Below, piece after piece: positions 1-62,203 of a stretch of DNA of 62,203 bases. The notes under the pieces are model-generated. The model worked only from the letters and a program-made list of their open reading frames with translations, was not told the DNA's origin and ran no database searches. The stretch lies in the NCBI GenBank assembly GCA_003133685.1, contig PKYQ01000023.1:92195-154397 (forward strand), in the 5' to 3' direction. Numbering within the stretch: position 1 is the first letter of the stretch; each line of letters starts with the position of its first letter. Made by a program: the position numbers and the translations under genes. The stretch is from Acidimicrobiaceae bacterium (GTDB lineage: Bacteria > Actinomycetota > Acidimicrobiia > Acidimicrobiales > RAAP-2).

Positions 1-695
1 GTGTGCGACTTCGAACGGTCGTGGGCCCGAACCGGGTGCGTGAAACTCAGTATCGGCCATTGACTCTCGTGCGCGGCCTTGGCGAGCTGACGATCGGCAT
101 TGACGGCGTACGCGTGTCCGACCGATTCGAGCATCGGGATATCAGTCTCGGAGTCGGAGTACGCGAAGGATTCGTTGAGGTCGATGTCGCGCTTCTGGGC
201 GAGTTCGCGGATGGCGATCGCCTTGTTCTCGCCCTGGGCGAAGAACTCCATCTCGCCGGTGAACTTGCCGTGTTCGTCGATCTTGGCGCGCGACGAGATC
301 GCTCCGGTGATGCCGAGCAGTTCGGCGAAGGGCTCGACGATCTCGGCCGGCGACATGCTCACCAACCAGACTTCGTCGCCCTGGGCCATGTGGTGGTCGA
401 TGAGTTCGAGGGCCTCTTCGTAGATCAACGGTTCGATGATGTCGTTGATGGTCTCGGCGACCAGTTTCTTCACTTCCAAGTGGTCCCAGCCCTTAGTGAT
501 CTGCAAGACCGATTGGCGGATCTTCTCGAGTTTCTCATCATCAGCGCCGAAGCGCATAAACATCATCTGACTCAGGACTCCCCAGACCAGCGTGCGTCGA
601 TGCAGCAGTCCGCGGGCGTGGAACTCGGGTCCGAAGGCCACGAGCGAGGACTTCGCGATCACCGTCTTGTCTAAGTCAAAGAAGGCCGCTCGCAC
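1..695 (-). CDS. HAD-IB family phosphatase (SerB-like), 3' end outside window
   Basis: The reverse strand reads from a GTG at 695 through the left edge without a stop (at least 231 residues), so the C-terminus is missing. It shows the HAD phosphohydrolase motifs in order: FFDLDKTV near the N-terminus (nucleophile Asp and acid/base Asp in DxDxT), a Ser in LVSMSPAE (motif II), a Lys in GENKAIAI (motif III), and YSDSETDIPML (the acidic motif IV). The cap position and motif spacing fit the HAD-IB subfamily, which includes phosphoserine phosphatase and related small-molecule phosphatases. The substrate cannot be told from sequence. No ATG lies in frame at the N-terminus, so GTG is the only sensible start. 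Confidence 0.8.
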   Translation of the reverse strand, partial: MRAAFFDLDKTVIAKSSLVAFGPEFHARGLLHRRTLVWGVLSQMMFMRFGADDEKLEKIRQSVLQITKGWDHLEVKKLVAETINDIIEPLIYEEALELIDHHMAQGDEVWLVSMSPAEIVEPFAELLGITGAISSRAKIDEHGKFTGEMEFFAQGENKAIAIRELAQKRDIDLNESFAYSDSETDIPMLESVGHAYAVNADRQLAKAAHESQWPILSFTHPVRAHDRSKSH

Positions 696-736
696 CCATC
701 CATGCTAGGTCCGGTTCTATTTGCGTTGTCCGCAGA

Positions 737-1405
737 CTACGCAACGAACGCCGACGCGCACTCTTGCGTGGCGTCGGCGCGAGTGATCAAAATCACGTGA
801 TCGTGTTCAAGGAAATGCATTGACGGCGAAGGCACGAGTGGTTGACCGCTGCGCACGACGGCCACAATGCGCACCGAGTCGGGGAGAAGCAGTTCGTCGA
901 GCGTGAGGTGTTTGGTGACCGCGGGCGCGTTCGCCGCGAGCGTGACCTCGATCAGTCGCATTCGGCCCTGCGCGAGGTCCATCAAGTTGATGATCGCGCC
1001 GACCTCGACGGCCTCGTCGACCAGCGAGGTAATGAGTGCCGGCGTCGACACCGAGATGTCAACACCCCAACTCTCGTTGAAGAGCCATTCGTTTCGCGAG
1101 TTGTTGATGCGACTGATGACGCGCGGTACGCCGAACTCCTGTTTCGAGAGCCAACTGATCACCAGGTTGTCCTCGTCGTCGCCCGTCGCGGCGATGACGA
1201 CATCGACGCTGCGCAGGTCGGCCGCGGCGAGGTTCGCGTATTCGCACGCGTCGGCCGCCATCACGTTGACGCCGGGCAACATCGCCTTCAGGCGCTCGGC
1301 GGTCGTCGAAACCTGCTCGAGCAACGTGACGTCGTGGTGACGGTCCAGGAGATCCAACGCGATCGAGACGCCGACGGAGCCACCACCCGCGATCATCACT
1401 CTCAT
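737..1405 (-). CDS. TrkA-type potassium uptake regulatory protein (RCK domain), second of pair
   Basis: This 222-residue protein begins with a Rossmann NAD-binding core (MIAGGGSVGVSIALDLL) followed by an acidic residue at the end of the second strand (LLEQ), as in RCK_N domains, and ends in an RCK_C-like domain from about residue 140. TrkA proteins bind NAD(H) and gate membrane potassium transporters from the cytoplasm. It overlaps the upstream TrkA gene by 4 nt (ATGA), so the two are translationally coupled and probably form a heteromeric ring, like the adjacent CeoB/CeoC pair of mycobacteria. The divergent KimA-like permease is the obvious candidate partner; that link is inferred from position. 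Confidence 0.85.
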   Translation of the reverse strand: MRVMIAGGGSVGVSIALDLLDRHHDVTLLEQVSTTAERLKAMLPGVNVMAADACEYANLAAADLRSVDVVIAATGDDEDNLVISWLSKQEFGVPRVISRINNSRNEWLFNESWGVDISVSTPALITSLVDEAVEVGAIINLMDLAQGRMRLIEVTLAANAPAVTKHLTLDELLLPDSVRIVAVVRSGQPLVPSPSMHFLEHDHVILITRADATQECASAFVA

Positions 1406-2055
1406 CGTTGGCCGCTCTCGATGAGTGACTTCAACTCTTCGAGTCCTTCGGTGGTGACCAGGAACTCAAGCACGTCGTCTTCTTGGGCGAAGAGCCCCTC
1501 GATGTTCACTCGGCCCTGACCCCCGCGAATGAGTCCGACGACCCGGATGCTGTCGCCGTGGTCGTAGTAACTGATCGGTTTGCCGGCGAGCACGTCGGGG
1601 ACGATGCGCTCCACCAAGTGCAAAGTGCCCGAGCTCGCGGTCCATTCAACCGAATCGTCGGCCGGCAGGATCCATCGCTTCACCTGCTGGGTCGTCCAGA
1701 GCGACGTCGCCACCGTCGGGATGCCGAGCTTCATGTAGATGTCGGCGCGGGCCGGGTCGTAGATACGAGCGACGACGTTCTTGATCTCGTAGTTGTCGCG
1801 CGCGATGCGCGCACAGAGAATGTTCGTGTTGTCGCCGCTCGTCACCGCCGCGAGCGCGTTGGCTCGACGCGCGTCGGCCTGAAACAAAATGTCGCGGTCG
1901 AAGCCCGAACCGACAAGGGTCTTGCCGTGAAAGTGGTGCAAACGCCGGAAGGCGTCGCGGTTTTTGTCGACGATGACGACGGAGTGACCCTCTTCTGAGA
2001 GTTGCATCGCGAGCTCTGATCCCACTCGACCACAGCCGACGACGACGATATGCAC
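1402..2055 (-). CDS. TrkA-type potassium uptake regulatory protein (RCK domain), first of pair
   Basis: The protein contains the dinucleotide-binding motif VVVGCGRVGSELA followed by VIVDKN, and then RCK_N and RCK_C regions, giving about 217 residues from the GTG at 2055. A longer frame runs to a TTG at 2091, and a GTG at 2073 is also possible; I chose 2055 because the Rossmann strand begins immediately after it, as is usual for TrkA. The start region faces the divergent permease gene across roughly 100 bp, so the two units may share regulation. Role by family: cytoplasmic NAD-responsive gating subunit of a potassium transporter. Confidence 0.82.
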   Translation of the reverse strand: MHIVVVGCGRVGSELAMQLSEEGHSVVIVDKNRDAFRRLHHFHGKTLVGSGFDRDILFQADARRANALAAVTSGDNTNILCARIARDNYEIKNVVARIYDPARADIYMKLGIPTVATSLWTTQQVKRWILPADDSVEWTASSGTLHLVERIVPDVLAGKPISYYDHGDSIRVVGLIRGGQGRVNIEGLFAQEDDVLEFLVTTEGLEELKSLIESGQR

Positions 2056-2154
2056 CTCGTCATCTGAACACACTTTTCGACGGAGGTGCAACTAACGCCA
2101 TGAGGCGTGTGGCGTCACCAAAGTGGTTCAGGGGCCTCGTTTAGTATCGAATGA

Positions 2155-4530
2155 GTGTCAGAAGCCGATAACCAGATTTCCAAAAGTTCGTTGATTCTGA
2201 CGTCCCACGCCAACTTGGCTGACGTGTATCCCGAGTCGCTGGGTTACCGGCTTAAACGACTCTTCCTGGGAAAGCCGTTCGTTACCGAGCAGTTGAGTGG
2301 CGAACGCCTTCATCGCGCGGTGGCGCTCGGCGTCTTGGCGCCGGACTGCATTTCGTCCTCGGCGTACGGCACCGAAGAGATCCTCACGCAGATGACGCCC
2401 TTCATCGGAATCGCCGCGTTCGCCCTCGTCGTGCCGATCATGTTCGTGATTCTCGGCGTTCTCTTCTTCGTCACGACCAGCTACATGGACGTCATCAAGT
2501 ACTACACCACCGCCGGGGGATCGTACGTCGTGGCGCGTGACAACTTCGGTCCGAAGATCGCCCAGATCGCCGCGGTGGCCCTGTTGATCGACTACACGGT
2601 CACCGTCGCGGTCCAGTGCTCGGCCGGCACCGCCGTGTTGGCGAGCATGATCCCGTCAATTCGCGCACACCCTTATCCGTTGCTGATTACCGTCGGCGTC
2701 GTCCTGATTCTCATCTACGGGAACCTGCGTGGTTTGAAAGAGGCCGGCAGTTACTTCGCGTTCCCGACGTACTTCTACATGGTGATGATGACGGCGATGA
2801 TCATCTTCGGTGTCTACAAGAAGATCGCCGGTTCTCTCAATCGGATCCCGCTCCCGATGCAAAGAGACCTCATCGGTCATCATCTCGGTTCCAAGGGCAC
2901 CGGTGTCTTGATGGGTCTCGCCTTCATCTCGCTGCTTCGCGCCTACGCCCAGGGCGGTTCGTCGTTGACCGGTCTCGAAGCGATCTCTAACGGCGTCGCC
3001 AGTTTCCGTCGCCCGGAGTCGTCGAACGCTCGCAAGACCCTCGTCACGATGTCGAGCATTCTGGCGTTCCTCCTTCTCGGCATCACGTTGCTCGCGGCGT
3101 GGACCCACGCGATTCCCTACGACGCCGGCTATCCCACCGTCGTCAGCCAAGAAGTGCTGGACGTCTTCGGTGCCCACGGGATAGGCCACATCATTTATTA
3201 CGTCGCGCTGATCGCGACCATCATGATCCTCTACACCGGCGGCAACACGTCCTTCAATGGTTTCCCGTTCCTGGCGAACTACGTCGCGACCGACAAGTAC
3301 CTGCCGCGCCAGTTGACGAAACGCGGTCACCGACTCGCCTTTTCCAACGGCATCATCGTGTTGGGCATCGTCGCCCTGACGCTGATCATTGTCTTCGACG
3401 CCAGTGTGAACTCACTCGTCGCGCTGTACGCGATTGGTGTGTTCACAGGATTCACGCTCGCCGGAGCGGGGATGGTGGCACGTCATTTGCGTGAGAAAAT
3501 CGGCAAGTGGCGCTTTGGAGTCTTCGTCAATGCGCTCTCGGCCACCGTCACGTCGATCGTGGTTTTGATTTTCCTGATCGTGAAGTTCACCGAGGGCGCC
3601 TGGATCATCGCCGTCGTTGGACCTTTCATGTACTGGGCGCTGATTCGACTCAATAAGCAGTACGTTCGCGAAGAGCGCGCGTTCGAAGCGGTAAGTGGCC
3701 GGGCCGCGACCATGAACATCCGAATGAACCGCGTCGTGGTCTTCGTCGACACCTACGACCTCGTCACGGAGAGGTCGCTTCTCTACTGTCTTTCGCTCAA
3801 CGCGTACTCCATTCGCGCGGTCCATTTCGACATCGACCCCATCGTCACCGCCCGCCTCGAAGAGAAGTGGGGTGCGCCCGGTACCGCGTCGGCCGGGATC
3901 ACGCTCGAGATCGTCGAATGCGACGACCGACGCGTCGACCGCGCCGCGTTGGAACTGGTTGCCGACGTCGTGCGCGACCCCGAGGTCTTCTGCATGGTCA
4001 TCCTGCCGCGCCGAGGCTACGTCTCTCGACTACAGCGTTTCTTGCACGACCGCAGCGCGGACGCGATCGCCGCGGCCATCATGCACGTGCCGCGAACGGC
4101 CGCCACGATCGTGCCCTATCGCGCGGTGCGAAAGATCTCAGAAGGCGCGATGCAAGAGGCACCGCGAAGTGACGAAGTTGTTCGCGGCGGTGTGCGCGAC
4201 AGTGCGCACCTGGTCGCGGACGTGAAGCTGGCCCAACGCTCGGCCGACTCCGAACCGATTGGCGGATTGGTCGAGCGTCAGTTCGCGGAAATCGCCGGGC
4301 GAGTGCGCTCGATGGCGATCAATCACGAGAGTGGTGGTCACGAACTGCGGTGCGTGATTGCCGACAACTCCGGTTCGGTCACCCTCGTGTTTCAGGGTCG
4401 GTCCAACATCCCCGGCATCGAACGCGGCACGCGACTGCTCGTTCGCGGCACGGTCACGTCACTTCGTCGTGAAGCGGTGATCCTCAATCCTCAGTACGAG
4501 ATTGTGGCCGCACCGCAAGGTGAGAATTAA
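2155..4530 (+). CDS. KimA-like APC/KUP-type potassium permease with C-terminal OB-fold domain
   Basis: This is a 791-residue membrane protein starting at GTG 2155. The N-terminal motif CISSSAYGTEEIL is the signature region of APC-superfamily proteins related to KimA, and about twelve hydrophobic segments follow up to about residue 480. A soluble region (about 510-660) resembles the cytoplasmic USP-like domain of KimA. The last about 90 residues (FAEIAGRVRSM through LNPQYEIV) look like an OB-fold with the strand pattern seen in short actinobacterial OB-fold proteins. In mycobacteria an APC permease, two TrkA proteins and a separate OB-fold protein are neighbours; here permease and OB-fold appear fused. 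KimA imports potassium and is inhibited by c-di-AMP; potassium as substrate is inferred from homology and the adjacent TrkA genes. Confidence 0.8.
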   Translation: MSEADNQISKSSLILTSHANLADVYPESLGYRLKRLFLGKPFVTEQLSGERLHRAVALGVLAPDCISSSAYGTEEILTQMTPFIGIAAFALVVPIMFVILGVLFFVTTSYMDVIKYYTTAGGSYVVARDNFGPKIAQIAAVALLIDYTVTVAVQCSAGTAVLASMIPSIRAHPYPLLITVGVVLILIYGNLRGLKEAGSYFAFPTYFYMVMMTAMIIFGVYKKIAGSLNRIPLPMQRDLIGHHLGSKGTGVLMGLAFISLLRAYAQGGSSLTGLEAISNGVASFRRPESSNARKTLVTMSSILAFLLLGITLLAAWTHAIPYDAGYPTVVSQEVLDVFGAHGIGHIIYYVALIATIMILYTGGNTSFNGFPFLANYVATDKYLPRQLTKRGHRLAFSNGIIVLGIVALTLIIVFDASVNSLVALYAIGVFTGFTLAGAGMVARHLREKIGKWRFGVFVNALSATVTSIVVLIFLIVKFTEGAWIIAVVGPFMYWALIRLNKQYVREERAFEAVSGRAATMNIRMNRVVVFVDTYDLVTERSLLYCLSLNAYSIRAVHFDIDPIVTARLEEKWGAPGTASAGITLEIVECDDRRVDRAALELVADVVRDPEVFCMVILPRRGYVSRLQRFLHDRSADAIAAAIMHVPRTAATIVPYRAVRKISEGAMQEAPRSDEVVRGGVRDSAHLVADVKLAQRSADSEPIGGLVERQFAEIAGRVRSMAINHESGGHELRCVIADNSGSVTLVFQGRSNIPGIERGTRLLVRGTVTSLRREAVILNPQYEIVAAPQGEN

Positions 4531-4691
4531 AAAACAACAAAGAACGAATCGCCAGTACACGCCCAGCGATTGACGCGACCGATGGGCCGTGGACGCCGAG
4601 CATGACGCCGGTAGGGTCGAAGACCTGTCTATCTTGTAGAGCGCAAGGAGAGGTGGCGTGCGCCACCGCGTCAATCTGAGAAAGGAGGAGC

Positions 4692-7457
4692 ATGGCCCGG
4701 GCCCTCGTCATCGTCGAATCAATCGCGAAAGCGACACGGATCCAGGGGATGCTCGGTCCCGACTACATCGTGAAGCCCTCGATCGGACACATTCGTGACC
4801 TCCCCCAGAGCGCCGCGGACATCCCGGCTTCGGTGAAGGGCGAGAAGTGGGCACGACTCGGCATCAACGTCCACGACCACTTCAAGCCGGTCTACGTCGT
4901 CTCGAGTGACCGTAAGAAAATCGTTGCTGAACTCAAAGCCGCCCTGAAACAGGTCGACGAGCTCTATCTCGCGACCGACGAGGACCGCGAAGGGGAGGCC
5001 ATCGCCTGGCACCTCCAAGAAGTGCTGAATCCCAAGGTGCCCGTCAAGCGAATGGTCTTTCACGAGATCACGCCCGCCGCCATCGCCAAGGCGGTGAGCG
5101 AGACCCGTGACCTCGACCTACGTCTCGTCGACGCGCAGGAAGGTCGTCGCTTCCTCGACCGCCTCGTCGGTTACGAAGTCTCTCCGGTTCTCTGGCGCGC
5201 CGTCGATAAGGCCCGTTCGGCCGGACGCGTCCAGTCCGTCGCGATTCGTCTGGTGTGCGAGCGCGAACGCGAGCGAATGGACTTCACCTCGGCGACCTGG
5301 TTCGACGTCACGGCCGCCATGAATACAAAAGGCAACGCCTTTGACGCGACGCTCGAGTCAGTCGATGGTTCCTCGCTGGCGACCGGCAAGAACTTCGACG
5401 CCAGCGGCGTGCTCGACGCCAAGGCGAACGTCCAGGTCTTGAGTGAGACTTCGGCGACGTCGATCGCCGACGCACTGCCCGGCGCCACGGTGACGGTGTC
5501 GTCGGTCGCTTCGACGCCACGAACGCAGCGCCCGCAGCCACCGTTCATGACGTCATCACTGCAGATCGAAGCCAGTCGCAAACTCCGCTTCGATCCGGAA
5601 CGGACGATGCGCGCGGCCCAGCGACTCTACGAACAGGGTTGGATCACCTATATGCGAACCGACTCGACGACGCTCTCGGACGAGGCGATTCGTGCTGCGC
5701 GCGCCACGGCCGCGACGATGTTCGGCGACGACTACGTCGCTGACGCCCCGCGGCGCTACGACCGCAAGGTGAAAAACGCGCAAGAGGCGCACGAGGCGAT
5801 CCGACCGGCCGGCGAGTCGTTTCGCTCACTCGACGAAGCGCACGCCCAACTCGGAGGCGACGAACTCGCCGTGTACGACCTCGTGTGGAAGCGCACGCTC
5901 GCCTCTCAGATGGTCGACGCACGCTTGACCCAGGACAAGGTTCGTCTGGAATCCACGTTGAGCGGCGTCGCCGGCTTTGACGGCGACGTGCTCGTCGGAC
6001 TCAGCGCGACCGGTCTGCGGATCGAATTCCCCGGCTTTCGACGGGCCTACGTCGAGGGGACCGACGACCCGGAGGCCGAGTTGGCCGACCAGGAACGCAT
6101 CCTGCCCCCGCTCGCTGAGGGCGAGGTCGTGCCCGTCACGAACGCCGAGGCGAAAGGTCACGACACGCAACCACCCGACCGCTTCTCCGAGGCGACGCTG
6201 ATCAAGAAATTGGAAGACCTCGGCATCGGACGACCCTCGACCTACGCGTCGGTGATGAAGACGATCGATCGACGCGGCTACGTGTGGAAGAAGGGCAAGT
6301 CCCTCGTGCCGGCCTTTCGGGCCTTCGCGGTCGTCAACCTCCTCCAGCAGTACTTCGCCGACCTCGTCGACTACCAGTTCACGGCCGCGATGGAAGACGA
6401 GCTCGACGAGATCGCCCGGGGGAATCAGGACCTCGAGCCGTGGTTGCAGAAGTTCTACTTCGGCGATCCCTCAGCGACGACGGAACTGGCCAAGCTCGGT
6501 CTCGAGCACATGACGCACGAACCCCACGAATTCGATTTCGCGGCCATCAACTCGATTCCGCTCGGCGTCGCCGATGACGGCGTTGCGATCAGTGTTCGAT
6601 CGGGACGTTACGGCCCGTACCTCGTCCACGGTGACGAGCGCGTCTCCATCCCTGAAGCGACCGAGCCCGATTCGCTCAGCGTCGCAAAGGCGCTCGAACT
6701 GCTTTCGGCGCCGAGCAACGACCGCGAACTTGGTCTCGATGACGAGACCGGACTGCCGATCTTCTTGAAGGCCGGTCGTTACGGCCCCTACGTCCAGGTC
6801 GGTGAGATGACCGATCCGAAGGAGAAACCCAAGACCGCCTCGCTGTTCACGACGATGTCGCCCGAGACCGTCACGCTCGCTGACGCGAAGAAACTGCTGT
6901 TGCTGCCGCGCGTCGTTGGCGAGCACCCCGAGGGAGAGCCGATTATCGCCCAAAACGGGCGGTACGGACCGTATCTGACGTGGGGCAAGGAGACTCGCTC
7001 GCTCGAAGACGAGGAGCAGATCTTCTCAATCGACCTCGCGGGCGCGCTGGCGCTGTTGGCCCAACCCAAGCAGCGCGGCCGCCGTGCGGCCGCGGGACCG
7101 TTGAAGGAACTTGGCGAAGATCCCGTCACGAAACGAAACGTCGTGGTGCGCACCGGCCGCTTCGGTCTCTACGTCACCGACGGCGAGATCAACGCCACGC
7201 TTCGACTCGGCGACACCCCCGAGACCATCTCGCTCGATCGCGCCTGTGAGCTGCTCGCCGAACGGCGCAACGCCGAGCCGTCGAGTCGTCCCCGAAAGGC
7301 GACGAAGTCGACCAAGAAAGCAACGAAGAAGACTGCGAAGAAGGCGACCAAGATACCGACGCCGAAAAAGGCGACGGGAACGGCCAAGCGCGCGGCGGTC
7401 GTCCAAGGCGCGAAGTCCAACGCCGCGTTGATTGCGGCGACGCACACGGACGACTGA
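4692..7457 (+). CDS. topA: DNA topoisomerase I
   Basis: This 921-residue type IA topoisomerase relaxes negatively supercoiled DNA. It has an N-terminal Toprim domain (LVIVES at 5-10, then TDEDREGE at 95-102 with the metal-binding acidic residues), and the catalytic tyrosine is Tyr320 in WITYMRTDST. After the core there are four C-terminal repeats with the GRYGPYL pattern (about residues 600-840) in place of zinc fingers, then a Lys/Ala-rich basic tail, the usual actinobacterial arrangement. The commonly conserved Pro of VESPAKA is Ile here (VESIAKA). A strong Shine-Dalgarno sequence, AAAGGAGGA, lies at 4681-4689. The stop overlaps the tmk start by 1 nt, so topA-tmk-holB is one operon. Confidence 0.97.
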   Translation: MARALVIVESIAKATRIQGMLGPDYIVKPSIGHIRDLPQSAADIPASVKGEKWARLGINVHDHFKPVYVVSSDRKKIVAELKAALKQVDELYLATDEDREGEAIAWHLQEVLNPKVPVKRMVFHEITPAAIAKAVSETRDLDLRLVDAQEGRRFLDRLVGYEVSPVLWRAVDKARSAGRVQSVAIRLVCERERERMDFTSATWFDVTAAMNTKGNAFDATLESVDGSSLATGKNFDASGVLDAKANVQVLSETSATSIADALPGATVTVSSVASTPRTQRPQPPFMTSSLQIEASRKLRFDPERTMRAAQRLYEQGWITYMRTDSTTLSDEAIRAARATAATMFGDDYVADAPRRYDRKVKNAQEAHEAIRPAGESFRSLDEAHAQLGGDELAVYDLVWKRTLASQMVDARLTQDKVRLESTLSGVAGFDGDVLVGLSATGLRIEFPGFRRAYVEGTDDPEAELADQERILPPLAEGEVVPVTNAEAKGHDTQPPDRFSEATLIKKLEDLGIGRPSTYASVMKTIDRRGYVWKKGKSLVPAFRAFAVVNLLQQYFADLVDYQFTAAMEDELDEIARGNQDLEPWLQKFYFGDPSATTELAKLGLEHMTHEPHEFDFAAINSIPLGVADDGVAISVRSGRYGPYLVHGDERVSIPEATEPDSLSVAKALELLSAPSNDRELGLDDETGLPIFLKAGRYGPYVQVGEMTDPKEKPKTASLFTTMSPETVTLADAKKLLLLPRVVGEHPEGEPIIAQNGRYGPYLTWGKETRSLEDEEQIFSIDLAGALALLAQPKQRGRRAAAGPLKELGEDPVTKRNVVVRTGRFGLYVTDGEINATLRLGDTPETISLDRACELLAERRNAEPSSRPRKATKSTKKATKKTAKKATKIPTPKKATGTAKRAAVVQGAKSNAALIAATHTDD

Positions 7458-8059
7458 TGGGCCGCGGCTCCTTCGTCGTGTTCGAAGGAATCGACGCGAG
7501 CGGCAAGAGCACGCAGGCCCGTCGCGTCGCGGAACTTCATGACGCGCACTTCACATTCGAGCCCGGCGACACGCCCTTGGGCGTCGATCTTCGCCGCTGG
7601 GTTCTCGACGCGGCGACGCCAATGACGCCGATCACCGAGGCGCTCTTGATGCTGGCCGATCGGTCACATCACGTGCGCACCGTAATCGAACCGATGCTCG
7701 CGAGCGGGCGCTCCGTCGTCAGCGACCGGTACTTCGCCTCGACGTTGGCCTACCAGGGTTACGGGCGCGGGGTCGACCTCGATCGTCTTGAGGCCGCCAC
7801 GGAACTGGCCATCGGCGGATGCCTACCCGACCTGACGGTGCTGATCGATACGCCGCTGGAGGTCGCGAACGAACGCCGGGCCCCTGACGTGCGTGATCGC
7901 TTCGAATCGGCCGACCTGGATTTCCACCAGCGAGTGCGCGACGGGTACTTGGCGATCGCGGCCAAGTGGGGCGAACGCTGGTGCGTGATCGACGGCTCGC
8001 ACAGCGAATCAGAGGTCGCCGCGTTGGTCGACGAGCGACTCGCCTCTTTACCATGGTGA
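7457..8059 (+). CDS. tmk: dTMP kinase (thymidylate kinase)
   Basis: This 200-residue protein has the thymidylate kinase P-loop FEGIDASGKSTQARR near its N-terminus, the DRY motif in VVSDRYFAS (substrate binding), and a lid region in the second half. The enzyme phosphorylates dTMP to dTDP with ATP in the cytoplasm, feeding dTTP synthesis. Its ATG overlaps the topA stop (TGATG), and the gene ends 1 nt before holB, so the three replication-related genes are co-transcribed. Length is normal for the family. Confidence 0.95.
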   Translation: MGRGSFVVFEGIDASGKSTQARRVAELHDAHFTFEPGDTPLGVDLRRWVLDAATPMTPITEALLMLADRSHHVRTVIEPMLASGRSVVSDRYFASTLAYQGYGRGVDLDRLEAATELAIGGCLPDLTVLIDTPLEVANERRAPDVRDRFESADLDFHQRVRDGYLAIAAKWGERWCVIDGSHSESEVAALVDERLASLPW

Positions 8060-8060
8060 G

Positions 8061-9149
8061 ATGACTGACGTCTTCGATGCACTCGTGGGGCAGGAGACCG
8101 CAGTGGCGGCGATGCGTCAGTACGTCAAGGCGCCGGTGCACGCCTATCTCATCAGCGGACCCGTCGGATCAAGCCTGCACGACACCGTGTTGACGTTTGC
8201 GGCGGCCCTGCAATGCCCCCAGAACGGATGCGGCGCCTGTGAGATTTGTCGACTGGTTCTGAGCGACGCCGACGCCGACGTCTACTTCGCCGAGCGTGCC
8301 GGCCTGTCGTGGCGAATTGACGAGCTGCGTGAAGCGGATCGGGTGAGTCGACGACGGCCATTGGGTTTGGGCTATCAGATCGTCATCATCGAAGACGTGG
8401 AACTCACGACCACGGGCGCGTCGCCCAGCGCGCCAGCGTTGTTGAAGTCGCTCGAAGAGACGCCGTCGCGAACGATATTTCTGCTGACCGCCGAAGAGGT
8501 GCCACCGGCACTCGACACGATCGCGTCACGCTGCGTGGAACTGAAGCTCAAGGGACTCAGTGAAGAGGGGATCGCCGAGGTGCTGATTCGAGAAGGGGCC
8601 ACCGCTCTCGCCGCGCGCGCGGCGGCCAGCGCGGCCAACGGCAACCTGCGGCGTGCGCGAATCCTCGGACGCGACGACGAACTGGCCCAGCGCATCGCGC
8701 AGTGGCGATCGGTCCCCGATCGATTGAATGGGACGCCGGCCACCTCGGCCGCGCTCGCCACCGAGATCGCGCGAGCCCTCGACCACGCGATCGCGCCACT
8801 GCAGCAGATCCAGGACGAGGAGATGGAGTTGCGTGTTCGAGAGGCACGGCAGATGGGGCAGCGATCGATTTCAAATCGACGCGACACGGAGGCGCAGTTC
8901 AAGCGCGAGCAACGACGTTTTCGCATCGACGAACTGCGCTTTGGTCTGACCGCGCTGACCAACGTGTACCGCGACCGCATGGTCGAGAGCCTTGAGGGCA
9001 GCGAACTCGGCGACGCGCGCGATCAGTACCGCGTTGGGGCGTCGATCCGAGCCATCGGGGTCTTGAGCGAGGCGACACGACGACTCTCATCCAACGTCGA
9101 TGAGACGCTGCTCTTGAACGACCTCATGCTCTCGTTGATGGAGTTCTGA
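8061..9149 (+). CDS. holB: DNA polymerase III clamp loader subunit delta'
   Basis: This 362-residue AAA+ protein lies directly after tmk, a conserved actinobacterial arrangement. The four-cysteine zinc module is visible (Cys52, Cys57, Cys60, Cys63). The P-loop position reads ISGPVGSSLHD and lacks the GKT of an active Walker A, as expected for delta', which does not hydrolyse ATP. A sensor-like region (LLKSLEETPSRTIFLLTAE) follows at the usual place. Delta' works with delta and tau/gamma to load the beta sliding clamp. The C-terminal collar region is less conserved. dnaX paralogues are excluded by the degenerate P-loop. Confidence 0.92.
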   Translation: MTDVFDALVGQETAVAAMRQYVKAPVHAYLISGPVGSSLHDTVLTFAAALQCPQNGCGACEICRLVLSDADADVYFAERAGLSWRIDELREADRVSRRRPLGLGYQIVIIEDVELTTTGASPSAPALLKSLEETPSRTIFLLTAEEVPPALDTIASRCVELKLKGLSEEGIAEVLIREGATALAARAAASAANGNLRRARILGRDDELAQRIAQWRSVPDRLNGTPATSAALATEIARALDHAIAPLQQIQDEEMELRVREARQMGQRSISNRRDTEAQFKREQRRFRIDELRFGLTALTNVYRDRMVESLEGSELGDARDQYRVGASIRAIGVLSEATRRLSSNVDETLLLNDLMLSLMEF

Positions 9150-9199
9150 GATTTCTCGAAGTCGCCCGCGCCAACCCATCAGGTAGAGTTGCTGCTTGC

Positions 9200-9275
<76 letters not shown>

Positions 9276-9536
9276 TTCAGTGCGGGGTGATTCTCCGTTT
9301 CTCCTCTCCGTTTTGAAGGAGCAAGGTGTATGGAGGGTGCCAGCAGTGCAATCGCCTGATGTGTTTGACCCTCAAGGAGGATCGCCTTGGTACCCGAGTG
9401 GCGTTTTGTCATTCGCAAGGCGTCGAGTGACTCGACCGTGGGGTTGTGCACCAACCGGGGTCTGGTTGACTCGGGCGGCATGTTTGAGGCCGGCGTAGAA
9501 AGTTGGCTCTCGCTGACGCAGGGCTAACCCCTAGCC

Positions 9537-10862
9537 TCATGCAGTATTGCGTCGCTCGTTCCCCGTGAGTTCATAGACGATTCTCGTGAAATCCTCGGAT
9601 CGTTCTTCCCAGTTCTCGTACTGGTCGAAGCTCGGCGCACCGGGTGAGAGAAGAACGACGCCGCCCTTACCGAGTGCGCGGCGAGCTTCGCTCACTGCGT
9701 CGCGCATCGATGTAACAGCGATCTGAAGAATCTCCGGGGAGAGCCGAGCTACCTCTTCGCCAATTCGAGTTCCGGCCTCTCCCATGACGATCAAAACGGT
9801 CAGTGGTCGTCGAGCGGTAACCGCCTCGGCCACGGGCACGTAGTCGACGCCGCGGTCGAATCCTCCGACAATGAGGGCGACCGGGTCGCGAGCAAAGACC
9901 TCCAGCGCGGCGACCACCGGCAGCGCCGATGTCGCCAGTCCGTCGTCGACATATCGCAGCGTGTCGCCGTTATGGTTTTCGCTCGCTACCGGCGTCAGTC
10001 GGCCGCGAAGTGGCTCGAAAGTTGACGCCGCGTCCAGCACCCGCGCGCGAACGTCGTTAACGCTTCGGTTGGTGAGGAGAGCCGCGCAGTAGAGCGCGAG
10101 GGCGACGTTGGCGTTGTTGTGCGCGCCTAAGAGCCCCAAAGAGCTTGCGAGATTCGTCTCGTCGGCTGCCACGAACGTCACGTCACCTCCAATCACGTTG
10201 GAGTAGTCGTGCATCGTCGGGTTCTCGGCAACGAGCGTGCGATGGTCACCGTTTGCTCGCGTGAGAGAAAGCTTGTCGCGCCGGTACTCCTCGAGCGTCC
10301 CGTGCCAATCAAGATGGTCCGCTCCGAGTGAGGTCACGACGACGATGCCGGGCGCCACGTCGATGTCGACGCACTGAAAGCTCGAGACTTCGAGGATGAG
10401 CCACCCCTTTGAAACGTCGAGGTCGGGGTCGTAGGGTGGTTGACCGAAGTTGCCAAGTCGCAGCGCTGCTTCGCCAAGGCATTGAAGGAAGAATGTCGTG
10501 AGGGCCGTCGTCGTCGACTTCCCTTTGGTACCGGTGATCGCCACGACGCGCGAGCGATCGATGTCGCGGAGCCAAAGATTCAGTGACGACGTGACCGTCA
10601 CGCCACTTCGTTCGAGGTCGAGGACGTCGTCGCGACGACGCGGTATGCCTGGGCTCTTCAAGACCACGTCGCATCCGCGCAACGCGTCGAGACCGCCGTC
10701 GCTCGTGACCATTACGTCCGGGTCAACGTCGGAGTCGTCGACGAGCACGATCGCGCTTGCGACGCCCTCCAAGCGGCGCCGCGTCGCGCGACCCTCGACG
10801 CCGTAGCCAAAGACCCCGACGCGCTTACCCGCGAGGTCAGCGAAGCCAGTTGGTCGGAACAC
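9537..10862 (-). CDS. murD2: MurD2: UDP-MurNAc-L-Ala:L-glutamate ligase
   Basis: This is a 441-residue Mur ligase. It has a MurD-like N-terminal Rossmann region (GKRVGVFGYGVEGRATRR), the ATP-binding loop GTKGKSTT at 111-118, and the C-terminal ligase domain (VALIVGGFDRGVDY; LLSPGAPSFDQYENWEER). The C-terminal motif is clearly MurD-type. It lies directly after murL, and in Xanthomonas and some actinobacteria this pairing defines MurD2, which adds L-Glu rather than D-Glu to UDP-MurNAc-L-Ala before MurL epimerises it. L-Glu specificity is therefore inferred from the neighbour. The GTG start at 10862 overlaps the murL end by 26 nt, so it is the last gene of zur-pgeF-murL-murD2. Confidence 0.85.
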   Translation of the reverse strand: MFRPTGFADLAGKRVGVFGYGVEGRATRRRLEGVASAIVLVDDSDVDPDVMVTSDGGLDALRGCDVVLKSPGIPRRRDDVLDLERSGVTVTSSLNLWLRDIDRSRVVAITGTKGKSTTTALTTFFLQCLGEAALRLGNFGQPPYDPDLDVSKGWLILEVSSFQCVDIDVAPGIVVVTSLGADHLDWHGTLEEYRRDKLSLTRANGDHRTLVAENPTMHDYSNVIGGDVTFVAADETNLASSLGLLGAHNNANVALALYCAALLTNRSVNDVRARVLDAASTFEPLRGRLTPVASENHNGDTLRYVDDGLATSALPVVAALEVFARDPVALIVGGFDRGVDYVPVAEAVTARRPLTVLIVMGEAGTRIGEEVARLSPEILQIAVTSMRDAVSEARRALGKGGVVLLSPGAPSFDQYENWEERSEDFTRIVYELTGNERRNTA

Positions 10863-12123
10863 GACTAGATCCTTGTGGTTCGAGGAGGTCAGAGAGTTCC
10901 TTCTCGGTTCGTAACTCCCTGGCCAACACGTCCAGTACCGTCACGTCGCGCCACTCCTCGTGGTGACTCACTTCCGTGAGTGCCACGGCGCTCTCGTCGG
11001 GGTCGCCGACGCACTCGAACGGTTTGTGTTCGGCGCCGAGTCCCACCAGAGTGCGCAGCTGCTCAACTCGCGCGGGGTCACTCAGCGGCTCGCTGGCGAA
11101 GATGTCGCGGAGCGCCGGGCGCGACAAGAACGGCGCCAATACCAAATTGACGAAAAGGCACTTATCGCATTCGCCACACCACTTCGACGCGCGTTCTCCC
11201 GGCACCTGTGAGAACGCGCGATTGCAACTTCGAAAGACGTGGTGGTACTGCTCGAGTTCGCTGAATAACTGGGCGACCCACAGTTCGCTGCGGTCGCGCA
11301 GGTAGCTCGCCACCACGAGTTCGCTCCCCACGCGTTCGGCGATCGCGGTGGCGATCAGATTCTCCGCATTCCAGGACTTGCTCCATTGGTGATTGATGTC
11401 CGAGTTGTACCAGCGGAGGTTCGCAATCGATGATGAGTGTTCGTTACTGAGCGCGACGCCACCACGGCCGGAGGCGACCGCGGCGACCGCGGCCAGCAAT
11501 GTCACCATGGTGGTGACCGGCACGTGCCCATTGAAGAAGGACTCGTCGCCTCGCACAATCTGCGGATCGAGCGTGCGCGAGGCACGAATGACGTCGAGAC
11601 CCGTGACAGCGGCGGTCTCTTCGAGTGGCGTGAAGCGGCCCGACGACGGACTGACGACGAAGAGCGTCTGATCGACGCGTCCGCGCAAATTCTCGACCGT
11701 CACCACCGAGTCGATGCCGCCGCCGAAGGGCGTAAGGACTCGATTCGCGTCGACGAACGGCTCGTATGATTCGACGCCGACTAGCCCTTCGATCGTGACG
11801 TCGCTTAGTGGGATCTGATTGCGATACGCGAACTCGCCAAGTCCGTCGGACAACGCGGCCTTGAACAATCGTCGGCCGTGAGTCCCGAGCGGCGTGGTAC
11901 CGACGTCGATTCGGCGCGCGGCCCCGGCCTTGTAGTACGAGAGCCCGGCGATGAGGTACCAGAGTTGAGCGAGCGCGACCACGGCTGGCGCCTCCAGTGA
12001 CTTCACTCCTTCGAACGTGACGGTTTCAACGAACGTCCGACCGTCGAGGTCGTAGATCCCCGAGAGGGTGTCCGACGACACGTCGAGGCCGACGTAGCGA
12101 AACAGCTCGGCGCGTTGCTTCAC
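10837..12123 (-). CDS. murL: MurL: UDP-MurNAc-L-Ala-L-Glu epimerase
   Basis: I recognise this as MurL, which inverts the glutamate of UDP-MurNAc-L-Ala-L-Glu to the D form in an ATP-dependent reaction, supplying D-Glu for peptidoglycan without a glutamate racemase. Visible features are a PP-loop-like ATP site (PFGGGIDSVV, about 132-140), the conserved RSCNRAF (Cys about 300) and the cysteine cluster WCGECDKC (Cys about 316, 319, 322). The frame extends to 12162, but the GTG at 12123 forms a GTGA overlap with the pgeF stop, matching the coupling style of the region, and gives 428 residues. Neighbouring murD2 and pgeF both act on cell-wall precursors. Confidence 0.85.
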   Translation of the reverse strand: MKQRAELFRYVGLDVSSDTLSGIYDLDGRTFVETVTFEGVKSLEAPAVVALAQLWYLIAGLSYYKAGAARRIDVGTTPLGTHGRRLFKAALSDGLGEFAYRNQIPLSDVTIEGLVGVESYEPFVDANRVLTPFGGGIDSVVTVENLRGRVDQTLFVVSPSSGRFTPLEETAAVTGLDVIRASRTLDPQIVRGDESFFNGHVPVTTMVTLLAAVAAVASGRGGVALSNEHSSSIANLRWYNSDINHQWSKSWNAENLIATAIAERVGSELVVASYLRDRSELWVAQLFSELEQYHHVFRSCNRAFSQVPGERASKWCGECDKCLFVNLVLAPFLSRPALRDIFASEPLSDPARVEQLRTLVGLGAEHKPFECVGDPDESAVALTEVSHHEEWRDVTVLDVLARELRTEKELSDLLEPQGSSRVPTNWLR

Positions 12124-12887
12124 GCGATGACCCGACGCGCGACGAGCGCGAACCTTCCGCACGGGCGCGCCGCGCGGTCACTGAAGAACGTCGCGCCTCC
12201 GTCGGTTGACTGGGTGGCCACGGTGATGTGTTGGTCGGTGACGTTGAGCGCGAGGAGTTGGGCGACGGCAACGGCGCGCAGATCGAGTCGGGAACGATCA
12301 CCGGTGTCGGGCGTCACCGCCCCGGGGACGTTGGCGAAGTGCTCGGCCACCTCCGGGCCGACTTGGTAGGACGCGGAGGAGATCGACGGACCGAGAAATG
12401 CGTGCACGGCGTCGTGGTGCTCGAAGTGTTCGAGCGCGCTCTCGAGCACGTTGTTTTGGAGGCCTCGCCATCCGGCGTGGACCACCGCGAGCGTCGGTGA
12501 ATCCTCGTCGACCAAGAGAATCGGTAGGCAGTCTGCGACCAACACGGCGACGGCGAAGCCGTCGCCGTAGTCAATGATGACGTCGCCGGCGCTTTCGGCC
12601 GTCGCCTCATTCACGTTCACGACGTCGCGACCGTGGACCTGATTGATGATGACGAGGCGGTTCGTCTCAACGCCGATGGCGTCAGCGACGCGCCGGCGAT
12701 TCTCCTGAACGTTCGCTGGTTCGTCGCCGACGTGGTCGGCGAGGTTCAACGATTCGTATGGGGCGGGGCTCACGCCACCAGTACGGTCAGTCACGAATAC
12801 CCGGACGCCAAAGTGACGAGCGAACTCGATGGGATAGACGTTGAGTACCCCGAGCTGCGACGGTGAGAGGGTTAGTTCGACGGGCAT
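12120..12887 (-). CDS. pgeF: PgeF/YfiH-family multicopper-like peptidoglycan editing factor
   Basis: This 255-residue protein is of the laccase-domain family (YfiH/PgeF). The zinc-site residues are visible: His85 in NQVHG, Cys120 in ADCLP, and His137 in HAGWRG. The family has purine nucleoside-related activities in vitro, and in E. coli PgeF removes wrongly incorporated L-Ser from UDP-MurNAc peptides. A wall-related role fits the murL and murD2 genes immediately downstream. The usual Cys after GP (GPCI) is Ser here (GPSISS). It overlaps the zur end by 16 nt and the murL start by 4 nt. Confidence 0.85.
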   Translation of the reverse strand: MPVELTLSPSQLGVLNVYPIEFARHFGVRVFVTDRTGGVSPAPYESLNLADHVGDEPANVQENRRRVADAIGVETNRLVIINQVHGRDVVNVNEATAESAGDVIIDYGDGFAVAVLVADCLPILLVDEDSPTLAVVHAGWRGLQNNVLESALEHFEHHDAVHAFLGPSISSASYQVGPEVAEHFANVPGAVTPDTGDRSRLDLRAVAVAQLLALNVTDQHITVATQSTDGGATFFSDRAARPCGRFALVARRVIA

Positions 12888-13264
12888 GACGAGCAGATCC
12901 CGTTGAATTCAACGACGTGATGAAGTTCCCGATAGCCGAACGCCTCTCCGATGTCGTGCGACCATTGTTCGAGCTCGGGAGCATCAACCTCGACGGTCGC
13001 GCCGCAGAGGCGACACGACAGGTGGTGGTGGTGCGATTCCACGACGCAGCGCCGGTAGAGGCTTTCGCCGCGATCGGTCATGACAACGTCGACCTCACCG
13101 TTTTGGACGAGCTTCTTGAGCTGCGTGTACACGGTGGCCAGCGCGATATGGCCGCCCTCATGCTCGATCAGCGCGTGGAGGTCCTGAGCACTGACGAAAC
13201 CAGGCACCTGGCTCAAAACCCCGATGACTTCTCGGCGCTGGACGGTGTTTCGCGAGGTGCTCAC
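12872..13264 (-). CDS. zur: Fur-family zinc uptake regulator (Zur)
   Basis: This 130-residue Fur-family repressor has an N-terminal winged helix (VYTQLKKLVQNGEVDVV), a HHHH metal-binding stretch at 78-81, and two CxxC structural zinc pairs (Cys84/87 and Cys124/127). It is divergent from znuACB, which identifies the metal as zinc more reliably than its own sequence does. The 60-bp divergent gap contains two 15-bp 7-1-7 palindromes, the expected operator form, so it probably represses both directions in zinc-replete cells. It is the first gene of the overlapping operon with pgeF, murL and murD2. Confidence 0.88.
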   Translation of the reverse strand: MSTSRNTVQRREVIGVLSQVPGFVSAQDLHALIEHEGGHIALATVYTQLKKLVQNGEVDVVMTDRGESLYRRCVVESHHHHLSCRLCGATVEVDAPELEQWSHDIGEAFGYRELHHVVEFNGICSSCPSN

Positions 13265-13295
13265 GCTCGAAGCCTACCCGTGGGCGACTTGCTTT

Positions 13296-13310
13296 CTATA
13301 ATCATTCTAG
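13296..13310. promoter_or_regulatory. Zur box 1 (predicted)
   Basis: The sequence CTATAATCATTCTAG is a 7-1-7 imperfect palindrome, with 12 of 15 positions symmetric, and it has the AAT(C/G)ATT centre typical of Zur operators. It contains a TATAAT hexamer (13297-13302) that could serve as the -10 of the znuA promoter, so repressor binding would block polymerase. Confidence 0.65.
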
Positions 13311-13319
13311 GTAGCATAG

Positions 13320-13334
13320 TTGGAATGATTCCAA
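13320..13334. promoter_or_regulatory. Zur box 2 (predicted), overlapping znuA start
   Basis: The sequence TTGGAATGATTCCAA is a perfect 7-1-7 palindrome with the same AATGATT centre as box 1, 24 bp away centre to centre. It covers the znuA ATG at 13325, so the znuA leader is very short or the start region doubles as operator. Confidence 0.65.
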
Positions 13335-14206
13335 AAAGACTTCTCCTGGTTCTCGCGATCGCTGTCGCGTCATTCGGTTTCAGCGCGTGCGGCGCTGACG
13401 CATCCAACAAGCCCTTGATCGTCTCCGGCGTCACAGAGTGGGGCGCGCTCGCGCACCAACTCGTTGGCTCCGACGCCAAAGTGGTGTCGTTACTGACGGA
13501 CCCCAACGCCGACCCCCACGAGCACGAGGCGACGATCTCGGACGCGGCGAACGTGGCCAAGGCCTCGGTCGTCTTGGAGAACGGCGCCGGTTACGACACG
13601 TGGCTCGAACAGTTGGTCAGTGCGCAAGGCTCCAAGGTCTCGGTCGTCAACGTCGGGAAACTGATGGGCGTGGCGCCGGGTAAGAATCCCCACCTCTTCT
13701 ACAACCCGTTGGCCGCGATCAAATTTGTGAAGGCGCTGACCAAGTTGCTCGAACGCCAACACGGTTTCTCCAACATCAAGGTTCGATCCGCCGCACTCCT
13801 GGCGCAACTCGAATCGATTCAAAGCAACGTCGAATCGTTTGCGGCGAGTTGCGATCACGTCAAGGTCGCCGCCACCGAAGACGTCACGTCGTATTTGTTG
13901 CAGGACGCGCGGCTCGACATCGTAACGCCCGAGGCCCTGCGTTTGGCGGTCGGTAACGGCGTGGACCCCTCGGTGCGCGATCTCGCCACGGCATTGGATC
14001 AGTTGAAGAAGCATCCGGCCTTTTTGATCGACAACATCCAGACCGCGACGCCGCTCACGGATGAACTGGCCGCTCAGGCGAAGTCCTCGCACGTGCCGAT
14101 CATCAGGGTGACCGAGACGATGCGGGGCACGGACTACGTTCGATTTATCAACGGCGTTGTCACGAAGATCAAGGACGATTTGAAGATCGAGGGTTGCTTG
14201 AAGTGA
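13325..14206 (+). CDS. znuA: Zinc ABC transporter substrate-binding lipoprotein
   Basis: This is a 293-residue cluster A-I (ZnuA/TroA) solute-binding protein. The signal sequence ends in a lipobox (FSAC, Cys22), so it is anchored on the outer face of the membrane. Metal-ligand candidates are the His residues of DPHEHE (65 and 67), the His of NPHLFYNP, the Glu of ATEDVTSY and the Asp of LIDNIQ. The long His/Asp loop of some ZnuA proteins is absent. Zinc rather than manganese is favoured by the divergent zur and the His-rich ZnuC tail. Its stop overlaps the znuC start (GTGA). Confidence 0.92.
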   Translation: MIPKRLLLVLAIAVASFGFSACGADASNKPLIVSGVTEWGALAHQLVGSDAKVVSLLTDPNADPHEHEATISDAANVAKASVVLENGAGYDTWLEQLVSAQGSKVSVVNVGKLMGVAPGKNPHLFYNPLAAIKFVKALTKLLERQHGFSNIKVRSAALLAQLESIQSNVESFAASCDHVKVAATEDVTSYLLQDARLDIVTPEALRLAVGNGVDPSVRDLATALDQLKKHPAFLIDNIQTATPLTDELAAQAKSSHVPIIRVTETMRGTDYVRFINGVVTKIKDDLKIEGCLK

Positions 14207-15063
14207 GCACGTTGGAGATGCGTGACGGTGGCGTCGTCCTGGGTGGGCGCACGATTTGGCGTAACGCGACCTTCGCCGTCGAGCCGGGAACGATCACGGC
14301 CGTCCTCGGACCGAACGCGTCGGGTAAGTCGACGCTGCTCAACCTCATCCTCGGCCTCGTGCCACTCAGTGAGGGATCACTACGCGTGTTTGGTGAAGCA
14401 CCGCATCGGGGCAATCGACGAGTCGGTTACATGGCCCAATCTCGCGCGGCCGACACGACGTCGACCATGACGGGGCGCGATTACGTCGGTCTCGGCTTCG
14501 ACGGTCCGCGCTTCGGCTGGGGCCGCGATAAAGGCAAACGAGAGGTCCTTCGACGGGCCCTCGCGCTCACGGGCACGACGTCCTTTTGTGATCAGCCGCT
14601 CCACAGCCTCTCGGGGGGGCAACGTCAGCGCATTGCGCTGGCGCACGCGACCGTCTTCAGTCCGGAACTGCTGTTGCTCGACGAACCACTGGCGGCCCTG
14701 GACCTCGCCGCGCAAGCGGAGATCGTCGACCTCATCAACCTGATTCGCGATACGACCGGCGCGGCCGTCGTCGTCGTCGCGCACGACCTCAATCCGCTCG
14801 CGTCAATCGTGAATCAAGTCTTGTGGATCGCCCGGCGACAGGTGCGCAGTGGATCGGTCGACGAGGTGGTGAACGAGTCGGTGTTGAGTGAACTTTACGG
14901 ACATCCGATCGAGATCATCGTCACGCCGCGGGGACGTCGAGTCATCGTCGGACTCGAAGAAGAGTTCGCGCATCCGCACCCCCATCCGCACCCCCAGGGC
15001 CCCACGCACGCTGAAGAGGCGCACCATCACCTCCGCGAGGTCTACGAGGAAGAGACGTCGTGA
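14203..15063 (+). CDS. znuC: Zinc ABC transporter ATP-binding protein with His-rich C-terminus
   Basis: This is the ABC ATPase of the zinc importer. It has Walker A GPNASGKSTLLN, signature LSGGQRQRIALAHA and Walker B LLLLDEPLAALD followed by the switch His (VVAHDLN). I take the GTG at 14203 as start because it overlaps the znuA stop by 4 nt; a TTG at 14194 is the alternative. The last about 30 residues are unusual: alternating His-Pro (HPHPHPHP), then HAEEAHHH, an evident metal-binding tail on the cytoplasmic subunit. It may sense or receive zinc, which is inference. Confidence 0.93.
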   Translation: MSTLEMRDGGVVLGGRTIWRNATFAVEPGTITAVLGPNASGKSTLLNLILGLVPLSEGSLRVFGEAPHRGNRRVGYMAQSRAADTTSTMTGRDYVGLGFDGPRFGWGRDKGKREVLRRALALTGTTSFCDQPLHSLSGGQRQRIALAHATVFSPELLLLDEPLAALDLAAQAEIVDLINLIRDTTGAAVVVVAHDLNPLASIVNQVLWIARRQVRSGSVDEVVNESVLSELYGHPIEIIVTPRGRRVIVGLEEEFAHPHPHPHPQGPTHAEEAHHHLREVYEEETS

Positions 15064-15890
15064 GCCTGAGCGATCTCCTCTCGACGTCGTTCGTGCAGCA
15101 CGCGTTCTACGCGGTGACCGCAGTCGCCCTGGCGGCTGGCGCCGTCGGCTACTTCGTCGTCCTTCGGCACCAGGCTTTCGCGGCCCACGCCATTGGCCAC
15201 GTCGGCTTCGCGGGCGCCGCGGGCGCCGTGCTCATAGGGTTCTCGCCCATCGTCGGACTGTTGGTCTTTTGTCTCGGCGCGGGACTGCTCATCGGTATCG
15301 GGGGAGCGTCGCTCGATGAGAGCGACACCGTGGTCGGCGTGACGTTGACCGCCGCACTGGGTTTAGGCGTCCTGTTCATCTCGCTCTACAGCGGTTACGC
15401 CAACGCCACGTACTCGATACTCTTTGGTCAAATCCTGGGCGTCACGTGGGATGACGTCGGTCTCGTCGCCGCGCTCTCCCTCGGCGTCCTGCTCGTCGTG
15501 TCACTCTCGTATCGGCCGCTGCTCTTCGCGTCGGTGGACGCGCAGTCGGCGGCGGCGCGGGGTCTTTCGATACGCGCGATGTCGCTGCTCTTCATGGCGC
15601 TGCTCGCGATCACGACGGTCGTCGCCATTCAGATCGTCGGTGTCCTGCTCGTGTTCTCGCTTCTCGTCGCGCCGGCCGCGGCCGCCGAAGTGTTGACGAG
15701 TCGTCCGCTTCGAGCGACGGGACTCGCGATGGCAATCGCTTTGGGGAGCGCCTGGGCCGGACTGTTCTTCGGCGTGTGGATCGGCGGGCCCGTGAGTTTC
15801 TGGATTACCGCGCTGGCCGCATCGAGCTATCTCGGCGCGCGTCTCTTTGATCGAAACCGTGTCCGTCACGTGCGACGAGCGCTTGCCTAA
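15060..15890 (+). CDS. znuB: Zinc ABC transporter permease
   Basis: This 276-residue integral membrane protein of the ABC-3 family has about eight hydrophobic segments. It starts at GTG 15060, overlapping the znuC stop by 4 nt. Recognisable family features are the early LRHQAFAAHAIGHVGFAGAA segment and the late VGVLLVFSLLVAPAAAA segment. It forms the transmembrane path of the ZnuABC importer. It ends 10 nt before tilS, so tilS may be co-transcribed with the zinc genes. Confidence 0.92.
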   Translation: MSLSDLLSTSFVQHAFYAVTAVALAAGAVGYFVVLRHQAFAAHAIGHVGFAGAAGAVLIGFSPIVGLLVFCLGAGLLIGIGGASLDESDTVVGVTLTAALGLGVLFISLYSGYANATYSILFGQILGVTWDDVGLVAALSLGVLLVVSLSYRPLLFASVDAQSAAARGLSIRAMSLLFMALLAITTVVAIQIVGVLLVFSLLVAPAAAAEVLTSRPLRATGLAMAIALGSAWAGLFFGVWIGGPVSFWITALAASSYLGARLFDRNRVRHVRRALA

Positions 15891-15900
15891 CCTCTAGCCA

Positions 15901-16782
15901 ATGAGCTCCGGACTGCTGGACCAGTGCCACTTCGCCGACGCGAGAACGCACGCGGACCTCGCCGTCTCCGGTGGACCGGACTCCCTCGGACTACTCTTGC
16001 TCGCGCTCGAGGCCGGTCTGGACGTCACCGTGCACCACGTTGATCACCACGCGCGTCCGACGAGCGGTAGTGACGCCCATCACGTACAGGAGATCTGTCA
16101 GCAGCTCGACGTCACGTACGTTCGCCACGACGTGGTCGTCGAAATCGGAGCGAACTTTGAATCGCGCGCCCGGGCTGCTCGTCGTGCGGCGATGCCCCCG
16201 CGCGTCCTCACCGGCCACACGATGGACGATCTCGCGGAGACGGTGCTGTTGAACATGCTGCGCGGCGCGGGGCTCGACGGACTCTCGCCGATGGTGAACG
16301 ATTCGACCAAACCGTTGCGGGATCTGCGTCGAAGTTCGTTGCACGAGTTCGTCGAATCGACGCGGTACGTCGCGCTGCACGATGAGACGAACGACAGTCC
16401 GGCCTTTCGGCGCAACCGGGTCCGGCACGAATTGATTGAACTGCTCGATGACGTCGCGGGTCGCGACGTCGTGCCGATTCTGGCTCGCCAGGCGGCACTG
16501 TTGCACGATGAACGCACGTGGCTTGACGAACTCGCGCTGGACGACCGCGCCGTGTCACTGGAGGACGCCGACTGTCGGGTGTTGCGAGCGTGGTCGCGCG
16601 CTCGATTGCGACGGTGGTTGCGAGTTCAATTGCGTGGCGTCGACCAGGGTGACGGGAGCCATCCGCCGAGTGCGGCCGAGGTCGAACGGGCGATCGACGT
16701 GGTCAGTGGTGAGGCCGTGGCGACGGAGTTGAGCGGCGGGCGTCGACTGTCACGAAGAGACCAACACCTGACGTTGGAGTAG
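15901..16782 (+). CDS. tilS: tRNA(Ile)-lysidine synthase
   Basis: This 293-residue N-type ATP pyrophosphatase has the PP-loop SGGPDS at 23-28 and the family motifs HHVDHHARPTSGSDA and LTGHTMDDLAETVLLNMLRGAG. It lysidinylates C34 of the tRNA-Ile that reads AUA, changing its identity. It is short because the C-terminal domains of larger TilS proteins are reduced, as is common in actinobacteria. It is followed by hpt, a widely conserved gene pair. Confidence 0.93.
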   Translation: MSSGLLDQCHFADARTHADLAVSGGPDSLGLLLLALEAGLDVTVHHVDHHARPTSGSDAHHVQEICQQLDVTYVRHDVVVEIGANFESRARAARRAAMPPRVLTGHTMDDLAETVLLNMLRGAGLDGLSPMVNDSTKPLRDLRRSSLHEFVESTRYVALHDETNDSPAFRRNRVRHELIELLDDVAGRDVVPILARQAALLHDERTWLDELALDDRAVSLEDADCRVLRAWSRARLRRWLRVQLRGVDQGDGSHPPSAAEVERAIDVVSGEAVATELSGGRRLSRRDQHLTLE

Positions 16783-16806
16783 TGGCAACAGGTACGCTGT
16801 CGGGGC

Positions 16807-17376
16807 ATGGGTAGCCATTCTTCCAACGACTTCACCGCACTGTGGGCCCAGCACGACCTCGGTGAGGTCGTCGTCTCGGCCAAGGACGTGCACGACCGCG
16901 TGCTCGAGCTGGGCCGCCAGATCACGAGTGACTACGCCGAGAAGCCACCGTTGCTGGTGGGTGTTCTCAAGGGCGCCATCAACTTCATGTCCGATCTGAT
17001 GCGCGCCATTGAACTCCCGGTCGAGGTCGATTTCATGGCGGTCTCGTCCTACGGTGCCGCGACCAAGACGAGCGGCGTCGTGCGCATCGTGAAGGACCTC
17101 GACGTCGACCTGGTCGGTCGCGAGGTCCTGATCGTCGAAGACGTGGTCGACTCCGGGCTCACACTGAACTATTTGCGTCAGTATCTCGGCGCGCGTAGTC
17201 CCAAGAGCCTGGAGGTCTGCGCGCTCTTGGTCAAAGAGGGCGAGCAGCGCGTTGAACAGTCCTTGAAGTACGTCGGTTTCACGATCCCTTCGGATTTTGT
17301 CGTTGGTTACGGGCTTGACGTCAACGAGCGCTACCGCAACCTCGACGCGATTTACACCTTCACCGGCGAGGTTTAG
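16807..17376 (+). CDS. hpt: Hypoxanthine phosphoribosyltransferase
   Basis: This 189-residue type I phosphoribosyltransferase has the PRPP-binding motif [14 protein letters not shown] (about 111-124) and the flexible-loop [11 protein letters not shown]. It salvages hypoxanthine and guanine to IMP and GMP. In many actinobacteria hpt is followed by ftsH and then folE; here folE starts only 2 nt after the hpt stop, so ftsH is missing from this position. The purine product GTP is the folE substrate, a sensible metabolic neighbour. Confidence 0.95.
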
Positions 17377-17378
17377 AC

Positions 17379-17960
17379 GTGGTCGATCACGCGCGCGTGC
17401 AGAGCCTCGTGCGCGAGCTGCTCGAAGCCATCGGAGAAGATCCCACTCGTGAAGGTCTCCTCGAGACGCCGCGACGGGTGGCCGACATGTACGTCGAGTT
17501 GTTCCAGGGGAATGAAGTCGATCCCGGAGCGCACCTTCGCGTCACCTTCGAAGCCGGTCACGACGAGATGGTGATGGTGCGCGACATAGCCTTCACCTCA
17601 TTGTGCGAACACCATCTGGTGCCGTTCGTCGGTTTCGCGCACGTGGCGTACTTGCCCGGACCCGAAGGCAGCATCACCGGGCTCTCCAAATTGGCGAGAT
17701 TGGTCGAGGGTTACGCGCGTCGCTTGCAGGTCCAAGAGCGTATGACCACCGAGATCGTCGACGCGATGGAGCGAGAACTGCGCCCCCGGGGCTCGATCGT
17801 GGTGATCGAGGCCGAGCACTTCTGCATGTCGATGCGCGGCGTGAAGAAGGCCGGGGCGACGACGGTCACCTCGGCCGTTCGCGGGTCGTTTCGCACCGAC
17901 GCCGCGAGCCGAGCGGAAGCGTTGCAGTTCATCCATCAACGTCGGTCCGCATGGCGCTGA
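17379..17960 (+). CDS. folE: GTP cyclohydrolase I
   Basis: This 193-residue enzyme carries out the first step of folate synthesis, GTP to 7,8-dihydroneopterin triphosphate. The zinc-binding set is present: Cys76 and His79 in SLCEHH, and the distal Cys in EHFCMSMRG. The motif [20 protein letters not shown] is typical of type IA. It starts at GTG 17379 just after hpt, and its end overlaps the folP start by 10 nt. Confidence 0.96.
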
Positions 17961-18751
17961 GCCCCAGCGTGATGGGCATTGTCAACGTAACGCCGGACTC
18001 GTTCTTTCCCGAATCACGCACCCTCACTACGGCCGACGCCGTGCGCCGGGGGAGAGCGCACTTCGACGCCGGCTGTGACATCGTCGACGTGGGCGGCGAG
18101 TCCACCAGGCCGTGCGCCACCCCGGTCGCGCCCGACGAGGAGATCGCGCGCGTGGTGCCGGTCATCGCCGCGTTGGGCGCCTACGGACCGGTCTCGGTCG
18201 ACACGCAAAAGGAGTCCGTGGCCCGGGCGGCGATTGCGGCGGGCGCGAGCGTCCTCAACGACGTGTCGAGCACGTTGGTCGACGTGGCCGGGGAACTGGG
18301 CGTGGGCTACGTCGCCCTGCACCGCCAGGGCGACTCGACGGTGATGCAAGTCGATCCGACCTACGAGGACGTCGTGGGCGAGATCGCCGAGTTCTTGTCC
18401 TCAATGGCGCAACGCGCGAAGCGCGCGGGTGTCACCACACTGTGGCTCGATCCCGGCATCGGATTCGGCAAGACCACCGAGCACAACATCGCGCTCCTAG
18501 CCCACGTGTCGAACTTCGTGGCACTCGCGCGCGACTTCGACGCCGGCGTCTTGATCGGCACGAGTCGCAAGCGCTTCCTCGGCGACTTCGGGGGAGAGCG
18601 GCTCGACGTGGACCAACGATTGGAGGGTTCCATCGCCACCGAGGCGTGGGCCCTCTTGCAGGGTGTCAGTATGGTACGAGTACACGACGCGGGGGCGGCC
18701 GTTCAGCTCCGTGAGCTGCTCGTGCGTCCCGTCGAGGAGGTAGTCGCGTGA
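17951..18751 (+). CDS. folP: Dihydropteroate synthase
   Basis: This 266-residue TIM-barrel enzyme joins 6-hydroxymethyl-dihydropterin diphosphate to p-aminobenzoate and is the sulfonamide target. Family motifs are [13 protein letters not shown] at the N-terminus, [18 protein letters not shown] and GTSRKRFLG. The reading frame is open further upstream inside folE, but ATG 17951 places the first motif at the normal distance. The stop overlaps the next gene by 4 nt (GTGA). Confidence 0.95.
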
Positions 18752-19248
18752 GGGGCAAGTGGGCTGCGGGTATCGAGCCGAGAAGTTTCACCTGGGTATA
18801 CAAGGGGATTCTGGCGGTCTCGGAGCGGCCGGGTGGCTCGACCACCGTGCACCGCCGGGTTCGCCGCGACGAGGAGTTGCTCTGGTTGAAGCATCAGGGC
18901 TTCGGACGGGTCATCTCGATCCTGCCGGTGATGCAGAACCTCAGCGCCTATTTCGAACACGGCCTCACCGCGAGTCACTACGCGCTGCGCGGCGGTCCGC
19001 AACAGCGCGAGGTCCTCGAGGCCTGCTACCTGGACCTCGCGAATTCGATGTCGAATAAGACCATGGTCCTGTTGCACAGCGACGAGGTTTCGGACCGACT
19101 GCTCGGCGTGATCGCCGGCTACCTCGTATGGAGCCAGCGCGTCCCGAACGTTCCCTTAGCGATCGCCTACGTGGAGCGACTCTTCAAACGGTCGATCGGT
19201 CCGGACGGTCGAACCGTGTTGTTCGACCTGCCTGAGGTGACCGCGTGA
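18748..19248 (+). CDS. Dual-specificity-phosphatase-fold protein with Ser in place of catalytic Cys
   Basis: This 166-residue protein resembles a small dual-specificity/tyrosine phosphatase. The early segment ILAVSERPGG, the DEELLWLKHQGFGRVISIL strand-helix and a late phosphate-loop position are in the family order. The loop reads H110-S111-DEVSD-R117, which is HCx5R with the catalytic Cys replaced by Ser, so classical phosphatase activity is unlikely. It is locked in the folate operon by 4-nt overlaps with folP and folB, at a stage where dihydroneopterin triphosphate must lose phosphates. It could be a pseudophosphatase, a binding protein, or a changed phosphohydrolase. The fold assignment is by eye only. 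Confidence 0.5.
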   Translation: MRGKWAAGIEPRSFTWVYKGILAVSERPGGSTTVHRRVRRDEELLWLKHQGFGRVISILPVMQNLSAYFEHGLTASHYALRGGPQQREVLEACYLDLANSMSNKTMVLLHSDEVSDRLLGVIAGYLVWSQRVPNVPLAIAYVERLFKRSIGPDGRTVLFDLPEVTA

Positions 19249-19610
19249 ACGACGTGATTGAGCTGCGCGAACTGCGCTGCAGCGCGGTCGTGGGCGTGTT
19301 GGCCGAGGAACGCGAACGGGCCCAACCACTCGTCTTCGACCTCGATCTGGTGCGGCCCTTCGAAGAAGCGGCCATCAATGACGACATCGTCGAAACCACG
19401 AACTACGCCGACGTCTTGAGCCTCACCACCCGCACCGCGACCGAAGGTCGCTACCTCTTGCTCGAGACACTGGCCTACCGCGTCGCCTACGAGGTCCTCG
19501 CGTTGGACGAAGAGATTGCGTCGGTCACGGTGTCGGTGCGCAAGGTTCGACCACCGGTGGTGGAGGACGTCGCCTCGGTCGGCGTGCGCTGCACCGTTCA
19601 TCGCCCCTAG
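19245..19610 (+). CDS. folB: Dihydroneopterin aldolase
   Basis: This 121-residue tunnel-fold protein opens with DVIELRELRCSAVVGVLAEERERAQPL, the usual FolB pattern (xLxGLRxxxxHGVxxxERxxxQ). It ends with VSVRKVRPPV, the KP-containing catalytic region in modified form. It cleaves 7,8-dihydroneopterin to 6-hydroxymethyl-dihydropterin and glycolaldehyde. GTG 19245 overlaps the preceding stop by 4 nt, and its TAG overlaps folK by 1 nt. Confidence 0.9.
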   Translation: MNDVIELRELRCSAVVGVLAEERERAQPLVFDLDLVRPFEEAAINDDIVETTNYADVLSLTTRTATEGRYLLLETLAYRVAYEVLALDEEIASVTVSVRKVRPPVVEDVASVGVRCTVHRP

Positions 19611-20077
19611 TGCACCGGGCCTATCTCTCGTTGGGATCGAACATCGGTGATCGTGGCGAACACCTCGCGACCGGCGTCGAGATCGTCGTCGAGAAGGACA
19701 TCTTCCGTGTCTCGTCGGTGTACGAAACCGAGCCCGTCGGCGGCGGGGCCCAAGACGACTACTGGAACATGGTCGTCGAACTCACGACGAGTGCCAGTGC
19801 GTACGAACTGCTCTCGCGCGCCCGTCGCGCGGAAGAGGCTGGTGGTCGGATCCGTGCGCAACGATGGGGTCCGCGAACCCTCGACGTCGACGTGCTGCTC
19901 GTGGGTGAAGAGCGCAGTGACGACCCGGAGATTGTGGTGCCGCATCCGCGCATGTACGAGCGCTCCTTCGTGCTCGTTCCACTGCACGAACTGGCGCCGG
20001 CACTGGTGAGCGAGGCGCAGTTGGGCGCGGGCGTTGGGGCGGTCACGCGACTCGGTACACTCGATTCGTTGCACTAG
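19610..20077 (+). CDS. folK: 6-hydroxymethyl-dihydropterin pyrophosphokinase
   Basis: This 155-residue HPPK has the motifs YLSLGSNIGDRGEHL at the N-terminus, SSVYETEPVGG, and RWGPRTLDVDVLLVGE with the two magnesium-binding Asp residues, then HPRMYERSFVLVPL. It transfers diphosphate from ATP to the pterin before FolP acts. The GTG start overlaps the folB stop by 1 nt. It completes the folE-folP-folB-folK set. Confidence 0.95.
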   Translation: MHRAYLSLGSNIGDRGEHLATGVEIVVEKDIFRVSSVYETEPVGGGAQDDYWNMVVELTTSASAYELLSRARRAEEAGGRIRAQRWGPRTLDVDVLLVGEERSDDPEIVVPHPRMYERSFVLVPLHELAPALVSEAQLGAGVGAVTRLGTLDSLH

Positions 20078-20122
20078 AAACCGAACGGCACCCGCGAGGG
20101 GCTGGAACGGAGAGGAGCACTG

Positions 20123-20836
20123 ATGAATATCTCAATTGTTGGCGCCGGTCGTGCGGGCTCGTCCTTCGCCACCGCCCTGGAGCGCGTTGGCCACCACGTC
20201 GAGTTGGTGCACCACGACGACGTCTCGTCGATTGGCGATTCTTCGCTCGTCATCCTCTGCGTGCCGGACGACGCCATTTCAAGCGTCGCCGCGTCGATTG
20301 CGCTCAGCGAGGATCGCGTCATCGCGCACGTCGCCGGTTCGCGCAACCTCGACGTCCTCGCGCCCCATCCTCGCGTCGGGTCACTCCATCCCCTGATGGC
20401 CCTGCCGTCGGAGGATGGCGCCGACCGACTGATTGGCGCCACGTACTGCGTGGCCGGCGATGACGTGGTTCGCGAGGTGGCGCTGTCCTTGGCGGGACGA
20501 GTCATCACGTTGCGCGACGATCAGCGAACGATTTATCACGCGGCCGCCGTGGTCGCGTCGAATCACCTCGTGGCCCTGATGGGTCAGGTCCGTACGCTCG
20601 CCGAATCGATCGGGCTTTCGCTGGAGGATTTCTTGCCGTTGGCCGAACAGACGCTGATCGACGTCGCGCGCTTGGGTCCGGGCGACGCCCTCACGGGTCC
20701 CGCCTCGCGCGGTGACATGGCGACGATCGACGCGCACCTCGCGGCGATGCCGGAATCGGAACGCTCGACGTACGTGGCGCTCGCCAACGCGGCCTTCGAG
20801 CTTTCCGAACTTCGCCGCGCACAATCACGGGCCTGA
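20123..20836 (+). CDS. Rossmann-fold/DUF2520 protein next to panC
   Basis: This 237-residue protein has an N-terminal NAD(P)-binding motif, ISIVGAGRAGSSFATAL, and a helical DUF2520 domain from about residue 120 (IYHAAAVVASNHLVALMGQ). The same gene type precedes panC in mycobacteria. The fold resembles ketopantoate or 6-phosphogluconate-type reductases, and its place before panC makes a ketopantoate reductase role plausible but unproven. The start has a good Shine-Dalgarno sequence (GGAGAGG) in the 45-nt gap after folK. Its stop overlaps panC by 1 nt. Confidence 0.75.
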   Translation: MNISIVGAGRAGSSFATALERVGHHVELVHHDDVSSIGDSSLVILCVPDDAISSVAASIALSEDRVIAHVAGSRNLDVLAPHPRVGSLHPLMALPSEDGADRLIGATYCVAGDDVVREVALSLAGRVITLRDDQRTIYHAAAVVASNHLVALMGQVRTLAESIGLSLEDFLPLAEQTLIDVARLGPGDALTGPASRGDMATIDAHLAAMPESERSTYVALANAAFELSELRRAQSRA

Positions 20837-21690
20837 TGCGCGTCATCAGTGAGGTCGAGGAGTGGCGGTCATTTACCGACGCGCAGCGCGCCGCCGGTCG
20901 CCGCGTCGGCCTGGTGCCGACGATGGGCGCGTTGCACGCCGGGCACTCGTCTCTCTTCGAGGCCGCCAAGAATCGAGGTGACGTGGTGATCGCGACCTCG
21001 TTCGTGAATCCCCGTCAGTTCGAGGACCACGACGATCTCGCGCGTTATCCGCACACGCCCGAGAACGACCGCTCCGTCGCCGAAGCCCACGGCGTCGACT
21101 GCCTCGTCGAGCCAACGCTCTCCGCGATGTGGCCCGCCTATCCCGACCCGACTCCCACGACGGTCAGCGTGCGCGGTCTGAGCGACGTCTTTGAAGGCGT
21201 CGCTCGACCCGGTCACTTCGACGGCGTGGCGAGCGTCGTGGCGAAACTATTGATCGTGACCGGACCGTGTCGCGTCTACTTCGGTGAGAAGGACTTCCAG
21301 CAACTGGCCGTCATCCGTCAGATGGTGCACGACCTCTCGTTCGGCGTCGAGGTCGTGGGATGCGCCATCGTGCGCGACGCCGACGGCCTGGCACTGTCGA
21401 GCCGCAACGTGCGACTGAGCGAGGACGCCCGGCGTCGCGCCCTCGCGCTCTCTCGGGCCATCGCGCGCGTCGCCCAGGCACCGGCCACCGCGAGCGAGCA
21501 TCGACACGATTTGCGCGCGACGTTAGAGAGCGCCGACGCCGACGTCGTGTACGCCGAGGTCGTGGACCCCGTGACGTTTACGCCCTCGAGCGACACGGAC
21601 TCGGGCGACGCACGCGCACTCGTGGCGGCGCTCGTCGACGGGGTGCGACTGATTGACAACGGTCCGGTCCTACTTAAAGGAGAACAGTGA
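20836..21690 (+). CDS. panC: Pantoate--beta-alanine ligase
   Basis: This 284-residue enzyme condenses pantoate and beta-alanine with ATP to make pantothenate. Motifs are VPTMGALHAGHSSLFEAA (HIGH-type nucleotide site), FGEKDFQQLAVIRQMV, and GLALSSRNVRLS. It starts at ATG 20836, overlapping the DUF2520 stop. In many actinobacteria panD follows; here coaX comes directly, so beta-alanine supply must be encoded elsewhere. Confidence 0.96.
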   Translation: MRVISEVEEWRSFTDAQRAAGRRVGLVPTMGALHAGHSSLFEAAKNRGDVVIATSFVNPRQFEDHDDLARYPHTPENDRSVAEAHGVDCLVEPTLSAMWPAYPDPTPTTVSVRGLSDVFEGVARPGHFDGVASVVAKLLIVTGPCRVYFGEKDFQQLAVIRQMVHDLSFGVEVVGCAIVRDADGLALSSRNVRLSEDARRRALALSRAIARVAQAPATASEHRHDLRATLESADADVVYAEVVDPVTFTPSSDTDSGDARALVAALVDGVRLIDNGPVLLKGEQ

Positions 21691-22523
21691 TGCTGCTGGC
21701 CATGGATGTGGGCAACACCGAGACCGTCATCGGCCTCTTCGGACCCGAGACGCCCGGGACGCCCGACGCCATGGGCTTCGCGCGAGCCACCGACGAGCGC
21801 GGACTGGCATTTCACTGGCGAATCTCGACGGTCGCGGACCGCACGCCGGATGAGCACGCGATGGTGCTCACCCAACTGCTCGATCTCGAAGGCCTGGACC
21901 TGCGTACGGCCGTGACGGCGATCGCGATCTCCTCGTCGTCGCCCATGGCCAATACACAACTGCGCCGAATGGCGAATCGTTGGTTCTCGACACTCGACTT
22001 CACCGTGATCGGCCCCGGAACGAAATCGGGGATGCCGATCCTCTACGACAATCCCCGTGAGGTCGGACCGGACCGCATCGCGAATGCCGTGGGTGCCTAC
22101 GACCTCTATCCCGGCGCGTCGATCGTCGTCGACCTCGGGACGGCGACGGTCTTCGACGTGATCTCGGCCAAGGGTGAATACCTGGGTGGCGCCATCGCAC
22201 CGGGCGTGGCCATCTCACTCGACGCGTTGTACTCGCACGCCGCGGCGCTGCGCTCGGTCGAACTGGTTCGGCCCCGCTCGGTCATCGGTCGCTCGATGGT
22301 CGAATCGATCCAATCCGGTGTCCTCTACGGGTTTGCCGCCCAGGTCGACGGGATGATCGAACGCATCCTCGAAGAGCTCGGCGAAGCGACCGCCATCGCG
22401 ACCGGGGGCTTGGCCGGACTCATCGCGCCGCACACGAAACACGTCCAACACGTCGAACCGTGGCTGACCCTCCACGGATTGCGTATCGTTCATGAACGGA
22501 ATCATTCGGGAGACAATTCGTGA
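21690..22523 (+). CDS. coaX: Type III pantothenate kinase
   Basis: This roughly 277-residue ASKHA-fold kinase carries out the first step of CoA synthesis. Motifs are LLAMDVGNTETVIGLF (phosphate 1), DLGTATVFDVI (phosphate 2) and LGGAIAPGVAIS. ATG 21690 is preceded by AAAGGAGA at the right spacing; a GTG at 21687 is the alternative. It overlaps the panC stop by 1 nt and the lysS start by 4 nt. Confidence 0.95.
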   Translation: MLLAMDVGNTETVIGLFGPETPGTPDAMGFARATDERGLAFHWRISTVADRTPDEHAMVLTQLLDLEGLDLRTAVTAIAISSSSPMANTQLRRMANRWFSTLDFTVIGPGTKSGMPILYDNPREVGPDRIANAVGAYDLYPGASIVVDLGTATVFDVISAKGEYLGGAIAPGVAISLDALYSHAAALRSVELVRPRSVIGRSMVESIQSGVLYGFAAQVDGMIERILEELGEATAIATGGLAGLIAPHTKHVQHVEPWLTLHGLRIVHERNHSGDNS

Positions 22524-23923
22524 CAGTGCCGTATTCATTTGCCCACAACGCGTTCGCCGCGTCGCTCCAGAACAGCTACGACCACCTCGCCGACGGCGAG
22601 GAGTCGGGTGATTCAGTGAACGTCGCGGGTCGCCTGATGCTCCTGCGACGCCAGGGCAAGTTGGCCTTCGCCACGATGCGCGACTCCAGCGGCGAGATTC
22701 AGCTCTTCGCACTCGACGCGGTGACGTCAGACTTCGATGAGTTCACGAAACTCCACTTGGGCGACTGGGTCGGCGTCAGCGGCGAAGTGGTGCGAACGAA
22801 GCGCGGCGAACTGTCCGTGAAGGTGGCAACGTGGGTGACGCTGGCGACGGCGCAGCGCAACTTTGGTGACAAGTGGGCCGGCATCGCCGACTTCGACCTG
22901 CGCTATCGCCATCGCGAGGCCGACCTCTGGGCCAACCCGATGTCGCGCACGACGCTGAAGCGCCGCAATGACGTGACGCGCGCCGTGCGCGAGCGGTGTT
23001 GGGCGCAGGACTTCATGGAGGTCGAGACGCCGATCCTCAACGCAATCGCGTCGGGATCGGACGCGCGGCCGTTCGCCACCCACCACAACGCCCTCGACTC
23101 TGACTTCTATTTGCGCATCGCGCCCGAACTGTGGCTGAAGCGACTCGTCGTCGGGGGATTCGAGCGCGTGTTCGAGATCGGACGCGTCTTTCGCAACGAG
23201 GGCGTGAGTCCGCGCCACAACCCCGAGTTCACGATGCTCGAGATCTACGCCGCGTACTGGAACTACGAGGACATGATGACCTTCACCGAGGAGCTGACCG
23301 CCGGCGTGGCGATGGACGTGCTCGGCACGACCGAAGTCGAGTACCAGGGTCGCCCGTTCTCCTTCGCGGCGCCGTGGCCCCGTCGCACCATGGCCGAGCT
23401 CGCGAGTGAAGGGGTGGGCGAGGACGTGTCGGTCCATACGCCGCGAGAGAAACTCGCCCTGATGCTCCAAGAGCGCGGCGTCGAAGTGCACCGCGCGTGG
23501 GGGGCGGGACGGTGTCTGGCCGAACTGTTTGAAGCGACGTGTGAGACGTCATTGTGGAATCCGATCTTCGTCACGGACTTCCCGGTCGAGATCTCGCCGT
23601 TGGCGCGCCGACATCAGAGCGATCCGGACTTGGTGGAGCGTTTCGAGTCCTACGCCGCCGGGCGCGAACTCTCGAACGGTTTCTCTGAGTTGGTCGACCC
23701 GCGGGACCAACGGGCCCGTTTCGAGGATCAGGCCCGACTGGCCGCCGAAGGCGAACCGGAGACGATGCACATCGACGAGGACTACATCAAGGCGCTGGAG
23801 TGGGGACTTCCGCCGACGGCCGGTCTCGGACTCGGGATCGATCGACTGGCGATGTTGATCGCCGACGAGTCCAATATCCGAGAGGTCATCGCCTTTCCGA
23901 CGCTCAAACCGCTCAACGATTAA
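22520..23923 (+). CDS. lysS: Lysyl-tRNA synthetase, class II
   Basis: This 467-residue synthetase has an N-terminal OB-fold anticodon-binding domain (VNVAGRLMLLRRQGKLAFATMRD) and a class II catalytic core with motif 2 (FEIGRVFRNEGVSPRHNPEF) and motif 3 (GLGLGIDRLAML). The N-terminus is shorter than in E. coli LysS. GTG 22520 overlaps the coaX stop by 4 nt. It is convergent with the polyprenyl synthase gene, and the two stop codons overlap. Confidence 0.95.
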   Translation: MTVPYSFAHNAFAASLQNSYDHLADGEESGDSVNVAGRLMLLRRQGKLAFATMRDSSGEIQLFALDAVTSDFDEFTKLHLGDWVGVSGEVVRTKRGELSVKVATWVTLATAQRNFGDKWAGIADFDLRYRHREADLWANPMSRTTLKRRNDVTRAVRERCWAQDFMEVETPILNAIASGSDARPFATHHNALDSDFYLRIAPELWLKRLVVGGFERVFEIGRVFRNEGVSPRHNPEFTMLEIYAAYWNYEDMMTFTEELTAGVAMDVLGTTEVEYQGRPFSFAAPWPRRTMAELASEGVGEDVSVHTPREKLALMLQERGVEVHRAWGAGRCLAELFEATCETSLWNPIFVTDFPVEISPLARRHQSDPDLVERFESYAAGRELSNGFSELVDPRDQRARFEDQARLAAEGEPETMHIDEDYIKALEWGLPPTAGLGLGIDRLAMLIADESNIREVIAFPTLKPLND

Positions 23924-24897
23924 TACGTCGGCAGGTCTTCGAGCAGTGACTCGATGAGCGAGGCGAAGCCGATGCGCAACTTCTCACTCGGGAGCGCATT
24001 TAACGCGACGTGGGCCTGGGCGAGGTAGGTCTGGGCCGAAGCGATGGTTCGCTCGATGCCGTCGGTGGCGACGACGAGTTTGCGCGCGCGCTCTCGGTCC
24101 TCGTCATCCAAGATCGCACCTAAGACACCGCGAAGTTCTTCGCCGACGTTGGCGTCGCGCAGGGCGAAGATCGTCGGCAGGTTGTAGATGCCCTCGGCGA
24201 GGTCCTGGCCGGCCGGTTTGCCCAACTCGTTGTCGGTGGCGATGACGTCCAGGATGTCATCGCGTAATTGGTAGATCATGCCGAAGCATCGCCCGAATTC
24301 GGTGAGCGCCTCGCGCTCTTCGACGGGTAGTTGCGCGGTCAGCGCACCGACGCGACAGCTGGACGCCATCAGGGCGGCGGTCTTGCCTTCGATGGCGCCG
24401 AAGTAGTCGGCTTCGGTGCGCTCAACGGAAAAGGCCGTTCGCACCTCCGAGACCTGACCTCGGGTCAGTGCGGCCAGGGTTCGCGCCAAGAGTCCCGCGA
24501 CGTCGGTACCGAGGTCGGCCGCGATGGCGGCCGAGCGGGCCATCAGGTAGTCGCCGGCGACGATCGCGATGAGGTTGCCGTAGCGCGCATTGACGCTGTC
24601 GACGTTGCGGCGAACTTCGGCTTCGTCCATGACGTCGTCGTGGTAGAGCGAGGCGAGGTGCATCAGCTCCAGCGCGACCCCGCCGAGCAGGTCCTCTTGG
24701 GTGGCCCCGCGCTCGCCGCTCGTCGCCGACGCGACCGCGAGTAGGGGTCGTAACCGCTTGCCACCGGCGTAAATGAGGTGGGTGGTGACCGAATCGAGGT
24801 ACGAGTCGCCGAAGATGACCGATTCGGCTAATAAAGTCTCCAACCTTCTGAGGTCGTCTTCGACCGATGCCAGTTGCAGTCGCTCGTGAGGGTTCAC
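23920..24897 (-). CDS. Long-chain polyprenyl diphosphate synthase
   Basis: This 325-residue trans-prenyltransferase extends FPP/GPP with IPP units to make a quinone side-chain precursor. The two Asp-rich motifs are present: DDVMD in LYHDDVMDEAEVRRN and DDILD in QLRDDILDVIATDNELGKPAGQD. The Lys-Arg of GGKRLRPLLAV is also visible. Residues before the first motif (LMHLAS) are not bulky aromatic ones at every position, consistent with a long product such as hepta- to nonaprenyl; the chain length is not certain. It stands alone on the minus strand. Confidence 0.9.
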   Translation of the reverse strand: MNPHERLQLASVEDDLRRLETLLAESVIFGDSYLDSVTTHLIYAGGKRLRPLLAVASATSGERGATQEDLLGGVALELMHLASLYHDDVMDEAEVRRNVDSVNARYGNLIAIVAGDYLMARSAAIAADLGTDVAGLLARTLAALTRGQVSEVRTAFSVERTEADYFGAIEGKTAALMASSCRVGALTAQLPVEEREALTEFGRCFGMIYQLRDDILDVIATDNELGKPAGQDLAEGIYNLPTIFALRDANVGEELRGVLGAILDDEDRERARKLVVATDGIERTIASAQTYLAQAHVALNALPSEKLRIGFASLIESLLEDLPTY

Positions 24898-25009
24898 GTT
24901 CCCACACTAATTGAGGGTCCGCGGGCCATTCTCTGTGGTCCGAGGGGTGGGAATCAATTGGCACACCTCACCGGTACACTTTTATGTATTGACGCACAAA
25001 GGATGACAA

Positions 25010-27514
25010 TTGTTCGAACGATTTACTGACCGTGCCCGCCGAGTACTTGTGCTCGCGCAGGAAGAAGCACGTGACCTCAACCACGCATTCATCGGCACCG
25101 AGCACATACTGCTCGGACTGATTCGCGAGGGTGAGGGCGTCGCAGCCAAGGCGTTGGACGCCCTGGGGGTCACCTTCGACGTCGTGCGCGAGAAGGTCGA
25201 AGAGGCGATCGGCGCGAACACCAATCCTTCGCCGGGATCGCCGCCGTTCACGCCGCGCGCGAAGAAGGTTCTCGAGCTCTCGCTACGCGAAGCCCTGCAA
25301 CTGGGACATTCCTACATCGGCACCGAGCACATGCTGCTCGGGCTGGTGCGCGAGGGCGACGGTGTCGCGGCCCAGGTCTTGAGCGACCTCGGGGCCGACA
25401 TGGCTCGGGTTCGCACGCAAGTGATTCAGATGATGTCCGGTCAGGCCGGCAAGGAATCGGGCGGCCAAAGCCCGTCCGGCAGCCAGAAGAGCGACCCCGA
25501 AGGCGCGGGCGGCTCGGCCGTCCTCGACCAGTTCGGTCGCAACCTCACGCAGTTCGCTCGCGAGGGCAAGCTCGACCCGCTGGTCGGACGTGAGAAGGAA
25601 GTCGAGCGCGTGATGCAGGTGCTCTCGCGTCGTACGAAGAACAACCCCGTCTTGATCGGCGAGCCCGGCGTTGGCAAGACCGCGATCGTCGAGGGTCTCG
25701 CCCAGAAGATCGTCGCCAACCAGGTGCCGGTCACCCTCGCGGACAAGCAGCTCTACACCCTCGACCTCGGCGCGCTCGTCGCCGGTAGTCGTTACCGCGG
25801 TGACTTCGAAGAGCGTTTGAAGAAGGTCTTGAAGGAGATTCGCACGCGCGGTGACATCATCTTGTTCATCGACGAGATTCACACGCTCGTCGGCGCCGGT
25901 GCCGCCGAGGGCGCCATTGACGCCGCCTCGATACTGAAGCCGATGCTCGCGCGCGGTGAACTCCAGACCATCGGCGCGACGACGATCGACGAATACCGCA
26001 AGCACATCGAGAAGGACGCCGCGCTCGAGCGACGATTCCAACCAGTGAAAGTCGAGCAGCCGTCGGTCGCCATGACGATCGACATCTTGAAGGGCCTGCG
26101 CGAGGTCTACGAAGAGTTCCACGCCGTCAAGATCACCGACCAGGCGTTGATCGCCGCGGCGAACCTCGCCGATCGCTACATCTCGGACCGATTCCTGCCC
26201 GACAAGGCGATCGACCTCATCGACGAGGCCGGCAGCCGCCTGCGTATTCGTCGCATGGACACGCCACCGCAGCAGAAGAAGTTCGACGAAGACATCATGC
26301 GCGTTCGCGCCGACAAAGAGAACGCGATGGCGAGCGGTGCGATCGAGCAGGCCAAGGCGCTCGAAGAACAAGAGCGCGAACTGATCGCCAAGCGCGCCGA
26401 GCTCGACCTGACGATCCAGGCGTCCGGCGGCGCGGTCTTTGACCTCGTCGACGAGGACACCATCGCCGAAGTGCTCGCGGTGTGGACCGGCATTCCGGTC
26501 TATCGCCTCACTGAAGAGGAGACCACGAAGCTCTTGCGCATGGAGGACGAACTCCACAAGCGCATCGTCGGACAAGACGAGGCCGTCATTTCGATCAGCC
26601 GCGCCATTCGACGCACGCGCGCCGGCCTGAAGGACCCCAAGCGTCCGGGCGGGTCGTTCATCTTCCTCGGACCGACCGGCGTCGGCAAGACCGAACTCGC
26701 CAAGACACTCGCGGAGTTCCTCTTCGACGACGAAGACGCGCTGATTCAGCTCGACATGTCGGAGTACATGGAGAAGCACTCGGTCAGTCGTCTGGTTGGT
26801 TCGCCCCCCGGCTACATCGGGTACGACGAGGGCGGTCAACTCACCGAAGCCGTTCGGCGCAAGCCCTTCTCCGTCGTGCTCTTCGACGAAGTCGAAAAGG
26901 CGCACCCCGACGTGTTCAACACGCTCTTGCAGATCCTCGAAGACGGCCGTCTCACCGACGCGCAGGGTCGCGCGGTGGACTTCAAGAACACGATCCTGAT
27001 CATGACCTCGAACCTCGGTACCGCGGACCTGCGAAAGGCGGCCATTGGTTTCGGCAAGGCCTCGGACGTCGCGGACTACGAGCGGATGAAGGAAAAGGTC
27101 CACACCGCCCTGAAGGCTCACTTCCGACCGGAGTTCCTCAACCGCATCGATGACACGATCGTCTTTCACGAGTTGAGCCGAGAAGAAGTGATCTCGATCG
27201 CCGACATGTTCATCGCGCGCTTGCGTGACCAATTGGCTGTCCAGGGACTCGGACTGGAATTGTCCGCCGCGGCCCAGGCCTTCCTCGCCGAAAAAGGCTA
27301 CGACCCCGAACTCGGTGCTCGTCCCCTTCGCCGGGCCGTGCAGCAGTACGTCGAAGACGCGCTGAGCGAAAAGATCCTCTTCAAGGAGTTCCACGCCGGT
27401 CAGACGATCGTCGGCGACATCGCCGAGGGCCCCGACGGACCGTACTTGACCTTCGAAGGAGTCGAGGGCCTACCGCCTTCGGTCGACTTCGAGGATCTCT
27501 CTGACAACGCCTAA
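25010..27514 (+). CDS. clpC: ATP-dependent Clp protease ATP-binding subunit ClpC
   Basis: This 834-residue AAA+ unfoldase works with ClpP. It has two N-terminal Clp repeats ([32 protein letters not shown]), a first AAA domain with Walker A GEPGVGKT (about 217-224), a middle coiled-coil/UVR region (about 420-470), a second AAA domain with GPTGVGKT (about 554-561), and a C-terminal D2-small domain. The start is TTG 25010, giving the family-standard [11 protein letters not shown] after a Shine-Dalgarno AAAGGA at 24998-25003; no ATG or GTG is usable there. It is probably the essential ClpC1-type unfoldase of actinobacteria. Confidence 0.96.
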
Positions 27515-27543
27515 AGTCACAGCCCGCTCATAGCCTCTCGAGA

Positions 27544-28878
27544 GTGAAGTCCCATTCAGTTCACGTCTGTCGTGAATGCGGCACGACGTCACCGCGGTGG
27601 AGCGGTCGTTGCTCGGGCTGTGGCGAATGGAACACCCTCGACGAAGAACGAACGGCATCCAAAGCCCGCGTCACCGCGACCGTCACGACGTCACTGCGCG
27701 ACGTGGCCGCGACGTCGGCCGCGGTGCACTCGACGGGCGTGGGTGAACTGGACCGCGTTCTGGGAGGCGGCTTCATCGCCGGCTCGACGACGTTGCTCTT
27801 CGGTGAACCGGGCGTCGGTAAGTCGACCCTCGCGCTCATGTCGCTTCGCGAGTTGGCCGCGTCCTCCACGACCGTTCTCCTGATCGCGGCCGAAGAGTCG
27901 GTCGCCCAGGTGGCCCAACGGGCCCGTCGCCTCGGCGAGGTCCCGATCGGTCTCGACGTCGCGGCGTCGACGAACGTCGACGCCGCCGAGCAACTCCTGC
28001 GCGAGCGTCGCCCGACACTATGCGTCATCGATTCGATCTCGGCGATGAGCGACGACGCGGTAAACAGCGTCGCGGGCTCGGTGCCGCAGATCCGTCACGT
28101 CGCTGAACGTCTGTGCTCGGTCGCCAAGGAGACCGGGGTCGCCTTATTGATCGTGGGCCACGTCACGAAGGATGGTGAACTGGCGGGACCGCGAGCCCTC
28201 GAGCATCTGGTCGATACCGTCATTCGAATCGATGGCGATCGAAACGGCTCGTTGCGACTCATTCGCGCGCTCAAGCACCGATTCGGAGCGACCGGCGAAG
28301 TCGGTCTTTTGGAAATGGTTCCTGACGGACTGCGCGAGATGCCCGACGCCACGATCTTGCGCGGACCGGACTTGAACGTGCCCGGCGTCGTCTTCACGGT
28401 CACGAATGACGGATCACGGTCGTTCGTGATCGAGATGCAGGCGCTGGTGGCGACTAGTTCGGGTTCGCCACGTCGCGTCGCCCATCAAGTCTCGTCGCAG
28501 CGTTTGGCACTCTTGCTCGCCGTCTTGGAATCGCGCTGCGCCATCGACACCAGTGATCTCGACGTCTTCGCCGCCACCGCCGGCGGACTGCCAGCCAACG
28601 AGCCGGGGGTCGACGTGGCACTCGCGTTGGCCGTCGCGTCGGCGACGCTGAACTTCGCGGTGCCGCGCACCTTGGCGGCGATGGGCGAGGTGGGCCTCGC
28701 CGGCGAACTCCGCGCCGTGACGGGCCTCACTCGTCGGGTCCGAGAGGCCCAACGCCTCGGTGCGACGAAGGCCGTGGTGCCCAGTGACGGGGACATCGAG
28801 GACGTGTCGGGCGTCGAGGTCATTCGCTGTCGAACGCTGGCTGAGGCCATTGAAATGGCCCAATCAGTCACGAATTGA
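27544..28878 (+). CDS. radA: DNA repair protein RadA
   Basis: This 444-residue protein promotes branch migration in recombination. It has an N-terminal zinc finger (Cys9, Cys12, Cys23, Cys26), a RecA-like core with Walker A GEPGVGKST (about 87-95), and a C-terminal Lon-protease-like domain (GVDVALALAVASA). The RadA-specific motif normally written KNRFG reads KHRFG here (in RALKHRFGATGEVG). It starts at GTG 27544. clpC upstream and carD downstream are typical actinobacterial neighbours. Confidence 0.93.
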   Translation: MKSHSVHVCRECGTTSPRWSGRCSGCGEWNTLDEERTASKARVTATVTTSLRDVAATSAAVHSTGVGELDRVLGGGFIAGSTTLLFGEPGVGKSTLALMSLRELAASSTTVLLIAAEESVAQVAQRARRLGEVPIGLDVAASTNVDAAEQLLRERRPTLCVIDSISAMSDDAVNSVAGSVPQIRHVAERLCSVAKETGVALLIVGHVTKDGELAGPRALEHLVDTVIRIDGDRNGSLRLIRALKHRFGATGEVGLLEMVPDGLREMPDATILRGPDLNVPGVVFTVTNDGSRSFVIEMQALVATSSGSPRRVAHQVSSQRLALLLAVLESRCAIDTSDLDVFAATAGGLPANEPGVDVALALAVASATLNFAVPRTLAAMGEVGLAGELRAVTGLTRRVREAQRLGATKAVVPSDGDIEDVSGVEVIRCRTLAEAIEMAQSVTN

Positions 28879-28886
28879 CCATTGTC

Positions 28887-28895
28887 TGGTAGAAT
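28887..28895 (+). promoter_or_regulatory. Predicted extended -10 promoter element upstream of carD
   Basis: TGGTAGAAT lies just after the radA stop, a TGn extended -10 with TAGAAT at 28890-28895, about 55 nt before the carD ATG. No matching -35 is evident, as extended -10 promoters do not need one. It would let carD be transcribed apart from radA. Confidence 0.45.
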
Positions 28896-28949
28896 AATTA
28901 ATCCCCCTAACGCCTTTCAGGCAGATTTTCATTGAGGAGAACCCCGTTT

Positions 28950-29438
28950 ATGACTGTTCGCAAGTACAAAAAGGGCGATCGTCTCGTCTACCCCCACCAC
29001 GGCGCCTGCACGGTGGAAAAAATCGAGAAAATGACCGCTTTTGACGTGAAACAGGACTACTTGAAGCTCAAAGTCGCCTACACCGACCTCGTGTTGATGG
29101 TTCCGGTCGCCAATGCCGAGTCGGTCGGCCTTCGCGACGTCATCAACGACGAAGAGGTCGAAGAGGTCTTCGCGGTGCTTCGCAAGAAGGAAGCCCGTAT
29201 GCCGACAAACTGGTCGCGACGCTTCAAGAACCACTCGGAGAAGCTTCGTTCGGGTGACATCTACCAGGTCGCCGAAGTCGTGCGAAACCTCTCGATCCGC
29301 GACAAGGACAAGGGACTGTCGGCCGGTGAGAAGCGCATGCTGACGCGCGCGCGCCAAATCCTCGTCTCAGAGCTGACGTTCGCGTTGAACGTGGACACGG
29401 AAGCGGCTGAAGAAAAGCTCGCCTCGGTCCTTCCGTAG
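28950..29438 (+). CDS. carD: CarD-family transcriptional regulator
   Basis: This 162-residue protein has an N-terminal Tudor-like RNA polymerase interaction domain (YKKGDRLVYPHHGACTVEKIEK) and a helical C-terminal DNA-binding domain. CarD binds the RNA polymerase beta subunit and stabilises open complexes at rRNA and many other promoters in actinobacteria. I chose ATG 28950 (MTVRKYKKGD) because a GAGGAGA Shine-Dalgarno lies at 28934-28940; the open frame extends a few codons further to a TTG. carD-ispD-ispF is the same order as in mycobacteria. Confidence 0.95.
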   Translation: MTVRKYKKGDRLVYPHHGACTVEKIEKMTAFDVKQDYLKLKVAYTDLVLMVPVANAESVGLRDVINDEEVEEVFAVLRKKEARMPTNWSRRFKNHSEKLRSGDIYQVAEVVRNLSIRDKDKGLSAGEKRMLTRARQILVSELTFALNVDTEAAEEKLASVLP

Positions 29439-29440
29439 TC

Positions 29441-30082
29441 ATGTCGGTCGCGGCCGTGATCGTCGCCGCCGGTCAGGGCCAGCGCTACGGCGGAGCGAAA
29501 CAGTTCGCCGTCATGAATCACGACACCGTCACGACCCACAGCGTCCGGGCAGCCCGATCCGTGGCCGAACGCGTCGTGCTCGTCGTGCCCGCCCACTATC
29601 AAGGTAACGGCGAGGGCGCCGACGTGGTCGTCGTCGGCGGCCCGACTCGCGCGGCCTCGGTGCGCGCCGGCCTCGAAGAGTGCGGTGACGCCAACGTAAT
29701 CGTCGTGCACGACGCCGCACGACCCTTGGCGACGCCGTCTCTTTTTGCCTTGGTCGTCGAGGCGGTTCTGGCGGGCGCCGACGGTGCGGTTCCGGGGTTG
29801 CCGATTTCGGACACCGTGAAACGAATCCGACGCGAGGGCAATTCCACCGTGGTCGACGGGACCGAGGCGCGCGACGAACTCATCACCGTGCAGACACCCC
29901 AGGCGTTCGCTCACGACGTGTTAATCCGCGCCCACGCCAGCGGCGACGACGCCACCGACGACGCCACGCTCGTGGAAGCGTTGGGCGGTCGGGTCGTCGT
30001 TGTTCCGGGAGAACTGGACAACGTGAAGATCACCGTGCCGGGCGACCTCGCGAAGGCCTTGTCGATAGCGTCACGTCGATGA
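29441..30082 (+). CDS. ispD: 2-C-methyl-D-erythritol 4-phosphate cytidylyltransferase
   Basis: This 213-residue enzyme is the third step of the MEP isoprenoid pathway. It has the nucleotide-binding signature VAAVIVAAGQGQRYGGAKQF, and the family motif VVHDAARPLATPSLF, followed by VPGLPISDTVKRI. It begins 2 nt after carD, and its end overlaps ispF by 4 nt (ATGA). Products feed the polyprenyl synthase encoded on the opposite strand nearby. Confidence 0.95.
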   Translation: MSVAAVIVAAGQGQRYGGAKQFAVMNHDTVTTHSVRAARSVAERVVLVVPAHYQGNGEGADVVVVGGPTRAASVRAGLEECGDANVIVVHDAARPLATPSLFALVVEAVLAGADGAVPGLPISDTVKRIRREGNSTVVDGTEARDELITVQTPQAFAHDVLIRAHASGDDATDDATLVEALGGRVVVVPGELDNVKITVPGDLAKALSIASRR

Positions 30083-30552
30083 GAATCGGTCACGGACTCG
30101 ACGTGCACCGCGTGAGTGACGACCCGTCGCGTTCGCTCTGGCTCGGTCTCGTTGAGATTCTGGACGCGCCGGGACTGGTTGGCCACTCCGACGCCGACGT
30201 CGCGACGCACGCGCTCTGCGACGCCCTGCTCGGGGCGGCCAATCTCGGCGACCTGGGACGACACTTTCCCGACACGGATCCGCAGTTCGAGGGTTCGTCG
30301 TCCCGTCGGCTCCTTGAAGAGACCGTGGCTCTCGTTCGCGCGACGGGCCTGCGCACGATCTCGGCCGACCTCACGATCATTGCCGAACGTCCCAAACTGT
30401 CCAGTTACATGTCGCGCATGTCCGACGAACTCTCCGCGGTCGTGGGCGCACTCGTCACGGTGAAGGCGACGACCGCCGAAGGACTCGGCGCCCTCGGTCG
30501 TGTCGAAGGCATCGGCGCGAGCGCGGTCGCGCTGTTGGAAGATTTGTCGTGA
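30079..30552 (+). CDS. ispF: 2-C-methyl-D-erythritol 2,4-cyclodiphosphate synthase
   Basis: This 157-residue enzyme is the fifth step of the MEP pathway. Metal-binding Asp8 and His10 lie in GHGLDVHRV, and the substrate loop HSDADVATHALCDALLGAANLGDLG and HFPDTDP are typical. The C-terminal KATTAEGLGALGRVEGIGA motif is intact. It overlaps ispD and rlmB by 4 nt on each side. Confidence 0.95.
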   Translation: MRIGHGLDVHRVSDDPSRSLWLGLVEILDAPGLVGHSDADVATHALCDALLGAANLGDLGRHFPDTDPQFEGSSSRRLLEETVALVRATGLRTISADLTIIAERPKLSSYMSRMSDELSAVVGALVTVKATTAEGLGALGRVEGIGASAVALLEDLS

Positions 30553-31412
30553 GTCCGCGTCCCGCCCCTCGAAAAGGTCCGCCCGGGCGATCGCCGCGCC
30601 AAGGTGGTCGCCCTATGACCGGCGGTCAGGTCGGTGGTCCGAGACGCGCGCCGAGTGGACGGGAGAAAGAGGGCCTCGGTGGCGAGCAAGTGGAGGGTCG
30701 TCACGCCGTGCTCGAACTCCTCAAGGCGCGTCGTCGTCAAATCCAAAAGATCTACGTTGCAGACGCCCAAGACGCCAGCGAAACACTCGACGCCATCGAG
30801 TTCGAGGCGCAGCGCCAGCGCGTACCGGTCCAGGTCATCTCGATGGCCCGTCTCGATCGTGAAGCGCGCACCGAAGGACATCAGGGCGTCATGGCCATCG
30901 CCGCCCGACTCGAGACCGTGAGTCTCGACGAGCTTCTCGAGCACCGGCACCCGTTTTTGCTGATCTGTGACGGCGTGACCGATCCGCGCAATCTGGGCGC
31001 CATGTTGCGCAGCGCCGACGGCGCGGGCGTGACCGGCGTCGTCGTGCCGCGACATCGATCAGCGCGGATCTCTCCGTCGGTCACCAAGACCGCCGCTGGC
31101 GCGATCGAATACCTCACCTTCTGCGACGTCGGCGGCGTACCGGCGGCCCTCGACGTGCTCAACAAGGCCGGCGTGCTGACGGTCGGCCTGGCCGGTGAGT
31201 CGCGCGAGTCGATCTACGACCTTGATCTGGGAACCACGCCGGTCGCCCTCGTCGTCGGGGGAGAAGAAAAAGGACTTTCCGTGTTGACGCGCAAGCGATG
31301 CGCGGCCGTTGTGTCGATACCCCAGTTGGGCAAGATCAGTTCGTTGAACGCCGGCGTCGCCGTGTCGGTGGCAGCTTTTGAGGTCGCGCGTCAGCGAAGT
31401 CGACGTTCGTGA
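30549..31412 (+). CDS. rlmB: 23S rRNA 2'-O-ribose methyltransferase, RlmB/TrmH (SpoU) family
   Basis: This 287-residue SPOUT methyltransferase has an N-terminal Arg/Gly/Pro-rich extension (about 1-50), an L30e-like substrate-binding domain (EGRHAVLELLKARRRQIQKIYV), and a trefoil-knot catalytic domain with motifs DGVTDPRNLGAMLRSADGAG, VGGEEKGLS and SLNAGVAVSVAAFE. It methylates a ribose in 23S rRNA (Gm2251 in E. coli). Its position after ispF, in place of cysS plus rlmB, is a shortened version of the mycobacterial order. Confidence 0.9.
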   Translation: MSPRPAPRKGPPGRSPRQGGRPMTGGQVGGPRRAPSGREKEGLGGEQVEGRHAVLELLKARRRQIQKIYVADAQDASETLDAIEFEAQRQRVPVQVISMARLDREARTEGHQGVMAIAARLETVSLDELLEHRHPFLLICDGVTDPRNLGAMLRSADGAGVTGVVVPRHRSARISPSVTKTAAGAIEYLTFCDVGGVPAALDVLNKAGVLTVGLAGESRESIYDLDLGTTPVALVVGGEEKGLSVLTRKRCAAVVSIPQLGKISSLNAGVAVSVAAFEVARQRSRRS

Positions 31413-31682
31413 CGAGATTCGATTAGGGACTTCGTACCCTACGAAATGCGAACGCGCGATGTCTAGTCTTGCGAGGCAAGGGAAAGACTGCAGCAGGATT
31501 TAATCGTCCCTGATTTTCATCTTGGAGACGTCGCCAACCGTTTCGAACCTATGTTTGCTCGTCGGTGTGGTGGCTGCGGGAACAACGCTCGTTCGTTTAA
31601 GAGCGGCCATCTCCTATGAAGGACGTCCCATGCACATTTTGTCCGACAGTGAATTCCTCACGATCTTCGACCGGTTGTGGTC

Positions 31683-33089
31683 ATGACTTTTGTACATTCT
31701 CCGCGAGTCAGTTCAGTTGTGAGGACCGCAAGCGTTCTTTTTCTTGTCTTAACGTCGTTCGCCATCTCAGCTCCTGCGCACGCGTTTCCCGAAGTTCACA
31801 CCGTGACATTCTTCGAAAACGTAAATGCATCGGACCCAGTGTCAGCGCTCGAGACGGCGAATGCACCTCAGCCCCTGACTCTTATTCAGAACCTGGACCC
31901 GAGTTTTTCAGATCCGGGCTACACATTTGTAGGTTGGAATACATCTATAAATGACAGCGGTACGTCTTATGCGGACGGGTCAACATATTCGTTCAATGCG
32001 GACGTTGGTCTTTATGCTCAATGGTTGCCGATTGCGGTGGTTCACGACGTGACTTTCTTCGAAAACGCAAATGCAACTGATTCGACGACCGCGATGCAGG
32101 CGGCAGGTACACCACAAAATTTGACGCTCATCCAAAATCTAAATCCAGGCTTTTCAAACGCTGGTTACGCATTCGCCGGTTGGAATACATCGGCAAATGG
32201 AAGCGGTAAGTCGTACGCGGACGGGTCAACATATTCGTTCAACGCGGACGTTGGACTTTACGCTCAATGGTTGCCGACCCCAGTGGTTCACAACGTGACT
32301 TTCTTCGAAAACGCAAATGCAACTGATTCAGTCAGTTCGACAATGAAGGAAACCGTGGCGACTCCGTTTACCCTCTTTGTAAATATCCAACCAGCGTTTG
32401 TCAACGGCTCCCATAAGTTCTCTGGATGGAATACCTCCCGTGACGGAACTGGCACGTCTTACTCTGATGGATCTCAGTTCTCTTTTCAATCGGACCTGGT
32501 CTTATTCGCACAGTGGACTCTGACCTTGGTCGACACTTATTCATTCAGTGCGAATGGCGGTAGCGGAACGATTAGTTCAATTAGTGGCCCGCCCGGATCA
32601 AATTTTGTCGTACCGGGTCAAACGGGTTTGATTCGAGCCGGATTCGTTCTGACCGATTGGAACACGAGCGCGAACGGATCAGGAACGAAGTACCTCGTGG
32701 GAGAGAATGTGACGATTGCAGGATCGGCTCTTCTTTTCGCACAATGGAGCGGCCATGGGCTCGCGACTTTGTTCGGGGCAATAGGAACATTCAAGAACGG
32801 TTCCTCTTCTCTGTCGGCTGCCTTGAAGAGTCAAATCAATCGGGTCGCATTAACTATTAGGTCGAGGAAGTACCTCAAAGTCGATCTCTTTGGGTACACC
32901 GCGACAACCGGATTGAACTCTTTGAACTTATCGCTAAGTCGAAATCGAGCCATCAACGTAGGGACCTATCTCCGCAACCGACTGCGTGCTCTCAAGGTGC
33001 AGGGCGTCAGCATTTCGTCGTCCGGACAAGGATCGATTGCGGGCCAGTCGAGCAACGCATACTCGAGGGTTGAAGTCTTCGGAGTCTGA
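31683..33089 (+). CDS. Secreted surface protein with Listeria-Bacteroides (InlB-type) repeats and OmpA-like C-terminus
   Basis: This is a 468-residue exported protein. A signal peptide ends near AHAF (about residue 35). Three tandem 82-residue units follow, each opening with VTFFENxNA and closing with SYADGSTYSFNADVGLYAQWL or a variant, plus a diverged fourth unit (SFSANGGSGTI to LLFAQWS); these fit the InlB B-repeat family of secreted adhesins. The last about 100 residues (LSLSRNRAINVGTYLRNRL, SSGQGS) resemble an OmpA-like peptidoglycan-binding domain. Two neighbouring repeat units are almost identical at DNA level. Base composition is clearly more AT-rich than the neighbours, suggesting acquisition. 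ATG 31683 is chosen; GTG 31677 is possible. Confidence 0.75.
   Translation: MTFVHSPRVSSVVRTASVLFLVLTSFAISAPAHAFPEVHTVTFFENVNASDPVSALETANAPQPLTLIQNLDPSFSDPGYTFVGWNTSINDSGTSYADGSTYSFNADVGLYAQWLPIAVVHDVTFFENANATDSTTAMQAAGTPQNLTLIQNLNPGFSNAGYAFAGWNTSANGSGKSYADGSTYSFNADVGLYAQWLPTPVVHNVTFFENANATDSVSSTMKETVATPFTLFVNIQPAFVNGSHKFSGWNTSRDGTGTSYSDGSQFSFQSDLVLFAQWTLTLVDTYSFSANGGSGTISSISGPPGSNFVVPGQTGLIRAGFVLTDWNTSANGSGTKYLVGENVTIAGSALLFAQWSGHGLATLFGAIGTFKNGSSSLSAALKSQINRVALTIRSRKYLKVDLFGYTATTGLNSLNLSLSRNRAINVGTYLRNRLRALKVQGVSISSSGQGSIAGQSSNAYSRVEVFGV
31971..32330 (+). repeat. 246-bp internal tandem duplication in the surface protein gene
   Basis: Stretches starting at 31971 and 32217 (GCGGACGGGTCAACATATTC onwards) and at 32049 and 32295 (GTGACTTTCTTCGAAAACGC onwards) match with few differences at a period of 246 bp, which equals the 82-residue protein repeat. 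The near-identity implies recent duplication or gene conversion. Confidence 0.8.
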
Positions 33090-33229
33090 TCCGCATCATG
33101 TTCTGTTTCGCCGAGAGTCGTGGTCCGAGGCAGTATCAAACTGCTGAATCGTGACCACGCTTCTTTGGCGATGGGACTGAGCCACTCGATCGATACTTGG
33201 TCGTTCGAGAATGTCGCCATTTTTTTGGG

Positions 33230-33303
33230 AGCCGGTGGAGGGATTCGAACCCACGACCTGACGATTACAAATCGCCTGCGCTACCAGACTGCGCCACACC
33301 GGC
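33230..33303 (-). tRNA. tRNA-Thr (anticodon TGT)
   Basis: On the reverse strand the acceptor stem GCCGGTG pairs with CACCGGC, the D-arm is GCGCAGTCTGGTAGCGC, and anticodon stem GGCGA/TCGTC holds loop TTTGTAA, giving anticodon TGT (reads ACA). The T-arm is GTGGGTTCGAATCCCTC with one mismatch. The sequence after the discriminator T is CCC, so the CCA end is not encoded. Confidence 0.95.
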
Positions 33304-33358
33304 TTGGAAGTCCAAGGTTAGTGAAATTCGTCTGGCCTCAATATGTAGGCTGAGACGA

Positions 33359-33868
33359 ATGAGTGAATCATCCCAGCCTCACCACAGCGCCAGTCCGCCG
33401 GGCTCTCACTACCAGCCCGCCCTGAGTGTGGTGTTGATCATCGTTGTCCTATTCGTTGCCGCTGCCTTCCTCATGCTTCGATACGTGAATCCTGCGTCGA
33501 GCTCAAGTTCGTCGACGACGTTGCCTCCTTCGGAAACGACGACGACACTTCATCACCACACGGTGCCCAAGTCATCCGTCCGGGTGCAGGTGGCAAACGG
33601 CACGAACGTTCCAAATTTGGCTCGTGGGTACTCGCAAGAGTTATTGACACAGGGGTGGAACACGCTTCCCGGCGTCAACGGTCCCAAAGGGAAACCGACC
33701 GTCGTATATTTCAATCCCGGTTTCAAGTGGGCCGCGATTCAGATCGCGGACAAGATTCACGCCGGTCTTCACTCGGTTCAAGCGCTCAACGGCCAACGTC
33801 CTGTGCCTGGTGCGTCGAGTGATGACGTCATTGTCATTCTCGGACACAACTCCGCCAACAAGGGTTGA
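33359..33868 (+). CDS. Membrane-anchored LytR_C domain protein
   Basis: This 169-residue protein has a cytoplasmic N-terminus, one transmembrane helix (SVVLIIVVLFVAAAFLMLRY), a Ser/Thr-rich linker (SSSSSSTTLPPSETTTTLHHH) and an extracytoplasmic LytR C-terminal domain (VRVQVANGTNVPNLARGYSQ). LytR_C domains occur alone or at the end of LytR-CpsA-Psr wall-polymer ligases; their exact role is not settled. ATG 33359 is chosen although the frame is open upstream through the tRNA. It ends adjacent to the convergent glycosyltransferase gene. Confidence 0.75.
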   Translation: MSESSQPHHSASPPGSHYQPALSVVLIIVVLFVAAAFLMLRYVNPASSSSSSTTLPPSETTTTLHHHTVPKSSVRVQVANGTNVPNLARGYSQELLTQGWNTLPGVNGPKGKPTVVYFNPGFKWAAIQIADKIHAGLHSVQALNGQRPVPGASSDDVIVILGHNSANKG

Positions 33869-34645
33869 TTACGCCTGCGGCGGCAGGTGCACCGAGTAGC
33901 GCTTAAGCGCTGCGCGCAATACGTCCATCGACATCGGTCGCAACTCTTCGAGAGGTCGATTGCGATGGCGCCGAACACCGAGATCAACTTGCGCCAAACT
34001 CCGTACACCGAATTGCCGAGCAATGTCGATCAAGAGAGCGATCTCAACGCCGTAGGCCTTCTCCAATGTGATGGCGTCGAACGCCTTGCGTCGTCCGGCG
34101 GTCTCACCGGCGAGCGGCTGACGGATTTCGCCGAGTCCGGGGTAGAGCAAGGAAAGAATTGGGCGCGCGACGAGCTCGTTCACGCGACCGCCGCCGGTCG
34201 GCATGTTGTGGAGGGGCCGCTCGTAATACCCCTTCACTAATTGGGTTTCCGAGCGCTCGAGGAGCGGCTGGATGAGGCGGGCCACGAACTCCGGGGTGGT
34301 ATTGACGACGTCGGCGTCGAGGAAGACGACTAACTCCGATGTCGTCGCAGTGAGTCCGGCGCGCATCGCTTGACCCTTGCCACTGGGACCATCCAATCGA
34401 ATCACGCGCGCTCCGTGGTGGTCCGCGACGGTGGACGTGTCGTCGTCCGAGTTGTCGTTCACGACGACCAGTTCGTCGACCAGCTCGCGGTGCGCGACGG
34501 CGGCGTCGAGGACCGCACCAACGGTCGCCGATTCATTGCGGGCCGGAACGATGACCGCGACGGTGGTTTGGGACTTCAGGCTGGTAACGCGCTCGAGACT
34601 GAACTCATCGCGATTTAGCGTCCACGGGACGTCTGGGCTGCTCAC
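33869..34645 (-). CDS. gpgS: GT-A family 2 glycosyltransferase, glucosyl-3-phosphoglycerate synthase-like
   Basis: This 258-residue GT-A enzyme has AVIVPARNESATVG (UDP-sugar site) and DADV (the DxD metal site). The stretch GGGRVNELVARPILSLLYPGL then IRQPLAGETAGRR, plus YGVEIALLIDIARQFG, is the GpgS pattern. GpgS makes glucosyl-3-phosphoglycerate, the precursor of glucosylglycerate and mycobacterial methylglucose lipopolysaccharide. It is shorter than mycobacterial GpgS (about 320 residues), lacking part of the N-terminus. A mannosyl-specific relative is the alternative. Confidence 0.75.
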   Translation of the reverse strand: MSSPDVPWTLNRDEFSLERVTSLKSQTTVAVIVPARNESATVGAVLDAAVAHRELVDELVVVNDNSDDDTSTVADHHGARVIRLDGPSGKGQAMRAGLTATTSELVVFLDADVVNTTPEFVARLIQPLLERSETQLVKGYYERPLHNMPTGGGRVNELVARPILSLLYPGLGEIRQPLAGETAGRRKAFDAITLEKAYGVEIALLIDIARQFGVRSLAQVDLGVRRHRNRPLEELRPMSMDVLRAALKRYSVHLPPQA

Positions 34646-34760
34646 CCGTAAGAGAATACGGGTTGAGCCGGGGGTCCGAACTTGACAGGGGCTGAACCGT
34701 CGGCGAGAATTGAAGGGTCATCAAGAGCGACTGAGGGACGGCCCCGTTGAAGTCGCGACA

Positions 34761-34800
34761 ACCAGTGTGATACTCGAGCAACCCGCTCATCACACCAGGT
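34761..34800 (+). promoter_or_regulatory. Structured hairpin in the thrC leader
   Basis: GTGTGAT (34765-34771) pairs with ATCACAC (34789-34795), and inside it GAGC (34776-34779) pairs with GCTC (34785-34788) around loop AACCC, leaving a 4-nt bulge on the 5' side. Outer ACC/GGT pairs may extend it. No U-run follows, so it is not a simple terminator. It ends 29 nt before the thrC ATG. Confidence 0.4.
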
Positions 34801-34829
34801 GCCAAAGGCCGAACGATGAAAAGGGAGTT

Positions 34830-36077
34830 ATGAGTTTCGCTACAGGTCTTTTATGTCGAGAGTGCGGTGCCACCTATCCCAGTGAGGCGCGGTACTCGTG
34901 TGATTTCTGCTTTGGTCCCCTCGAGGTCGATTACGACCTCGAGGCGGCCCGCGGTGTCCTCACGCGCGAGTCAATCGCGAGTGGTCCGAATTCCATTTGG
35001 CGCTACGGCGCGCTGTTGCCGGATCCCGGTGTCGAACCGGTTGATCTCGGCGCCGGCTGGACGCCACTTCGCCGCTCCACTCGTCTCGCCGAAGTGCTCG
35101 GCGTGCGCGAACTTTGGCTGAAGGACGACACCCGTAATCCCACCGGCTCGTTCAAGGACCGCGTCGTGTCGGTCGCGCTCTCGAGCGCGCGCCGCCTGGG
35201 ATTCACCACGGCGGCCTGTGCGTCAACGGGCAACCTCGCGACGTCGGTCGCGGCCCACGCCGCGTCGATCGGTTGGCCGAGCGTGACGATCATCCCGGCC
35301 GACTTAGAGAAATCCAAGATCGCGATGGCGGCAATCTTCGGAGGTACGGTGCTCGGCGTTGAGGGTAACTACGACGACGTCAATCGTCTGTGCGTCGAGT
35401 TGGTGGCCGAGCACGGTGACTGGGCCTTCTTGAACGTGAACCTTCGCCCGTATTACGCCGAAGGATCCAAGACGTTGTCCTTCGAGATCTGCGAACAACT
35501 CGGCTGGCGTACACCCGATCAAGTGGTCGTGCCGCTCGCGTCAGGCAGTCAATTCACGAAGGTCGCCAAGGGGTTCAAGCAGTTCATCGAACTCGGTCTC
35601 GTCGACGGGTCCGCACCCGTACTGTTCGGTGCCCAGGCGACCGGTTGTTCGCCGATAGCGAGCGCGTTCGCCTCAGGTGCCGACGTCGTCACGCCGCAAC
35701 GCCCCAACACGATCGCGCGCTCGCTCGCGATCGGCAATCCGGCCGACGGCCCGTACGTGCTCGACGAACTTCGCGCCCACGGCGGCGACTGTGGCTCCGT
35801 GCCGGATTCCGAGATTCTCGAATGCATCGGACTGCTGGCCGAGACCGAAGGCATCTTCGCCGAAACGGCCGGCGGCGTCACGATCGCTTCGTTACGCCAG
35901 ATGATCAACCGCGGCACGATCGACCGTGACAAATCGATCGTCGCGATCATCTCGGGTCACGGTCTCAAGACGCTCGACGCCATAGTCGATACCGCGACCG
36001 TGAGCTCGACGATCACCCCGTCGCTCGAGGCGGCCGAAGAGGCGCTGCGCTTTCACCAACTGGTGGCCGCGTCATGA
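34830..36077 (+). CDS. thrC: Threonine synthase (fold-type II PLP enzyme)
   Basis: This 415-residue PLP enzyme converts O-phosphohomoserine to threonine. The N-terminal zinc-ribbon-like pairs (Cys9/Cys12, Cys24/Cys27) are typical of this ThrC subgroup. The PLP lysine is Lys109 in NPTGSFKDR, and the phosphate loop appears as PLASGSQFTK. ATG 34830 follows AAGGGAG at 34821-34827. The stop overlaps a MoaD/ThiS-like gene by 4 nt, so the product could also act as a sulfur-carrier-dependent beta/gamma-replacement enzyme; threonine synthase remains the best call. Confidence 0.88.
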   Translation: MSFATGLLCRECGATYPSEARYSCDFCFGPLEVDYDLEAARGVLTRESIASGPNSIWRYGALLPDPGVEPVDLGAGWTPLRRSTRLAEVLGVRELWLKDDTRNPTGSFKDRVVSVALSSARRLGFTTAACASTGNLATSVAAHAASIGWPSVTIIPADLEKSKIAMAAIFGGTVLGVEGNYDDVNRLCVELVAEHGDWAFLNVNLRPYYAEGSKTLSFEICEQLGWRTPDQVVVPLASGSQFTKVAKGFKQFIELGLVDGSAPVLFGAQATGCSPIASAFASGADVVTPQRPNTIARSLAIGNPADGPYVLDELRAHGGDCGSVPDSEILECIGLLAETEGIFAETAGGVTIASLRQMINRGTIDRDKSIVAIISGHGLKTLDAIVDTATVSSTITPSLEAAEEALRFHQLVAAS

Positions 36078-36349
36078 GTGTCACGGTCCGACTTCCGAGC
36101 CAACTGCGAACCCTCGTCGGGGGTGCCGGTGAAGTGCCGGTCGAGGCGGGCACCGTGCGCGAAGCGATTCTTGCCGTGGACGCCACCTATCCCGGAATTG
36201 CCTTTCGGGTCCTCGACGACCGAGGGGCGTTGCGGCGATTCGTCAATGTCTTCGTGGCCGACGAGGACGTCCGTTTTCTCGACGGCCTCGACACGGTGAT
36301 CGAGGCGGGCCAGACCGTTTCGCTCGTGCCGGCCGTTGCCGGCGGCTGA
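36074..36349 (+). CDS. MoaD/ThiS/CysO-like ubiquitin-fold sulfur carrier
   Basis: This 91-residue beta-grasp protein (SVTVRLPSQLRTLVGG at the start, VSLVPAVAGG at the end) has the C-terminal Gly-Gly that is adenylated and thiocarboxylated in sulfur carriers. It overlaps thrC by 4 nt (ATGA). Relatives serve molybdopterin (MoaD), thiamine (ThiS) or cysteine synthesis (CysO with CysM). No moa, thi or cys gene is nearby, and the only partner in the operon is a PLP enzyme, as in the CysO/CysM system. Confidence 0.85.
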   Translation: MSVTVRLPSQLRTLVGGAGEVPVEAGTVREAILAVDATYPGIAFRVLDDRGALRRFVNVFVADEDVRFLDGLDTVIEAGQTVSLVPAVAGG

Positions 36350-36355
36350 TCTCCG

Positions 36356-36382
36356 TTAGCACTCGCCACCCTAGACTGCTAA
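36356..36382 (+). promoter_or_regulatory. CIRCE element (HrcA operator) upstream of groL
   Basis: The arm TTAGCACTC (36356-36364) is followed by exactly 9 nt and the arm GACTGCTAA (36374-36382). The consensus second arm is GAGTGCTAA, so there is one mismatch in 18. The position 45 nt before groL is typical. It predicts HrcA repression relieved by heat or unfolded-protein load. Confidence 0.92.
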
Positions 36383-38050
<1,668 letters not shown>

Positions 38051-38075
38051 ATCGTCCGCTTCTCGAGCATTGTAG

Positions 38076-38108
38076 AACCGTGGGGCCTCCGGGCCCCACG
38101 GTTTCTCA
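38076..38108 (+). terminator. Rho-independent terminator after groL
   Basis: A perfect 12-bp stem, AACCGTGGGGCC (38076-38087) with GGCCCCACGGTT (38092-38103) around the loop TCCG, is followed by a short T-rich tail (TCTCATT). It lies 25 nt after the groL stop. Confidence 0.9.
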
Positions 38109-38159
38109 TTTGGAGCAAGTCCACGTTGAGCATTCGTCAACAGGTCGTAGCATTGCGTC

Positions 38160-38843
38160 ATGACTCCAGAACCGCTCGCGCCTTCTCGCGGGCTCAATGT
38201 GTTGCATCTGTTCTGCCACCCCGGCGCCGACGTGGACGCCGGCGCGCTGCGAAAGGCCGTCGATGACGCGCGCGCCAACGCACTACAGGTCGTGAGTGTC
38301 GCGATCATGGGCGCCAAGGCCGACGTGTGTTTCATGATCCTCGGCGAAGACCTCTGGACGTTGCGCCAACTTCAATCGAAGATCCAGGCGGCCGGATTCT
38401 TCGTGGCCGAGAGTTACGTCTCGGTCACTGAAGTGAGCGAGTACGCCGCTGGTATGCCCGAGAAGATGTTGCAGGACCGTCTCTTTCCGACGTTGCCGCC
38501 GGAGGGGAAACGAGCCTTCTGCTTCTACCCGATGTCCAAGCGACGCGACGAGTCCAACAATTGGTACGCCCTCGCCTACGACGAGCGCGAACGCCTCATG
38601 CGTCAACACGGCGCACTCGGCCGAGAGTTCAAGGGCCGCATCCTCCAGGTCATCACCGGTTCGACGGGCCTCGACGACTGGGAGTGGGGCGTCACGCTCT
38701 TCGGCGTGCACGTCGATGACCTAAAAGAGTGCGTCTACACGATGCGCTACGACGAGGCCTCGACGCTGTACGCCGAGTTCGGTGCGTTCTACACGGGACT
38801 CGTGGGCACGCTCGACGAAGTCCTCGACGCCACGTTGGCCTAG
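38160..38843 (+). CDS. chdC: Coproheme decarboxylase (chlorite dismutase-like family)
   Basis: This 227-residue protein of the ChdC/HemQ family oxidatively decarboxylates coproheme III to heme b in the coproporphyrin-dependent heme pathway of Gram-positives. Visible motifs are FCFYPMSKRR, NWYALAYDERERLMRQHG (with the Tyr thought to be catalytic) and WEWGVTLFGVHVDDLK. It lacks the distal Arg pattern of true chlorite dismutases. It starts at ATG 38160, 52 nt after the groL terminator, with the NUDIX gene 23 nt downstream. Confidence 0.9.
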   Translation: MTPEPLAPSRGLNVLHLFCHPGADVDAGALRKAVDDARANALQVVSVAIMGAKADVCFMILGEDLWTLRQLQSKIQAAGFFVAESYVSVTEVSEYAAGMPEKMLQDRLFPTLPPEGKRAFCFYPMSKRRDESNNWYALAYDERERLMRQHGALGREFKGRILQVITGSTGLDDWEWGVTLFGVHVDDLKECVYTMRYDEASTLYAEFGAFYTGLVGTLDEVLDATLA

Positions 38844-38866
38844 GACGCGTTGCTAGCGTCGTCAAC

Positions 38867-39553
38867 GTGGAACCCATTCCCGAAAAAACCCTCTTGCGCT
38901 GGGCCGAATCGTTGGCCGGCGTCGCGCGAACGGGCCTGGGTTTCACCGAGAGCCAGTATGAACGCGAACGTTTCGAAGAGGTCCTGAAGATCGCCGGCGA
39001 CATCAAGTCGGCGGCCGAATCGGGCTTAGACGGCGTGCTCGACGCCGACGGGTACGTCGCCGAATGGATGAAGGAAGTTGGATCGGGCGTCGCGGGATAC
39101 CAGACGCCGAAGGTCGCGGTCGGAGCGGCGGTGACGAATGACCGCGGCGAGTTGCTCCTGATTCAGCGCGCCGACTCCGGGGTCTGGTTGTACCCGACGG
39201 GCTGGTGCGACGTCGGCTACTCCGCCCCCGAAGTGGTCGTGAAAGAGGTGTTGGAAGAAACCGGCATCGAAGTTGAACCGGTGCGACTTATCGGCGTCCT
39301 CGACGGCATGCGTCTCGGCTCGTCACGTATTCCGCTGTACTCATTGCTATTCTTCTGTCGCGCCGTCGGAGGAGAGATCAAGATTCACCCACTCGAATGC
39401 CTCGACGCCGGTTGGTTCACTCGGGACAACTTGCCGTCGCCCATCATCGGCGCCGAACGCTGGGCCGGACCGATTTTTGCGGCCATTGACGGCGAACACC
39501 GCGACGTCTTCTACGACGACCTTCGTCGACCGGTATGGAGAGGGGACCAATGA
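38867..39553 (+). CDS. NUDIX hydrolase with N-terminal NUDIX_N_2-like domain
   Basis: This 228-residue protein has an N-terminal helical domain (KTLLRWAESLAGVARTGLGF) of the kind found before NUDIX domains that act on nucleoside diphosphates linked to other groups. A NUDIX box follows around GYSAPEVVVKEVLEETGIEV, with Lys in place of the usual Arg in REVxEE. The substrate is unknown; ADP-ribose or nucleotide sugars are possible. GTG 38867 is the first good start, and its end overlaps the GNAT gene by 4 nt. Confidence 0.82.
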   Translation: MEPIPEKTLLRWAESLAGVARTGLGFTESQYERERFEEVLKIAGDIKSAAESGLDGVLDADGYVAEWMKEVGSGVAGYQTPKVAVGAAVTNDRGELLLIQRADSGVWLYPTGWCDVGYSAPEVVVKEVLEETGIEVEPVRLIGVLDGMRLGSSRIPLYSLLFFCRAVGGEIKIHPLECLDAGWFTRDNLPSPIIGAERWAGPIFAAIDGEHRDVFYDDLRRPVWRGDQ

Positions 39554-39990
39554 GCGTGCACGTCGAGATCGCAGATGAGGCAACCCAAGAGCTGCTCGAA
39601 GGCCTGAACGAACTCCTACCTCAACTCTCAACGAACGCCGCACCTCTGACGACCGCCGACGTCGAGGCCCTTGTCGCGTCGCCGGTCACGGTCCTTTTCG
39701 TCGCCCGCGACGAAGGGCGAATTGTCGGTTCGCTGACGCTTGTCGTCTTTGCTATTCCCACCGGACTGCGAGCCTGGATCGAAGATGTCGTAGTTGACGG
39801 ATCTGCGCGGGGAGCCGGTGTTGGAGAAGCGTTGACCAACGCGGCAATAGAAGAGTCACGGCGCCGTCACGTGCGATCGATTGACCTCACGACGAGGCCC
39901 TCGCGCGAGGCGGCCAATCGACTGTACGCGCGACTTGGGTTCGAGCTTCGCGAAACAAATATCTATAGACTTTCCATAGAAAGTGACTAG
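39550..39990 (+). CDS. GNAT-family N-acetyltransferase
   Basis: This 146-residue single-domain GNAT has the acetyl-CoA motif A region IEDVVVDGSARGAGVGEALTN (Gx1-2GxG/A type) and the motif B AANRLYARLGFELRETNIY. The substrate cannot be inferred. ATG 39550 overlaps the NUDIX stop (ATGA), so the two are probably co-expressed. It marks the left edge of the accessory region. Confidence 0.85.
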   Translation: MSVHVEIADEATQELLEGLNELLPQLSTNAAPLTTADVEALVASPVTVLFVARDEGRIVGSLTLVVFAIPTGLRAWIEDVVVDGSARGAGVGEALTNAAIEESRRRHVRSIDLTTRPSREAANRLYARLGFELRETNIYRLSIESD

Positions 39991-40033
39991 TGGGCATCCT
40001 CGAACCGGTGCGACACTTATACAGACAGTGGCG

Positions 40034-40699
40034 ATGGCACGACTAGCCCTCTTCGACCTTGATAACACTTTGCTCGATCGGGAACGGGCGTTCGAGAGAT
40101 GGGCTTCAATTTTCATCGAGTTGCACGGACTCCCCGAGGGTTCGTGGTCAATCATCGAGTTGATGGACGAGGACGGTTTGCGACCAAGGAGCGAGTTCTT
40201 CGAAGGTCTGCGTGAAGCGTTGTCGATCGACATCGGCGTCGAGGATCTTCTTGCTGATTACCACGACCAATACCCAAGGTGTTTCTCCGTCGACCGCGAG
40301 ACGGTTGACGCCGTGCGGAGGCTGCGGGACAACGGGTGGAAGGTGGGCGTGGTGACGAACGGACCGCCGTCACAAATGTCGAAGCTCGAAGCTACTGATC
40401 TTCTTGGCGAGTTCGACGGGATCTGCGTTTCGTCGATCGTGGGATCGCGAAAGCCCGAGCGGGGCATTTTCGAAGAGGCGGCGCGGGCCTGCGGGGTCGC
40501 GCTCGAAGGGTGGATGGTCGGAGACTCCCCGAGCGCGGATGTTGCGGGAGGGCGAGCCGCGGGGCTTGCAACGATTTGGATGTCGAGGGGCCGTGAATGG
40601 GATCATTCGCAACTCCCTCCTCCTGACTTTGCAGTTGCCACTATCGCCGAAGCAGTCAACGTAATCCTCGGTGCACCAGTTTCGAGCTATTCGCGATAG
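40034..40699 (+). CDS. HAD-superfamily hydrolase (subfamily IA)
   Basis: This 221-residue protein has LALFDLDNTLLDRERAF (motif I, DxDxT), VVTNGPPSQ (motif II), SRKPERGIFEEA (motif III Lys) and WMVGDSPSADVAGGRAAG (motif IV), a complete HAD-IA set with a helical cap between motifs I and II. Likely a phosphatase on a small metabolite; the substrate is not identifiable. ATG 40034 is chosen, as the frame is open slightly upstream without a better start. Confidence 0.88.
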   Translation: MARLALFDLDNTLLDRERAFERWASIFIELHGLPEGSWSIIELMDEDGLRPRSEFFEGLREALSIDIGVEDLLADYHDQYPRCFSVDRETVDAVRRLRDNGWKVGVVTNGPPSQMSKLEATDLLGEFDGICVSSIVGSRKPERGIFEEAARACGVALEGWMVGDSPSADVAGGRAAGLATIWMSRGREWDHSQLPPPDFAVATIAEAVNVILGAPVSSYSR

Positions 40700-40703
40700 G
40701 ACC

Positions 40704-41006
40704 ATGGACGAATCTGCGGGGCGTCCTGAGAGTGGTGTAGAAATTGTTGGGCGAACAAAGTGTCGTTCCGAAAAGGTGTCGATGACGCGCTGCTTGCAGC
40801 GATGGTGGAAAGTGCCGCGACTTACTCGACTACTCATCTTGCTGGTCATTATCGCCTGGGTGAGCTTGACGGATAACTACTTGGGTCATCGTCATCACTC
40901 TGATCAAGACCTGATCCTCCTTTGCCAATCGGCATTCTTCATTCCTTATTGCTTTAACGCTCTACGCCGAAGAAATCCCCAAGAGAGCCTTTCGGAAAAT
41001 CTCTAG
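40704..41006 (+). CDS. Small hypothetical protein with one transmembrane segment
   Basis: This possible 100-residue product has a Cys/Arg-rich N-terminal half, a hydrophobic stretch LLILLVIIAWVSL, a short His-rich loop (HRHHSD) and a second weakly hydrophobic stretch. I do not recognise a family. It follows the HAD gene by 4 nt, which supports it being real, but codon bias is weaker than in neighbours. Confidence 0.35.
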   Translation: MDESAGRPESGVEIVGRTKCRSEKVSMTRCLQRWWKVPRLTRLLILLVIIAWVSLTDNYLGHRHHSDQDLILLCQSAFFIPYCFNALRRRNPQESLSENL

Positions 41007-41047
41007 AGAGATGAATCGTCGAAGTCGGTTCATACACGTGATACATA

Positions 41048-41094
41048 TTTAGCGAAACGCGGTAGACCAACGTCTACCGTTTCAATCTCTGAGA
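41048..41094 (+). repeat. Two-hairpin intergenic repeat, copy A
   Basis: The core is CGGTAGAC (41060-41067), spacer CAAC, and GTCTACCG (41072-41079), a perfect 8-bp inverted repeat. A second small hairpin (ATCTC/GAGAT) follows. It is preceded by a TTT-AxCGAAACG left flank shared with the other copies and lies 59 nt upstream of the maleylpyruvate isomerase-like gene. Confidence 0.75.
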
Positions 41095-41137
41095 TCAGCC
41101 GAGGTGTGGTCTTCCAGAACCCCACTAACTTAAGTTC

Positions 41138-41815
41138 ATGGACTACGCCAGAGCGATTGTCGAAAGTAGCGCAAGAATTGCGGCGCTTGCCGAGCGGGCA
41201 GACCTAGGAATTCCGATTCCGTCGTGTCCTGACTGGACGGCCGGTGACTTAGTTTTCCATCTTGGAACCGTGCATCGCTTTTGGACTGCCGCTGTGAGGG
41301 AACGCAATCCTGAGGCGCGTCCGAACGTTGACGACGGCGACGTCGATGACGCCGATCTGGTGTTGTGGGCGCGTGAGCAGACCGCCGCATTAGTGGGTGC
41401 TCTTGCTGTCGCCGACGGGGCGCCATGTTGGACTTGGTGGGGCGAACCACGAACCGCCGATGCTGTTGCTCGTCACCAAGTCCAAGAAGCGGCAGTTCAC
41501 TGTTGGGATATCTGCAATGCCCTAGGTCAGGACTTCGAGATTCCTATCGATCAAGCGGTGGACGGCATCGCTGAATTCCTCGAAGTCATGTCATCTTCGA
41601 TGGAGATGCCGTCAGACCACCACCTTTCTTTTCAGCCGAGCGATTGGGCTGACGTGGTTACTTATGGTGACCTCTCACTGCCACCAATAACGCTCAGTGG
41701 TTCAGCCTCGGACATCGTGCTCGTAATCTACAAGCGTCGGCCCCTAGAAATTCTGAGGGTGGACGGTGACGTTACGATCGCACAGCGATGGCTCGACGCC
41801 ATTGATTTGTCGTGA
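41138..41815 (+). CDS. Maleylpyruvate isomerase family (mycothiol-dependent, DinB-like) protein
   Basis: This 225-residue protein has an N-terminal four-helix DinB-like MDMPI_N domain (SCPDWTAGDLVFHLGTVHRFW, with CPDW and the first His as metal-site features; HQVQEAAVHCWD with further His) and a C-terminal MDMPI_C domain (SGSASDIVLVIYKRR). Family members act on mycothiol-linked substrates or detoxify electrophiles; the true substrate is unknown. It shares domain architecture with the product at 48130-48876. It is flanked by repeat copies A and B. Confidence 0.8.
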   Translation: MDYARAIVESSARIAALAERADLGIPIPSCPDWTAGDLVFHLGTVHRFWTAAVRERNPEARPNVDDGDVDDADLVLWAREQTAALVGALAVADGAPCWTWWGEPRTADAVARHQVQEAAVHCWDICNALGQDFEIPIDQAVDGIAEFLEVMSSSMEMPSDHHLSFQPSDWADVVTYGDLSLPPITLSGSASDIVLVIYKRRPLEILRVDGDVTIAQRWLDAIDLS

Positions 41816-41882
41816 AGTGATGTTCTAGCGTGTCTTGGTGCCGCCAGGCCTGGTTTGCATTGCAAGTAGACGGACGCTTTTA

Positions 41883-41940
41883 TTTCTACCAAAACGCGGT
41901 AGACCAATGTGTACCGCCTGAGTCTCTGAGAGACTCAAAA
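41883..41940 (+). repeat. Two-hairpin intergenic repeat, copy B
   Basis: This is the clearest copy. CGGTAGAC (41897-41904), CAAT and GTGTACCG (41909-41916) form the first hairpin with one mismatch, and TGAGTCTC (41919-41926) with GAGACTCA (41930-41937) form a perfect second one. The left flank is TTTCTACCAAAACG. It lies 22 nt upstream of the VOC gene. Confidence 0.8.
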
Positions 41941-41961
41941 TGTCTCGGGTAGCGTTTGTCC

Positions 41962-42396
41962 GTGTCTCTAATAGTCCGAGCTGTCATGTTCTTCGCAGAA
42001 GAACCTAGGGCAGTCGCACTGTGGTGGGCAGAATTGCTCGATTGTCCTGTGGAGAGAGTTCATATCGAAAGCGAGTTCGTCTGGTTTGACGTCGGCGAGA
42101 TTGAATTTGGATTTCACCCCCTTGATGAAGCGAAAAACCCAGTTGGCGGCAGTCCAGTTTTCTACCTGCGTGTCGAAAATTTTCCGGCGGCAGTTGCCCG
42201 CGCTGAGTCGAAAGGTGCGCGCCTGCATCGGGGACCACGCGCAGTACATGATTGCCGCTCAATCGCTCAGTTGACAGATCCGTTTGGAAATGTCTTCGGA
42301 CTTGATGGCCACCTCGATAGACGTTCCCGATTGGATCAAGGTGATCAGGCATCGCCCGCTCTCCAGGCGAATTTGAAAAGGGAGTTAGCGGAGTGA
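41962..42396 (+). CDS. VOC (glyoxalase/bleomycin resistance) family protein
   Basis: This roughly 144-residue protein has the paired beta-alpha-beta-beta-beta modules of VOC proteins (AVMFFAEEPRAVALWWAELL; YLRVENFPAAVARAESKGAR; TDPFGNVFGLDGH). A metal-dependent enzyme or a small-molecule-binding resistance protein is possible. Start GTG 41962 keeps the first strand; ATG 41986 would remove it. It lies directly behind repeat copy B. Confidence 0.78.
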   Translation: MSLIVRAVMFFAEEPRAVALWWAELLDCPVERVHIESEFVWFDVGEIEFGFHPLDEAKNPVGGSPVFYLRVENFPAAVARAESKGARLHRGPRAVHDCRSIAQLTDPFGNVFGLDGHLDRRSRLDQGDQASPALQANLKRELAE

Positions 42397-42480
42397 TGAC
42401 AGACACTCCCAGCAAAAGGGACTGAGAATTTCGTGCAATTGTTGTCAAGAAAACGGCGACACTGCGACCTTTGCGTAGGC

Positions 42481-42678
42481 GTGAAGGTGAGAGGCATGCT
42501 GAAGCTGATTAAGGATGATGGGTGGGTGCAAGTTCGTCAGACCGGGAGTCATCGTCAGTTTCAACATCCGACGAAGAGTGGAGGTGTCACTGTTTCGGGG
42601 CATCCAAGTAGAGATTTACCACCTGGAATTGTGAATAGCATTATGAAACAGGCAGGACTTCGTCGGAGGAAAGAGTGA
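42481..42678 (+). CDS. hicA: HicA-family mRNA interferase toxin
   Basis: This 65-residue protein has the classic HicA pattern MKVRGMLKLIKDDGWVQVRQ, then TGSHRQFQHP with the catalytic His (about His24), then VTVSGHPSRDLPPGIVNSIM. HicA is a double-stranded-RNA-binding-fold ribonuclease that cleaves mRNA and is neutralised by HicB. GTG 42481 matches the family N-terminus; the frame continues upstream without similarity. It overlaps hicB by 4 nt. Confidence 0.92.
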   Translation: MKVRGMLKLIKDDGWVQVRQTGSHRQFQHPTKSGGVTVSGHPSRDLPPGIVNSIMKQAGLRRRKE

Positions 42679-42890
42679 CCGAATACACGATCATTATTGA
42701 GGATGCCGGCTCAAACTACGCGGCGTACGCTCCCGATGTTCCAGGTTGCATTGCCGCAGCTGAGACGGTCGAGGAAACTCGCAAGCTTATGGAAGAGGCG
42801 CTTGTTCTCCACCTTGAGATGTTGCGGGAGATGGGCGAACCGATCCCTCAACCGCATATCCAAGCAGTTGTAGTCCAAATCGCTTCGTAG
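42675..42890 (+). CDS. hicB: HicB-family antitoxin
   Basis: This 71-residue partner of HicA has the partial RNase-H-like fold (TEYTIIIEDAGSNYAAYAPDVPGCIAAAETVEE). It is a short form without a C-terminal DNA-binding domain, so autoregulation would need another factor. GTG 42675 overlaps the hicA stop by 4 nt. The pair sits between repeat copies B and C. Confidence 0.9.
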   Translation: MTEYTIIIEDAGSNYAAYAPDVPGCIAAAETVEETRKLMEEALVLHLEMLREMGEPIPQPHIQAVVVQIAS

Positions 42891-42899
42891 CGACATTCG

Positions 42900-42950
42900 T
42901 TTCTACCAAAAGACGGTAGACAAACGTGTACCGACTCTTCCCGGAGAGTG
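42900..42950 (+). repeat. Two-hairpin intergenic repeat, copy C
   Basis: CGGTAGAC (42914-42921), spacer AAAC and GTGTACCG (42926-42933) form hairpin 1, and ACTCT (42934-42938) with AGAGT (42945-42949) form hairpin 2. The left flank TTTCTACCAAAAG matches copy B. It begins 10 nt after hicB. Confidence 0.78.
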
Positions 42951-43083
42951 GCGACGAGAGGCCCACGGCATCGAGTCCGCGGGGGAAGAAGGCGATTCGT
43001 GCGTGCGCTCGCCACCGGCGAACGCAGGTTTCGAAAGTGACCCACGACTCTTTCGGGGTCTAAGGGATGGGTAGCCTGAGCCC

Positions 43084-43515
43084 GTGAGACGAATGGCGGT
43101 CGCCGGGATCGTTACCGTTGCCTACGCCTGGTGGGCTACGGGAGTATCGCCCTTCACCGCCGCGTCGTACGTCCTCAGCGCTGTGCCCTTGGCGATCGCG
43201 ATCGCGGCGTACGCGAGCGCGGGCTACTTCACTCTGCGTCGCGGGGATGTCGTCGCGTACTTTCGTTATCGAGCTCTTGGCGTGACCCGGCGCAGCACTA
43301 CGGCGTGGCTCGTGGTCGCGGCGGCGGTCGTGTCCCTTGAGTCCGTCGGCTTGGCCCTCGGCGGGCGCTCGGATCGCGTGCCCACTCTGAGTGCCGTCGT
43401 CGACCACCTGCTCGTCACGCACATCGGACGCTGTGCGCTCTTCTGCGCGTGGGTCGCCGTCGGGGGGTGGCCGCTCATCCGCCTACGCCGCTGGCGGGGC
43501 AACGGAATGGTCTGA
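43084..43515 (+). CDS. Actinobacterial membrane protein of unknown function
   Basis: This 143-residue protein has about four hydrophobic segments and a basic C-terminus (LIRLRRWRGNGMV). I do not recognise a characterised family. GC content and codon use match the core genome rather than the neighbouring accessory genes. It is followed after 1 nt by a second small membrane protein, and such pairs occur widely in actinobacteria. Confidence 0.6.
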   Translation: MRRMAVAGIVTVAYAWWATGVSPFTAASYVLSAVPLAIAIAAYASAGYFTLRRGDVVAYFRYRALGVTRRSTTAWLVVAAAVVSLESVGLALGGRSDRVPTLSAVVDHLLVTHIGRCALFCAWVAVGGWPLIRLRRWRGNGMV

Positions 43516-43516
43516 C

Positions 43517-43723
43517 GTGAACGGAACCTTGGTGTGGCTCGCTCTTCTCGGCGTGAGCATTCTGGTCGAGTTGCGAGCGCGCCTCGGTGCGGGGCGCACG
43601 CCCACACTCGGGCGCGTGGGCGCCGCGATAGCCACGTCACTCGGCGGTCGAATCCTGCTGCTACTGCTGTGGATGTTCGTCGGGCTGCACCTGTTCTCGC
43701 GCTACACGCTCCCGGGACACTAG
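43517..43723 (+). CDS. Small membrane protein (DUF6186-like)
   Basis: This 68-residue protein has two hydrophobic segments (LVWLALLGVSILVEL; GGRILLLLLWMFVGLHLF) separated by a basic loop with PTLGRVGAAI. It resembles a small actinobacterial membrane protein family that I believe is DUF6186. GTG 43517 comes 1 nt after the preceding stop, so the two form a pair. Function unknown. Confidence 0.6.
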   Translation: MNGTLVWLALLGVSILVELRARLGAGRTPTLGRVGAAIATSLGGRILLLLLWMFVGLHLFSRYTLPGH

Positions 43724-43902
43724 GACGCTCGCCGTCGGGGCGTGGCCGCGCCACGACTGGTAGAGGGGGAGTCGGTGCCCTTTCCCCGCATTATGGGCGG
43801 TAAGGATTGAGTGGAGGTGAGAACGCACCACAGCATGATGAGTGAGAATTCAGTCCCAACCGCCGGCGCCATTGGCGTGGGTATCGATGTTGCAATCGTC
43901 GT

Positions 43903-43955
43903 TTTCTATGAAAAAAGGGCATACACACGTCTACCGGCTGAGCTTGTAGAGGGAC
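43903..43955 (+). repeat. Two-hairpin intergenic repeat, copy D (diverged)
   Basis: The left flank TTTCTATGAAAAA and the right arm GTCTACCG (43929-43936) match the other copies, and the left arm is degenerate (GGGCATAC, 43917-43924). CTGAG follows as in copy B. It lies 27 nt upstream of the GNAT gene. Confidence 0.65.
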
Positions 43956-43982
43956 TTTCCCTTTGCCAATTATCATTTCCGG

Positions 43983-44396
43983 GTGGAAGTTCTCGAGTTA
44001 ACTGGTGACGACGTTGAATCTGCGGCTGCTCTCTGGGCCGATACCGGATTGACTCGGCCGTGGAATAATCCTGTCGAAGATTTTCGCCGAGCGGTCGAGG
44101 GACCGACGTCGGCCGTGTTGGGCATCAAGAAAGACGGTGAGCTGATCGGGACCGTGATGGCTGGAAGCGATGGCCATCGAGGTTGGGTTTACTACCTAAC
44201 GGTGAGCACGGCGCATCAGCGCGTTGGTCTCGGATCAGAACTCATGAGGGCCGCCGAAGAGTGGCTACGTGAAAAGGGTGCCGTAAAGGTCCAACTGATG
44301 GTTCGGAGCGAGAACGAACCGGCGATGATCTTCTATGAACGTGTTGGCTACGAACCCAGTGATGTCAACGTTCTCTCACGGTGGCTCTCGGGTTAA
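43983..44396 (+). CDS. GNAT-family N-acetyltransferase (YpeA-like)
   Basis: This 137-residue GNAT has an acetyl-CoA loop (VSTAHQRVGLGSELMRAAEEWL) and a C-terminal NEPAMIFYERVGYEPSDVNVLSRWL, closely resembling YpeA-type acetyltransferases. The substrate is unknown. GTG 43983 lies just after repeat copy D, and the stop is followed by the questin-oxidase-like gene. Confidence 0.85.
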   Translation: MEVLELTGDDVESAAALWADTGLTRPWNNPVEDFRRAVEGPTSAVLGIKKDGELIGTVMAGSDGHRGWVYYLTVSTAHQRVGLGSELMRAAEEWLREKGAVKVQLMVRSENEPAMIFYERVGYEPSDVNVLSRWLSG

Positions 44397-44461
44397 ATCT
44401 GAGTCAATCGCTAGGTGCGAGAGACGGTCAAGTAATCGGCCGAGCGAGTGACATACCTTCG

Positions 44462-45505
44462 ATGCTCCCCGATAGCGTCCTCGTTGTGGGTCAAATTGTT
44501 AGCCAAGTATTGCAGGAGTTACTTGACGAAGAGCTTGGAGCCGATCCCACCACAGTGCGCGGCCTCACTAATCATCTCCCTATGGCCCTTGTGGCGAAGG
44601 AAGGTCTCGGCGCCGACGCCGATGAGCTCACTCGCTTCGCCGCCGCGTACTCCACTCGCATCACTGCGCTCGACGAGTCTTCGACGCGCCTCGACGAACA
44701 CACGTGGCGCTCGGCGATTGGCAACTACGGCGCCGCCGCCGATCTCAGGAGTTACTTCGCTCGACGGGTTGCCGAGGAAGGAACCGACGAAACCTTAAAG
44801 AAACACTTGCCCGCATTCATTGCGGGCATTAGTGGGGCCGCCTTTCACGGTGTCATCAGGCTTGCGTACGCAATCGAGGTTTCGTCACCTTCTCGCGTCG
44901 CGGCCGGCTTGGCGTACCTCGCAGAAGTTGGGAGTCCCCTGAGACCGTTGGTGCCGGGAGCGGTCGGGGCGCAGGATCCAATGACGATTCTGGCCGACTT
45001 GTCAAAGTCGCCGGATTTGCCAACTCCACCAAGATTGAGAATCATCGAGGAAGAGATGCGCGTTGTTGCGAACAGTGACCTCTTTGACGCAGCGGTGGCT
45101 TCGCTCGAAGTCACGGAGGATACCGATCAGAAGTTGGCCCAAGCGGCGCTGCACCTCTATGCGTCAACCGACGATTTCACGGCGCTTCATGGAGTGACTG
45201 GTTTGGAGGCGATCAACTCACTACGTCCCTGGTTTGATGACAATGAACTCCTGAGCCGATTCGCCTTTCAGGCGCTCGTTGCGGCGTACCTGTCAATTGG
45301 TGCTCCGGCACTGTGGTCACGGGACCAACTCGACGAGTTTGTCGGTACAAATGAAAGGGACCCGAGAGAAGTATCGTCGAGTGCCGCGTTCAGCACGGAT
45401 GAGCATGTCTCGAAGTTGGTTTACACCGCGCGGCGTTCATGGGAAAAAACCAACGACCCTCTCTACCTTGCGGTTGCGGCGAGGAAGGCATTTCCGAATT
45501 CTTAG
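44462..45505 (+). CDS. Questin oxidase-like family protein
   Basis: This roughly 347-residue protein has LTNHLPMALVAKEGLGADADELTRFAAAYSTRI, the entry motif of the questin oxidase-like family, then HGVIRLAYAIE and YASTDDFTALHGVTGLEAI, with conserved His residues at the usual places. Fungal members carry out Baeyer-Villiger-type ring opening of anthraquinones; bacterial members are uncharacterised. ATG 44462 is chosen; the frame is open to 44381, overlapping the GNAT gene. Confidence 0.7.
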   Translation: MLPDSVLVVGQIVSQVLQELLDEELGADPTTVRGLTNHLPMALVAKEGLGADADELTRFAAAYSTRITALDESSTRLDEHTWRSAIGNYGAAADLRSYFARRVAEEGTDETLKKHLPAFIAGISGAAFHGVIRLAYAIEVSSPSRVAAGLAYLAEVGSPLRPLVPGAVGAQDPMTILADLSKSPDLPTPPRLRIIEEEMRVVANSDLFDAAVASLEVTEDTDQKLAQAALHLYASTDDFTALHGVTGLEAINSLRPWFDDNELLSRFAFQALVAAYLSIGAPALWSRDQLDEFVGTNERDPREVSSSAAFSTDEHVSKLVYTARRSWEKTNDPLYLAVAARKAFPNS

Positions 45506-45523
45506 TTCAGCGCGAAGTGGCAC

Positions 45524-46237
45524 ATGGCTTTACGACGAGTCGTACGAATGCGCCAACAGCCTCGTTGGCGAACTGGGATTACACCGTCGAGAACGATTGA
45601 TGCCTGGAGTCGACCTAGATTTGCGTTCGTGCGACTCAATTTCTCAAGGCGTGGAGGACTAACCACTCGAGTCGTGCTCCTCATGGCTTCTTTCGCGCTA
45701 TTCGGCGTCGCCCCATCCGGTGCGACCACGTCGTCAACGTCCACTTTGCGATGTTGATCAGATGCATTGACGGTCGTGTGGCGCGGTACGACCGGAGGTC
45801 TCGCCGGCACCTTCGGTGAACTGTTCTGGATTCGCAATGAGGGAGCATTCTCTTGCGTCGTGAGCGGTTATCCCACGGTTTCGTTCTACAAGAACAACGA
45901 GCGACTTGCGGTGAAAGCCGAAGACTTTATCGGCCACCGGGGCAACGACCAGATGGGGGTCGCGAAACTGCGGCGGCCACCGACGGTGCGGCTCTCGCCG
46001 TACGGAGGCACAGCGTCCTTTTGGATCTTTGGCACTGACATAGTGACGCCTTGTACGAACGCCAGCCAAATTGTCGTGTCATTACGATCGTTGAGTGGAT
46101 GGGCAGCGGTTCCCGTCCCGCGCGTATATTCGTCTTGGCCATACTGCGGCGACGCGGTTACCGTGAATCCAATAGTGCCGGGTGTTTCCGGCAGTGAACC
46201 CTCTCGACCGCTACGTACAGAGATCTTGCATTTTTGA
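45524..46237 (+). pseudogene. DUF4232-like exported protein interrupted by an in-frame TGA
   Basis: One frame runs from about 45524 to 46237, broken only by TGA at 45755-45757. Before it is a signal-peptide-like stretch (VVLLMASFALFGVAPSGA, then TTSSTSTLRC); after it comes LTVVWRGTTGGLAG, then FSCVVSGYPTVSFY, the pattern of DUF4232 proteins, whose domain normally starts at a Cys like that of LRC. A simple nonsense change such as CGA to TGA would explain it. Readthrough or sequencing error are the alternatives. Confidence 0.55.
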
Positions 46238-46268
46238 GAGGTCGAACGTCGCTTGTAGTGTGCCCAGC

Positions 46269-46559
46269 ATGATTGAAGTCGCAAAGTTCCGACTGATAGC
46301 CGGGATCCAACCAGAGGATGTTTCCGAGCGAAACGCGCACTTTCAACAGCACTACGCCTATCAACAAGATGGTCTGTTGCGTCGAACGGTGGCGAGCGGT
46401 CTCGATGGCGAATGGATTGCCATTACGTGGTGGCGATCGATGAACGACGCGAAGCGATCGGCAACGGAAGCCTTGACGTCATCGGTCGCGATTGATTTCA
46501 CTTCGATGATGGAACCGTCATCCGTGGTGACTGATTTCTTCAAGGAACTGCCCGGCTAG
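46269..46559 (+). CDS. Dimeric alpha/beta-barrel (ABM-like) protein
   Basis: This 96-residue protein has a ferredoxin-like barrel pattern: MIEVAKFRLIAGIQPEDVSE, a YQQDGLLRRTVASGLDGEWIAITWW strand pair, and a C-terminal helix-strand. This resembles antibiotic biosynthesis monooxygenase-like or stress-responsive A/B-barrel proteins. The substrate is unknown. ATG 46269 gives the compact family length. Confidence 0.6.
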   Translation: MIEVAKFRLIAGIQPEDVSERNAHFQQHYAYQQDGLLRRTVASGLDGEWIAITWWRSMNDAKRSATEALTSSVAIDFTSMMEPSSVVTDFFKELPG

Positions 46560-46565
46560 CGAGAA

Positions 46566-46919
46566 CTACTGCTGCACCAGCATTATGAAGTTGCCCTCAG
46601 GGTCCTCGATGGCCGCCAGTGTCTGCCCGTTCTCCAGATCAAAGGGCGAGATGGTATCTCTGCCTCCGAGTTCAATCGCCTTGTCGATTGTCGATCCCAA
46701 GTTGCCCACTTGGATATAGAGCGAGACGTCGGGATTCGCACCGGACTGAATGTGGCCCGCCGGACCCGGTTCTGGACCTCCGATGCCCGCGGGGATGTCC
46801 ATGATCGGACCATCGCCAATTTCCCAGTTGAACAGTGCGGAGTAGAAGGCGCGCTGGCGCTCGGGATCGATCGCCACGATGGACCAGTGAACAATGGGCC
46901 GCGCCCAATCTGAAGTCAT
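46566..46919 (-). CDS. VOC family protein
   Basis: This 117-residue protein of the glyoxalase-like fold has two modules: PIVHWSIVAIDPERQRAFYSALFNWEIGD, and SLYIQVGNLGSTIDKAIELGG with IEDPEGNFIMLVQQ. The pattern fits the subgroup annotated as bleomycin-resistance-like or 27-kDa antigen-like. Function unknown. It is the only minus-strand gene in this part of the accessory region and is convergent with the preceding barrel protein. Confidence 0.82.
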   Translation of the reverse strand: MTSDWARPIVHWSIVAIDPERQRAFYSALFNWEIGDGPIMDIPAGIGGPEPGPAGHIQSGANPDVSLYIQVGNLGSTIDKAIELGGRDTISPFDLENGQTLAAIEDPEGNFIMLVQQ

Positions 46920-46977
46920 AGGGCCACGATAGTGAACGGCGATTCAGATTCGCCGTCGCGCGAAATAGTCTGACCTG

Positions 46978-47370
46978 ATGGGTATTGATCTAGTCAGTGT
47001 GATCGTGAAGGAGTACGACGAGGCGATCGATTTCTTCGTGAATGTACTCGGATGCATTCTGGAGGACGACTCGCCATCGCTCGACGGAGATGGTCAACCA
47101 AAGAGATGGGTCGTGGTGCGTCCGCCGGGCTCGGGATGTGGCATCCTGCTCGCCCAGGCCCGAGGCGAGGAGCAAGAGGCCATGATAGGACGACAGTTCG
47201 CCGGACGCGTCGGACTCTTCTTGCGCGTTAACGATTTCTACGCGTCCTATAAGCACATGATGGACTGCGGCGTCGAGTTCCTCACGGCGCCGCGCACTGA
47301 GTCGTATGGTCAGGTCGCGGTGTTCAAGGATCTGTGCGGCAACAAGTGGGACCTCCTCGGCGCCACGTAG
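46978..47370 (+). CDS. VOC family protein (glyoxalase-like)
   Basis: This 130-residue VOC protein reads VSVIVKEYDEAIDFFVNVLGCILEDD, then GLFLRVNDFYASYKHMMDCGVEFLTAPR, then VAVFKDLCGNKWDLLGA, typical of the common bacterial VOC group. Potential metal ligands are sparse. It is divergent from the other VOC gene 58 nt away, but the two are not close paralogues. Confidence 0.85.
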   Translation: MGIDLVSVIVKEYDEAIDFFVNVLGCILEDDSPSLDGDGQPKRWVVVRPPGSGCGILLAQARGEEQEAMIGRQFAGRVGLFLRVNDFYASYKHMMDCGVEFLTAPRTESYGQVAVFKDLCGNKWDLLGAT

Positions 47371-47540
47371 AGCGCGGGAGAACCGTGCGGGTCAGCAGAG
47401 ACCTTGATGGTGTTCGATTTGTCATCGACTTGACACCTACGCGGTTCGTCCGACGACGGGCCACATCTCTAAACTCGTAGTGCGACCCGTCGTCGCCCCG
47501 GGAAGGTCGCTACGCGCAACTCGAACGCGAACAGCGTTGG

Positions 47541-48002
47541 TTGCTGAAGGGACTGCCGCCCGGCCTCATCAACGAACGAGTGATAGTCGACCATTACTGG
47601 ATTGAAACGACCCTGCGCCTTCGGATGATTCAAAACCGTGATGGAGTCGTTTACAAGCTCAGTCAGAAAATTCGACTTAATGGTGAAGACCCGGAGTTGG
47701 TGAAGATCACCAACATCTATCTCAGCGAAGCGGAGTTCCACGCACTCTCAGTGACTCCCGCGACAATCATCTCGAAGAGCCGTTGGGACGCAACGTCCAA
47801 TGACGTGCGCTTCGCCGTAGATGAGTTCAAGGGCCGACACTCGGGACTCGTGCTCGCCGAGATTGAGTTGCGTGAAGACGAGCCTCGAGTCAGTGGCCCG
47901 GAGTACGCGGTGGCCGAGGTAACGAACGCGAATGAGTACTCCGGAGGTTGGCTGGCGGCGGCGTCGGAGACAGATCTGCGTCGAATTATCAATCGGGAGT
48001 AA
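47541..48002 (+). CDS. CYTH-domain protein, N-terminus probably lost to a frameshift
   Basis: The C-terminal two-thirds matches a CYTH triphosphate-tunnel domain: ETTLRLRMIQNRDGVVYKLSQKIR, and later FKGRHSGLVLAEIELREDE. The start of the domain, LEREQRWLLKGLP (ExExK-like), is encoded in frame from about 47520, yet no start codon exists in that frame after the TAG at 47478. A GTG at 47480 in another frame would join it if one G were removed from the CCCCGGG run at 47496-47502. The gene is thus either frameshifted, misread, or starts at TTG 47541 lacking the first strand. CYTH enzymes hydrolyse triphosphates or cyclise ATP. Confidence 0.6.
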   Translation: MLKGLPPGLINERVIVDHYWIETTLRLRMIQNRDGVVYKLSQKIRLNGEDPELVKITNIYLSEAEFHALSVTPATIISKSRWDATSNDVRFAVDEFKGRHSGLVLAEIELREDEPRVSGPEYAVAEVTNANEYSGGWLAAASETDLRRIINRE

Positions 48003-48020
48003 TCCTCAGATGCTCTGCCG

Positions 48021-48106
48021 TTAGGCGCTGAGATGATTCCTTATGGTGTCGCGACAACGAGAACGAGTGAGCGCGCAAGGCGACTTCAACGTCGATGGCG
48101 CCTAAG
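48021..48106 (+). repeat. Long-range nested inverted repeat before the second maleylpyruvate isomerase-like gene
   Basis: TTAGGCGC (48022-48029) pairs with GCGCCTAA (48098-48105), and inside GTCGC (48049-48053) pairs with GCGAC (48080-48084). The structure ends 24 nt before the ATG at 48130 and could form in the leader RNA. Confidence 0.4.
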
Positions 48107-48129
48107 GTGAAAAGCGCTTGGAGGGCACC

Positions 48130-48876
48130 ATGGACCACGTTGAAAACTGCAACGCATTGGCGGTAGAGGTCGCGCGTTTCTCGAACGTCATGTCGTCGCT
48201 ACCGCTGGACCAGGACGTTACGACGTGTCCCGGTTGGACCGTGTTCGATCTGGCAGAGCACCTGGGAGCAATCCACCGTTGGGCTGAGGAGTTGGTCCGA
48301 CTTCGCTCGCCGGTGCGGATTGCGCGCGAGACGTCTGTTGCGGAGAGAGACGCCGTGAGTCCGAAGTGGATCAGTGACGGCGGGGAACTGTTGGTCGCGA
48401 CAATGCTCGCCGCAAACCCGGATGATGAGATGTGGGCTTGGGGACTCGATCAACATGTTCGATTCTGGTCTCGCCGTCAGTTGCATGAAACGCTCGTTCA
48501 TCGCATGGACCTTGAACTCGCGGCTCAGAAAAGTCCGCGCGCCGAGTCCCCCGTGGCAATTGACGCCATCGACGAATTCCTCTCCAACATCGAGAAAGTC
48601 GGGAAGCATTCGCCGGACTTGTCGCTGCTTCGTGGACACGGAGAAAAGCTGGCCTTTCGAGTTAAGGATGCCGACACACTCTGGTCAATCACTTTTGGCG
48701 AGGACGGTTTCAGCGTATCGAGCACCGACGGAACGTTCGACGCCGAACTCGTCGGTTCGCCAGTGGACTTGCTGCTCGTCATCTTGCGACGACGTGAAGT
48801 GGATCAGGGGAACGTCGAGTTGAAGGGCGACCGTCAGCTGGTCAACTTCTGGTTGACGCACGCCGCCTTTGAGTAA
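48130..48876 (+). CDS. Maleylpyruvate isomerase family (mycothiol-dependent, DinB-like) protein, second member
   Basis: This 248-residue protein has an MDMPI_N domain (TTCPGWTVFDLAEHLGAIHRWAEEL and RRQLHETLVHRMDLELA with metal-site His) and an MDMPI_C domain (ELVGSPVDLLLVILRRRE). Length and motifs fit the family better than the first member at 41138. ATG 48130 is preceded by GGAGG at 48119-48123; a TTG at 48118 is the alternative. The substrate is unknown. Confidence 0.85.
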   Translation: MDHVENCNALAVEVARFSNVMSSLPLDQDVTTCPGWTVFDLAEHLGAIHRWAEELVRLRSPVRIARETSVAERDAVSPKWISDGGELLVATMLAANPDDEMWAWGLDQHVRFWSRRQLHETLVHRMDLELAAQKSPRAESPVAIDAIDEFLSNIEKVGKHSPDLSLLRGHGEKLAFRVKDADTLWSITFGEDGFSVSSTDGTFDAELVGSPVDLLLVILRRREVDQGNVELKGDRQLVNFWLTHAAFE

Positions 48877-48935
48877 CTCGAATTACTCGAGACTGCGCCG
48901 GGGAAATGGATCACCGACCAACGAGTACTGCTCGC

Positions 48936-49119
48936 TGACAGGAATGAACGTCCGTGTGAATGAGATTGCGTTTGGGGAGCAATCTTCAGGCCGCACCACA
49001 TCGCGATGCCGGTGAATGAGCTGCTGCAGCGACGAACGAACGAGATGGCGCGACTCGTACTCACTCCGGGATCCGTTGCGGTCAACGAACTATTTGACGA
49101 ACTTGAAGGACAGGCGTGA
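48936..49119 (+). pseudogene. Remnant resembling ketopantoate reductase (PanE/ApbA family)
   Basis: Two short stretches in different frames recall the C-terminal half of PanE-like proteins: TGMNVRVNEIAFGEQSSGRT (from about 48943) and MPVNELLQRRTNEMARL followed by PGSVAVNELFDELEG (49006-49119). The second matches the family's closing TPVNxxLQ helix and PGSV segment. Frames change between them and the first half of the gene is missing, so this would be a decayed fragment. Assigned from motif memory only. Confidence 0.4.
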
Positions 49120-49129
49120 ACGTCGCACG

Positions 49130-49972
49130 TCACGCGTCGGTGACGCGAACCTCCCGGTCGTAGACATCGGGCCGGCGAAAGTCCATCACCGCGATCTGTG
49201 AGCGTCGGCGCGCGACTTCGCTCAGGTCCAAGGTGGCCACCACGACCTCCGGGCCGCCACTGGTTGCCTCGCCCAGTACTTCACCCCACGGATCGACAAT
49301 GAGTGAGTGACCGTAGGTCGCGATTCCCTCGGCGGTCGTACCGACCTGCGCCGCCGCGACGACGAAGGCGTGGTTCTCGATCGCCCGGGCCCGAACCAAC
49401 AGGTCCCAGTGGGCGCGACCCGTGACGGCGTTGAACGCGGCCGGGATGGCAATGACGTCCGCGCCCGCGAGAGCCAAATTTCGGTAGAGCTCAGGAAACC
49501 TCAGGTCGAAACAGACCGAGAGTCCCAAGGCGAACTCGTCGAATCGGACTACCACGACCTCGTCTCCGGGAACAATGACGTCGGACTCGCGGTGGACGAT
49601 CGCGCCCGGCACGTTGACGTCAAAGAGATGGATCTTGCGATACGTGGCGACGACCTCGCCACCCGGATTGATCACCACACTGGTGTTATAGAACTTGCCG
49701 TCGATCGGCGACTTCTCCAGAAGACTTCCGAGGTGCAGCGTGAGAGCGCGGGACTTCGCGAGTTCGGCCATTCGAGTCGTGGTGGCTCCAGGAACCGTTT
49801 CGGCGGCGTGTTCAAATCCCGCGAAGGGGCCGAGGAAGTTGAAGTACTCGGGTAACTGGACGTACTGGGCACCCCGGTCGGCGGCCTCGTCGACAAGTCG
49901 CACCGCCTCGTCGACGTTGCACGCGACGTCAGAACCGGCGGAAAGTTGGACCGCCGCAACCTTGACCTTCAC
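49130..49972 (-). CDS. Carbon-nitrogen hydrolase (nitrilase superfamily, Nit-like amidase)
   Basis: This 280-residue protein has the nitrilase catalytic triad: Glu42 in QLPEYF, Lys113 in YRKIHLFD, and Cys154 in LSVCFDLRFPELYR. The LRFPELYR continuation is typical of the Nit1/Nit2 group (deaminated glutathione amidase or omega-amidase). GTG 49972 is chosen because a GAGGAGGG Shine-Dalgarno sits just upstream; a TTG at 49987 is in frame. Product length is normal. Confidence 0.88.
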   Translation of the reverse strand: MKVKVAAVQLSAGSDVACNVDEAVRLVDEAADRGAQYVQLPEYFNFLGPFAGFEHAAETVPGATTTRMAELAKSRALTLHLGSLLEKSPIDGKFYNTSVVINPGGEVVATYRKIHLFDVNVPGAIVHRESDVIVPGDEVVVVRFDEFALGLSVCFDLRFPELYRNLALAGADVIAIPAAFNAVTGRAHWDLLVRARAIENHAFVVAAAQVGTTAEGIATYGHSLIVDPWGEVLGEATSGGPEVVVATLDLSEVARRRSQIAVMDFRRPDVYDREVRVTDA

Positions 49973-50255
49973 CGACCCTCCTCTCAACTTGGGTGTAGTG
50001 AAAAACTACCGTGCGACCCTCCAGAGTCGCGAGAGAGTTTCTTATGATGACCGGCGCGACCTCTTGCCGTAGACAAGACAACGATTCTCGTAGATCGGAG
50101 GGAGCGTCGCCCATGAGAAACCACAGTGAGCGCATGATTGAATTTCGCTCGCGGGCTTTGCGCGCACACGATTCATGATGTCATTGGCGACGCGGTCGTT
50201 GCTCGCGATCGTGATGGTCGCGTAAGCAGACCACGTCAAGCGGCCGAAACCGCAG

Positions 50256-50579
50256 TTACTCCGACGACTTCCATTCGTAGTGGCGCACTATCTCGGTCAC
50301 CTCAACTTCGTACTCCCGGTAGAACGCCGTTCGACCGAGCGCCTGCGCCTCGAGGTGCTCGGGCACCTCCTTCCACGCCACGAGGTCCGACATGGACTCG
50401 AAATACGAGATGGTGACGCTCCGACCTGACGCGTCGTCGCGGAAACTCGCGTGGCTGATGTAGCCGGGCATCGTGGCGACCAGGCGGTCAATTCGGCCCG
50501 ACCATTCCTCGCACTCGTCGGCCGAATCGTCCGTTCGGACAGACCGGAAAATACAGACGACGTGAGGCTCTGAACTCAT
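50256..50579 (-). CDS. Antibiotic biosynthesis monooxygenase-like barrel protein
   Basis: This 107-residue protein has the ABM pattern VVCIFRSVRTDDSADECEEW, a MPGYISHASFRDDASGRSVTISYFESMSDLVAWKE core and a C-terminal YEVEVTEIVRHYEW. Members are cofactor-independent monooxygenases or heme-degrading enzymes; which applies here is unclear. ATG 50579 gives the family length; the open frame extends upstream without similarity. Confidence 0.8.
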   Translation of the reverse strand: MSSEPHVVCIFRSVRTDDSADECEEWSGRIDRLVATMPGYISHASFRDDASGRSVTISYFESMSDLVAWKEVPEHLEAQALGRTAFYREYEVEVTEIVRHYEWKSSE

Positions 50580-50655
50580 CGACGCATCGTAGCGTCGGCG
50601 ACCACGCCGATCGGTGGCGTTGGCGCTGCGCCGCGTTCGAATGTATCTTGACGAC

Positions 50656-51462
50656 ATGACGCCACTCGATCGCTACACGCACGGTCATCACGAGTCGGTC
50701 CTGCGCAGCCACACCTGGCGCACGGCGCAGAATTCGGCCGGATTTCTCCTTGACCGTCTGAAGAGCGGCGACAGCTTGCTCGACGTAGGTTGCGGTCCCG
50801 GAACGATCACCATGGATCTGGCCGAGTTGGTTGCCCCGGGGCCCGTCGTCGGCATCGACCGTTCGAAAGAAGTGATCGAACGGGCCCGAGAGGCGGCCGA
50901 AGCGAGAGCGCTGTCGAACCTCTCGTTCGAAGTCGGGGACGTCTACGAACTCGAATTCGAGGACTCGTCATTTGACGTCGTCTACGCCCACCAGGTCCTC
51001 CAGCACCTCAGCGAACCGACGCGCGCACTCGTAGAGATGCGACGCGCGCTTCGAGACGGCGGATGGCTCGCCGTCCGTGACGCGGACTACGGAGAGTTCA
51101 CGTGGTCGCCCCCGAGTGACGGACTGACTCGATGGATGGAGCTGTATCACCAGATCACTCGAAAGAACGGCGCCGAAGCCGACGCCGGTCGGTATCTCGC
51201 TGAGTGGGTCGAGGCCGCTGGTTTCGATTCGCTTGAACGCTCGAGGTCCGATTGGACCTATAAGAGCGTTGAGGAGCGCGAATGGTGGGCCGACCTATGG
51301 GCGGACCGCGTGCTGTACAGCGAATTCGCTCGACAGGGTCTGGAATACGGACTCACCACGAGCGAGGAACTCAGTGAGATCAGTGACGCCTTTCGCGCAT
51401 GGTCGCACAGCGATAACGGGATCTTCGTCGTGGTCCACGAAGAGGTGTTGGCGCGCAGATAG
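50656..51462 (+). CDS. Class I SAM-dependent methyltransferase (UbiE/Methyltransf_11 type)
   Basis: This 268-residue protein has motif I LLDVGCGPGTITMDLAE, motif II VVGIDRSKEVIERARE, motif III FEVGDVYELEFEDSSFDVVYAHQVLQHL and motif IV ALRDGGWLAVRDADYGE. The substrate is unknown. ATG 50656 is chosen. It is divergent from the ABM gene, whose promoter region it shares (76 nt). Confidence 0.9.
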   Translation: MTPLDRYTHGHHESVLRSHTWRTAQNSAGFLLDRLKSGDSLLDVGCGPGTITMDLAELVAPGPVVGIDRSKEVIERAREAAEARALSNLSFEVGDVYELEFEDSSFDVVYAHQVLQHLSEPTRALVEMRRALRDGGWLAVRDADYGEFTWSPPSDGLTRWMELYHQITRKNGAEADAGRYLAEWVEAAGFDSLERSRSDWTYKSVEEREWWADLWADRVLYSEFARQGLEYGLTTSEELSEISDAFRAWSHSDNGIFVVVHEEVLARR

Positions 51463-51628
51463 TCGCGACGTGCGTTATTTCGACAGACCGCAACGAACAC
51501 GAGACCGAGTTCGTAGCCCGCGACCTCGAAGCAGTTCAACGTGGCAAAAGACTGTGACCCGCGCGCGATCGAGGTTTCAACGAGGCGCGCCGTTGCCGGC
51601 CGACTCACCGCGATACCACGCAACGGGT

Positions 51629-53110
51629 TCAGCCCTTCTGCGACCGAATGAATTTGGGCGTGAGTGCGCCACTTCGGGCGAGGTCCAGGACGCTTTCGAA
51701 TCCAGCGGCGACCGCGAGCATGATCGTTTCGCTGTCCGGTCGACCGACGATCGAGAGTCCGACGGGAAGGCCGTCGATGACGCCCATCGGCACGGTGGCG
51801 ATCGGCCATCCCGCGATTGCCGGCGCCTGGGTCACCTGTGACCAGTGAGCGCTCCCGCTGCCGCCCAAGACGAGGTCGTTCTTCCACGCGGGGCTGTAAC
51901 AGGGTGCGATGAAGCACTCAACGTCGGCGAGCGCGGGCGCCAGGCATTGGTCGAGCGCCCACGCCACGTTCCTCGACCTCGCGTCGTGGTACTTCTCGCC
52001 GCCGCGTCCGCCCGAGGCGAGTGCCTGGTCGAAGAATTCGTGACCGAAGAACGCGAGTTCGACGTCGCGATGCTCGTTCTCAAAGTCGATGCATTCCGCG
52101 AGCGTCGACGGTCCTGGGCCGCCTCGGCGCCGCAAGAAGGTCGTCAAGTCGTCGCTCAATTCGCTCAGTAGCACCGTCAGTTCATCGGCGTCGACCGTCG
52201 CGTCGGCTTCGAGGACCGTTATCTCAGAGATCGTTGCTCCGGCGCTGTGAGCTCTTCCGACGACCTCGAGAAACAGTCGGTCGGTGGCGGGATGACCGGT
52301 CGTGAGGTTCGTGGCGGCCGCGACGCGTGCGCCGTCAAATCCCCGGGTGACGCGCTCGAGGACGTGGTCGAGTCCCGTGAGGACCTCATAGAGAGCGGCG
52401 ACGTCGCGGACCGTCCGGGCCATTGGGCCGGCGCTGTCTTGACTCGACGAGATCGGCACGATCCCTTCTCCCGGTACCGTGCCGACGGCCGGTTTGATGC
52501 CGACGACACCATTGAGCGACGCCGGACACGTGATCGAGCCATCGGTCTCGGTCCCAATGGCGAGTGGTGCGAGCCGCGCCGCGAGCGCCGCGCCGGAACC
52601 CGATGAGGAGCCGCCGGCACAGCGGTCCAGTCGATACGGGTTGACGGTGAGACCTCCCACGGCCGACCATCCGCTCGTCGAGAAGGGTGAACGCATGTTG
52701 GCCCATTGCGAAAGGTTGGTGGACCCGAGGATGACGAGACCGGCGTCGCGAAGTCTTGTGACGAGCGGCGCGTCGTGGGCGACGGGACGACCGAGTAGCG
52801 CCGTGGACCCGGCGCTACCTGGCAGCCCAACGACCTCGACGTTGTCTTTGACGAGAATCGGGACGCCGTGCAGAGGACTTCGCACTGCCCCGCGTGACCT
52901 TTCGTCATCGAGGCGCTTCGCGTTCTCGAGCGCGTCGGGCGCGAGGGCCAACACGCTCCGCAGTTCGATCTCACTGCCGGGCGCGTCGATCTCGGCGATT
53001 CGTTCCATCAGCGACGTGACGATGTCCACTGATGACGTCTCGCCGGAGGCCAATGCTTCGGCGAGATCGATCGCCGAGGATTCACAGAGTTCTCCACTCG
53101 ACCGTGTCAT
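51629..53110 (-). CDS. Amidase signature family enzyme
   Basis: This 493-residue amidase has the Ser-cisSer-Lys triad: Lys88 in VPILVKDNVE, the Gly/Ser-rich CAGGSSSGSGAALAA (cis-Ser about 170) and nucleophile Ser about 192 in GTETDGSITCPAS. It is not part of a gatCAB set, so an amide-hydrolysing catabolic enzyme is more likely than Glu-tRNA amidotransferase. ATG 53110 is preceded by a clear GAGGAGG on the reverse strand; the frame extends to 53209 without need. Confidence 0.9.
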   Translation of the reverse strand: MTRSSGELCESSAIDLAEALASGETSSVDIVTSLMERIAEIDAPGSEIELRSVLALAPDALENAKRLDDERSRGAVRSPLHGVPILVKDNVEVVGLPGSAGSTALLGRPVAHDAPLVTRLRDAGLVILGSTNLSQWANMRSPFSTSGWSAVGGLTVNPYRLDRCAGGSSSGSGAALAARLAPLAIGTETDGSITCPASLNGVVGIKPAVGTVPGEGIVPISSSQDSAGPMARTVRDVAALYEVLTGLDHVLERVTRGFDGARVAAATNLTTGHPATDRLFLEVVGRAHSAGATISEITVLEADATVDADELTVLLSELSDDLTTFLRRRGGPGPSTLAECIDFENEHRDVELAFFGHEFFDQALASGGRGGEKYHDARSRNVAWALDQCLAPALADVECFIAPCYSPAWKNDLVLGGSGSAHWSQVTQAPAIAGWPIATVPMGVIDGLPVGLSIVGRPDSETIMLAVAAGFESVLDLARSGALTPKFIRSQKG

Positions 53111-53245
53111 TGATGCCTCCTCGACGAGGCCGAGAATAACACCGCCCGATTCGACTCTGGTCCCGTCATTTCGGGCGAGTGGTCCAAACGACGCTTGGCC
53201 CTGTCGCATCGGAGTTCGCGCAGAGGGGAACGGGGATCGCGTCGA

Positions 53246-54166
53246 CTAGCCCTTGGTGTAGAACGCGATGGCCGACGTCAACACGTCGTCCCAGGGCGTT
53301 GGTACGAGACCGAAGGTGCTGCGAGTCTCGGAGTCGTCGATGATGAACGGGACCTCGAACTGGTACAACGTTTTTGGCAGCTCACGAACGTTGGTACTGA
53401 ACAGTCCCAACACGCGTAGTGCCACCGTTGGAACCTTCGTGATCTTCACGTGTGACGCGCCGACGAGTCGAGCAATGTCGTCAATGGCTTGGCGGACGGA
53501 GCGAGGGGGATTCGCTGGCGCGTGCCACGCCCGACCCCAGGAACGATCGTCTTGAGCGCACGTTACGAGGGTTCGAGCCACGTCGGCGGTGTAGTTCCAA
53601 CTGTGCGGTGCGTCGACATTGCCAATGACCTGACAGCTCTTGTCCGCGAGGATGCGCGGAATGAGAAGGCCGAGATAGCTCTCCGACTTGGGGCCGATGA
53701 AATCAGACGCGCGCACCTCGGTCGCTTTGATTCGGCCTTCGTCGTGCGCGCGTTTGGCGTCGCGCCACATCGTCGCGCGCACTTGGGCCTTCTCGTAATT
53801 CGCCTTGAGCGGATCGTGAGGCGTCATCGGACCGGTCGGGCGTCCGTAGGCGTAGAGATTATTGAGAGTGACAAGTTTCGATCCACTGGCTTCGGCGGCC
53901 GCGAGAATCGCGTTGGCGATTGGAGGCCAGTCGGTCGGCCAGCGATGGTAGGGGGGACTGGCGCAGTTGAAGATCGCGTCGGTGCCTGCCGCGTGTCGCA
54001 CTACCGTCGCCGGATCCGAAGCATCGCCGGTAACCCGTTCAATGAGCGAATGCTCGGGTCCCGTGCCGCGCCGAGAGAGGAGCCGAACGGCGTGCCCTTG
54101 TTGCGCGAGCTCTTCAGCGACCACGGTGCCAATCGCTCCGGCGCCGACAATTAAATATGTTCCCAT
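53246..54166 (-). CDS. NAD(P)-dependent epimerase/dehydratase (extended SDR)
   Basis: This 306-residue SDR has TYLIVGAGAIGTVVAEELAQQG (dinucleotide site, GxGxxG) and LVTLNNLYAYGRPTGP with the Tyr of the active site (YxxxK replaced by a NYEKAQ-like Lys further on). The rest matches NAD-dependent epimerase-type proteins acting on sugar or hydroxyketone substrates. ATG 54166 follows a GAGGAGG on the reverse strand. The divergent TetR gene and palindromic gap indicate local regulation. Confidence 0.85.
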   Translation of the reverse strand: MGTYLIVGAGAIGTVVAEELAQQGHAVRLLSRRGTGPEHSLIERVTGDASDPATVVRHAAGTDAIFNCASPPYHRWPTDWPPIANAILAAAEASGSKLVTLNNLYAYGRPTGPMTPHDPLKANYEKAQVRATMWRDAKRAHDEGRIKATEVRASDFIGPKSESYLGLLIPRILADKSCQVIGNVDAPHSWNYTADVARTLVTCAQDDRSWGRAWHAPANPPRSVRQAIDDIARLVGASHVKITKVPTVALRVLGLFSTNVRELPKTLYQFEVPFIIDDSETRSTFGLVPTPWDDVLTSAIAFYTKG

Positions 54167-54178
54167 CCATCCTCCTCG

Positions 54179-54203
54179 TTTGCGAGAGCACTGCTCTCTC
54201 AAA
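54179..54203. promoter_or_regulatory. Predicted TetR operator 1
   Basis: TTTGCGAGAGC, spacer ACT, GCTCTCTCAAA form an inverted repeat with 10 of 11 pairs. It lies 12 nt upstream of the epimerase start and would control that gene. Confidence 0.6.
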
Positions 54204-54226
54204 CAGTGTGGCACAACTCGCTCGGA

Positions 54227-54251
54227 TTTGCAAGAGCACCGCTCTCTCTTT
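54227..54251. promoter_or_regulatory. Predicted TetR operator 2
   Basis: TTTGCAAGAGC, spacer ACC, GCTCTCTCTTT is a direct second copy of operator 1, with 20 of 25 bases identical and starting 48 bp away. Its right half overlaps the 14-bp perfect palindrome at 54240-54269. Confidence 0.55.
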
Positions 54252-54269
54252 GCGTGCAAAGAGAGAGCG
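54240..54269. repeat. Perfect 14-bp inverted repeat in the tetR leader
   Basis: CGCTCTCTCTTTGC (54240-54253), spacer GT, and GCAAAGAGAGAGCG (54256-54269) are perfectly complementary. It ends 19 nt before the TetR ATG and shares the TTTGC/GAGAGC words of the two operators. Confidence 0.8.
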
Positions 54270-54288
54270 GGCCTGCGATACTGGACAG

Positions 54289-54993
54289 ATGAGTGAGATC
54301 CGTCCGACGCGAGCCGACGCTCGCCTCGTCCAAATTGAGCGGATCAAGTCGACCTCCCGGAGGTTGATGGCCGCGAAAGGCGCCTCCGGTCTTTCACTGC
54401 GTGAGGTTGCTCGAGAGATGGGCGTGGTGTCCTCGGCCCTGTACCGATACTTTCCGACGAGGGACGATCTATTGACGGCGCTGATTGTCGACGCCTACAA
54501 CGACGTTGGAGCGTCCGCCGAGCGCGCGGCCCATCGTGTGCCACCGAGCGAACCGCGACGTCGATTCCACGCGGCAGCGTCGGCGATACGAAAGTGGGCG
54601 AAGACCAACCCGAACGAATACGCCCTGGTGTACGGTTCGCCCGTTCCCGGCTACGAGGCGCCACAGTTCACGATCGAGCCGGCCGCCCGGGTTGCGCTGG
54701 TATTGGGTTCGATCATCACCGACGCCTGGCGGGAGTCACGTGCCGAGGTGAGCGAGGAGAACGAAGCATCGGCGATGAAGGGAGTGCTCGAAACGCGCAA
54801 CCTTGATGCAGTGATGCCCGGTGTTCCCGAGTCGGTGCGCGCGCTCTCCTTGATGGTGTGGGCGCAGATCATCGGCTGCATCAGTTTCGAGCTCTTCGGT
54901 CACTACAAAGGATCGGTGCGAAACTTCAATCGATTCTTCGTGATGGTCGTCGACGAAGCCGCCACATTAGTCTTACCCCCCGAGCGGGTCTGA
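54289..54993 (+). CDS. TetR-family transcriptional regulator
   Basis: This 234-residue repressor has the TetR helix-turn-helix in the first 65 residues (RRLMAAKGASGLSLREVAREMGVVSSALYRYFPTRDDLLTAL). A C-terminal ligand domain of the TetR_C_13/WHG-like type follows (NPNEYALVYGSPVPGYEAP). ATG 54289 is chosen. It is divergent from the epimerase across palindromic sequences that are probably its operators, implying autoregulation and control of the epimerase. Confidence 0.92.
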   Translation: MSEIRPTRADARLVQIERIKSTSRRLMAAKGASGLSLREVAREMGVVSSALYRYFPTRDDLLTALIVDAYNDVGASAERAAHRVPPSEPRRRFHAAASAIRKWAKTNPNEYALVYGSPVPGYEAPQFTIEPAARVALVLGSIITDAWRESRAEVSEENEASAMKGVLETRNLDAVMPGVPESVRALSLMVWAQIIGCISFELFGHYKGSVRNFNRFFVMVVDEAATLVLPPERV

Positions 54994-55006
54994 GGGAAGG
55001 AACGCG

Positions 55007-55591
55007 ATGCAGCTGGTCTATCCACTAACGACGGAACGTCTGATCATTCGCGCGCTCACGCCCGATGACCTCGATCGTCACCACGCATTGTTTTCTGATC
55101 CCGAGGTGGTGCGCTACCTCTACTTCGGACCATTCGAGCGCCCCGCCGCGCAAGAGCATCTCGCGCGTCGAAGCGTCGTCGACTTACCCGGTGAGGGTCA
55201 GTGGATCAACTTCGGCGTTGAGCTGAAGGGCGAAGGGGTCCTCATCGGAGAGCTGGCGATGGGATTCATCAGTTCGGCGCACGAGCACTACGAAGTTGGC
55301 TACGTGTTCGATCCGGCGTGCGGCGGACGCGGGTACGCGACCGAGGGCGCGGCCATGATCGTCGAACTGGCCTTCTCCGGATTAGGCGCTCATCGGGTGA
55401 GCGGGCGCCTCGACGCGCGCAATGGACCTTCGGCTCGCGTACTCGAGAAATTGGGCATGCGCCGAGAGGCTCATTTCCTCGAAAACGAATACGTCAAGGG
55501 CGAGTGGACTGACGAACTGGCCTACGCAATTCTCGCCCCGGAGTGGCGAGCGCTTCGCGGTCCCGCCACGGAGTTTCAGTTCAACGAGTAG
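55007..55591 (+). CDS. GNAT-family N-acetyltransferase (RimJ/RimL-like)
   Basis: This 194-residue GNAT has the RimJ/L-type N-terminus TERLIIRALTPDDLDRHHALFSDPEVVRYLYFGPF and C-terminal segments VGYVFDPACGGRGYATEGAAMIVE and GRLDARNGPSARVLEKLGMRREAH. Members acetylate ribosomal N-termini or small amines, but many are unassigned. It starts at ATG 55007, 13 nt after the TetR stop, so the two may be co-transcribed. Confidence 0.9.
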   Translation: MQLVYPLTTERLIIRALTPDDLDRHHALFSDPEVVRYLYFGPFERPAAQEHLARRSVVDLPGEGQWINFGVELKGEGVLIGELAMGFISSAHEHYEVGYVFDPACGGRGYATEGAAMIVELAFSGLGAHRVSGRLDARNGPSARVLEKLGMRREAHFLENEYVKGEWTDELAYAILAPEWRALRGPATEFQFNE

Positions 55592-55613
55592 TCGCCGTCG
55601 AACGGTGACGGCC

Positions 55614-56219
55614 TCACGCGCTGATTGAACGATTCGGTCGGAACCATTTGTATTCGATGTTTTTCGCGATCTGTTGGGCGAGAAGATCGCTCAGTTCGCG
55701 CGCCACCAACCACAGCGCGAGGTCGAGTCCACTCGTGACGCCGCCGCTCGTGACCACGTCACCATCGTCGACGACGCGATCGGGGACGACGATGACGCCC
55801 AATTCGGCCAGCTCTTCGTGCGCCGTATAGTGCGTGTTGGCTCGCCGTCCGGTGATAACGCCAGCGTGGGCCCACAACATGGTCCCGGTGCACACGCCGG
55901 CAATGACGGTCGCGCTGTTGGCGGCCTCGACGAGCAGCGGGGCCAGCTCACCCTTTTGGTACTCCGCCCACGCGCCCTGTTTCGAACGGGCGTTCCAACC
56001 CCCTCCGGCGACGATGACGATGTCCGCCTCGCCCGGAACGAAGGGGCCGTCGGTCGCAAAGGTCAGGCCGCTCGCCGCGCACACCGTGTTCTGACCGGTG
56101 TGCGCGACGAGTCGCACCGAGAAATCAATGCTGAGTTGACCGGCGCGCCTCAATATCTCGTACGGACCGAGGGCGTCTAACTCGTCCAGTCCGTCAAATA
56201 CCACGATGTCCGCGAGCAT
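55614..56219 (-). CDS. DJ-1/PfpI family protein (isonitrile hydratase/glutamine amidotransferase-like)
   Basis: This 201-residue protein has a nucleophile-elbow Cys in VIAGVCTGTMLWAHAGVITGRRANTHYT, with the acidic residue of the DJ-1 site in LDELDALGPYEIL. The layout resembles InhA-type isonitrile hydratases and ThiJ-like proteins. Activity in vivo is unknown. It faces the GNAT gene convergently, with 22 nt between. Confidence 0.85.
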   Translation of the reverse strand: MLADIVVFDGLDELDALGPYEILRRAGQLSIDFSVRLVAHTGQNTVCAASGLTFATDGPFVPGEADIVIVAGGGWNARSKQGAWAEYQKGELAPLLVEAANSATVIAGVCTGTMLWAHAGVITGRRANTHYTAHEELAELGVIVVPDRVVDDGDVVTSGGVTSGLDLALWLVARELSDLLAQQIAKNIEYKWFRPNRSISA

Positions 56220-56440
56220 GACCTGAGTGTAGAAGAGGCCATTGTGAACGTCGCGTATGACGTGAAGTAGTTCCGACGCTTGGGGTGAGATTCTAAGAAT
56301 TGGTTAAAGCTGAACGCTGTAACGCTTTGGGGCCTCTCAAGACTGTCCATTATGGAGCGTTGCGACCCGTCGCCACTTAATGTTCAACTCATGGATCCTC
56401 GAGTGCGATGGTCGAATGATCCGTTCTCAAAGTATCCGTC

Positions 56441-58159
56441 GTGACGCTGATATTTGTCGCGTTCGCGGCAGGTTTAATCGCCGGAATATCACCCTGCATC
56501 CTGCCGGTACTTCCCATCGTTTTCGTCGCCGGTGTAGCCGCGCCCGACGCCACTGAAACTCCGAAGGGTTCATGGCGTCGTTCGGTGTCGATCGTTCTCG
56601 GGCTCGTCCTGAGTTTTAGTCTCCTCGTGCTCGCGGGGTCCTTGATTCTGTCCGGACTGGATCTACCCCAAGACGCCTTGTTGTGGGCAGGAGAAATCCT
56701 TTTAGGAATCGTTGGATTAGGTTTCTTGATTCCTGCACTTGGGGAGCGGCTGGAACGTCCTTTCGCCAGAATCGTTGGACGCCAACCCAGTAGTTCGAGT
56801 GGCGGATTCGTCATCGGCTTAGCCCTCGGCCTCGTATTCACGCCATGTGCGGGACCAGTGCTCGGAGCCATTACGGTGCTCGGTGGTTCGCGCGACGTCC
56901 ACTTTGAGACTGTCTTGATTACGCTGGCGTTCGCTGTTGGTGCGGCCGTACCGCTGCTGTTCATCGCGCTCGCTGGCGGCGGGCTGGTCCATCGCGTGCA
57001 GTCGGTGCGTACGCGTGCACCATTGTTGCGACAAATCGGAGGCGTAGTGCTGCTCTTGATGGCGATCGGAATCGCGACGAACTCCTTTGACTTCTTGCAA
57101 CGGGACGTGCCCGGCTACACGAATGCTCTGCAAAAAAAGTTCGAAGGGTCCACGAGTATTCGCAAGCAACTGAATGCTTTGAAGGGTGGCAAAGGTTCTA
57201 ACAGCGTTTCGGGATCACTCGTTTCATGTCCGGAGGCGTCGCCTGGGTTAGTCACTTGCGGGCTGGCACCCAATTTCACCGACGTTACGAAGTGGCTCAA
57301 CACGCCGAAGGGAAAATCACTTTCGATTAAGGAACTTCGAGGCAAGGTGGTCCTCGTCGACTTCTGGACGTACTCGTGCATCAACTGTCAGCGATCACTT
57401 CCGCACGTCGAGGCCTGGTACAAGCGCTACGCCCCGTACGGGCTGGAAATCGTTGGCGTCCACACGCCGGAATTCGCGTTCGAACACGTCGTGAGCAACG
57501 TGAAGGCGCAGGCGATGACACTGGGCGTCAAGTACCCGATCGCCGTCGACAACAACTACGGAACGTGGCTCGCCTATGACAACAACTATTGGCCAGCCGA
57601 GTACCTCATCGACGCCCACGGTGTCGTGCGTCACGTCGACTTCGGCGAGGGCAACTACGCGTTGACCGAGACGCTCATTCGAAAGCTCCTCGTGGCGGCG
57701 CATCCGGGACTCAAGCTGCCGCCGCCGACGTCCGTGGCGAATCTCACGCCGTTCGTCGAGACGAGTCCCGAGTCCTACATCGGCTACAAGTACGGCCTGA
57801 CCTACATGGACTCCAACGTCGCACCGGCGCAGAACGTGGCAACGCAATATCATTTCCCGAAGGACCTGTCGTCGACGACGTGGGCACTGTCGGGTGTCTG
57901 GAATGAACACGCCGAAGAGGCGACGTCCGTCAAGTATTCGAAGTTGGAGATCAACTATGTGGCGCAGGACGTCTATCTCGTCATGGGCGGCACGGGCACC
58001 GTGACGGTCTCGCTGGGCAACGGCACGGTGCCCACGACGATTCACGTGAATGGCGTACCGCGGCTCTATACGCTCTTTCACGCGAAGTCGTCGTCATCCG
58101 GCAACATGGTGCTGAAGTTCACTCCCGGCGTCCAGGCCTTCGATTTCACGTTCGGTTGA
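56441..58159 (+). CDS. dipZ: DipZ-type protein: CcdA-like membrane domain plus thioredoxin domain
   Basis: This is a 572-residue fusion. The N-terminal membrane part (about 1-230) has six hydrophobic segments with conserved Cys in ISPCILPVLPIV (Cys19) and FTPCAGPVL (about Cys135), as in CcdA/DsbD. Next is an extracytoplasmic TlpA-like thioredoxin domain with CINC (Cys313/Cys316) in FWTYSCINCQRSLPHVEAWY, and a beta-rich C-terminal domain as in mycobacterial DipZ. It passes reducing power across the membrane to exported thiol proteins or cytochrome c. It starts at GTG 56441. Confidence 0.92.
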   Translation: MTLIFVAFAAGLIAGISPCILPVLPIVFVAGVAAPDATETPKGSWRRSVSIVLGLVLSFSLLVLAGSLILSGLDLPQDALLWAGEILLGIVGLGFLIPALGERLERPFARIVGRQPSSSSGGFVIGLALGLVFTPCAGPVLGAITVLGGSRDVHFETVLITLAFAVGAAVPLLFIALAGGGLVHRVQSVRTRAPLLRQIGGVVLLLMAIGIATNSFDFLQRDVPGYTNALQKKFEGSTSIRKQLNALKGGKGSNSVSGSLVSCPEASPGLVTCGLAPNFTDVTKWLNTPKGKSLSIKELRGKVVLVDFWTYSCINCQRSLPHVEAWYKRYAPYGLEIVGVHTPEFAFEHVVSNVKAQAMTLGVKYPIAVDNNYGTWLAYDNNYWPAEYLIDAHGVVRHVDFGEGNYALTETLIRKLLVAAHPGLKLPPPTSVANLTPFVETSPESYIGYKYGLTYMDSNVAPAQNVATQYHFPKDLSSTTWALSGVWNEHAEEATSVKYSKLEINYVAQDVYLVMGGTGTVTVSLGNGTVPTTIHVNGVPRLYTLFHAKSSSSGNMVLKFTPGVQAFDFTFG

Positions 58160-58253
58160 GCAAGCCTCGTTACTGATGGGGTCGCTTGATGAGTCGAGGA
58201 TGTGGACAAGTACACTCCGACTAACGAGCTAAATAGCGGCGAAACGATTCGTT

Positions 58254-59204
58254 ATGGGCCGCAATGAAGGGATTCAAATGGTTGGAATCGTGTTAGCAGT
58301 AGTCGCGGGAATCATCGTGCTGCTCGTTTTGTCGGCGATCTTAAAGGCCGTACGAATCGTTCAACAGGGGTTCGTCGGTGTCATCACCCGCTTCGGTGAA
58401 TTCAAGGACATCAAGAATCCCGGACTGACCTTCATCATTCCCTTCATCGAGGTCATGAAGATCGTCGACGTTCGTGAGACGCCACGAACCGGTGACCGCC
58501 AACAGGTCATCACGCGCGACAACGTGGCGGTCATCGTGAACGCGACGATATTCAGCCAAGTGGTCGACGTCCGTCTGGCTCTTTTCACGAACTCGGACTA
58601 CCTCGTCAGCGTCGATAACTTGGCGCGCACGTCAGTGCGTGCCGTCTTCGGCAGCATCACGTTGGACGAAGCGTTCTCCCAGCGCGAGCGAATCGGCACG
58701 ATGCTCCAGACGCAGATGGAAGAGGCCACTGACAAGTGGGGCGTTCGCATCAATCGTGTGGAAGTCCTCGAGATCACGCCGCCCGAGCAGATTCTCCAGG
58801 CCATGGCCCTGCAGAAGCAGGCCGACCAGGAAAAGCGAGCTCGGATCCTCGAATCTGAAGGTCAGCAGCAGTCCGCGGTGAACGTCGCCGACGGTCAACG
58901 CCAAGCGGCGATCAAAGAGGCCGAGGGTGCCCAGCAGTCCGACATCCTTCGCGCCCAGGGTCGCCGCCAGGCGCTCATCCTCGAAGCCGAAGGACGCGCT
59001 CAGGCCATCGCGTCGGTGTACGCGGCAATTAAATCGCAACAGCCCGACCCGACGCTGGTGGCGATCTTGCAACTCGATACCTTGTCAAAGTTCGCCGAGA
59101 GTCCGAACACCAAGTTGATCATCCCCGCCGAGAGTGCGGCGCTCTTGGGTGCTGCTCAGGCCATCAAGAGCGTGATGGCCGACGTTCCGAGTACGCAGTC
59201 CTAG
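58254..59204 (+). CDS. SPFH/Band 7 (stomatin-like) membrane protein
   Basis: This 316-residue protein has an N-terminal membrane anchor (VGIVLAVVAGIIVLLVLSAIL), an SPFH domain (VRIVQQGFVGVITRFGEFKDIKNPGLTFIIPFIE) and a helical Ala/Gln/Glu-rich region (about 195-270) that drives oligomerisation, as in QmcA and stomatin. Family members form large membrane scaffolds. ATG 58254 is used; ATG 58278 would also retain the membrane anchor. The NfeD gene next door, on the opposite strand, is its usual partner. Confidence 0.9.
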   Translation: MGRNEGIQMVGIVLAVVAGIIVLLVLSAILKAVRIVQQGFVGVITRFGEFKDIKNPGLTFIIPFIEVMKIVDVRETPRTGDRQQVITRDNVAVIVNATIFSQVVDVRLALFTNSDYLVSVDNLARTSVRAVFGSITLDEAFSQRERIGTMLQTQMEEATDKWGVRINRVEVLEITPPEQILQAMALQKQADQEKRARILESEGQQQSAVNVADGQRQAAIKEAEGAQQSDILRAQGRRQALILEAEGRAQAIASVYAAIKSQQPDPTLVAILQLDTLSKFAESPNTKLIIPAESAALLGAAQAIKSVMADVPSTQS

Positions 59205-59260
59205 ACATTGTGAGAATGTGACTGCAGCGAAAGTGCTGCAGGACGTGTTGGGCGGAGCGA

Positions 59261-59704
59261 TTAAACGGGATCGACCCAGAGGGTCGTGCCGTACGCCTTC
59301 TTCACGACGACCGGTGTGCCGTCGGGGAGTTGCGCGGGCCAATCCGTGACGGCCTTCCACGATTCACCCTGAATCTTGACTCGTCCCGGGTGCGTGGCGT
59401 CACCGACCGGCATTTCGACCGTGCCGTGCATGTCCGTCATCGCCGTATTTGTCGGTTGCGACATGTTGATTTCGAACCGATGGTGATGAAACTTTCGCAT
59501 TGCAAACGGTCGCAGGGTCACGAGCGAAACCGCGGAGACGGCGAGCCAGGCACCCGCTTGAAAGGGAAAGGGCAAACCGGCCAGAGCCAGAACAAACGAG
59601 ATCGCGGCGCCGAAACCGATGAAGACCGCGATGAAGGCGTTCGAGTGCAGTTCGAGTACGAATGAGAACCCGATAATGACGACCCAGAAAAGAATTGCAA
59701 CCAT
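59261..59704 (-). CDS. NfeD-family membrane protein
   Basis: This 147-residue protein has two to three transmembrane helices (VVIIGFSFVLELHSNAFIAVFIGFG; FQAGAWLAVSAVSLVTLRPF) followed by a C-terminal OB-fold (MHGTVEMPVGDATHPGRVKIQGESWKAV). NfeD proteins associate with SPFH proteins and may modulate membrane domains. It is convergent with the SPFH gene, leaving 56 nt between, rather than in the common same-strand order. Confidence 0.85.
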   Translation of the reverse strand: MVAILFWVVIIGFSFVLELHSNAFIAVFIGFGAAISFVLALAGLPFPFQAGAWLAVSAVSLVTLRPFAMRKFHHHRFEINMSQPTNTAMTDMHGTVEMPVGDATHPGRVKIQGESWKAVTDWPAQLPDGTPVVVKKAYGTTLWVDPV

Positions 59705-59896
59705 TATTCGCAGTATATGGCCGGTCCCAAATTCGAGTCAGGGCATCGACAAGGCCACTTTTTGACGCTTCACTGGCCTGGGAAGCGCGTAATTGGCGTG
59801 GTTAGCCTTAGGCAATGGTAGACGTCTGTCCCTTTCTCTGGTTTAACGACTGTTCACGTTGCAGTGCACGAACGATGGGAATAGAAGGGTCGGATC

Positions 59897-60784
59897 ATGC
59901 CTGAGCACGAAGTCGAGATCTTTCAGAGCCGCGAAGCGCAAGTGGCCGAACTTCGCGTACGCCGAGCCTTGCCGACAAAGGGTCGACGGACCGTGGGCGC
60001 GTGGTGTTTCGTCGATCACATGGGGCCGATGTCGTTGAGCCCGGACCGATCCATCGACGTCGCGCCTCATCCACACATGGGCCTGCAGACCGTGACGTGG
60101 CTTTTCAGTGGAGAGTTCTTGCATCGCGACAGCCTCGGTTCGGAGCAGATCATCCGAGCGGGTCAACTGAATCTCATGACGTCCGGTCACGGTGTCGCGC
60201 ACTCGGAAGAGAATCCCGGACTTCGCTCGGGCGAGATGCACGGTATGCAGCTGTGGGTCGCACAGCCATCGACGACTCGTGACGGTGGTGCCGGTTTCGA
60301 ACACCATGAAGAGCTACCGAAGATCGAAGTGTCGAACCTCAGGGCGACGGTGCTCGTTGGTTCCTTCGGTCAGTCACGTTCACCCGCTCGTCGAGACAGT
60401 GAACTCGTTGGCGTCGAACTCGACTTTCACGGAGGACCCGTCACCCTCGACCTCGAGCCGACCTACGAGTACGCGCTCATCGTCGCCAACGGATCCGTGT
60501 TGGCGGACGGCACCGTGGTTCACCCTGGGCAGTTGGCGTACCTCGGTGCGGGACGCGACGAATGTCGATTTGAGACACAGAGTCCGAGCCGGGCGATGCT
60601 GATTGGTGGTGTTCCCTTCGACGAACGACTCTTCATGTGGTGGAACTTTGTCGCGCGAACCCAAGACGAGATCTCGGATGCCTGGCGATCCTGGGCCACG
60701 GGTGAAGAGCGTTTTGGTCGTGTCGCCTCACCGTTCGCGCGCATCGAAGTGAGTCCGCCGCCGTGGCTGATGGCGCTGCATTGA
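59897..60784 (+). CDS. Pirin family protein
   Basis: This 295-residue bicupin has the pirin N-terminal domain with metal-binding His/Glu in APHPHMGLQTVTWLFSGEFLHRDSLG and MTSGHGVAHSEENPG, followed by the pirin C-terminal cupin. Bacterial pirins include quercetin dioxygenases and pyruvate dehydrogenase modulators; the role here is unknown. It starts at ATG 59897. Confidence 0.93.
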   Translation: MPEHEVEIFQSREAQVAELRVRRALPTKGRRTVGAWCFVDHMGPMSLSPDRSIDVAPHPHMGLQTVTWLFSGEFLHRDSLGSEQIIRAGQLNLMTSGHGVAHSEENPGLRSGEMHGMQLWVAQPSTTRDGGAGFEHHEELPKIEVSNLRATVLVGSFGQSRSPARRDSELVGVELDFHGGPVTLDLEPTYEYALIVANGSVLADGTVVHPGQLAYLGAGRDECRFETQSPSRAMLIGGVPFDERLFMWWNFVARTQDEISDAWRSWATGEERFGRVASPFARIEVSPPPWLMALH

Positions 60785-60888
60785 GTAAGAAAATCCTCCA
60801 CGTGAAGTAGCTCTCACACTTTTTCAAGAGAGTTAGTGGCAAACAACCTCGCACTACGATGGCCTTAGCGATTGCGTTGAGAGGTCCA

Positions 60889-62203
60889 TGGTGCGAAAGC
60901 GCAACACCGAGAGTGAACGCCTTCGCGTTCCTCCGCCAATGATCAGGCGGCGCATCCCCTCAGGTCGCGGCGCAATGGAACAACCGAACGTGACCCATGA
61001 CGGTGAGGCGAGATTGACGCCGCAGTTCTGGCTCGCTGTGGTGTTGACCGGCGTCGCCACGGGTCTCTTCGGTGCCCTCTTGATGTGGCTACTCACCGAA
61101 GTAGAACACGTTGGATTCCACTATCACTCCGGGTATTTCCAGAATGCGGTGGCTGCAGTGAGCTCGAGCCGACGCATCATCGTGCTGTTGGTCGGCAGTG
61201 CTATCGGCGCGGTGTCGTGGTACCTGATCAGGCGTTATCTCAAGCACGAGTGGTCCGACATTGACGACGCGATTTGGAACGGCGACGGCGAGCTGTCCCT
61301 GCGGCGCAGTTTCTTGACGTCGATCGTCTCAGAGGTCGTGATCGGTCTTGGCGCGTCGATCGGACGTGAAGCGGCACCGAAGTTGATGGGCGGCGCGTCG
61401 GGCAGCGTGCTCTCGCACTGGTTCAATTTGAGCCCCGCGCAAAAGCGTCTGCTCGTCGCCTGTGGTGGTGGCGCGGGCCTGGCGTGCGTGTACAACGTGC
61501 CACTCGGCGGGGCCATTTTCACCGCCGAAGTCCTCTACGGCAGCTTCGCGCTGCCCGTCGTGATGCCCGCGCTCGCGACGTCACTGATCGCGACGTTGGT
61601 GGCCTGGTTGTACCTACCCTCGGGGGCCACGTACGCCGATATCCCCGCGTATCGATTTTCCGGATCGCTGATGGTGTGGTCGCTTCTGGCCGGCGTCGTC
61701 ATCGGTCTCCTCGCGGTCTTCTACGTCCGACTGATCGGATGGGCCTCGCACTTTCGGGCGAAGGGTGCGCACATCCTGTGGATGATGCCCGTCGCCTTCG
61801 GCATCCTCGGCGTCATCGGAATCTGGTATCCACAGCTCTTCGGCAACGGCAAGGACATGGCGCACGAGGCGTTCCTCGGCGTGGGTGGGATCGGACTGCT
61901 CTTCGCGCTCTTCGCGCTCAAGCCCTTCGTCACCGCGATGATGCTCGGCAGTGGCGCTGCGGGCGGTGTCTTTACGCCGTTTCTCGCGACCGGTGCACTC
62001 TTCGGCGCCTTCTTCGGCGCGCTTTGGATTCATATGTGGCCGGGCACACCGGTGGGGGCGTTCGCCCTCGTGGGTGCGGCGGCCATGATCGGCGCCTCGA
62101 TGCAGGCCCCGCTCGCCGGACTGGTGCTGGTGTTCGAGTTCACGCACAGCGGCTTCTCCTTGGCGATACCGATGATGGCCGCCACCGTGATCGCGACGTT
62201 CCT
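60889..62203 (+). CDS. ClC-family chloride channel/transporter, 3' end outside window
   Basis: The plus strand is open from ATG 60889 to the right edge (at least 438 residues). After a basic N-terminus come about ten hydrophobic segments. The selectivity-filter region reads GASIGREAAPK (the GREGP motif with the gating Glu, changed to GREAAP), and GSGAAGGVFTPFLATGALFGAF matches the second filter segment (GxFxP). It ends in VGAAAMIGASMQAPLAGLVLVFEFT. ClC proteins are chloride channels or chloride/proton exchangers. ATG 60978 is an alternative start. Confidence 0.9.

Follow-up and report, generated by a model that had tools for sequence, protein, structure and literature searches.

Repeats behind a GNAT acetyltransferase gene of soil Acidimicrobiales look like seams between serially joined gene packets

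The groEL-hemQ-NUDIX-GNAT locus and its repeats

The window, i.e., the whole 62,203-nt stretch of Acidimicrobiaceae DNA that was analysed, contains a groEL-hemQ-NUDIX-GNAT locus followed by an array of small cassettes punctuated by four repeats, sites A to D (Table 1). The copies are directly oriented and spaced by 837, 1017 and 1003 nt, as an earlier note on this DNA had described, and HicAB indeed lies between B and C; the start of copy A, given there as 41048, is shifted by two bases. Copy C starts 10 nt 3' of the hicB stop codon. The left flank TTTCTACCAAAACG, which the note had ascribed to all copies, is exact in B only, C being off by two bases and A and D by more, while the core inverted repeat is perfect in A but imperfect in B, C and D.

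Table 1. Features of the GNAT-anchored array (window coordinates)
Feature	Coordinates	Strand	Remarks
groEL	36428-38050		Upstream of GNAT anchor; Pfam; same order in relatives
hemQ-like gene	38160-38843		Upstream of GNAT anchor; Pfam; same order in relatives
NUDIX gene	38843-39553		Upstream of GNAT anchor; Pfam; same order in relatives
GNAT acetyltransferase gene, array anchor	39535-39990	+	Pfam; gene order same in relatives
Half site in GNAT 3' end (attL-like)	39933-39984	-	19 bits on minus strand; gene ends ..ETNIYRLSIESD-stop
Cassette 1	40034-41006	+	HAD hydrolase 40034-40699, unassigned ORF 40671-41006; relatives in other arrays
Site A	41046-41093	+	Left half 41046-41067, centre CAAC 41068-41071, right half from 41072 (VYRFNL-stop)
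Cassette 2	41138-41815	+	Mycothiol maleylpyruvate isomerase-like gene; Pfam
Site B	41883-41930	+	Centre CAAT 41905-41908, right half from 41909 (VYRLSL-stop)
Cassette 3	41956-42890	+	VOC 41956-42396, hicA 42433-42678, hicB 42675-42890; Pfam
Site C	42900-42947	+	Centre AAAC 42922-42925, right half from 42926, frame open beyond 25 codons
Cassette 4	43084-43723	+	Small ORFs 43084-43515 (no Pfam match) and 43519-43723
Site D (worn)	43903-43950	+	Centre ACAC 43925-43928, right half from 43929 (VYRLSL-stop); variable stretch ends here
Right flank common to sisters	43983-45505	+	Second GNAT 43983-44396, questin-oxidase-like gene 44381-45505

The repeats are members of a family of imperfect palindromes of ~48 bp, with model matches in 52 of 99 same-genus genomes (E ≤ 0.05). 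Further copies occur in the window's own genome, two and a weaker third on contig C13 and one on C22; these, like the half site within the GNAT 3' end, had escaped the earlier note. An extended pattern was found in 32 of the 99 genomes and, read backwards, in none, and a weight matrix gave no match of at least 14 bits on the reversed sequence of 22 sources including the window. The site thresholds (25/33 and 24/33) were set on the same data, with zero matches in reversed or shuffled controls. The short core pattern alone is unspecific: at up to 3 mismatches 16 were found against a shuffle mean of 8.4, and at up to 2 the own genome yielded 12 and 10 per strand against 18 and 21 in the reversed control. 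No Rfam family matched at the repeats at the gathering threshold, and we know of no described family with this site sequence.

Since the sites are intergenic and palindromic, a dispersed palindrome of the REP or MITE type was considered, and so was a terminator or regulatory element common to the genes. The earlier note had also proposed a second hairpin kept by compensatory change, which is not supported: folding of the 34 nt that follow the core is no more stable than that of dinucleotide shuffles (mean z of -0.05 over 61 sites, with z below -1.5 in five, including B (-1.7) and D (-2.5)), and covariation in a hairpin model of 32 copies was not above shuffles. A hairpin RNA with selected pairing is likewise not supported, and the note's description of the repeats is partly confirmed. 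In A, B and D the stretch behind the core reads in frame as a C-terminal tail of GNAT, and in C it runs on without a stop. The same folding results speak against a dispersed palindrome or regulatory element, which would moreover leave unexplained the breaks at the centre, the GNAT-frame tails, the fixed anchor gene and the adjacent recombinase described below. We deem it very unlikely, and the note's options of a mobile palindrome and a shared regulatory element are not needed. A HicB operator was likewise rejected, because the site lies 3' of hicB and HicB is short (71 aa).

Two-half sites and variable content between common flanks

The sites are made up of a left half like YTTCTAYCAAMMnnCGGTAGAC, a centre RAAY with AA in the middle (AA in 71 of 75) and a right half like GTSTAYCGnTTTTTCmTAGAAA. 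The left half remains attached to the genes on its upstream side, standing behind hicB in 47 of 75 hicB flanks, the remaining 28 being without a site. The right half is best read as belonging to the next cassette and as encoding a spare GNAT C-terminus (…VYRLSL-stop). In the GNAT frame a stop falls at codon 5-12 in 46 of 75 right halves, compared with 23 and 18 in the other frames and 6/75 in the same frame 150 nt further on (duplicates among the right halves and among the hicB flanks entered the counts once). Every one of the 62 anchor GNATs ends in frame, with TNVYR or a near variant followed by 3-14 residues. The halves assigned to the two elements are near-palindromic (19/25 and 21/24), in contrast to the GNAT-side halves (10/25 and 9/24).

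Two sets of loci were used, 40 chosen for having site matches and a further 40 taken by position from 88 NUDIX places, with long contigs favoured and some genomes being known site carriers; L099 was left out because it lies on the same contig as L155. The second set has a site beyond GNAT in 15/40 loci and hicB in 14/40, while the shares over all 62 anchored loci, 36/62 and 31/62, are raised by locus selection. The orientation of hicB follows the array direction in 50 of 50 cases.

Cassettes between the same chromosomal flanks differ among sister genomes, in a comparison for which ORFs were picked by length and which missed some true genes, e.g., the VOC gene of the window. The genomes analysed are mostly draft metagenome assemblies. 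The second GNAT gene was not found in G028. The breaks lie at or next to the site centre. Up to ..GGACCAATGTCTA, genomes G028 and G030 match for 1,891 nt at 94.5% identity; from there they continue into different cassettes, the split being the site centre. In G422, two contigs have 149 bp of GNAT in common and part at the centre after ..GACACAAATGT, one of them entering a large serine recombinase (LSR) gene; with its halves on different contigs, this fork may mix strains. One VOC cassette beginning AACGTTTACAGGTTCAATCTC follows GNAT in G062 and, in G043, the left half that comes with hicAB. In G048, DNA matching the window from 43929, the first base to the right of the D centre, directly follows GNAT, an arrangement like an empty site. 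Differing content, breaks at or next to the centre and uniform hicB direction support the option of a recombination site of a cassette system; the earlier note's interpretation as a whole is partly supported.

Recombinase candidates and competing explanations

Three genomes have an LSR relative whose gene begins next to a site. In G019 this gene, at L155:3242-4888, lies 15 nt behind GNAT, in an element of ~8 kb between GNAT and a site that also encodes an FtsK/SpoIIIE protein (FtsK E 1.9e-14) and RepSA (E 9.6e-50). G032 has an N-terminal fragment, 83% identical, beside a site, and G422 an LSR 36% identical behind GNAT. The G019 protein exceeds the cut-offs of PF00239 (73.8 bits) and PF07508 (44.6 bits), with the zinc ribbon PF13408 at 20.6 bits, under the cut-off of 25.3. 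Such relatives are rare: at E ≤ 1e-10 three of the 99 genus genomes have one, which in one case shows only 26% identity, and among 397 order genomes a single one gave a match at E ≤ 1e-15. No PDB entry matched at E ≤ 0.001, and the 31 plasmid records with weak matches are each below 60% identity. A virus origin was rejected, as viral_contigs gave one weak LSR relative (25%) and no match to the site pattern.

The repeats look like seams of small gene packets, many of them with a toxin-antitoxin pair, joined serially behind the GNAT gene end in soil bacteria, and a large serine recombinase probably does the splicing. We assign a probability of about 0.75 to the reading that they are att sites of an LSR integration system targeting the GNAT 3' end in this locus. 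In this reading, a circular element whose att site is palindromic would recombine at the GNAT codons that specify T-N-V-Y-R and bring in a right half that gives the GNAT frame its new end; the old right half would shift downstream and then sit behind the left half of the element. Repeated events would line up small cassettes in direct orientation, frequently with hicAB at their end. This LSR family would catalyse the exchange; the small cassettes may move in trans as circles, none of which was seen, and hicAB may help them to persist. PF00239 gave no match in 15 of the 21 array genomes, among them that of the window; as no serine recombinase was found in the window's genome, the array there is probably resident.

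Alternatively, the exchanges might be the work of a tyrosine recombinase, either XerC/XerD or an integrase that went unseen, the LSR element merely using the same gene end. PF00589 proteins do occur in all 20 array genomes searched, and in two of these, 88% and 73% complete, the only matches are a pair that presumably represents XerC and XerD; the window's genome has a tyrosine integrase near its second site cluster. This integrase, however, is located by a tRNA-Ala gene, and tRNA genes are the usual target of tyrosine integrases; five own-genome queries found no other in the array stretches of 82 sources. Furthermore, no PF00589 protein lies on the array contig in 18/20 genomes (many contigs being short), and in the remaining two it is at least 50 kb from the array, while the left half of the LSR element is nearly the same as left halves of hicAB cassettes. 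We regard tyrosine recombination as improbable.

A more serious, though still unlikely, rival to the LSR integration system as we propose it is that whole AICE-like LSR elements integrated serially at the GNAT 3' end and lost most of their genes by deletion, the units being remnants rather than mobile cassettes. The G019 element, the lack of a recombinase in most arrays and the known tandems of AICEs (PMC3218068) would fit such accretion and decay. Against it, compact hicAB units with like left halves recur beside different right neighbours, and 14 of 57 site-to-site distances are ≤ 650 nt. Moreover, window positions 42882-43786 (905 nt) are 92.9% identical to locus L172 of G004, whose NUDIX protein is 84% identical, and none of the three nearest relatives examined yielded this cassette. 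Against our own LSR reading stand the off-site edge of this cassette, ~115 nt before D, the hicB flanks that have no site, the scarcity of LSR relatives and the array genomes with no PF00239 match.

Going beyond integration at the GNAT end, we tentatively consider, at somewhat less than even odds, that recombinase-less cassettes down to about 0.5 kb, often closed by hicAB, circulate among Acidimicrobiales and are captured in trans, each repairing the GNAT gene on entry with a new C-terminus, so that the host tail would record the latest capture, as a serine-recombinase counterpart of the integron.

Relation to known cassette systems

We found no literature on such arrays, judging by titles and abstract openings of open-licence papers. 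The closest analogue is the cassette chromosomes of staphylococci (SCC) and enterococci (ECC), whose mode of action the array resembles. There, CcrAB or CcrC large serine recombinases use the 3' end of rlmH, with ~50-bp direct repeats, multiple att sites and variable cargo, and ECC have inverted repeats in attR and the joined site (PMC6222049). The array has in common with them the 3' end of a conserved gene as target, direct repeats, multiple att sites and variable cargo; the target kept open (62/62); an inverted repeat in the element halves as opposed to the attL-type GNAT side; and an LSR beside the target in G019, G032 (fragment) and G422, though not in the window's genome. It differs in that the target is a GNAT gene, that the cassettes are small (mostly about 0.4-2 kb), recombinase-less in the loci looked at and loaded with hicAB, and that the LSR falls outside the Ccr families: CcrB is its best NCBIfam match, at 62.9 bits for G019 and 46.4 for G422 against a curated cut-off of 900.

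Serine recombinases are used by 19 of 144 AICEs in one survey (PMC3218068). Only the G019 element, combining LSR, RepSA and FtsK/SpoIIIE in one integrated element, is AICE-like, whereas the small cassettes, the window's included, are without such replication, transfer and recombinase genes.

Integrons are the textbook case of tandem capture of small gene cassettes, by a tyrosine recombinase, and their attC boxes read RYYYAAC..GTTRRRY. The small cassettes, arranged in tandem and in direct orientation behind a single anchor site, with toxin-antitoxin and acetyltransferase cargo as in integrons (PMC8618304), would suit a true integron array that lost its integrase. However, RYYYAAC occurs in 2/76 and GTTRRRY in 4/76 sites, with both in attC order in 0/76, a weak test because shuffles also gave 0. 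The nearest recombinase is a serine enzyme, and the site overlaps codons of the host gene. The integron integrase TIGR02249 was found in 0 of 99 genomes at E ≤ 1e-30, a search in which the control genomes gave no match either. We consider such an integron extremely unlikely. If a serine recombinase fills the arrays, the same strategy would have arisen from other machinery, and the defined site and candidate enzyme would make a new natural att/LSR pair. The sites could also serve to detect cassette arrays outside the scope of attC-based searches, and toxin-antitoxin genes appear as common cassette cargo outside integrons too.

Sites behind the GNAT gene

According to our analysis, the repeat reported in the earlier note marks attachment (att) sites at which DNA accretes site specifically behind a GNAT acetyltransferase gene, a reading to which we give a probability of about 0.9. 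All four copies lie where they were claimed to be and point the same way, with spacings of 837, 1017, and 1003 nt. Full elements are ~48 bp long and palindromic but imperfect, and along the gene direction they consist of a left half (YTTCTAYCAAMMnnCGGTAGAC) directly 3' of the upstream gene, a centre (RAAY), and a right half beginning GTSTAYCG. Within one hicAB subfamily, near-constant left halves are followed by sequence that varies from the centre onward, and the right half is therefore assigned to the next cassette. Among 75 distinct array sites, 71 have AA as the two central bases when read along the GNAT gene; the opposite strand scores higher for 13 of the 75, in keeping with a palindrome, and 12 of those 13 sites retain AA in the GNAT direction.

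Sites and other features of the window and its source assembly (tails are those encoded by the right halves)
Feature	Position	Description
Site A	41046	Typical; tail VYRFNL*
Site B	41883	Typical; tail VYRLSL*
Site C	42900	Typical; frame open
Site D	43903	Worn, centre ACAC; tail VYRLSL*
SAM riboswitch	34715-34822	At start of longest reading frame of a threonine synthase-like gene (name from our own reading of the translation)
Second site cluster, contig C13	L016:5000-9500	Two hicAB pairs
Single further copy, contig C22	L140:9486-9537	

The window array begins directly behind groEL-hemQ-NUDIX-GNAT, an order found ahead of arrays in many relatives and, with larger gaps, in G292, a genome of another family; the NUDIX protein is present in 88/99 genus genomes. 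At each of the 62 anchored loci, the GNAT protein finishes with TNVYR, or a close variant of it, followed by 3 to 14 residues; 55 different tails occur, and the TNVYR codons form the centre of a site. Array sites lie outside the GNAT gene, yet their right halves encode a GNAT-like tail in the matching frame: 46/75 stop at codon 5 to 12 in the GNAT frame, versus 23 and 18 in the two remaining frames; when the GNAT frame is read 150 nt further on, the count is 6. Such spare tails are the expected leftover of integration into the 3' end of a gene. Their coding also explains the stretch which had been taken for a second, compensating hairpin behind the core; that hairpin was not borne out, its stability class-wise equalling that of shuffles (61 sites, mean z -0.05) with no covariation.

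Distribution among relatives

A mobile or cassette role had been considered unlikely should relatives lack further copies, and copies are present. The left-flank-extended pattern matches in 32/99 same-genus genomes (reversed pattern, 0/99), and a model built from 32 copies detected either the element or the half site within GNAT in 52/99 (E<=0.05 per genome, at which ~5/99 are expected by chance; strict filters were used). In a 397-genome sample of the order, the site model gave six matches at E<=0.01, namely, four of the genus, including the source assembly, and two from other families, G292 and G422; the G422 match is weak (E 0.004), though its genomic context fits. Scanning named genomes for an exact pattern returned 20 contigs, labelled Acidimicrobiaceae/Acidimicrobiales (10), Actinomycetota/Actinomycetes (7), and Acidobacteria (3), the last label being probably wrong, as these contigs appear to belong to genomes placed in the genus.

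Junctions and cargo

Several sequence junctions fall at or next to site centres. Up to ..GGACCAATGTCTA, the sister genomes G028 and G030 share 94.5% identity over 1,891 nt; beyond it their cassettes differ. A VOC cassette starting AACGTTTACAGGTTCAATCTC.. follows GNAT in G062 and a hicAB left half in G043. In G422, 149 bp of GNAT are common to two contigs, one of which begins within GNAT; they split after ..GACACAAATGT, one leading to the GNAT tail and array and the other to a large serine recombinase (LSR) gene. Starting at 43929, immediately right of the D centre, the window matches DNA directly behind GNAT in G048 (71.3%), and a similar match to G030 begins at 43923; site D thus looks like the bearer of an older GNAT tail, and G048 resembles an empty site on the D side.

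The distance from GNAT to the end of the questin gene is 5.5 kb in the window and 8.4, 2.9, and 4.8 kb in the sisters G023, G028, and G030. The first cassette is common to G028 and G030 (95 to 97%). What the window shares with the three sisters is limited to the right flank, hicAB relatives, and a VOC gene (53% identical in G023). Gene order between the shared flanks, whose fixity would have spoken against mobility, is therefore not fixed. Between C and D lies a two-ORF stretch that gave no match in the three sisters and that aligns to part of G004 with 92.9% identity over 905 nt; the G004 NUDIX is 84% identical to that of the window. The right edge of the stretch lies ~115 nt short of D and so is not explained by the sites.

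Behind GNAT, hicB occurs in 31/62 anchored loci, which were partly selected for the presence of sites; among 40 loci picked by NUDIX place, a site lies beyond GNAT in 15 and hicB in 14. It is on the GNAT strand in 50/50 cases, with a site within 110 nt 3' of it in 47/75 flanks (shuffled flanks, 0/1500) and inside it in 0/75 stretches. Further cargo comprises MazF/PemK-like, HepT-like, GNAT, VOC, HAD, DinB, methyltransferase, and winged-helix genes, and the median site-to-site distance is 1,001 nt (<=650 nt in 14/57). In G080, a 544-bp hicAB-bearing stretch occurs on two contigs (L089 and L090) at 93.6% identity.

The recombinase and comparison with known systems

An ~8-kb element in G019 is headed by a 548-aa LSR that begins 15 nt behind GNAT; the element also has FtsK/SpoIIIE and RepSA proteins and a site at its other end. 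A 36% identical LSR starts behind the GNAT end in G422, the sole match to the LSR query in the 397-genome order sample and one of the two other-family genomes with sites. Near-palindromic structure is seen in the halves assigned to the G019 and G422 elements (19/25 and 21/24, those of G422 coming from two contigs), and the GNAT side is not (10/25 and 9/24). An LSR N-terminal piece in G032 (83% identity over 48 residues) starts adjoining a site on contig C17 (L198) whose left neighbour is not GNAT, perhaps a secondary target. Matches left unplaced were a C-terminal fragment in G032 and, in G075, a relative with 26% identity. Counting against the LSR reading, a serine-recombinase match is absent from 15/21 array genomes, including the source assembly, and the majority of arrays would thus rely on visiting elements. 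All 20 array genomes searched have tyrosine recombinases, but on the array contig in only 2 and there at least 50 kb away. Our belief declines along the chain: that accretion is carried out by this LSR family we hold probable, and that the small cassettes are mobile in their own right is a tentative reading, at slightly less than even odds.

By analogy, the locus would work like a staphylococcal cassette chromosome (SCC)-type locus with small, integron-like cassettes. SCC proper was rejected, the recombinase here not being Ccr and the target being GNAT, not rlmH. Neither is it filed as an integron, since no attC boxes and, in a search without positive control, no IntI were found. The near-palindromic element-side halves recall the enterococcal counterparts (ECC), for which PMC6222049 places inverted repeats in the right attachment site (attR) and the joined site.

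Elsewhere in the source assembly, neither hicAB nor an anchor gene was found near the copy on C22. The C13 cluster adjoins a tRNA-Ala gene and a 381-aa tyrosine integrase. One C13 site stands beside an SRPBCC-like gene, likewise in G006 (L101), and a second insertion place thus seems common to both genomes.
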